In this document: positions 1-22,069 of the stretch, one piece after another | How positions within the stretch are numbered: position 1 is the first letter of the stretch | How the letters are laid out: each line of letters starts with the position of its first letter | Virus record (IMG/VR): IMGVR_UViG_3300029309_000077 | Location: 1 to 22,069 of that record | DNA: 22,069 nucleotides | Strand: one strand, 5' to 3' | From: a virus | Notes under the pieces: generated by a model | Databases searched by the model: none | What the model saw: only the letters and a program-made list of their open reading frames with translations | What the model was told of the DNA's origin: nothing | Program-made: the position numbers and the translations under genes

Positions 1-77
1 TCATTCATAAGAACAACTAACTTTGGGTTATCATTCCATTCAACTAATATTTGACAAGCTACTATACTTTTCTTCAT
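1..77 (-). CDS. Partial small protein, runs off left edge
   Basis: The first 25 codons read MKKSIVACQILVEWNDNPKL and then continue off the window. A strong GGAGGAGG ribosome-binding site lies 4-5 bases before the ATG. The start overlaps the stop of the upstream gene in an ATGA arrangement, so translation is probably coupled. I do not recognise the family; too little is present to judge it. Confidence 0.6.
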   Translation of the reverse strand, partial: MKKSIVACQILVEWNDNPKLVVLMN

Positions 78-262
78 ACTTCCTCCTCCTCAGACTCATC
101 CCAGTAAAACAGAACATCAACACCTTGATAGGTTTTGAAAATACCTTGTGTTTCTATTCCTACTTTTTCTTGGTCAGATAATGTGCTAATAATTACCCAA
201 TTAGAATGTCCTAATTGCTCTCTGCAATCATCATCAATAACTTCAGTTATATCTCTACTCAT
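74..262 (-). CDS. Small acidic hypothetical protein (62 aa)
   Basis: A 62-residue protein, markedly acidic, ending in ESEEEEV. It has no membrane segment and I do not recognise it. The start has a good GAGGAGGG ribosome-binding site, and the ATG overlaps the stop of the upstream gene (ATGA). It is part of the leftward chain of tiny genes, which suggests an early phage protein; acidic small early proteins are sometimes DNA mimics or inhibitors of host enzymes, but nothing specific supports that here. Confidence 0.6.
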   Translation of the reverse strand: MSRDITEVIDDDCREQLGHSNWVIISTLSDQEKVGIETQGIFKTYQGVDVLFYWDESEEEEV

Positions 263-426
263 GCTCCCTCCTCTGCTTGATAATCAGTCCAATCTAAATA
301 GGTATGAAAGTTCCAACCTTCATCAGTTTCTTCGGCTATTTTTTCAGCCTCTTCTTTTGAGGTTGCTTTAATTGTAATTTCATATACCCCTTGTTGTATT
401 GCTGTCACTCTATATGTTTTTTTCAT
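259..426 (-). CDS. Small protein resembling DpnD/PcfM-type domains (55 aa)
   Basis: This 55-residue protein begins MKKTYRVTAIQQGVYEITIK and continues with an ATSKEEAEKIAEE stretch. A beta-rich start followed by 'x-A-x-S-x-E-E-A' and a helix is the pattern I associate with the DpnD/PcfM-like fold, and the protein at 1326-1547 on the same strand shows a similar layout (EVEANTIEEAKSLI). That family link is from memory and tentative. The gene's stop overlaps the next start by ATGA, and an AGGAGATAG ribosome-binding site precedes it. Confidence 0.6.
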   Translation of the reverse strand: MKKTYRVTAIQQGVYEITIKATSKEEAEKIAEETDEGWNFHTYLDWTDYQAEEGA

Positions 427-427
427 A

Positions 428-550
428 CTATCTCCTTCTTTGTTGTTTAGCTTTCATTCTTCGTCTTGTTCTAGACGATGGTAAATCGTGCAAAGTTAAT
501 ACTGTTCCCGGATTGCCTTTGCCTGTGTTTCGATAAGTAACTTTACTCAT
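428..550 (-). CDS. Very small basic protein (40 aa)
   Basis: This 40-residue protein starts MSKVTYRNTGKGNPGTVL and ends in an arginine/lysine-rich tail (SSRTRRRMKAKQQRRR). The strong positive charge suggests nucleic-acid or ribosome contact, which is inference from composition only. It overlaps the 3' end of the upstream gene by 8 bases and sits one base before the next gene. An AGGAGG motif precedes the ATG. No family recognised. Confidence 0.5.
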   Translation of the reverse strand: MSKVTYRNTGKGNPGTVLTLHDLPSSRTRRRMKAKQQRRR

Positions 551-686
551 GCCTCAACCTCCTTTTAAGTTCTGCCTCTGCAAGTTTTAATCTTTCATTT
601 TCTAATTCAGTATTCAAGGCGGATAGGGTCTTTAATGTTCCTACCATATGCCATAATGCTACTGTATCTTGTTTAGTTACGTCCAT
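543..686 (-). CDS. Small helical protein, likely coiled coil (47 aa)
   Basis: This 47-residue protein starts MDVTKQDTVALWHMVGTLK. Its second half has leucines spaced for an amphipathic helix or short coiled coil (LNTELENERLKLAEAELKRR). It has no recognisable domain. It lies one base after the gene at 688-966 and overlaps the next gene by 8 bases, so it belongs to the leftward operon. Confidence 0.5.
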   Translation of the reverse strand: MDVTKQDTVALWHMVGTLKTLSALNTELENERLKLAEAELKRRLRHE

Positions 687-687
687 A

Positions 688-966
688 TTAGTTATTTCCA
701 TAAGGGTTTAGATTAGTTAGTTGATATTCTCCAGACGCTATCTTAGCCTCAGTAGTTGCTCTATCTTCGCCTAAAAACATATTTCTATATTTGCCTGTCG
801 TGCTTGAATAGTTCCAATAAGTTTCATCAAGGACTACATGACCATCAATATGTTTTATCGCAATGACACTCTTATAGCTTTGGAATATCTCGCCATCATT
901 GGTTGTAATAATAAACTGATTAGGGGCAGTATTATTATTAGGGGTTATCATATTTCTTACTTTCAT
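688..966 (-). CDS. Conserved phage hypothetical protein (92 aa)
   Basis: A 92-residue protein containing FQSYKSVIAIK near residue 28 and then VVLDETYWNYSSTTGKYRN and FLGE. I recall this pattern (a serine-tyrosine motif, then a 'LDE-x-YW-x-YS-x-TTGKYR-x-FL' block) from small uncharacterised proteins of many unrelated phages, so it is likely a real conserved family of unknown function. A GGAG ribosome-binding site lies before the ATG, and the start overlaps the stop of the upstream gene. No catalytic motif is obvious. Confidence 0.75.
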   Translation of the reverse strand: MKVRNMITPNNNTAPNQFIITTNDGEIFQSYKSVIAIKHIDGHVVLDETYWNYSSTTGKYRNMFLGEDRATTEAKIASGEYQLTNLNPYGNN

Positions 967-1133
967 TGTGTTATCTCCGTTATTAAGTTTTGTAAGTCTG
1001 TATCATTAGCCATCAATCCTTGAGCCACTAATTGACTTTTCAAAGATGTTTTATGGCGGTCTAGTTGTACTGTGTTTTTATCAAAGTATGTGACTATCAC
1101 TTTTAATATTTTATTTTGTTTAAATTTAGTCAT
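963..1133 (-). CDS. Small protein with 'LITEIT' C-terminus, paralogue A (56 aa)
   Basis: A 56-residue protein starting MTKFKQNKILKVIVTYF. Its last 26 residues (ending ANDTDLQNLITEITQ) match the end of the neighbouring upstream gene product (ending ESDKDLIDLITEITK), whereas the N-terminal halves differ. This suggests a duplicated or shuffled C-terminal module. The start overlaps the stop of that neighbour, and a GGAGATAACTAA leader gives a usable ribosome-binding site. Function unknown. Confidence 0.6.
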   Translation of the reverse strand: MTKFKQNKILKVIVTYFDKNTVQLDRHKTSLKSQLVAQGLMANDTDLQNLITEITQ

Positions 1134-1324
1134 TTAGTTATCTCCGTTATTAAATCAATTAAATCTTTATCACTTTCCATTAGTTTTTCGGCTACCAAAT
1201 AGCCTTTGAAATTTACTAAGTCTATGTCCATGTAATGTTTACCACAAAGATATTTTATCATTTGTTTTAGTAAATAATTTTGTTTACCTAATTCTAATGA
1301 TATTGCTATTTCTTTATCAGTCAT
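1130..1324 (-). CDS. Small protein with 'LITEIT' C-terminus, paralogue B (64 aa)
   Basis: I place the start at the ATG giving MTDKEIAISLELGKQN (64 residues), because an AGGAGATATAAT leader sits directly before it. A start five codons further upstream is possible but would bury that ribosome-binding site inside the gene. The C-terminal 26 residues resemble those of the downstream neighbour. The protein is probably helical, with no known motif. One base separates it from the upstream gene. Confidence 0.6.
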   Translation of the reverse strand: MTDKEIAISLELGKQNYLLKQMIKYLCGKHYMDIDLVNFKGYLVAEKLMESDKDLIDLITEITK

Positions 1325-1325
1325 A

Positions 1326-1547
1326 TTATATCTCCTCATTATTGTAAAAGAATTTTAAATCATCAATATCGTGATTAATTCTTTTAACTTTATTACATGG
1401 TGATATTTTATAAGTTAGTGGTTGGGTAACTTTTCCATGTTCTAAAGTATTTTCTATTATTAAACTTTTTGCCTCTTCAATGGTATTAGCCTCAACTTCA
1501 TATTCGTTGTAGATTTCTTCAACCATTTCAATTTTAAACTTAGTCAT
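1326..1547 (-). CDS. Small protein resembling DpnD/PcfM-type domains (73 aa)
   Basis: A 73-residue protein starting MTKFKIEMVEEIYNEYEVEA, followed by NTIEEAKSLI. A strand-rich N-terminus leading into an 'EAK/EA' helix is the layout I associate with DpnD/PcfM-like small domains and with the 259-426 product here; treat this as a weak family hint. An AGGAGG ribosome-binding site lies eight bases before the ATG, and the gene abuts the stop of the 46-residue gene upstream. Confidence 0.65.
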   Translation of the reverse strand: MTKFKIEMVEEIYNEYEVEANTIEEAKSLIIENTLEHGKVTQPLTYKISPCNKVKRINHDIDDLKFFYNNEEI

Positions 1548-1688
1548 TTAAAAATCCTCCTGTAAGATTGCCTCAACCAATTTATCATTACGTTTTAACA
1601 AAGCTTCTTTTAAAGCTTCATTTTCTAATGCAATAGATGGTTGAATAAGATGTTCTCCACATAATGCCATAAATTTAGTTTCAGTCAT
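1548..1688 (-). CDS. Small helical protein (46 aa)
   Basis: This 46-residue protein starts MTETKFMALCGEHLIQPSI and ends in a charged helix (LKEALLKRNDKLVEAILQED). Its leader, AGGAGATATAAT followed by ATGACT, is identical over 18 bases to the leader of the gene at 1130-1324. It follows the 1690-1875 gene with one base between them. No family recognised. Confidence 0.5.
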   Translation of the reverse strand: MTETKFMALCGEHLIQPSIALENEALKEALLKRNDKLVEAILQEDF

Positions 1689-1689
1689 A

Positions 1690-1875
1690 TTATATCTCCT
1701 GTTGTCCGGCGACTACCTCAAACGAATAGCCATAACTTTTTAGCCTGGATATCGTGGAGTCTGTTAAAGTTTTAGTACCTGTTATCTCTGTAATCATGTT
1801 TGAAAACTCACAATCAGGATAAACATAATCAGTACCATAATTATTTTTTATAAACACTTTTAGATTTTTAGTCAT
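1690..1875 (-). CDS. Hypothetical protein (61 aa)
   Basis: This 61-residue protein starts MTKNLKVFIKNNYGTDYVYP and contains DSTISRLKSYGYSFEVV near its end, a helix then strand reminiscent of a small winged or HTH-like element, though too short to assign. Its ATG overlaps the stop of the gene at 1875-2336. A GAGGTGG ribosome-binding site is present. Function unknown. Confidence 0.6.
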   Translation of the reverse strand: MTKNLKVFIKNNYGTDYVYPDCEFSNMITEITGTKTLTDSTISRLKSYGYSFEVVAGQQEI

Positions 1876-2336
1876 TATGCCACCTCTAAAAGTTTATTAA
1901 TATCTTCTTTAACATCATTTGGTATTTCATTGGTAAGCCATGCTGTACCATATTGATATGGCTTGCCGTCTAAGTCATCAAATAATAATCCAACTTTTTT
2001 AAGCTGTTCACATTCCCATGTGTAAAACTCCGCATTGTTTGGCTTTTTAATACTGTTTAAGAATGCCATTTGTTTAGGTGTTCCCGGCATGCAATCATTA
2101 AGATGGTATTGTTTCCATAAAGAATATATTTTTAAAAACAAACCATTGTTATTGAAATAGTCATAAAGACTATCTAAATTTTGTCCGCAAGAAAGATAAT
2201 CTGTTTGTTTGCTATTCCAAATATTGCCACTAGCTAAAAATCTATTTCCATCAAAGTCAACCTCTATGGTTACAAGGTTAACTTTCCTGCCTGTGTTGTT
2301 GTAGTCAATTTTTCCAAAGTTAAAAGTTTTAGTCAT
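1875..2336 (-). CDS. Conserved hypothetical phage/bacterial protein (153 aa)
   Basis: At 153 residues this is the largest gene of the leftward operon. The mid-region LWKQYHLNDCMPGTPKQ, the YTWECEQLKKVGLLFDD stretch and the C-terminal PYQYGTAWLTNEIPNDV block match a pattern I remember from uncharacterised phage and plasmid proteins ('LW-x-x-WHLND ... YGSAWL-x-E-x-IP-x-x-V'). The function of that family is unknown to me. Those relatives often carry Cys pairs between the two blocks; here no clear metal site is visible. It is co-transcribed with its neighbours (two-base gap upstream). Confidence 0.75.
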   Translation of the reverse strand: MTKTFNFGKIDYNNTGRKVNLVTIEVDFDGNRFLASGNIWNSKQTDYLSCGQNLDSLYDYFNNNGLFLKIYSLWKQYHLNDCMPGTPKQMAFLNSIKKPNNAEFYTWECEQLKKVGLLFDDLDGKPYQYGTAWLTNEIPNDVKEDINKLLEVA

Positions 2337-2338
2337 TA

Positions 2339-2512
2339 TTAAACCTCCTGAAAATGTTCATCTACATCAAATAATATATCTGATATATTTTGACAGCCGT
2401 TAGGCAGTTCTACATCAATATTAAACTCTTTTAGTTTAGAGTTTATTTTGTCCCTAAGATGTATCATGTCTATGATGTTGTCTCTTAGTTGTTCATATTG
2501 TTTGTTAGTCAT
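2339..2512 (-). CDS. Small hypothetical protein, first gene of leftward operon (57 aa)
   Basis: This 57-residue protein starts MTNKQYEQLRDNIIDMIHLR, with a helical N-terminal half, and ends in an acidic segment (ILFDVDEHFQEV). The AAGGAG ribosome-binding site is well placed. It is the first gene after the divergent control region, so it is the likely promoter-proximal gene of the operon. No family recognised. Confidence 0.6.
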   Translation of the reverse strand: MTNKQYEQLRDNIIDMIHLRDKINSKLKEFNIDVELPNGCQNISDILFDVDEHFQEV

Positions 2513-2546
2513 TTAGTAACTCCTTAGTTGTTAATATGGTTATAAC

Positions 2547-2573
2547 TTTATAGTAAACATCAGGGAATGTCAA
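2547..2573 (-). promoter_or_regulatory. Candidate sigma-70 promoter for leftward operon
   Basis: On the minus strand a perfect -35 TTGACA (2573-2568) is followed 15 bases later by TATAAA (2552-2547), or 17 bases later by the weaker TAAAGT. It lies about 35 bases before the first leftward gene. The 15-base spacing is shorter than optimal, so it may be a weak or regulated promoter. Confidence 0.5.
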
Positions 2574-2640
2574 AGGACTACTTAGACTTTGTAGTTATAG
2601 AAGAATGAATTATATATAAGAATTTAATCTAATAAGTATA

Positions 2641-2668
2641 TTGACATTAGCCTAGAAATCAGGACAAT
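2641..2668 (+). promoter_or_regulatory. Candidate sigma-70 promoter for gene at 2711
   Basis: A perfect -35 TTGACA is followed after 16 bases by GACAAT, a 4/6 match to the -10 hexamer that keeps the key A2 and T6. Transcription would start about 35 bases before the 2711 ATG. It is divergent from the leftward promoter at 2547-2573. Between the two lies a short inverted repeat, ACTAC (2577-2581) and GTAGT (2591-2595), a possible operator. Confidence 0.45.
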
Positions 2669-2710
2669 AGACTATATAGCTTTTAACAAACAACTAGGAG
2701 GAAAGAAGTT

Positions 2711-3010
2711 ATGACTAAAAAACAATATCAACCAAAAGAAGATTACCAAGACTACATAGTCGATGAAGGGACACATAGTTTAATAGCTATGTATCTAATA
2801 GATAAAGGGATTGCTAGTACTAGAGCTAATGTAATAGCTGAAGTAGTTAGAGATTGCTTTAAGGCGGTAACTCCACTAGATAACTATAATAGTAAATTAG
2901 TTTCTGAGTTGTTACCTGAGATATTTACTTTAGGTAAATTTTATAATGACGTTTACGGAGATGGTACTTATCCATTCCATGAGAATGTAAAGGAGGTTAA
3001 AAAGGTTTAA
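2711..3010 (+). CDS. Hypothetical protein, lone rightward gene (99 aa)
   Basis: A 99-residue protein starting MTKKQYQPKEDYQDYIVDEG. The middle looks helical (LIAMYLIDKGI, ANVIAEVVRDCFKAV, SELLPEIFTLGKFY). No family recognised. The start is supported by AGGAGG eight bases upstream. It is the only rightward gene between the leftward operon and the signal-rich gap, in the position where phages often keep a regulator. Nothing in the sequence proves that role, as there is no clear HTH. A transcript from the leftward promoter at 3655-3683 would run antisense to it. Confidence 0.7.
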   Translation: MTKKQYQPKEDYQDYIVDEGTHSLIAMYLIDKGIASTRANVIAEVVRDCFKAVTPLDNYNSKLVSELLPEIFTLGKFYNDVYGDGTYPFHENVKEVKKV

Positions 3011-3067
3011 AGGTTCACTCCTAGACTTCCTAAGCATGAAGTTAAACTGCTTAACTATTGAATAACC

Positions 3068-3076
3068 TGTGGATAA
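3068..3076 (-). promoter_or_regulatory. Perfect DnaA-box match
   Basis: TGTGGATAA is the exact complement of the consensus DnaA box TTATCCACA. It is a single copy and can occur by chance, but it sits at the left of the only long non-coding gap, between two copies of the TTAAACTGC motif. Confidence 0.35.
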
Positions 3077-3159
3077 CTTTAAACTGCATACTTTTATTGT
3101 TAGCAATAATAATTAATGGGCGACAAAGGAGCACCTTGATATACGAGCTCTGCGAGTAT

Positions 3160-3227
3160 GTTAGCTATATGGTTGGAGCATACAAGTACTCCCAAGACCT
3201 ACCAAGTTTTTAGAGTTATATGCTAAC
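3160..3227. repeat. Long-armed inverted repeat
   Basis: GTTAGCTATAT (3160-3170) pairs with ATATGCTAAC (3218-3227) with one bulged base. The 47-base loop also contains partly complementary blocks (GGTTGG/CCTACC). It could fold as RNA on either strand; purpose unknown. Confidence 0.4.
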
Positions 3228-3279
3228 TTCATAACACTTCAAAGACTAGTAAATCTCATCAACTAGTTTTAGATTGGTT

Positions 3280-3295
3280 AGTTCTTCGTAGAACT
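3280..3295. repeat. Short perfect hairpin
   Basis: AGTTCT and AGAACT form a 6-bp stem around a 4-base TCGT loop, immediately upstream of the GTCT array. No T-run follows, so it is not a typical terminator. Confidence 0.4.
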
Positions 3296-3310
3296 TTAGA
3301 GTTCTTCCAA

Positions 3311-3379
3311 GTCTTTCTAGTCTTTTCGTTTCTTCCAATGTCTTTAGAGTCTGCCAAGTCTCTAAAGTCTTGTTAGTCT
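3311..3379. repeat. Nine-base-phased GTCT direct-repeat array
   Basis: GTCT occurs at 3311, 3320, 3340, 3349, 3358, 3367 and 3376. Every step is 9 bp except one of 20 bp. The units read roughly GTCTTnnnA. The preceding 30 bases (3281-3310) contain related 10-base units (GTTCTTCGTA, GTTCTTCCAA). The array lies in the non-coding gap about 350 bp before the small terminase gene, so it could be an iteron-like protein-binding array for replication or a terminase recognition site. That role is inference. Confidence 0.55.
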
Positions 3380-3630
3380 TGTAGGGGTTGCTCACAGAGT
3401 ACTCCAAAGGCTATGGGGTACGCAGGTGACCACCCCCCTCCACCCATATATCTATAGCATACTCATACATTTTAAAGACTTTTCAGGGTATACCAGTTCT
3501 GCCTCAACCTTTATAAAACTAGTTTACATCCGGCTATAAAATATCCCTAATCTTTATAGACTAGTCATAGTTTTCTGGGAGGTAAATATAAGAACTTTAA
3601 AGTGCTTTGGAGGGTCTCTATATCTATATA

Positions 3631-3659
3631 TTGACCCGGGGGGACACTAAAGTTATTAT
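3631..3659 (+). promoter_or_regulatory. Strong sigma-70 promoter P1, rightward
   Basis: TTGACC (3631-3636), a 17-base spacer and TATTAT (3654-3659) give 5/6 matches in both hexamers with ideal spacing. Initiation near 3666 would give the terminase operon a leader of about 69 bases. The -10 box overlaps the -10 of the leftward promoter at 3655-3683, so the two cannot easily be occupied together. Confidence 0.65.
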
Positions 3660-3683
3660 AGCTTCCAGATTGCATTCTGTCAA
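3655..3683 (-). promoter_or_regulatory. Perfect-consensus sigma-70 promoter, leftward
   Basis: On the minus strand TTGACA (3683-3678) is followed by exactly 17 bases and then TATAAT (3660-3655): both hexamers perfect with ideal spacing. Initiation near 3648 would send a transcript left across the non-coding gap, antisense to the gene at 2711-3010, and possibly into the leftward operon beginning at 2512. A perfect promoter is characteristic of strong early phage transcription. Confidence 0.7.
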
Positions 3684-3699
3684 GAACTTTTTAAATAAC

Positions 3700-3728
3700 T
3701 TGACAAATCTTGTATCCATCACTATACT
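3700..3728 (+). promoter_or_regulatory. Strong sigma-70 promoter P2, predicted leaderless start
   Basis: TTGACA (3700-3705), a 17-base spacer and TATACT (3723-3728) form a near-consensus promoter. The expected transcription start, about seven bases after the -10 box, coincides with the A of the terminase small-subunit ATG at 3735. No Shine-Dalgarno motif precedes that ATG, which fits a leaderless message. The -35 box is half of an inverted repeat, TGTCAAG (3678-3684) and CTTGACA (3699-3705). Confidence 0.7.
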
Positions 3729-3734
3729 ATTATT

Positions 3735-4163
3735 ATGGCAATACTACCAACAGTCGTCAATGACTCTAAAAGAGAACTCACTGAGAAACAGCAATCGTTT
3801 CTAGAGCATCTCGTTGAGACTCAAGGTGATGCTAAAAAGGCTGCTGAACTTGCAGGGTACAAGAGTCATTATCACCATGTGGTTAAGACTTTGAAGACTG
3901 AGATACTTGAGTTGACTCAAGAGGTCTTAGCAAACTCCGCACCACGAGCAGCCTTTAAGCTTGTTGAGATAATGGACTCTTCTAAACCCGTTATCCAAGC
4001 TAATAATAAACTTGCAGCAGCTCAAACGCTACTTGATAGGGTTGGAGTTACTAAAGTTGATAAGGTAGATGTTAACCATACAGTGAACAGTGGTATCTTT
4101 TTGATGCCTGACAAAGCACCTTTAGACCTACCCGAGGACCAATATGAAGATATTTCTAACTGA
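3735..4163 (+). CDS. terS: Terminase small subunit (probable)
   Basis: This 142-residue protein would recognise phage DNA and guide the large terminase subunit during packaging. The N-terminal region has the usual small-terminase pattern: LTEKQQSFLEHLVET at about residues 15-29, then DAKKAAELAGYKSH, a helix-turn-helix-like segment ('T-x-K-Q-x-x-F ... AA-x-x-AGY'). A helical centre (residues 65-105, likely oligomerisation) follows, and the C-terminal tail is acidic and flexible. Size is typical. The start is the only reasonable ATG; there is no ribosome-binding site, and promoter P2 appears to fire right at it. The end overlaps the next gene by 20 bases. The large subunit lies 2.3 kb downstream rather than adjacent, separated by small genes. 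The assignment rests on motif and context, not a database search. Confidence 0.75.
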   Translation: MAILPTVVNDSKRELTEKQQSFLEHLVETQGDAKKAAELAGYKSHYHHVVKTLKTEILELTQEVLANSAPRAAFKLVEIMDSSKPVIQANNKLAAAQTLLDRVGVTKVDKVDVNHTVNSGIFLMPDKAPLDLPEDQYEDISN

Positions 4164-4344
4164 GATGGAAGATGAAGGTAAACGCTATGCAGGACCTAAT
4201 ATACTTGCACCGGATTGGGAAGAAGCTGAACAAGCTGCTAAGTACAACAACCTAATCTTAGTTGGTGAGTTTGTTGAAATAGTAACTCAAGGTGGTGTTA
4301 TGCACTATGTTGAAGAGAAAGAAGCAGTTGAGGTATTACACTAA
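4144..4344 (+). CDS. Small acidic hypothetical protein (66 aa)
   Basis: A 66-residue protein starting MKIFLTEMEDEGKRYAGPNI, with DWEEAEQAAKYNNLILVGEF in the middle. The order strand, helix ('A-x-DWEEAE-x-A') and strand suggests a compact alpha/beta fold, similar in layout to small conserved proteins found next to terminase genes in other phages. It overlaps the small terminase gene by 20 bases and shares its last base with the next ATG (TAATG), so it is translationally coupled in the same operon. Function unknown. Confidence 0.65.
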   Translation: MKIFLTEMEDEGKRYAGPNILAPDWEEAEQAAKYNNLILVGEFVEIVTQGGVMHYVEEKEAVEVLH

Positions 4345-4652
4345 TGACTAAAAAGAAAGACTCAAGGCTGGAAAAAGCTGGAGTAAGTGGTTATAATAAA
4401 CCTAAGCGTACTCCTAAGCATCCAACTAAGTCGCATGTTGTTGTTGCTAAAGAAGGTGACAAGATTAAATTAATTAGGTTTGGTCAGCAGGGTAAAAAGG
4501 TAGGTACACTAAAAGGTACAGCAGGTCCACCTAAGAAAGGTGAGTCTGCTAGAATGAAAGCCAAGCGTAAGTCTTTCAAAGCTCGTCATGCTAAGAATAT
4601 TGCTAAAGGCAAGATGTCAGCAGCATGGTGGGCAGATAAGGTAAAATGGTAA
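4344..4652 (+). CDS. Basic conserved phage protein (102 aa)
   Basis: A 102-residue, very lysine-rich protein. The C-terminal block from about residue 65 onward (GESARMKAKRKSF, then KARHAKNIAKGKMSAAWWAD and KVKW) is one I recall from many aquatic phage genomes ('KSFKARHAKNI-x-KG-x-MS-x-A-WADKVKW'), so a real family of unknown function is likely. The charge suggests DNA or RNA contact or a role as an internal head protein; both are guesses. It starts at a TAATG overlap and is followed by another TAATG. Confidence 0.75.
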   Translation: MTKKKDSRLEKAGVSGYNKPKRTPKHPTKSHVVVAKEGDKIKLIRFGQQGKKVGTLKGTAGPPKKGESARMKAKRKSFKARHAKNIAKGKMSAAWWADKVKW

Positions 4653-4774
4653 TGCGATACTATAGCGATTTAAAAAAGTTAAAGTTAGTTCCAAAGAAGA
4701 AACAATTTAACAATATGTTAACAGTTAGTTTACTTGTTGTTTGTTTGTTTTTATTTGCTAACATAGTTTACTAG
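4652..4774 (+). CDS. Single-span membrane peptide (40 aa) coupled to iscU
   Basis: A 40-residue peptide starting MRYYSDLKKLKLVPKKK. The basic N-terminal half is followed by one hydrophobic stretch, MLTVSLLVVCLFLFANIVY, which can span a membrane; the positive-inside rule puts the N-terminus in the cytoplasm. It begins within a TAATG overlap and ends one base before the iscU ATG. As iscU has no ribosome-binding site of its own, its translation probably depends on this gene being translated. It could be an uncharacterised lysis or membrane-anchor peptide; nothing specific supports either. Confidence 0.55.
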   Translation: MRYYSDLKKLKLVPKKKQFNNMLTVSLLVVCLFLFANIVY

Positions 4775-4775
4775 C

Positions 4776-5225
4776 ATGGCATATTCACAACAAGTAGTGG
4801 ACAGGTTTGAAAGTGTTTTAAACAATCCTGAAAAGCATGCGGTTGGTAGGTTTGACCCTAACGACCCTAATGTAGCTACCGGTTTAACTGGAGCTCCTGC
4901 TTGTGGAGATGTTATGAAGTTACAACTAAAGTTGGATGATGATGTTATTACAGATGTTAAGTTTAAAACTTATGGATGCGGTTCAGCGATAGCATCTAGT
5001 ACAATGTTTGTTGATATGTTAAAAGGTAAAACTATAGCTGAAGCAAAGCAGATAAAAGATAAAGATATTGCTGCAGCTTTAGAACTGCCTTCTATTAAGT
5101 TACATTGCAGTGTTTTAGCAGAAGAAAGTATTCACAGAGCTATAACAGACTGGGAAGCTAAAGTACAACATAGACAACATAATCAGCCAGAACGCTGGGA
5201 AGACCCTAACGGTTACGGTTACTAA
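4776..5225 (+). CDS. iscU: Iron-sulfur cluster scaffold protein IscU (phage-encoded)
   Basis: IscU is the scaffold on which the cysteine desulfurase IscS builds [2Fe-2S] clusters before HscA/HscB pass them to target proteins. The 149-residue product is plainly IscU. It has GAPACGDVMKLQLKL (Cys43, Asp45), KTYGCGSAIASS (Cys68) and LPSIKLHCSVLAEESI (His110, Cys111), so all three ligand cysteines and the aspartate that modulates cluster release are intact. LPSIK (residues 104-108) corresponds to the HscA recognition motif (LPPVK in E. coli). Bacterial IscU is about 128 residues; the extra length is a six-residue N-terminal insert and a polar C-terminal tail of about 20 residues. No other isc gene is nearby, so it would have to work with host IscS/HscAB. 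It is embedded between terminase genes and appears functional. Likely an auxiliary metabolic gene that supports host Fe-S assembly during infection (inference). Confidence 0.93.
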   Translation: MAYSQQVVDRFESVLNNPEKHAVGRFDPNDPNVATGLTGAPACGDVMKLQLKLDDDVITDVKFKTYGCGSAIASSTMFVDMLKGKTIAEAKQIKDKDIAAALELPSIKLHCSVLAEESIHRAITDWEAKVQHRQHNQPERWEDPNGYGY

Positions 5226-5392
5226 TGCCACACGCAGGACATTTTGGAGTAAAATCAGCAGCCAAACGCAATAGGATGGCTCGTAATAAAGCTAGAGCTA
5301 AACAAGTGTCAGATACACAGTTTAGCGATAACTGGGATAAAATTTTTGGAGGTAAAGATGCCAAGGAAGAAAACAACAAAAAAGAAAAGTAA
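5225..5392 (+). CDS. Small basic protein (55 aa)
   Basis: This 55-residue protein starts MPHAGHFGVKSAAKRNRMAR. It is basic at the start and strongly charged at the end (KEENNKKEK). Its ATG overlaps the iscU stop (TAATG). Its last 35 bases overlap the next gene in another frame and also contain that gene's GGAGG ribosome-binding site. No family recognised; a member of the terS-terL cluster of basic proteins. Confidence 0.55.
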   Translation: MPHAGHFGVKSAAKRNRMARNKARAKQVSDTQFSDNWDKIFGGKDAKEENNKKEK

Positions 5393-5558
5393 ATCTCGAG
5401 TTAATGAGGCTGGAAACTATACGAAGCCTACTATGCGTAAGAGGCTTTTTGAGAAGATTAAAGCTGGTTCCAAAGGGGGTAAACCCGGGCAATGGTCAGC
5501 TCGAAAAGCCCAGCTATTAGCATCCGAGTATAAAAAGAAAGGCGGTGGCTATAAATAA
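5358..5558 (+). CDS. Basic conserved protein with 'GGKPGQWSARKAQLL' motif (66 aa)
   Basis: I start this at the ATG giving MPRKKTTKKKSKSRVNEAGN, because GGAGG lies five bases upstream; an in-frame TTG four codons earlier would swallow that site. After the lysine-rich N-terminus comes YTKPTMRKRLFEKIKAGSKG and then GKPGQWSARKAQLLASEYKK and GGGY. This block is one I recall from a widespread small domain of unknown function (possibly catalogued as DUF5872) present in phages and bacteria. 66 residues, pI clearly basic. Likely nucleic-acid associated, by composition only. Confidence 0.75.
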   Translation: MPRKKTTKKKSKSRVNEAGNYTKPTMRKRLFEKIKAGSKGGKPGQWSARKAQLLASEYKKKGGGYK

Positions 5559-5686
5559 TGGCTAAGTCTAGAGCACAACAAGCAGCCATAGCAATAGCTA
5601 AAAAGAAATCAGGAAAATATAACAAACAAGGAAAACGTACTGCACCTTATGTCAAAAAGAAAAGACCCAAAAGTAGGAACAGGTAA
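5558..5686 (+). CDS. Very small basic protein (42 aa)
   Basis: A 42-residue, lysine/arginine-rich protein starting MAKSRAQQAAIAIAKKKSGK and ending KKKRPKSRNR. It is joined to the preceding gene by TAATG and overlaps the following gene by 38 bases in another frame. It has no recognisable domain. The tight overlaps on both sides and the shared character with its neighbours support it as real. Confidence 0.5.
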   Translation: MAKSRAQQAAIAIAKKKSGKYNKQGKRTAPYVKKKRPKSRNR

Positions 5687-5951
5687 AAAGCCTAAGGGTA
5701 GCGGTAGACGTTTATATACCGATGAGAACCCAAAAGATACAGTTAGTATCAAGTATGCAACACCTGCTGATGCTCGTGCTACTGTCGCAAAAGTTAAAAG
5801 GATTAAAAAACCGTATGCTCGTAAGATTCAAATACTTACTGTACTTGAGCAAAGAGCCAAGGTACAAGGTAAAACAGAACAAGCAAATATCGCTAAACGA
5901 GGGAAAGAAGCAATAAGGAAACAACATGGCACTAAAAAAAAGTCAACGTAG
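5649..5951 (+). CDS. Basic conserved phage protein with 'GSGRRLYTDENPKDTVSIKYAT' block (100 aa)
   Basis: A 100-residue basic protein. After a lysine-rich start comes GSGRRLYTDENPKDTVSI at residues 17-34, then PADARATVAKVKRIKKPYAR, and a C-terminal helix (ILTVLEQRAKV). I remember this 'GRRLYTDENP-x-DTVS' block in many marine phage proteins of unknown function. It overlaps both neighbours (38 and 26 bases). No catalytic residues are evident; DNA condensation or a minor head role is possible but unproven. Confidence 0.75.
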   Translation: MSKRKDPKVGTGKKPKGSGRRLYTDENPKDTVSIKYATPADARATVAKVKRIKKPYARKIQILTVLEQRAKVQGKTEQANIAKRGKEAIRKQHGTKKKST

Positions 5952-6174
5952 TCTAAAGGATTGGTCTAAACAAAAGTGGAGAACTAAGAGTGGTAAAAAA
6001 TCCTCGGAAACTGGGGAACGCTATTTACCTGAAAAAGCTATCAAAGCCTTATCGCCACAAGAGTATGCAGCATCAACGAGAAAGAAAAGAGCCGATACCA
6101 AGAAAGGTAAACAGTTCTCTAAGCAACCAAAACGAATTGCTAAAAAAACAAGAAAGTACAGAAAGACAAGTTAA
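5926..6174 (+). CDS. Basic conserved phage protein with 'TGERYLPEKAIKALSPQEYAAS' block (82 aa)
   Basis: An 82-residue, strongly basic protein. It contains WSKQKWRTKSGKKSSETGER near residues 13-32, then YLPEKAIKALSPQEYAAS, then KGKQFSKQPKRIAKKTRKYR. This is a recurrent conserved block in phage proteins ('SGERYLP-x-x-AI-x-AL-x-x-EYAAT ... GKQF-x-x-QP-x-x-IA-K'), which I believe has a DUF assignment but no known function. An AAGGAA ribosome-binding site precedes the ATG, and the gene overlaps its predecessor by 26 bases. Confidence 0.8.
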   Translation: MALKKSQRSLKDWSKQKWRTKSGKKSSETGERYLPEKAIKALSPQEYAASTRKKRADTKKGKQFSKQPKRIAKKTRKYRKTS

Positions 6175-6178
6175 GAAT

Positions 6179-6448
6179 ATGAAGTTAGTTCCAGACGATT
6201 ACAAAAGACGTACTTCATCTACAGTACCTTTTGGTTATGAAGATGATGGACTAATAGAAGGTTATTTAAAAGCTATTCCACAAGAACTAGATGTGCTAAG
6301 AGAAGTAGCTGAATCAGTTTATTTAGGTGAGATTAGTTTAGGTGTAGGTGTTGATTGGTTAGAAGCAGAAACCGGTAGGTCTATGTCTAAAATGGGTTTG
6401 AAAAAATACGTAGATAAGAAGTATGGAAGACTGGGAAAAAAATCCTGA
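6179..6448 (+). CDS. Small protein with helix-turn-helix-like C-terminus (89 aa)
   Basis: I choose the ATG giving MKLVPDDYKRRTSSTVPFGY (89 residues). A longer reading from 5990 would run out of frame through almost the whole preceding gene and is unlikely. The second half, EISLGVGVDWLEAETGRSMS followed by KMGLKKYVDKKYG, has the layout of a resolvase-type helix-turn-helix, as in small proteins that sit just before the large terminase in several phages. It may help packaging or regulate the operon; unproven. The 3' end overlaps the large terminase gene by 26 bases. Confidence 0.7.
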   Translation: MKLVPDDYKRRTSSTVPFGYEDDGLIEGYLKAIPQELDVLREVAESVYLGEISLGVGVDWLEAETGRSMSKMGLKKYVDKKYGRLGKKS

Positions 6449-8069
6449 AAAGTACTTGACAAACCCAGATGGGAGCTATATACTTAATAAAGACGGTAAA
6501 CCACGTAAAAAAGGTGGTAGACCAAAGAACTCAGAACTTTCTGATGTACAACTTGCTATTAAAGCTAAAAAGCAATTAGTAAGTAAAAATAAGAAAGTTA
6601 AAAAGCTAACGAGACATTTAGCTAAGATAAAAAGAGAAACTGAAGCTGAAGAAAAAGCTTTAACATCTAATGTTTTATCAAAGGAAGATACTAAAGCTCT
6701 TCCAGAAGAAATACAAAAGCATTTAGATGATACTGGTTCGCATGTGGCATTTATGCCTAACGATGGACCACAAACAGATTTCTTAGCTGCATCCGAAAAA
6801 GATGTTTTATACGGAGGTGCAGCAGGTGGGGGAAAGAGCTTTGCAATGGTTATCGACCCACTAAGGTATTGCCACATTGGTGCTCATAGAGCATTAATAC
6901 TAAGAAGGTCAATGCCAGAGCTTAGGGAGCTTATAGATAAATCTCGTGAACTGTACCCAAAAGCATTTAAGGGTGCTAAGTTCAAAGAAGTAGAGAAGCT
7001 ATGGCAATTCCCTAGTGGAGCTAAGATAGAGTTTGGATTTTTAGAAAGAGATGCAGACGTATATCGTTATCAAGGTCAAGCATATAGTTGGATTGGTTTT
7101 GATGAGATTACGCATTTACCAACAGAGTTTGGTTGGAATTATCTAGCATCTAGGTTAAGAACAACAGACCCAGAGCTACCAACATTTTTGCGATGTACAG
7201 CAAACCCCGGAGGAGTTGGAGCACAATGGGTTAAAAAGAGATACGTTGACCCGTCTGATGAAAATAAAACTTTCGTTGGTACAGACGGTTTAACAAGGAA
7301 GTTTATTCCAGCAAGATTACAGGATAACCCGTTTCTTGCAGAGGATGGCGAGTATGAACGCATGTTACTTTCTTTACCTCCAGTACAGCGTAAGCAGTTA
7401 CTTGAGGGTAATTGGAATATAAGTGAAGGTGCAGCGTTTGCAGAATTTGAACCCGACATCCATGTTATAACACCTTTTGAAATACCTACATGGTGGGAAA
7501 GATTAAAAGGCATTGACTACGGATACGCTTCTGAGAGTTGTTGCTTATGGGCTGCGATTGACCCCGAAGACAAGACCATCATCATATATAGAGAGTTATA
7601 CGAAAAAGGTCTTACAGGGGAAGCTCTCGGTGATAAGATAACAGACTTAGAAATGAATGAAGTTAAGTCAATAGGTGGTGTATTAGATACAGCAGCATGG
7701 TCTAGAACTGGTTATACTGGTCCAACGATAGGTGAAATACTTATCCAAAAAGGACACAAGTTAAGACGAGCAGACAAAAATAGATTAGCTGGTAAGATTC
7801 AAATACACGAACATTTGCGACAAGATAGGAGTACCGGTAGACCTAGATTGCAAATATTAAGTACATGTACGAATTTAATAAAAGAATTACAAAGTCTGCC
7901 TTTATCGAAGAGTAATCCTGAGGATGTGGATACTCATTCATCTGACCATGCTTACGATGCATTGCGTTACATGATTATGAGTAGACCTAAATTAGACCAT
8001 CCATATGACAGGATGCTGCAGATTAAAACGAGGATGTACCAACCATCTGACGAAACATTTGGGTATTAA
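6423..8069 (+). CDS. terL: Terminase large subunit (packaging ATPase-nuclease)
   Basis: The large terminase pumps DNA into the prohead and cuts the concatemer. The 548-residue product shows the ATPase motifs: Walker A GGAAGGGKS (131-139), Walker B WIGFDE with acidic pair Asp227-Glu228, and coupling motif CTANPGG (258-264). The C-terminal RNase H-like nuclease follows, with acidic residues Asp365 (GIDYGYAS), Asp422 (VLDTAAW) and Asp508/Asp512 (DHAYDALRY). A basic N-terminal extension of about 100 residues precedes the ATPase; it includes KKGGRPKNS, a GRP core flanked by lysines as in AT-hooks, and may add DNA binding. The start overlaps the previous gene by 26 bases, and the stop overlaps the portal ATG (TAATG). 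Confidence 0.95.
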   Translation: MEDWEKNPEKYLTNPDGSYILNKDGKPRKKGGRPKNSELSDVQLAIKAKKQLVSKNKKVKKLTRHLAKIKRETEAEEKALTSNVLSKEDTKALPEEIQKHLDDTGSHVAFMPNDGPQTDFLAASEKDVLYGGAAGGGKSFAMVIDPLRYCHIGAHRALILRRSMPELRELIDKSRELYPKAFKGAKFKEVEKLWQFPSGAKIEFGFLERDADVYRYQGQAYSWIGFDEITHLPTEFGWNYLASRLRTTDPELPTFLRCTANPGGVGAQWVKKRYVDPSDENKTFVGTDGLTRKFIPARLQDNPFLAEDGEYERMLLSLPPVQRKQLLEGNWNISEGAAFAEFEPDIHVITPFEIPTWWERLKGIDYGYASESCCLWAAIDPEDKTIIIYRELYEKGLTGEALGDKITDLEMNEVKSIGGVLDTAAWSRTGYTGPTIGEILIQKGHKLRRADKNRLAGKIQIHEHLRQDRSTGRPRLQILSTCTNLIKELQSLPLSKSNPEDVDTHSSDHAYDALRYMIMSRPKLDHPYDRMLQIKTRMYQPSDETFGY

Positions 8070-10270
8070 TGGCAGAAATTGACAATACATTTTTAAGTGC
8101 TGACAACATCTACGAAGAAGTAGAAGGTGAAGCAGGTAAAACTTTAAATCTTGAAGATGACCAACGTATTAATTTAGTTGGTATTATTCAATCACGTTTT
8201 GCCCAAGCTGAAACAGCTAGAGACACAGATGAAAGACGTTGGCTTAGAGCATACGAAAACTATCGTGGTCTCTATGCAAAATCAATAAAGTTTAGAGAAT
8301 CAGAAAAGTCTAGAATATTTGTTAAGATAACTAAGACAAAAGTTCTAGCAGCCTTTGGACAATTAGTAGATGTTATCTTTGGTACCGGTAAATTTCCAAT
8401 AGGCATATCAGAAACTAAAATCCCAGAAGGCGAAAAAGAACACGCATACTTAGATACCCAAAATCCTAATCCCGGTTTAGAAACAACCATGCCTGATAAT
8501 ATAGGCAATAGATTAGAAGATGCACCAGTAGAAAGTATTTATGATGTTGGTTTTGAGGGTGATGGTAAAGTATTAAAAGCAGGAGCTACTTTAGGCACAG
8601 GCATGTTTGAAGATAGCTTAGAAGACCAAGCAGAACAATTAGGGTTAAAAGAAGGTTTAAGTCCTATCCCACAAAACTTAGAATTATCTCCAGCACAAAA
8701 GTCTGCGAGAAGAATGGAAAAACTTATCCATGACCAAATAGAAGAATCTAACGGGTCATCAGAGATAAGAAGTGCATTACTAGAGTCTGCACTATTAGGA
8801 ACTGGTATTGTTAAAGGTCCATTTAATTTTAATAAAAGATTAAATAACTGGGCAATGAATGAAGAAGGTGAAAGAGAATATTCACCGTTAGATGTTAGAG
8901 TTCCTAGAATAGAGTTTGTTAGTTGTTGGGATTTTTACCCAGACCCTGCAGGTACAAGTATAGAGGAATGTGAATACGTAGTTCATCGTCATAAAATGAA
9001 CAAAAGTCAATTAAGGCAACTAAGAAATATGCCTTACTTTGATAAAGATGCTATTCGTGAATGTATCCGTATGGGTGCTAATTACGAAGAAAAAGATTTT
9101 GAATATCAGTTAAAAGATGATGCACAAGTAGAGGATTATTCTTCTAACTTTGAAGTCTTAGAATACTGGGGAATCATGGATGCTGAATATGCTCGTGAAG
9201 TGGGTATAGATTTAGATGATAGCATTGATGATTTAGATGAGGTACAAATCAATGCATGGATATGTGGTGATAAATTACTAAGAGCAGTAATCAATCCATT
9301 TACTCCATACAGAATACCTTACAATGCTTTTCCATACGAAAGAAACCCTTACAACTTCTTTGGTATTGGAGTAGCAGAGAATATGGATGATTCTCAACAG
9401 ATTATGAACGGTCATGCAAGGATGGCTATTGATAATCTAGCCTTAGCAGGTTCATTAGTATTTGATGTTGATGAGTCTGCTCTTGTCGGTGGACAGAATA
9501 TGGAAATCTATCCCGGCAAGATATTTAGGAGACAAGCAGGAATGCCCGGACAATCTATTTACGGATTGAAGTTTCCAAACACTGCACCTGAAAATATGAT
9601 GATGTTTGATAGGTTTAGGCAGTTAGCGGATGAACAAACAGGTATTCCTAGCTACTCTCACGGACAAACCGGTGTACAAAGCATGACGAGAACTGCATCA
9701 GGTATGTCTATGTTACTAGGAGCTTCAAGTTTAAATATTAAAACAGTTGTCAAGAATCTTGATGACTTTTTATTAAAGCCACTAGGTGAATCTTACTTCC
9801 AATGGAACATGCAGTTCTTTGAAGGTAACATTGATGTGGCTGGTGATTTAGAAGTTAAAGCTACTGGTACGAATAGCTTGATGCAGAAAGAAGTTAGAAG
9901 TCAAAGACTTACTATGTTCTTACAAACTGCACAAAGTCCAGCTATCGCACCGTTTGTTAAAATATCTAAATTGGTTAGTGAACTTGCCTATAGCTTAGAC
10001 TTAGACCCAGAGGAAATACTAAATGACCCTGAGGAAGCAGCTATCATGGCACAGATAATAGGAATGCAAAATGCTGGACAAACAACAGGCGAAGAGACTG
10101 AACCCGATAGTCAACAGTCCCCAATGGGAGGACTTCAAGGAGTACCTCAAAGAACGCAAGAACTTGGAGTTACAGGCACTGGCGGTGGCAACATCGGAAT
10201 CGGAAATGTTCCGGTTGCAGGGGAGAGTAACTTCTCTGGGAATGTTGGAGGAGCTGCCCCAGAAGGTTAA
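8069..10270 (+). CDS. Portal protein
   Basis: The portal forms the dodecameric ring at the head vertex through which DNA enters and to which the tail attaches. The 733-residue product follows the large terminase directly. It contains typical podovirus (P22 gp1-like) portal segments: an N-terminal RRWLRAYENYRGLY region, EFVSCWDFYPDPAGTSIEEC near residue 285, NAFPYERNPYNFFGIGVAEN near 420, and an active helical crown region with DEQTGIPSYSHGQTG. The size is close to P22 gp1 (725). The last 60 or so residues are low-complexity Gly/Gln and share their DNA with another gene in the +1 frame (10071-10298), which probably explains the odd composition and locally higher GC there. Confidence 0.92.
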   Translation: MAEIDNTFLSADNIYEEVEGEAGKTLNLEDDQRINLVGIIQSRFAQAETARDTDERRWLRAYENYRGLYAKSIKFRESEKSRIFVKITKTKVLAAFGQLVDVIFGTGKFPIGISETKIPEGEKEHAYLDTQNPNPGLETTMPDNIGNRLEDAPVESIYDVGFEGDGKVLKAGATLGTGMFEDSLEDQAEQLGLKEGLSPIPQNLELSPAQKSARRMEKLIHDQIEESNGSSEIRSALLESALLGTGIVKGPFNFNKRLNNWAMNEEGEREYSPLDVRVPRIEFVSCWDFYPDPAGTSIEECEYVVHRHKMNKSQLRQLRNMPYFDKDAIRECIRMGANYEEKDFEYQLKDDAQVEDYSSNFEVLEYWGIMDAEYAREVGIDLDDSIDDLDEVQINAWICGDKLLRAVINPFTPYRIPYNAFPYERNPYNFFGIGVAENMDDSQQIMNGHARMAIDNLALAGSLVFDVDESALVGGQNMEIYPGKIFRRQAGMPGQSIYGLKFPNTAPENMMMFDRFRQLADEQTGIPSYSHGQTGVQSMTRTASGMSMLLGASSLNIKTVVKNLDDFLLKPLGESYFQWNMQFFEGNIDVAGDLEVKATGTNSLMQKEVRSQRLTMFLQTAQSPAIAPFVKISKLVSELAYSLDLDPEEILNDPEEAAIMAQIIGMQNAGQTTGEETEPDSQQSPMGGLQGVPQRTQELGVTGTGGGNIGIGNVPVAGESNFSGNVGGAAPEG

Positions 10271-10298
10271 AGAAGCACTAACAAGAATAGAGGAATAA
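10071..10298 (+). CDS. Overprinted small helical protein inside portal 3' end (75 aa)
   Basis: A 75-residue protein whose first 200 bases lie in the +1 frame of the portal gene. It starts MLDKQQAKRLNPIVNSPQWE and continues with DFKEYLKERKNLELQALAVA, then FRLQGRVTSLGMLEELPQKV. It looks like a genuine soluble helical protein (a 'LQGR ... L-x-x-LP' ending is seen in small phage proteins encoded after portal genes). A TAGGA ribosome-binding site lies seven bases before the ATG, and the stop is one base before the next gene's ATG. In contrast, the portal frame here encodes low-complexity Gly-rich sequence, so this frame is probably the constrained one. Function unknown. Confidence 0.75.
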   Translation: MLDKQQAKRLNPIVNSPQWEDFKEYLKERKNLELQALAVATSESEMFRLQGRVTSLGMLEELPQKVKEALTRIEE

Positions 10299-10299
10299 T

Positions 10300-11010
10300 A
10301 TGAAAAGTATGTTAAGAGATGACCCAGACAGAATGGCTATGCTAACAGGTGGTCAAACTAAACTTGATGCTAATAAAGACGGTAAGATTAGTGGTGAAGA
10401 CTTTGCAATCCTTAAAGAAAACAAAGAAGAAAGAGAAGAAATGCAAGATGGTGGCATGATGATGGAACAGATGCCACAAGAAATGAAAGATATGCCAGAA
10501 GAAATGGATGAGCAAATGAAAAAAATGCTCATGGAAGAACAAGTTCCTGATGATGAAATGGAAGAGGACTATTTAGACTTCATAATCAATGAAGCTCTAA
10601 CACCAGAAGAAGAAGATTTTTTAGTAGACCAGTTAAGAGACAACGATAGACTTAGCGAAATATTTGATAAAGTTATTGAAGTTGCTTCAGAGTTTACAGG
10701 CTCAGGTCCAGTAGAAGGACCGGGCACAGAGGTTTCTGATTCGATACCTGCAAGGTTATCGGATGGAGAGTTTGTCTTTACTGCAAAAGCTACAGAGCAA
10801 CTCGGAGTAGATAAATTAATGTCTATGATGAAAGAAGCGGAAGCTGCTGCAGACGAAAGACAAGGAATGCAGGATGGGGGAATACTAAGTGAGACTACGA
10901 CTACAACTCGTAGATTCGCTGACCCAACTCAAATGGAGGATGAGGAAGAAGTCATGCAAGACGAAAAAACCATCCAAGATATGAGAGGTACTAACCCAAG
11001 AATGCAATAG
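10300..11010 (+). CDS. Acidic Met-rich virion-associated protein with EF-hand-like loop (236 aa)
   Basis: A 236-residue acidic protein. Residues 23-34 (DANKDGKISGED) match an EF-hand/dockerin-type calcium loop at positions 1, 3, 5, 6, 8 and 12. A long Met/Glu-rich helical region follows. Residues 140-159 (GPGTEVSDSIPARLSDGEFV) form a block I recall as recurrent in marine phage proteins encoded near portal and scaffold genes ('GPG-x-x-x-SDSIPA-LSDGE-V'). The gene lies between portal and scaffold in the head operon, so a structural or assembly role is likely, but its precise function is unknown. AGAGGA precedes the ATG. Confidence 0.75.
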   Translation: MKSMLRDDPDRMAMLTGGQTKLDANKDGKISGEDFAILKENKEEREEMQDGGMMMEQMPQEMKDMPEEMDEQMKKMLMEEQVPDDEMEEDYLDFIINEALTPEEEDFLVDQLRDNDRLSEIFDKVIEVASEFTGSGPVEGPGTEVSDSIPARLSDGEFVFTAKATEQLGVDKLMSMMKEAEAAADERQGMQDGGILSETTTTTRRFADPTQMEDEEEVMQDEKTIQDMRGTNPRMQ

Positions 11011-11128
11011 GAGTAAAGCTACCCGAGTAATCGGCACTTTACATTAAATCAACTTTGAAAGGCTACCTTTACAAGACAAGCCCTGCAAGTGCACACCGCA
11101 GCTACCTTGTTAAACGAAGCCCTGAGTA
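11011..11128 (+). ncRNA. Candidate structured leader RNA upstream of scaffold gene
   Basis: This intergenic stretch folds convincingly. GTAAAG (11013-11018) pairs with CTTTAC (11037-11042), and inside it CCGA-GTAA-TCGG makes a stem capped by a GNRA tetraloop. AAAGG-CTA-CCTTT (11058-11070) makes a second hairpin, and CTGC/GCAG (11083-11100) a third. Two 24-base direct repeats (11062-11085 and 11101-11124), 18/24 identical, both run from GCTACCTT to AAGCCCTG; a third GCTACC is at 11018. It sits just before the AGGAGG of the scaffold gene, with no terminator T-run. It may be a cis-acting RNA controlling scaffold/coat translation or an RNA-processing site. It is not a tRNA. Confidence 0.5.
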
Positions 11129-11140
11129 GGAGGTAAGAAA

Positions 11141-12019
11141 ATGACTGAAGAAGTCTTAAAAGAAGGACAGCCAAATCCTTATAATTTACAAAAATCTTGG
11201 CATACTGGAGAGGATAAACCTTTTCAATCGGCTGAACAGCTTTACTTTGAAGACCCGTCTGAGAAGAATAAATTATTCAAATCAAATGATGTTAACGAAG
11301 CAGAGCAAGAAGGTAACGTAGAAGTTAATAGTTTGGATGCACCTAAGGATGAACCTTATAAAAAACCAGACTATAAGAAACGCTACGATGACTTGAAAAG
11401 ACATTATGATAGCAAACTCAATGAGTTTAAACAGAGAGAAGAAGAGTTAATTAAACAGGCAGTGCCTGAATATAGAGCTCCGAAAACTCCAGAAGAACTT
11501 GAAGAGTTTAAAAAAAGTTATCCTGATGTTTTTGAAGTTGTAGAAACAGTTGCTCACATGCAAAGCGAATCTAAGGCAAAAGTTCTAGAAGAACGTCTTA
11601 GTAAACTCCAAGAAAGAGAGCAAGAAATATCTCAACAAGAAGCTGAAAAAAGGTTAAGAGAAAGACATCCTGATTTTGATGATATTAGAAACAGTGATGA
11701 TTTTCACAAATGGGCAAAAGAACAGCCTTCATCTATCCAAGGCTGGATATATGATAACGCTGACGATGCCGACCTAGCCAGTAGAGCTATTGATTTATTT
11801 AAACGTGATTTGGGAATTGATGTTCCTGAGAAGATAACTAAGTCATCTTCTAAGACTAAATCGGCTGCTGATATGGTATCTACAAAAACAACTGCTGTAG
11901 AACCTAAATCAGAAAAGATTTGGTCGGAAAAGGAGATTGCTGCTATGAGCATAGATGAGTTTGATAAATACGAAAGTGAAATCAGCGAAGCTATGCAACA
12001 AGGCAGAATCGTTAAATAA
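11141..12019 (+). CDS. Head scaffolding protein (probable)
   Basis: A 292-residue, highly charged, mostly helical protein lying just before the coat gene, the standard place for a podovirus scaffold, which templates prohead assembly and leaves before or during packaging. The sequence has a proline- and charge-rich N-terminus, DYKKRYDDLKRHYDSKLNEF (about residues 79-98) starting a coiled coil, further heptad-rich stretches (EERLSKLQEREQEISQQEAE), and an acidic/basic C-terminal helix suited to coat binding. An AGGAGGT ribosome-binding site is well placed and is preceded by the structured leader. Confidence 0.85.
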   Translation: MTEEVLKEGQPNPYNLQKSWHTGEDKPFQSAEQLYFEDPSEKNKLFKSNDVNEAEQEGNVEVNSLDAPKDEPYKKPDYKKRYDDLKRHYDSKLNEFKQREEELIKQAVPEYRAPKTPEELEEFKKSYPDVFEVVETVAHMQSESKAKVLEERLSKLQEREQEISQQEAEKRLRERHPDFDDIRNSDDFHKWAKEQPSSIQGWIYDNADDADLASRAIDLFKRDLGIDVPEKITKSSSKTKSAADMVSTKTTAVEPKSEKIWSEKEIAAMSIDEFDKYESEISEAMQQGRIVK

Positions 12020-12044
12020 ACTATAAACACAAAGGAGTATTATC

Positions 12045-12791
12045 ATGGCTCAATTTTTTGAACCAAGTACTGATACTGATGCTAACTTTGCAAACTCCGT
12101 AAGTGGACAAACTAATAGTTTTTTCCTACCTAAGATTTACTCGAAAAAGGTATTAAACTTTTTCAGAAAAGCCTCGGTAGTTGAAGCTATTACTAACACC
12201 GACTATGCCGGTGAGATTTCTGCTTTCGGAGACTCAGTTAGGATTATTAAAGAACCTGTGATTTCAGTTTCTGATTACACAAGAGGTTCTGACACTACGC
12301 AAACAAAGTTAACCGACCAAGAGATATCTTTGGTTGTAGATAGTGCAAAGGCTTTCAAATTCATCGTAGATGATATTGAAACTAATATGTCACACGTTAA
12401 CTTCAAAGAAGTTGCTACTTCATCTGCTGCATATGCATTGAGAGATTCATATGATGCTGCTGTAATCGCAACTATGTTCTCTGGAGTTTCTACATCTTCA
12501 CCTGACCACGTTCTAGGTGCTGATGCATCTGCTGCTACTCAAACTATGGGTCAGCATCAAGGTGGTTCTAACGCTATCGACCTTACAGGTTCTGATGGTA
12601 CTGGAACTGACCCATTAGACGTGATGTCATTTATGGCTAAGCTACTAGATGAGCAAAGCATACCTGAAGAAGGAAGATGGTTCGTTGCACCGCCTTCATT
12701 CTACAATGAACTTGCACAATCTGGTTCTAAGCTTTTAAGCGTAGACTTTAACGCAGGTCAAGGCTCTATAAGAAATGGTCTTGTGTCCTAA
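12045..12791 (+). CDS. Major capsid (coat) protein, N-terminal part of a frame-broken gene
   Basis: The coat protein builds the icosahedral shell. The 248 residues before the stop look like a podovirus HK97-fold coat protein: MAQFFEPSTDTDANF start, IYSKKVLNFFRKASVVEAIT, GDSVRIIKEPVISVSDYTRG, ALRDSYDAAVIATMF (spine-helix region) and RWFVAPPSFYNELAQSGSKL. The frame stops at TAA 12789-12791 just after GSIRNGLVS. The expected C-terminal end, VYGAKVLRPEALVTAF, follows at once in the -1 frame. Because coat proteins of this type are usually 320-350 residues, and the 'RNGLVS' segment is normally followed by further domain sequence before the final 'LRPEA' strand, I infer an out-of-frame deletion or assembly error here. 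AAGGAG precedes the start. Confidence 0.85.
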   Translation: MAQFFEPSTDTDANFANSVSGQTNSFFLPKIYSKKVLNFFRKASVVEAITNTDYAGEISAFGDSVRIIKEPVISVSDYTRGSDTTQTKLTDQEISLVVDSAKAFKFIVDDIETNMSHVNFKEVATSSAAYALRDSYDAAVIATMFSGVSTSSPDHVLGADASAATQTMGQHQGGSNAIDLTGSDGTGTDPLDVMSFMAKLLDEQSIPEEGRWFVAPPSFYNELAQSGSKLLSVDFNAGQGSIRNGLVS

Positions 12792-12895
12792 GAGACCCTA
12801 GTTCTTTCGGTGATATCGTAAGAGGATTGCATGTATACGGAGCTAAGGTTTTAAGACCTGAAGCTTTAGTAACAGCTTTCTACACAGTAGACTAA
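12788..12895 (+). pseudogene. C-terminal fragment of major capsid protein (frame -1)
   Basis: Thirty-five codons reading LRDPSSFGDIVRGLHVYGAK, then VLRPEALVTAFYTVD, then TAA. The 'GLRPEA/VLRPEA' segment near the C-terminus is typical of podovirus coat proteins (T7 gp10 ends similarly with LRPEAAGA). It has no start codon or ribosome-binding site and is directly followed by a terminator, so it is the displaced end of the coat gene. No classic -1 slippery heptamer is present at the junction. Confidence 0.8.
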
Positions 12896-12902
12896 TAAAA
12901 CT

Positions 12903-12930
12903 GGGGGAGTCTTCGGACTCCTCCTTTTTT
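12903..12930 (+). terminator. Rho-independent terminator after coat gene
   Basis: GGGGGAGTC and GACTCCTCC form a 9-bp stem (one G-U pair) closed by a very stable UUCG tetraloop, followed by TTTTTT. It lies eight bases after the coat gene stop, as in many phages that separate abundant coat message from tail genes. No strong promoter is obvious after it, so tail genes probably depend on read-through. Confidence 0.93.
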
Positions 12931-12941
12931 AAGGAGACACA

Positions 12942-13058
12942 ATGGATAATCAAATAAAATATTACGAAACAATACACGAAAAAGAAGAAAAGTGTTCAGA
13001 GATGGTAGGTCACAATACTATGAGATTTGAATACGAAGAAGACAAAGGAGAAAAATAA
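12942..13058 (+). CDS. Very small acidic protein (38 aa)
   Basis: A 38-residue, charged protein starting MDNQIKYYETIHEKEEKCSE and ending RFEYEEDKGEK. An AAGGAG ribosome-binding site formed right after the terminator T-run precedes it, and its stop overlaps the next ATG (TAATG). No family recognised. Confidence 0.5.
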   Translation: MDNQIKYYETIHEKEEKCSEMVGHNTMRFEYEEDKGEK

Positions 13059-13213
13059 TGCCGGGTAAAATGAAGAAAAAGAAAGATATGAGAATGTCTT
13101 ACATGAATGGTGAAGAAGTTACAAGAAAAAAAATGCGTATGGGTACTAGATATGGTCTAAATGATGGTGGACCTATTGTTATGGCATCTATGGAAAACCA
13201 AAAACCTAATTAA
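13058..13213 (+). CDS. Small basic Met-rich protein (51 aa)
   Basis: A 51-residue protein starting MPGKMKKKKDMRMSYMNGEE. It is basic and rich in methionine, with the ending YGLNDGGPIVMASMENQ. The start overlaps the preceding stop, and a GGAG motif is suitably placed. Unknown function; probably a minor late protein. Confidence 0.5.
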   Translation: MPGKMKKKKDMRMSYMNGEEVTRKKMRMGTRYGLNDGGPIVMASMENQKPN

Positions 13214-13228
13214 TAAACGGAGAAAACT

Positions 13229-13471
13229 ATGCCAAGTGGACCGGGAACATATGGAAGTAAAAGAGGTAGACCTGCTAAAAAGACTACTAATAAAAAAGTT
13301 ATGATAAAAGGTGCTGATGTTTCATCTCTTACTAAAAGACAACAAGATGTAATGAAAAAACACTCTAAACATCATACTGGAAAACATATGAAATCTATGA
13401 CAGCTATGATGAAAAGAGGTAAAACTTTTACTCAAGCACATAAAGCAGCACAGAAAAAAGTAGGAACGTAG
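13229..13471 (+). CDS. Small basic His/Met-rich conserved protein (80 aa)
   Basis: An 80-residue protein starting MPSGPGTYGSKRGRPAKK, with a GRP core in a basic setting (AT-hook-like). The C-terminal half, LTKRQQDVMKKHSKHHTGKH then MKRGKTFTQAHKAAQKKVG, is a pattern I recall from small proteins widespread in aquatic phages ('LT-x-RQ-x-x-x-x-KHSKHH ... GK-F-x-x-AHK-A-x-KKVG'). Function unknown; DNA binding is plausible. CGGAG precedes the start and the next gene follows after one base. Confidence 0.75.
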   Translation: MPSGPGTYGSKRGRPAKKTTNKKVMIKGADVSSLTKRQQDVMKKHSKHHTGKHMKSMTAMMKRGKTFTQAHKAAQKKVGT

Positions 13472-13472
13472 T

Positions 13473-14240
13473 ATGGCTACAACATTCTTAACTCTGACGA
13501 ATGATGTCCTCAGAGAGTTGAACGAAGTTGTCTTAACTTCATCAAACTTTGGAGACGCTACAGGCATACAAGCGTTTGTCAAAAATTCTATTAACAAATC
13601 TATAAACGATATTGCTAATGAAGAACCACAGTTACCTTTCTTTTCGGCAGGTGCTAGTGGTGAGACAGACCCTTTCTATGGTAATACAACTGTAGCAACT
13701 ACTGCAGGTACTAGATGGTATCTGTTAAAAGATGGTAGTAGTGATATTACTTCAGACTTTGCATCAATAGATTGGGATGATTTTTACATCACAACTATTA
13801 GTGTATCTGGAGAATCAGCACCGTTTGTTTCAAAAGGGTTAAGATTTTTAACATTAGATGAGTGGACTAGGTATTACAGAGATAGTGAGAATAGTGATGA
13901 TGCATCAACTCAAGCTTATGGAGAGCCTGTTTATGTAATACGTAGTCCAGACCATAGAAAGTTTGGGCTAAGTCCTATACCTGACAAAGTTTACAACGTG
14001 CATTTTTATGGCTACAACAAGCCAACAGAACTATCAGCGTTTAGTGACACTATAGTTTTACCAGACCAATATGGAAATGTAATAACAGCTAGAGCTAGAT
14101 ATTATGTTTGGCAGTTTAAAGAAAGTCCTCAACAAGCTGCTTTTGCATTAGAAGATTACAAAAAAGGCATGAAGCAAATGAAGTCTAATCTGATAAATCC
14201 ACAACCAAAATATATGTCAGATGATAGAACATATTTTTAG
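13473..14240 (+). CDS. Head-to-tail adaptor / neck protein (probable)
   Basis: A 255-residue protein starting MATTFLTLTNDVLRELNEVV. The N-terminal helical part (LVRELNE-like, then VKNSINKSINDIANEEPQLPFF) and the later GLRFLTLDEWTRYYRD, YVIRSPDHRKFGLSPIPD, and YNVHFYGYNKPTELSAFSDT resemble podovirus neck proteins (P22 gp4-like or T7 tubular-A-like) that join the portal to the tail hub. Its place between coat and hub genes supports this. The first residues have no export signal. The exact family is uncertain without a structural search. Confidence 0.7.
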   Translation: MATTFLTLTNDVLRELNEVVLTSSNFGDATGIQAFVKNSINKSINDIANEEPQLPFFSAGASGETDPFYGNTTVATTAGTRWYLLKDGSSDITSDFASIDWDDFYITTISVSGESAPFVSKGLRFLTLDEWTRYYRDSENSDDASTQAYGEPVYVIRSPDHRKFGLSPIPDKVYNVHFYGYNKPTELSAFSDTIVLPDQYGNVITARARYYVWQFKESPQQAAFALEDYKKGMKQMKSNLINPQPKYMSDDRTYF

Positions 14241-14249
14241 GAGATATAA

Positions 14250-15116
14250 ATGACAACTAAAATACCAGCAGAATTATCAAGCACTCCCGGAATATCAGAT
14301 AGTAGTGACGCTACTGCTATAACTATAGGTTCAAATGAAAAAGTAGGAATAGGAACTACTTCAACTGACCATCAGTTATCTGTAAATGCAGCAGACTTTG
14401 ACGGTATACAACTTTTACAAGGAGGAACTGATACAGGATATATAGGTGTTTATCACGATGGCTCAAGCACAGGAAGAATATATGTCGGAGCATTATCAAC
14501 AATAGATTTTCAAACAGGTAATGGTGGAGCAACAGATGGCACATCAAGAGTTCGTATTGATGGTAATAATGTTTTTTTAAATGGTGGAACAGATGCAAGA
14601 ATCCAACTAGGTTCAGGTGGAGCAGGAGCAAATCAAGTAAGCAACAACACAGTTCATATTCGTGGAGATGGCACAAGTATGAAACTTATGGCTGCTAGTG
14701 GTGGTGAGCTGTTATATGAACAAAACGGTACAGAACGCTTCAGAATAACTAGTACAGGTATTCTTAGAAATACTGCTGGTGATGGTATGGTAAAAATTGA
14801 AGTACCAGCTTTTATATCATTAGCAGATGATTCTTCTGTTTCTATTTTTGTAGATACAGCAGGTAGTTGTTTAGTAAGTGTTTATGAAGGTGGCACAGGT
14901 TCAGGTGCTTTAGTTTGGTTAAACTATGCAACCTCTTCCGGTGGTAACTTTCTTAAATCTGGCGGTAATTCAAACTTTGCAAGTTCTGATACAGATGGAC
15001 AACTTTGTGTTATCAAATCAGCAAATAGCCATTCTGCAACAATAAAAAATAGATTAGGAGGCACTATAAATTTAGCTGTAGGAGTATACGGAACTAAAAT
15101 AGATAGTGCATCATAA
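14250..15116 (+). CDS. Fibre-like protein without S74 chaperone (288 aa)
   Basis: A 288-residue Gly/Ser/Thr-rich beta protein. It opens MTTKIPAELSSTPGISDSSD, and the segment GISDSSDATAITI followed by VGIGTTS is shared with the fibre gene at 21276, indicating a common N-terminal attachment module. The middle has fibre-type phrases (YIGVYHDGSSTGRIYVGALS, ERFRITSTGIL), but the C-terminus lacks the S74 'SD-x-x-x-K' autoprotease. It could be a receptor-binding fibre with another tip, or a decoration protein. AGGAGATATAA precedes the ATG. Confidence 0.7.
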   Translation: MTTKIPAELSSTPGISDSSDATAITIGSNEKVGIGTTSTDHQLSVNAADFDGIQLLQGGTDTGYIGVYHDGSSTGRIYVGALSTIDFQTGNGGATDGTSRVRIDGNNVFLNGGTDARIQLGSGGAGANQVSNNTVHIRGDGTSMKLMAASGGELLYEQNGTERFRITSTGILRNTAGDGMVKIEVPAFISLADDSSVSIFVDTAGSCLVSVYEGGTGSGALVWLNYATSSGGNFLKSGGNSNFASSDTDGQLCVIKSANSHSATIKNRLGGTINLAVGVYGTKIDSAS

Positions 15117-15136
15117 TTAACAATGAGGTAAATAAT

Positions 15137-15391
15137 ATGTCTTTAACTTATAAAATAGATAAATTTCAAAAAGACCCAGACGATGCTACTAAAACTTTAG
15201 TAGGTTTTAGAATAACTGATGAAGCCGGTAATGTTTTTATTATAGATAAAAGAATTACTACAGGTTCTAATTCAGATGAACAGCTAGTAACTGCAGCACA
15301 AGCAGCAGGACAAGCAGAAATAGACGAATGGGCTGCATCGTTTGCTAATGTTGGCAAAACTTGGAATCCAGAAACTAATTCTTTTGAATAG
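15137..15391 (+). CDS. Small hypothetical protein (84 aa)
   Basis: An 84-residue protein starting MSLTYKIDKFQKDPDDATKT, with ITDEAGNVFIIDKRI and then a helix AQAAGQAEIDEWAASFANVG. The strand-rich first half and helical second half suggest a compact domain. Similar small proteins sit beside fibre genes in marine phages, but I cannot name the family. It lies between the fibre-like gene and a tiny coiled-coil gene, so probably tail-fibre associated. Confidence 0.6.
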   Translation: MSLTYKIDKFQKDPDDATKTLVGFRITDEAGNVFIIDKRITTGSNSDEQLVTAAQAAGQAEIDEWAASFANVGKTWNPETNSFE

Positions 15392-15399
15392 AGGTCGTT

Positions 15400-15516
15400 A
15401 TGTCTGAACAAACTACAGAAGAAAAAGTAGCAGCTTTAGAATCTAAAGTAGCAGAATTAGAAGCTAGAATAGTAGAACTAGAAGCTGGTAATACAACAAT
15501 AGGACAAAATGGCTAG
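15400..15516 (+). CDS. 38-residue stand-alone leucine-zipper peptide
   Basis: ATG at 15400 opens a 38-residue protein, MSEQTTEEKVAALESKVAEL, then EARIVELEAGNTTIGQNG. Hydrophobic residues V, L, V, L, I, L fall at heptad a/d positions, giving about three and a half heptads of an oligomeric coiled coil. It resembles the coiled-coil ending of the large fibre (ALTARIETLEGG). The start has a GAGG ribosome-binding site, and the stop overlaps the hub gene by 8 bases. It may be a trimerisation plug or a remnant of a fibre tail. Confidence 0.55.
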   Translation: MSEQTTEEKVAALESKVAELEARIVELEAGNTTIGQNG

Positions 15517-17122
15517 AAGTCAACCATACGGTTTTGCATGTTCAGGAGGATTAGTAGATAGTGCTAATCGTTTTGACTTGTTCAAAGCTCCCGGAGTAGC
15601 AACTACACTAAGAAACTTTGAAGTTGCTGTAGAGGGTGGTTACAGAAGAATAAACGGTTATAGTTTATTTGGTGGTGGTAGTTCTGCTAGACCTAACTCT
15701 TCTAATCAGATATATGGATTGTTTGTCTATGCTGATGGAGTAATAGCTGCAAGTGGTAGTAATATTTATTTTAGTCAAGACGGAACTAGCTGGTTACAAA
15801 TAAATAAAGCAAGTGTAGCAAGTAGTGGTGATAATCATACTGCATTTACAGGTAGAAGTGCACTTAGTTTAACATCACCAGCTCAGTATAGTTTTGCACT
15901 ATACGAAGGTACATCTGTTTATGGTGAACTAGTTATGACAGATGCAAGTGGTAGTAATAAACCATTTTTATTTAAAATGACTGGTACAGATTCAGATATT
16001 ACTAATAGAACATTTTTTGCTAGTCAGATAACAATAAGCGGTAGTACGACTGCAAAGTTTTGTACAATACACGGAAGACGCTTAGTAGTTGCAGGAGACC
16101 CGTCAACACCAAACACAGTTTACATAAGTGCTGTTAATGACATAGATGATTTTACTGGTGGAGTCTCAATAACATTAGAAGACCAAATAGTAGGTCTTAA
16201 AAGTTTCCGTAACGAATTATTTATATTTTGTAAAAACTCTATCTTTAAATTACAAAATGTTGACAACTCATCAGCTCTACAAGTTGTACCAGTTACTAAA
16301 AACGTGGGTTGTTTAGATGGACAGAGTATTCAGGAATTTGGTGGTGACCTAATCTTCTTAGCTCCAGATGGATTAAGAACAGTTGCCGGTACAGCAAGAA
16401 TTGGAGATGTGGAGTTAGGCACAATAAGTAAAGCTATACAGCCACAGATAAAACAAATAGCAGATAATATTGACACTTTTACAATTAGTAGTGTCGTATT
16501 AAGAGATAAGTCACAGTACAGATTATATTACGGTAAGTCTAGTCAAAGTGATTTAATACAAGAAGGAATTATAGGAACACTAAGACCTGAAGGTTGGCAG
16601 TGGTCAGAAACAAGAGGTATCGAAGCTCCGGCAGTTACTTCTGGTTTTACAGATAGTGGAGTTGAAAAAGCATTTCATGGTGACTTTGCAGGATTTGTTT
16701 ATAATCATGATACAGGTAACTCATTTAACCCTGCAGGAACTGAAAGTGATATAGATGCTCAGTATACAACACCTGACATTGATTATGGTGATTTAGGTAT
16801 GCTAAAAACTTTACAGTATCTAAAAATATCTTTTAGTCCAGAGAATGATGCTACACCAACAATTAGGGTTAGATACGATTTTGAAAGTACGGATACACCA
16901 CAACCTGCTGATATTAGTATAGGAACTGTACCGTTACCATCACTCTTCGGTAGTGCTGTATTTAATACTAATACTTTTGGTGCAGGAGAACATCCAACAG
17001 TGAGAACAGCATTAACAGGAAGTGGACATAGTAATAATTTTAGTATTTTTACAAAGAACACAAATCAACCGTACATTATAAACGGTTTGTACATAGACTA
17101 CGTACCGTCAGGAAGGAGATAA
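15509..17122 (+). CDS. Tail hub / nozzle-like protein (P22 gp10-type beta-propeller, probable)
   Basis: A 537-residue, beta-rich protein starting MARSQPYGFACSGGLVDSAN. Repeating blade-like segments include GYRRINGYSLFG, YADGVIAASGSNIYFSQDGT, HGRRLVVAGDPSTPNTVYIS, and DDFTGGVSITLEDQIVGLKS followed by FRNELFIFCKNSIFKL. The phrases 'RNFEV ... GGYRR-x-GY' at the N-terminus and 'GLKSF-x-x-LFIF-x-x-x-SI' in the middle are typical of podovirus hub proteins (P22 gp10-like) that close the portal-tail channel and bind the fibres. Its position between neck and fibre genes agrees. It starts within the end of the zipper gene (8-base overlap). Confidence 0.75.
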   Translation: MARSQPYGFACSGGLVDSANRFDLFKAPGVATTLRNFEVAVEGGYRRINGYSLFGGGSSARPNSSNQIYGLFVYADGVIAASGSNIYFSQDGTSWLQINKASVASSGDNHTAFTGRSALSLTSPAQYSFALYEGTSVYGELVMTDASGSNKPFLFKMTGTDSDITNRTFFASQITISGSTTAKFCTIHGRRLVVAGDPSTPNTVYISAVNDIDDFTGGVSITLEDQIVGLKSFRNELFIFCKNSIFKLQNVDNSSALQVVPVTKNVGCLDGQSIQEFGGDLIFLAPDGLRTVAGTARIGDVELGTISKAIQPQIKQIADNIDTFTISSVVLRDKSQYRLYYGKSSQSDLIQEGIIGTLRPEGWQWSETRGIEAPAVTSGFTDSGVEKAFHGDFAGFVYNHDTGNSFNPAGTESDIDAQYTTPDIDYGDLGMLKTLQYLKISFSPENDATPTIRVRYDFESTDTPQPADISIGTVPLPSLFGSAVFNTNTFGAGEHPTVRTALTGSGHSNNFSIFTKNTNQPYIINGLYIDYVPSGRR

Positions 17123-17125
17123 TAA

Positions 17126-20100
17126 ATGGCTCAAAACTACACTAGACAAAGTTCATTCAGTGATGGGGATACTATTACTGCTGCGTTATTTAATAACGAG
17201 TACAATCAATTAGTAAACGCATTTGCCTACTCATCCAGTAGTGCAAGTTCTACAGGTCACAGACACGATGGTAGTGCTGGACAAGGTGGTAACATATTTA
17301 AGATTGGTGACTTAGACTTTTTAAACAAAATAGAAGTTGATAGTACAAATAATAGATTAGGATTTTATGTAGAAGTTTCATCTTCAGCAGTAGAACAAAT
17401 AAGAGTACAAGATGGTGCTTTAGTACCTGTTACAGATAGTGATGTTGACATAGGTACAAGTTCTTTATACTTCAAAGATGCATTTATAGATAGCATAACT
17501 ACAACAGGTAATGTTGCTGTAGGTGGTAACTTAACAGTAACTGGTACGACTACTTTTAACGGTGGTACTATTACTATGGGTGATGCTGCTACTGATAACG
17601 TAGTCTTTGGAGCTGATGTAGACTCAAGTATTATTCCTGATGACGATGACACTTATGACTTAGGTAGTGCTTCACAACAGTGGAGAAATATTTTTATAGA
17701 TGGTACTGCTGAAATAGACACTCTTGCTCTTGATGGTACAACAGTAACTTCAACTGCTGCTGAGTTAAATATTTTAGACGGAGTAACAAGTACTGCTGCA
17801 GAATTAAATATTCTAGATGGTGTCACATCAACTACAGCAGAACTGAACATACTTGATGGTGTTACTTCAACCACAGCAGAATTAAATATTCTTGATGGAG
17901 TTACTTCAACTACTGCCGAGTTAAACATACTTGACGGAGTTACTGCAACTACTGCTGAACTTAACATACTTGATGGAGTTACATCAACTGCAGCAGAGTT
18001 AAACATATTAGATGGAGTCACTAGTACTGCAGCCGAACTAAACATTCTTGATGGGGTTACCGCAACTGCAGCAGAAATAAATGCACTTGATGGGATTACA
18101 TCAACAGTTACAGAATTAAATATTGTAGATGGTAATACATCTGCTACATCTACTACACTTGCAGATGCTGATAGAGTAGTAGTAAATGACAACGGTACTA
18201 TGGTACAAGTTGCCTTGACAGACTTTGAAACTTACTTTGAGTCTGCCCTTGATACACTTTCAAATGTTACAACTGTAGGAGCACTAAACGCAGGTAGCAT
18301 TACAAGTGGCTTTGGAGCTATAAACAATGGCTCATCTGCTATTACAACTACAGGTACAATTACTTACGGTTCTTTATCAGATGGTACAATAACTGTTACA
18401 GCTTTTGTAGATGAAGATGACATGTCTTCAAACTCTGCAACGCTTATACCAACTCAGCAATCTGTTAAAGCTTATGTAGATACACAACTAACTGCAGAAG
18501 ACTTAGATGTAACAACTGATAGTGGAACTATTGCGATTGATTTAGATAGTGAAACTTTAACTATTGGTGGTACATCTAATGAAATAGAAACATCTGCTAC
18601 AGGTAATGCAGTAACTATAGGTATACCGGCTGCTGCTCAGATTACAACTTCACTAGGAGTTGGTGGTGGTTCTACTAATGGAGTACAGATTTCTCAAGGT
18701 GCTATAGCTATTAAAAATGGTGGTACTCAGTCATATATAGATTTTTATTGTGAGTCAAACAATGCACATAGAGCAAGATTACAAGCACCAGCACATGCTA
18801 ATTTTAGTGGTGATATTGTTGCTACACTTCCTGCAACTACAGGAACACTTGCATTAACTTCAAGTGACATCACAGGTAATGCAGCTACAGCTACAGCGTT
18901 AGCAACTGCAAGAACTATTCATGGTGTATCTTTTGATGGAACAGCTAATATAGACTTAACAGAGGTTGTCCAAGATACAGTAGGAGCTATGTTCTCAAGT
19001 AATACTGAAACAGGTATTGCAGCTACTTACGAAGATGGTGATGGTACTATTGATTTAGTTATAGGTTCTGGTGTTATTACTAATGCTATGTTAGCTGGTT
19101 CTATAGCTAATGCAAAACTAGCTAACTCTAGTATAACTGTAAGTGATGGTTCTAATTCAACAGCTACTGCATTAGGCGGTACGATTACATTCTCAGGAAC
19201 TTCTAACGAAGTTGAAGTAGCAGAAAGCTCTGGAACAATTACAGTAGGATTACCTAATGATGTAACAGTTGGTAATAATTTAACAGTCTCTGGAAACTTA
19301 ACAGTTTCTGGTACAACTACACAGACTGGTCCAATAGTATCTGATGATAACTTCACAGGGCTTTTAAATTCTAACACAGGTAACTCAAGTGACTTTGGAT
19401 TCTTTGGTAAGTATGTAGAGTCAAGCACTACTAAGTTTGCAGGTTTATTCTTTGATGCTTCTACAGATAATACATTTAGATTATTTACCGATACGCAAAC
19501 AGAGCCGGCTGCTACAGTAAATACAAGTGCTACTGGTTATGCTGCTGCTAATTTAGTTACTGGAGGAATCACAGCAACTACAGGTACATTCTCAGGTGCT
19601 GTTTCAGGTACAACAGGTACATTCTCTGGAGACTTAGCAGTAGACACTAATGTTTTAAAAGTTGATACTTCTAATAATAGAATTGGTGTTAATCAAGCTT
19701 CACCAACAGTTTCAATAGATGCTGGTTCAAATACAGATGCTATTTTAGTTCCTGTAGGAACAACTGCACAAAGACCAAGTGGAGCAGCAGGACAATTCAG
19801 GTTTAACACTACTCTTGGAAAGTTTGAAGGACATAACGGAACTAGCTTTGGTGAGATTGGTGGCAGTAGTGGTAGTGGTGGTAGTTCTTCTGCTTTTTCT
19901 AAAAATACTTTTGCAGGAGATGGTTCTACTACAGCCTTTACACTAAATACAAGCATGACCAATGAAGATGGTCTAATAGTATTTATAGATGGTGTTTATC
20001 AAGCTGATAATGTTTACTCAGTTTCTGGCACTACTTTAACTTTTGCAACTGCTCCTGTTAACAGTAGAGTTATAGAGGTCTTCCAATTTGAGGGTGGTAT

Positions 20101-21274
20101 TGTTGGTACAGCTCCAACTGTAGACACTATGACTGGTGATGGTTCAGATACTACTCTAGCATTAAGTACAACTCCTTCATCTGAGAATCAAACATTCGTA
20201 ACGATTGATGGTGTTGTTCAACATAAAGACACTTATTCAATATCGGGTAGCACACTAACATTCAGTGCTGCTCCTCCTACTGGTACAAAAGTAGAATGTG
20301 TAACATTTAGTAATGTAGCTGTAACTACTTTTGAAGACGCTGATGGCGATACTAAGATACAAGTAGAAGAGAGTTCTGATGAAGATGTTATAAGATTTGA
20401 TATAGCAGGTGCAGAAGACTTTACCATGACTGCTAATAGCTTTAATGTTTTATCAGGAAGTAAAATTGACTTAAATGGTACAGAACTTATTCTTGATGAT
20501 GATGGTGATACATCAATAACTGCAGATACTGACGACCAAATAGATTTTAAAATTGGTGGAACAGATAGATTATCTTTAGGGTCTGATGGAAAATTAAAAG
20601 TTACCGAAATAGCACACATTACATCTGGTAATTTAGAAATAGGTAACGGTGACGAAAAACAAATATTTGATGCATCAGATGCTGCAATAAAATTCCAAAC
20701 TGCTGATACTGAAAGAATGCGTATTCTTAGTGGAGGTGGAGTAGCTATTGGCGGTACAACAGCAGTCTACACTTTAGAAGTTCATGGTACAACTATTTTT
20801 AGAGGTTCAACTTATGCACATACAACTATGCCACTTTCAGATGCTACTTATGATTTAGGTCATAGTTCTTACAGATGGAGAAATATTTATTACTCAGGTA
20901 GTTTTAATCCTTCTGATAAAAATGAAAAAAATACTATCACTAATAGTGACTTAGGTTTAGATTTTATAAATAGATTATCGCCTGTATCTTATAAATATAA
21001 TAATGGTACTAGTGGAAGAACACACTATGGTTTACTTGCACAGGATGTTGAAAGTGTCCTATCAGACATAAGTAAGACAGGACAGGACTTTGCAGGGTGG
21101 GCAAAAGCTGAGCCTAGTGAAGCACCTAAACACGAAGAAAATCCTGTAACTGATACTAGATATTTTCTGAACTATTCAGAATTTATTGCACCAATGATAA
21201 AAGCATTACAAGAGGCAGATGACAAAATAGAAGCTCTTACTGCCCGAATAGAAACTTTAGAGGGAGGAGAATAA
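17126..21274 (+). CDS. Large tail fibre with S74 intramolecular chaperone (1382 aa)
   Basis: This tail fibre probably binds the host surface. Residues 1-60 (MAQNYTRQSSFSDGDTITAA, then GHRHDGSAGQGGN) form a common phage fibre attachment domain. Residues 208-337 hold ten 13-residue repeats (consensus TSTAAELNILDGV). Residues 340-920 are a Gly/Ser/Thr-rich beta shaft, with GNLTVTGTT repeats. About residues 924-1062 contain two similar beta domains (GDGSTTAFTLN and IDGVYQ phrases). The YDLG...WRNI motif occurs twice (about 177 and 1242). The C-terminus is a peptidase S74 chaperone with Ser1263-Lys1268 (SDKNEK), matching the known Ser-Lys autocleavage dyad, and a coiled-coil end. Cleavage before Ser1263 would leave a mature fibre of about 1262 residues. 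Confidence 0.92.
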   Translation: MAQNYTRQSSFSDGDTITAALFNNEYNQLVNAFAYSSSSASSTGHRHDGSAGQGGNIFKIGDLDFLNKIEVDSTNNRLGFYVEVSSSAVEQIRVQDGALVPVTDSDVDIGTSSLYFKDAFIDSITTTGNVAVGGNLTVTGTTTFNGGTITMGDAATDNVVFGADVDSSIIPDDDDTYDLGSASQQWRNIFIDGTAEIDTLALDGTTVTSTAAELNILDGVTSTAAELNILDGVTSTTAELNILDGVTSTTAELNILDGVTSTTAELNILDGVTATTAELNILDGVTSTAAELNILDGVTSTAAELNILDGVTATAAEINALDGITSTVTELNIVDGNTSATSTTLADADRVVVNDNGTMVQVALTDFETYFESALDTLSNVTTVGALNAGSITSGFGAINNGSSAITTTGTITYGSLSDGTITVTAFVDEDDMSSNSATLIPTQQSVKAYVDTQLTAEDLDVTTDSGTIAIDLDSETLTIGGTSNEIETSATGNAVTIGIPAAAQITTSLGVGGGSTNGVQISQGAIAIKNGGTQSYIDFYCESNNAHRARLQAPAHANFSGDIVATLPATTGTLALTSSDITGNAATATALATARTIHGVSFDGTANIDLTEVVQDTVGAMFSSNTETGIAATYEDGDGTIDLVIGSGVITNAMLAGSIANAKLANSSITVSDGSNSTATALGGTITFSGTSNEVEVAESSGTITVGLPNDVTVGNNLTVSGNLTVSGTTTQTGPIVSDDNFTGLLNSNTGNSSDFGFFGKYVESSTTKFAGLFFDASTDNTFRLFTDTQTEPAATVNTSATGYAAANLVTGGITATTGTFSGAVSGTTGTFSGDLAVDTNVLKVDTSNNRIGVNQASPTVSIDAGSNTDAILVPVGTTAQRPSGAAGQFRFNTTLGKFEGHNGTSFGEIGGSSGSGGSSSAFSKNTFAGDGSTTAFTLNTSMTNEDGLIVFIDGVYQADNVYSVSGTTLTFATAPVNSRVIEVFQFEGGIVGTAPTVDTMTGDGSDTTLALSTTPSSENQTFVTIDGVVQHKDTYSISGSTLTFSAAPPTGTKVECVTFSNVAVTTFEDADGDTKIQVEESSDEDVIRFDIAGAEDFTMTANSFNVLSGSKIDLNGTELILDDDGDTSITADTDDQIDFKIGGTDRLSLGSDGKLKVTEIAHITSGNLEIGNGDEKQIFDASDAAIKFQTADTERMRILSGGGVAIGGTTAVYTLEVHGTTIFRGSTYAHTTMPLSDATYDLGHSSYRWRNIYYSGSFNPSDKNEKNTITNSDLGLDFINRLSPVSYKYNNGTSGRTHYGLLAQDVESVLSDISKTGQDFAGWAKAEPSEAPKHEENPVTDTRYFLNYSEFIAPMIKALQEADDKIEALTARIETLEGGE
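17747..18136 (+). repeat. Ten 39-bp (13-residue) tandem repeats in fibre gene
   Basis: Ten successive 39-bp units encode TSTAAELNILDGV or close variants; the last two (AAEINALDGI, VTELNIVDGN) are diverged. The amino acids are nearly constant while codons vary widely between units, so the repetition is preserved by protein selection and is old rather than a recent slippage. The period fits a short beta-turn element along a trimeric fibre shaft. Confidence 0.95.
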
Positions 21275-21275
21275 T

Positions 21276-22069
21276 ATGGCACTTACAAAAATATCAAGAA
21301 GCTTATTAGACACAGGAATCTCTGATAGCTCTGATGCTACTGCTATAACTATTAATAGTTCTGAGAATGTTGGTATAGGAACTACATCAGTTACTTCTTC
21401 AATAGGCTGGACTCCAAAATTAGTTTTAGATGCTACAAGTGCTGCACTAATTTTAAAAGGTGTCAATAGTCAAGAAAATGCGATTGGTGTATCAAATGGT
21501 ATGTATCTTGATAGCATGGGTTCAACCACAGGGTCTTATAATAGCTTTTACTTTAGAAATACAAGCACTAACAGTAGTTTTTCTGCGTCAGAAAGAATGC
21601 GAATTGATTCTTCTGGTAACTTGCTTTTAGGAACTACAAGCACAGCACAAGATTCTGGTGCTGGGGTCAAATTAAAAGATGATGGAAATGCTCGTTGTTT
21701 TTTAGTCGGTGCTAGTGATTCTGGTGAGGGTTTTTCAATGCACAATGGTTCTGTTTACAGATTTTTCGTAGGCTACAATGGAACAGTAAATGCTACTAAT
21801 GCTTCTATTTCTGCAATTTCAGATGGCAGACTAAAAGAAAATATCAGAGATTTAGATAAAGGTTTAGAAGATATTTTAAAACTGAAGCCTAGACTTTTTG
21901 ATTGGAAAAAAGGCGAAGGCTCAGATAAAAAAAATGTATCTGGTTTTATTGCTCAAGAAGCAGAAGAAGCTGGTTTTGAAGAATTTATTGGTGGTTGGAA
22001 GCATGAAGAATTACCTGATGCAAAATCATTTGCACAAGGCGGACTTATTCCAGCATTAGTAAAATCTAT
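21276..22069 (+). CDS. Second tail fibre with S74 chaperone, partial at right edge
   Basis: The gene is open for 264 codons and leaves the window. It starts MALTKISRSLLDTGISDSSD; the phrase GISDSSDATAITI, then VGIGTTS, is shared with the gene at 14250. The middle reads like a fibre (ERMRIDSSGNLLLGTTS). From Ser182 an S74 chaperone domain begins: SDGRLKENI gives the Ser182-Lys187 dyad, followed by LKPRLFDWKKG and SGFIAQEAEEAGF, the usual 'L-P-x-x-F-W ... G-x-IAQE' hallmarks. GGAGGAG precedes the ATG one base after the larger fibre's stop. Only the last part of the chaperone is missing. Confidence 0.9.
   Translation, partial: MALTKISRSLLDTGISDSSDATAITINSSENVGIGTTSVTSSIGWTPKLVLDATSAALILKGVNSQENAIGVSNGMYLDSMGSTTGSYNSFYFRNTSTNSSFSASERMRIDSSGNLLLGTTSTAQDSGAGVKLKDDGNARCFLVGASDSGEGFSMHNGSVYRFFVGYNGTVNATNASISAISDGRLKENIRDLDKGLEDILKLKPRLFDWKKGEGSDKKNVSGFIAQEAEEAGFEEFIGGWKHEELPDAKSFAQGGLIPALVKS

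Follow-up and report, generated by a model that had tools for sequence, protein, structure and literature searches.

Conserved divergent sigma-70 promoters upstream of terS as the probable transcription divergence point of a marine podovirus-like phage family

The window analyzed here is a stretch of 22,069 nucleotides, bases 1-22069 of the 46,505-base virus record IMGVR_UViG_3300029309_000077. The rightward arm of the record is structural (terS-terL-portal-capsid), and the leftward arm carries the replication genes primase/helicase, PolA and ribonucleotide reductase (RNR). The cumulative GC skew reaches its minimum at 2.5 kb and its maximum at 36.6 kb of the record, and these turns mark the two divergent arms. 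The structural arm also holds a NifU/IscU-like iron-sulphur scaffold gene at 4776-5225 of the window (+) (Pfam NifU_N E 1.4e-38), and CsgG-like and FecR-domain proteins are encoded at the end of the rightward arm (11685-12545 and 13148-14254 of L377, from the same record, about 33.8-36.3 kb of the record). At L377 18196-19835 (-), a DNA polymerase A domain match falls in an ORF of 143 aa with further short, overlapping ORFs next to it, and this polymerase gene may be split or frameshifted.

The TerL protein is 63-65% identical to those of the Pelagibacter phages HTVC103P, HTVC104P and HTVC115P and about 46-50% identical to those of HMO-2011-type phages; megablast found no DNA-level match to any sequenced phage. 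The annotation of HTVC103P places terS at one end and a series of opposite-strand genes at the other, so the same divergence is present in a rotated record. Phages of this group, whose hosts are SAR11 and SAR116 bacteria, are called dominant in the ocean in a paper that nowhere mentions promoters (PMC9038755). Our literature search found no infection transcriptome for the phage family of the window, and the SAR11-phage infection time courses that it returned (PMC12753301) concern other phage groups. The promoter hub described here, with its predicted leaderless terminase gene and candidate origin or pac element, supplies exact coordinates for mapping 5' ends and packaging starts and for reporters. 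The features of the locus are as follows.

2339-2512, minus strand: first gene of the leftward operon, with its own 10/12 promoter candidate at 2573-2545
2513-3648, minus strand: leader of the P_L transcript, predicted to be untranslated and to extend to the first leftward gene
2711-3010, plus strand: small gene antisense to the P_L transcript; its located homologues in relatives lie on the leftward strand, within the leftward operon
3412-3512, minus strand: single-copy element of roughly 90 bp, CTGGTTAAC..AAAATGTATAA..TATATATA, GC-rich tract, TGGYCWCCTGCCYACCCC
3631-3659, plus strand: P1, the rightward partner proposed in an earlier note on this DNA, TTGACC-17-TATTAT (10/12), overlapping the P_L -10
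3635-3643, no strand assigned: CCCGGGGGG block, kept in most relatives; it would fall at about nt 5-13 of the P_L transcript
3655-3683, minus strand: P_L, the leftward sigma-70 promoter (-35 TTGACA at 3683-3678, 17 bp, -10 TATAAT at 3660-3655)
3684-3699, no strand assigned: 16-bp spacer between the divergent -35 elements, of helically phased length in the window's clade only
3700-3728, plus strand: P_R, which would drive terS and the structural arm rightward, TTGACA-17-TATACT (11/12)
3735-4163, plus strand: terS, terminase small subunit (Pfam Terminase_2 E 1e-4, below cut-off; PHROGs terminase small subunit)

The perfect promoter reported in the earlier note is present on the minus strand at 3683-3655, which reads TTGACA GAATGCAATCTGGAAGC TATAAT and would start transcription near 3648. 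The chance expectation of TTGACA-N15-19-TATAAT in the window is 0.08 by dinucleotide shuffling (8 of 100 shuffles had one), and P_L is the only 12/12 site within the window. With near-consensus hexamers in the 16-18 bp spacing range, above chance, it has the form of a host sigma-70 promoter. Shortly downstream of the predicted start, the CCCGGGGGG block shows C at 60-77% and G at 47-82% in the logo of 3635-3643. The only other 12/12 site in the record is a second perfect TTGACA-17-TATAAT at record position 41046 (-), in L377, in the leftward arm. An 11/12 promoter-like site also occurs at window 6456-6484 (+), inside the N-terminal coding region of terL.

The earlier note left out P_R, whose -35 is only 16 bp from that of P_L. 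To compare relatives, TerS relatives were gathered from viral contigs, and a pattern scan for the promoter pair was run independently, without the use of terS. Both promoters are present in 90 of 93 upstream clusters of terS relatives. In 97% of 89 clusters, P_L and P_R each have a score of 11/12 or higher immediately upstream of terS, compared with 0% of the same clusters at five control offsets from terS (-800, -400, +600, +1200 and +2000). Among the loci kept from the scan made without terS, 30 of 80 carry a terS of the window's family. Across 90 cluster representatives, the P_L -35 is always TTGACA, the spacer is 17 bp in 88 and 16 bp in 2, and the -10 is TATAAT in 63, TATACT in 17, TACAAT in 9 and TAAAAT in 1. 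P_R is kept to a similar degree in 90 clusters, with TTGACA in 89 and TTGTCA in 1 at the -35, and TATAAT in 57 and TATACT in 33 at the -10. The hexamers, the 17-bp spacers and the distance from the -10 to the ATG are retained at TerS identities down to about 50%, and the isolates HTVC103P and HTVC115P carry the same pair. Loss of the hexamers in close relatives had been named as grounds for rejecting P_L; their retention supports a genuine leftward promoter. In HMO-2011 and Roseobacter phages, terS lies inside an operon without the P_L/P_R pair.

The conserved rightward partner of P_L, judged from these clusters, is therefore P_R, placed back to back with it, and not P1. The terS ATG at 3735 follows the P_R -10 by 6 nt, and this distance is 6-8 nt in 75 of the 90 clusters. 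Since this geometry would put the P_R start at the ATG itself, terS is predicted to be translated from a message that is probably leaderless; our literature search found no paper on a leaderless terS.

Leftward, the transcript from P_L would cross a gene-less leader, estimated at 0.6-0.85 or more broadly 0.5-1 kb in the family, which contains the conserved element, before entering the leftward operon. In relatives, the first leftward ORF with an ATG start begins a median of 709 nt beyond the P_L -10. Terminators in between are rare (7 of 104 leaders against 3.4 expected), which supports P_L reaching the leftward genes. The leftward operon may nevertheless use local promoters rather than P_L: the best promoter scores in the 150 bp before the first leftward gene are mildly above those of shuffles, and the window has the 10/12 candidate at 2573-2545. 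The direction proposed in the earlier note, toward the leftward operon, holds, and that operon is the replication arm.

Taken together, P_L and P_R probably form the single transcription divergence point of a marine podovirus-like phage family, at which P_L, as a strong host-sigma-70 promoter, would start leftward transcription of the replication arm and P_R would start rightward transcription of a leaderless terS and the structural arm. The locus had also been read as an early/late switch. Because the leftward operon is the replication arm and terS heads the structural arm, a division point between early and late genes is plausible; a role as a switch is conjectural. Two consensus promoters of equal strength would not on their own produce early/late timing. 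Lambda-type PL/PR and other divergent phage hubs have a single regulatory region from which strong host-sigma-70 promoters point into two genome arms, and P_L and P_R would resemble them in this. Unlike in lambda, only 5-56 bp separate the -35 elements here, no repressor gene lies between them, and one promoter is predicted to start at the terS ATG and to serve the structural arm.

The spacing between the two -35 elements is the most surprising and least explained observation. In the window's clade (TerS at least 72% identical), 116 distinct upstream regions show -35 gaps of only 5, 14-17, 25-28, 36-37, 46 and 56 bp. On the TerS tree, the spacer has changed length at least 30 times within this restriction, and the helical turn has changed at least 16 times; recombination may inflate these counts of independent changes. 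At a period of 10.5 bp, the distinct values give an R of 0.81, a value reached in 0 of 20,000 random draws, and a conservative test on six length classes gives p = 0.0009; the phasing test was picked after the data were seen. Phasing is far weaker for a control distance in the same genomes, whose distinct values give an R of 0.31. The extended -35 elements form an inverted repeat, TTGTCAA..TTGACAA. These features would fit a coupling of P_L and P_R, in which a regulator or the polymerases (alpha-CTD on a shared A/T-rich stretch) touch both -35 regions from one helix face, giving co-repression, co-activation or a switch. An influence of each promoter on the other through fixed spacing is conjectural, and we consider the coupling less likely than not. 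Helical phasing is not universal: in the rest of the family it fails (R 0.04), which counts against coupling. The phasing in this one clade opens promoter coupling to direct tests.

The leader holds the conserved element about 200 nt downstream of P_L, in the order CTGGTTAAC, AAAATGTATAA, AT run, GC tract, TGGYCWCCTGCCYACCCC. Of 186 distinct TerS-upstream regions, 176 carry it; it precedes terS by 226-512 bp, with one copy per locus searched and a constant orientation. A sequence model of the element matches HTVC115P (E 8e-11), HTVC103P (7.5e-5) and ctYwJ313 (1.3e-4); the match in HMO-2011 is weak (0.09), though the CCTCCTGCCCGCCCC core is present. The element lies at the operon divergence in HTVC103P and HTVC115P. 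In ctYwJ313 and, more weakly, in HMO-2011, it lies at the divergence of late and early operons, more than 4 kb from terS. Of 65 members, 49 have a G-rich, 7 a C-rich and 9 a mixed GC tract; this variation suits a DNA element better than an RNA, and it speaks against a strand-specific G-quadruplex or R-loop. A second sigma-70 promoter within the element was also rejected, since TATAAN lies 19-20 bp from TTRACA (members counted by eye), which is too far. Contig ends upstream of terS are scattered with no pile-up, which speaks against a cos site or fixed genome end.

By its position, the element is a candidate replication origin or pac site. If it is a pac site, the promoter pair could be incidental to a terminase/pac module and kept merely for terS expression. 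Its constant orientation and its position before terS agree with this, as does the distant relative phiM6, a Sinorhizobium phage that shares terminase superfamily 6 with the window phage and for which PhageTerm predicts that the pac cut falls at position 1, with the terS homologue about 600 bp further on. The predicted pac site of phiM6 is likewise a GC-rich conserved element in the gap before terS. Unlike that site, the element may lie at a long distance from terS, as in HMO-2011-type genomes, and sequence model R1 has no match near the phiM6 ends. We consider a mere pac module unlikely, as the element sits at the operon divergence away from terS in ctYwJ313 and weakly in HMO-2011, contig ends do not pile up in it, and the conservation of a perfect leftward promoter would be left without explanation.

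The nearby GC-skew minimum and the position at the operon divergence provide the context for the origin reading, and conjecturally, transcription from P_L would help to open or prime an origin at the element. Transcription-dependent origins include the T7 primary origin and that of ColE1 with its RNA II promoter, in which, as here, a strong promoter precedes an A/T-rich element by a few hundred bp. Unlike in these systems, the GC tract after the A/T part switches strand from member to member, which makes a need for an R-loop doubtful, and the origin here is a candidate only. The two conjectures can be joined: in the window's clade, a shared regulator or polymerase-polymerase coupling would hold the pair on the same DNA face, 1-6 helical turns apart, as a spacing-locked switch whose leftward transcript also activates an origin at the element. 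This combined scheme seems improbable to us.

The central feature of the earlier note was exclusive occupancy of P_L and P1. The overlap itself is present, with TATTAT of P1 at 3654-3659 lying across the P_L -10; as a conserved partner, P1 is weakly supported, and exclusive occupancy loses its central place, since the P1 -35 reaches at least 5/6 in just 20% of clusters (0-4% at control offsets). In most relatives it is degenerate (TGCACC, ATAACC, TGTACC etc.). The P1 -10 arises for the most part from the symmetry of the TATAATA in P_L, so that P1 may represent at most an optional bidirectional-promoter activity. Escherichia coli bidirectional promoters most commonly have divergent starts 18 bp apart, with 10 and 23 bp also common (PMC12825309). 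The predicted starts of P_L and P1, near 3648 and 3666, are 18 bp apart, and their symmetric -10 resembles the shared -10 of that class (Warman et al. 2021; 2026, PMC12825309). One symmetric -10 (TATTATA) serving P_L and P1 in opposite directions, with mutually exclusive transcription, would agree with this distance and with the excess of P1 -35 matches over control offsets. Given the degenerate -35 and the universal retention of P_R instead of P1, we think it quite unlikely; P_R does not share the -10, and about 87 bp separate its predicted start from that of P_L.

A long regulatory RNA from P_L, antisense or structured, in place of an operon leader was also proposed and is very unlikely: the gene-less transcript region, in which one stretch and the start-proximal CCCCCCGGG are conserved, would suit it, but an Rfam search of 2400-4000 gave nothing above threshold (one chance match below it), folding of the leader on both strands in two clades and of the element gave neither the consensus structure nor the covariation expected of a structured regulatory RNA, a conserved terminator yielding a short RNA was found in a few members only and not across leaders, and the element keeps its primary sequence while its GC tract varies. 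The predicted transcript is antisense to the gene at 2711-3010 in the window, as the earlier note described, but this is not a family feature. The located homologues of this gene sit 1.7-2.9 kb further left and on the leftward strand. The antisense relation therefore reflects a local rearrangement, a lineage-specific inversion or transposition. With P_L read as the start of the replication-arm message, its leader in relatives has a further character that is nearly absent from the window itself. At 240-800 nt beyond P_L, dense CTTTAAAG, AGACTTT and TCTAGTTTAC repeats occur far above the expectation from base composition; beyond the element in family leaders, CTTTAAAG was counted 65 times against 1.8 expected and AGACTTT 99 times against 12.
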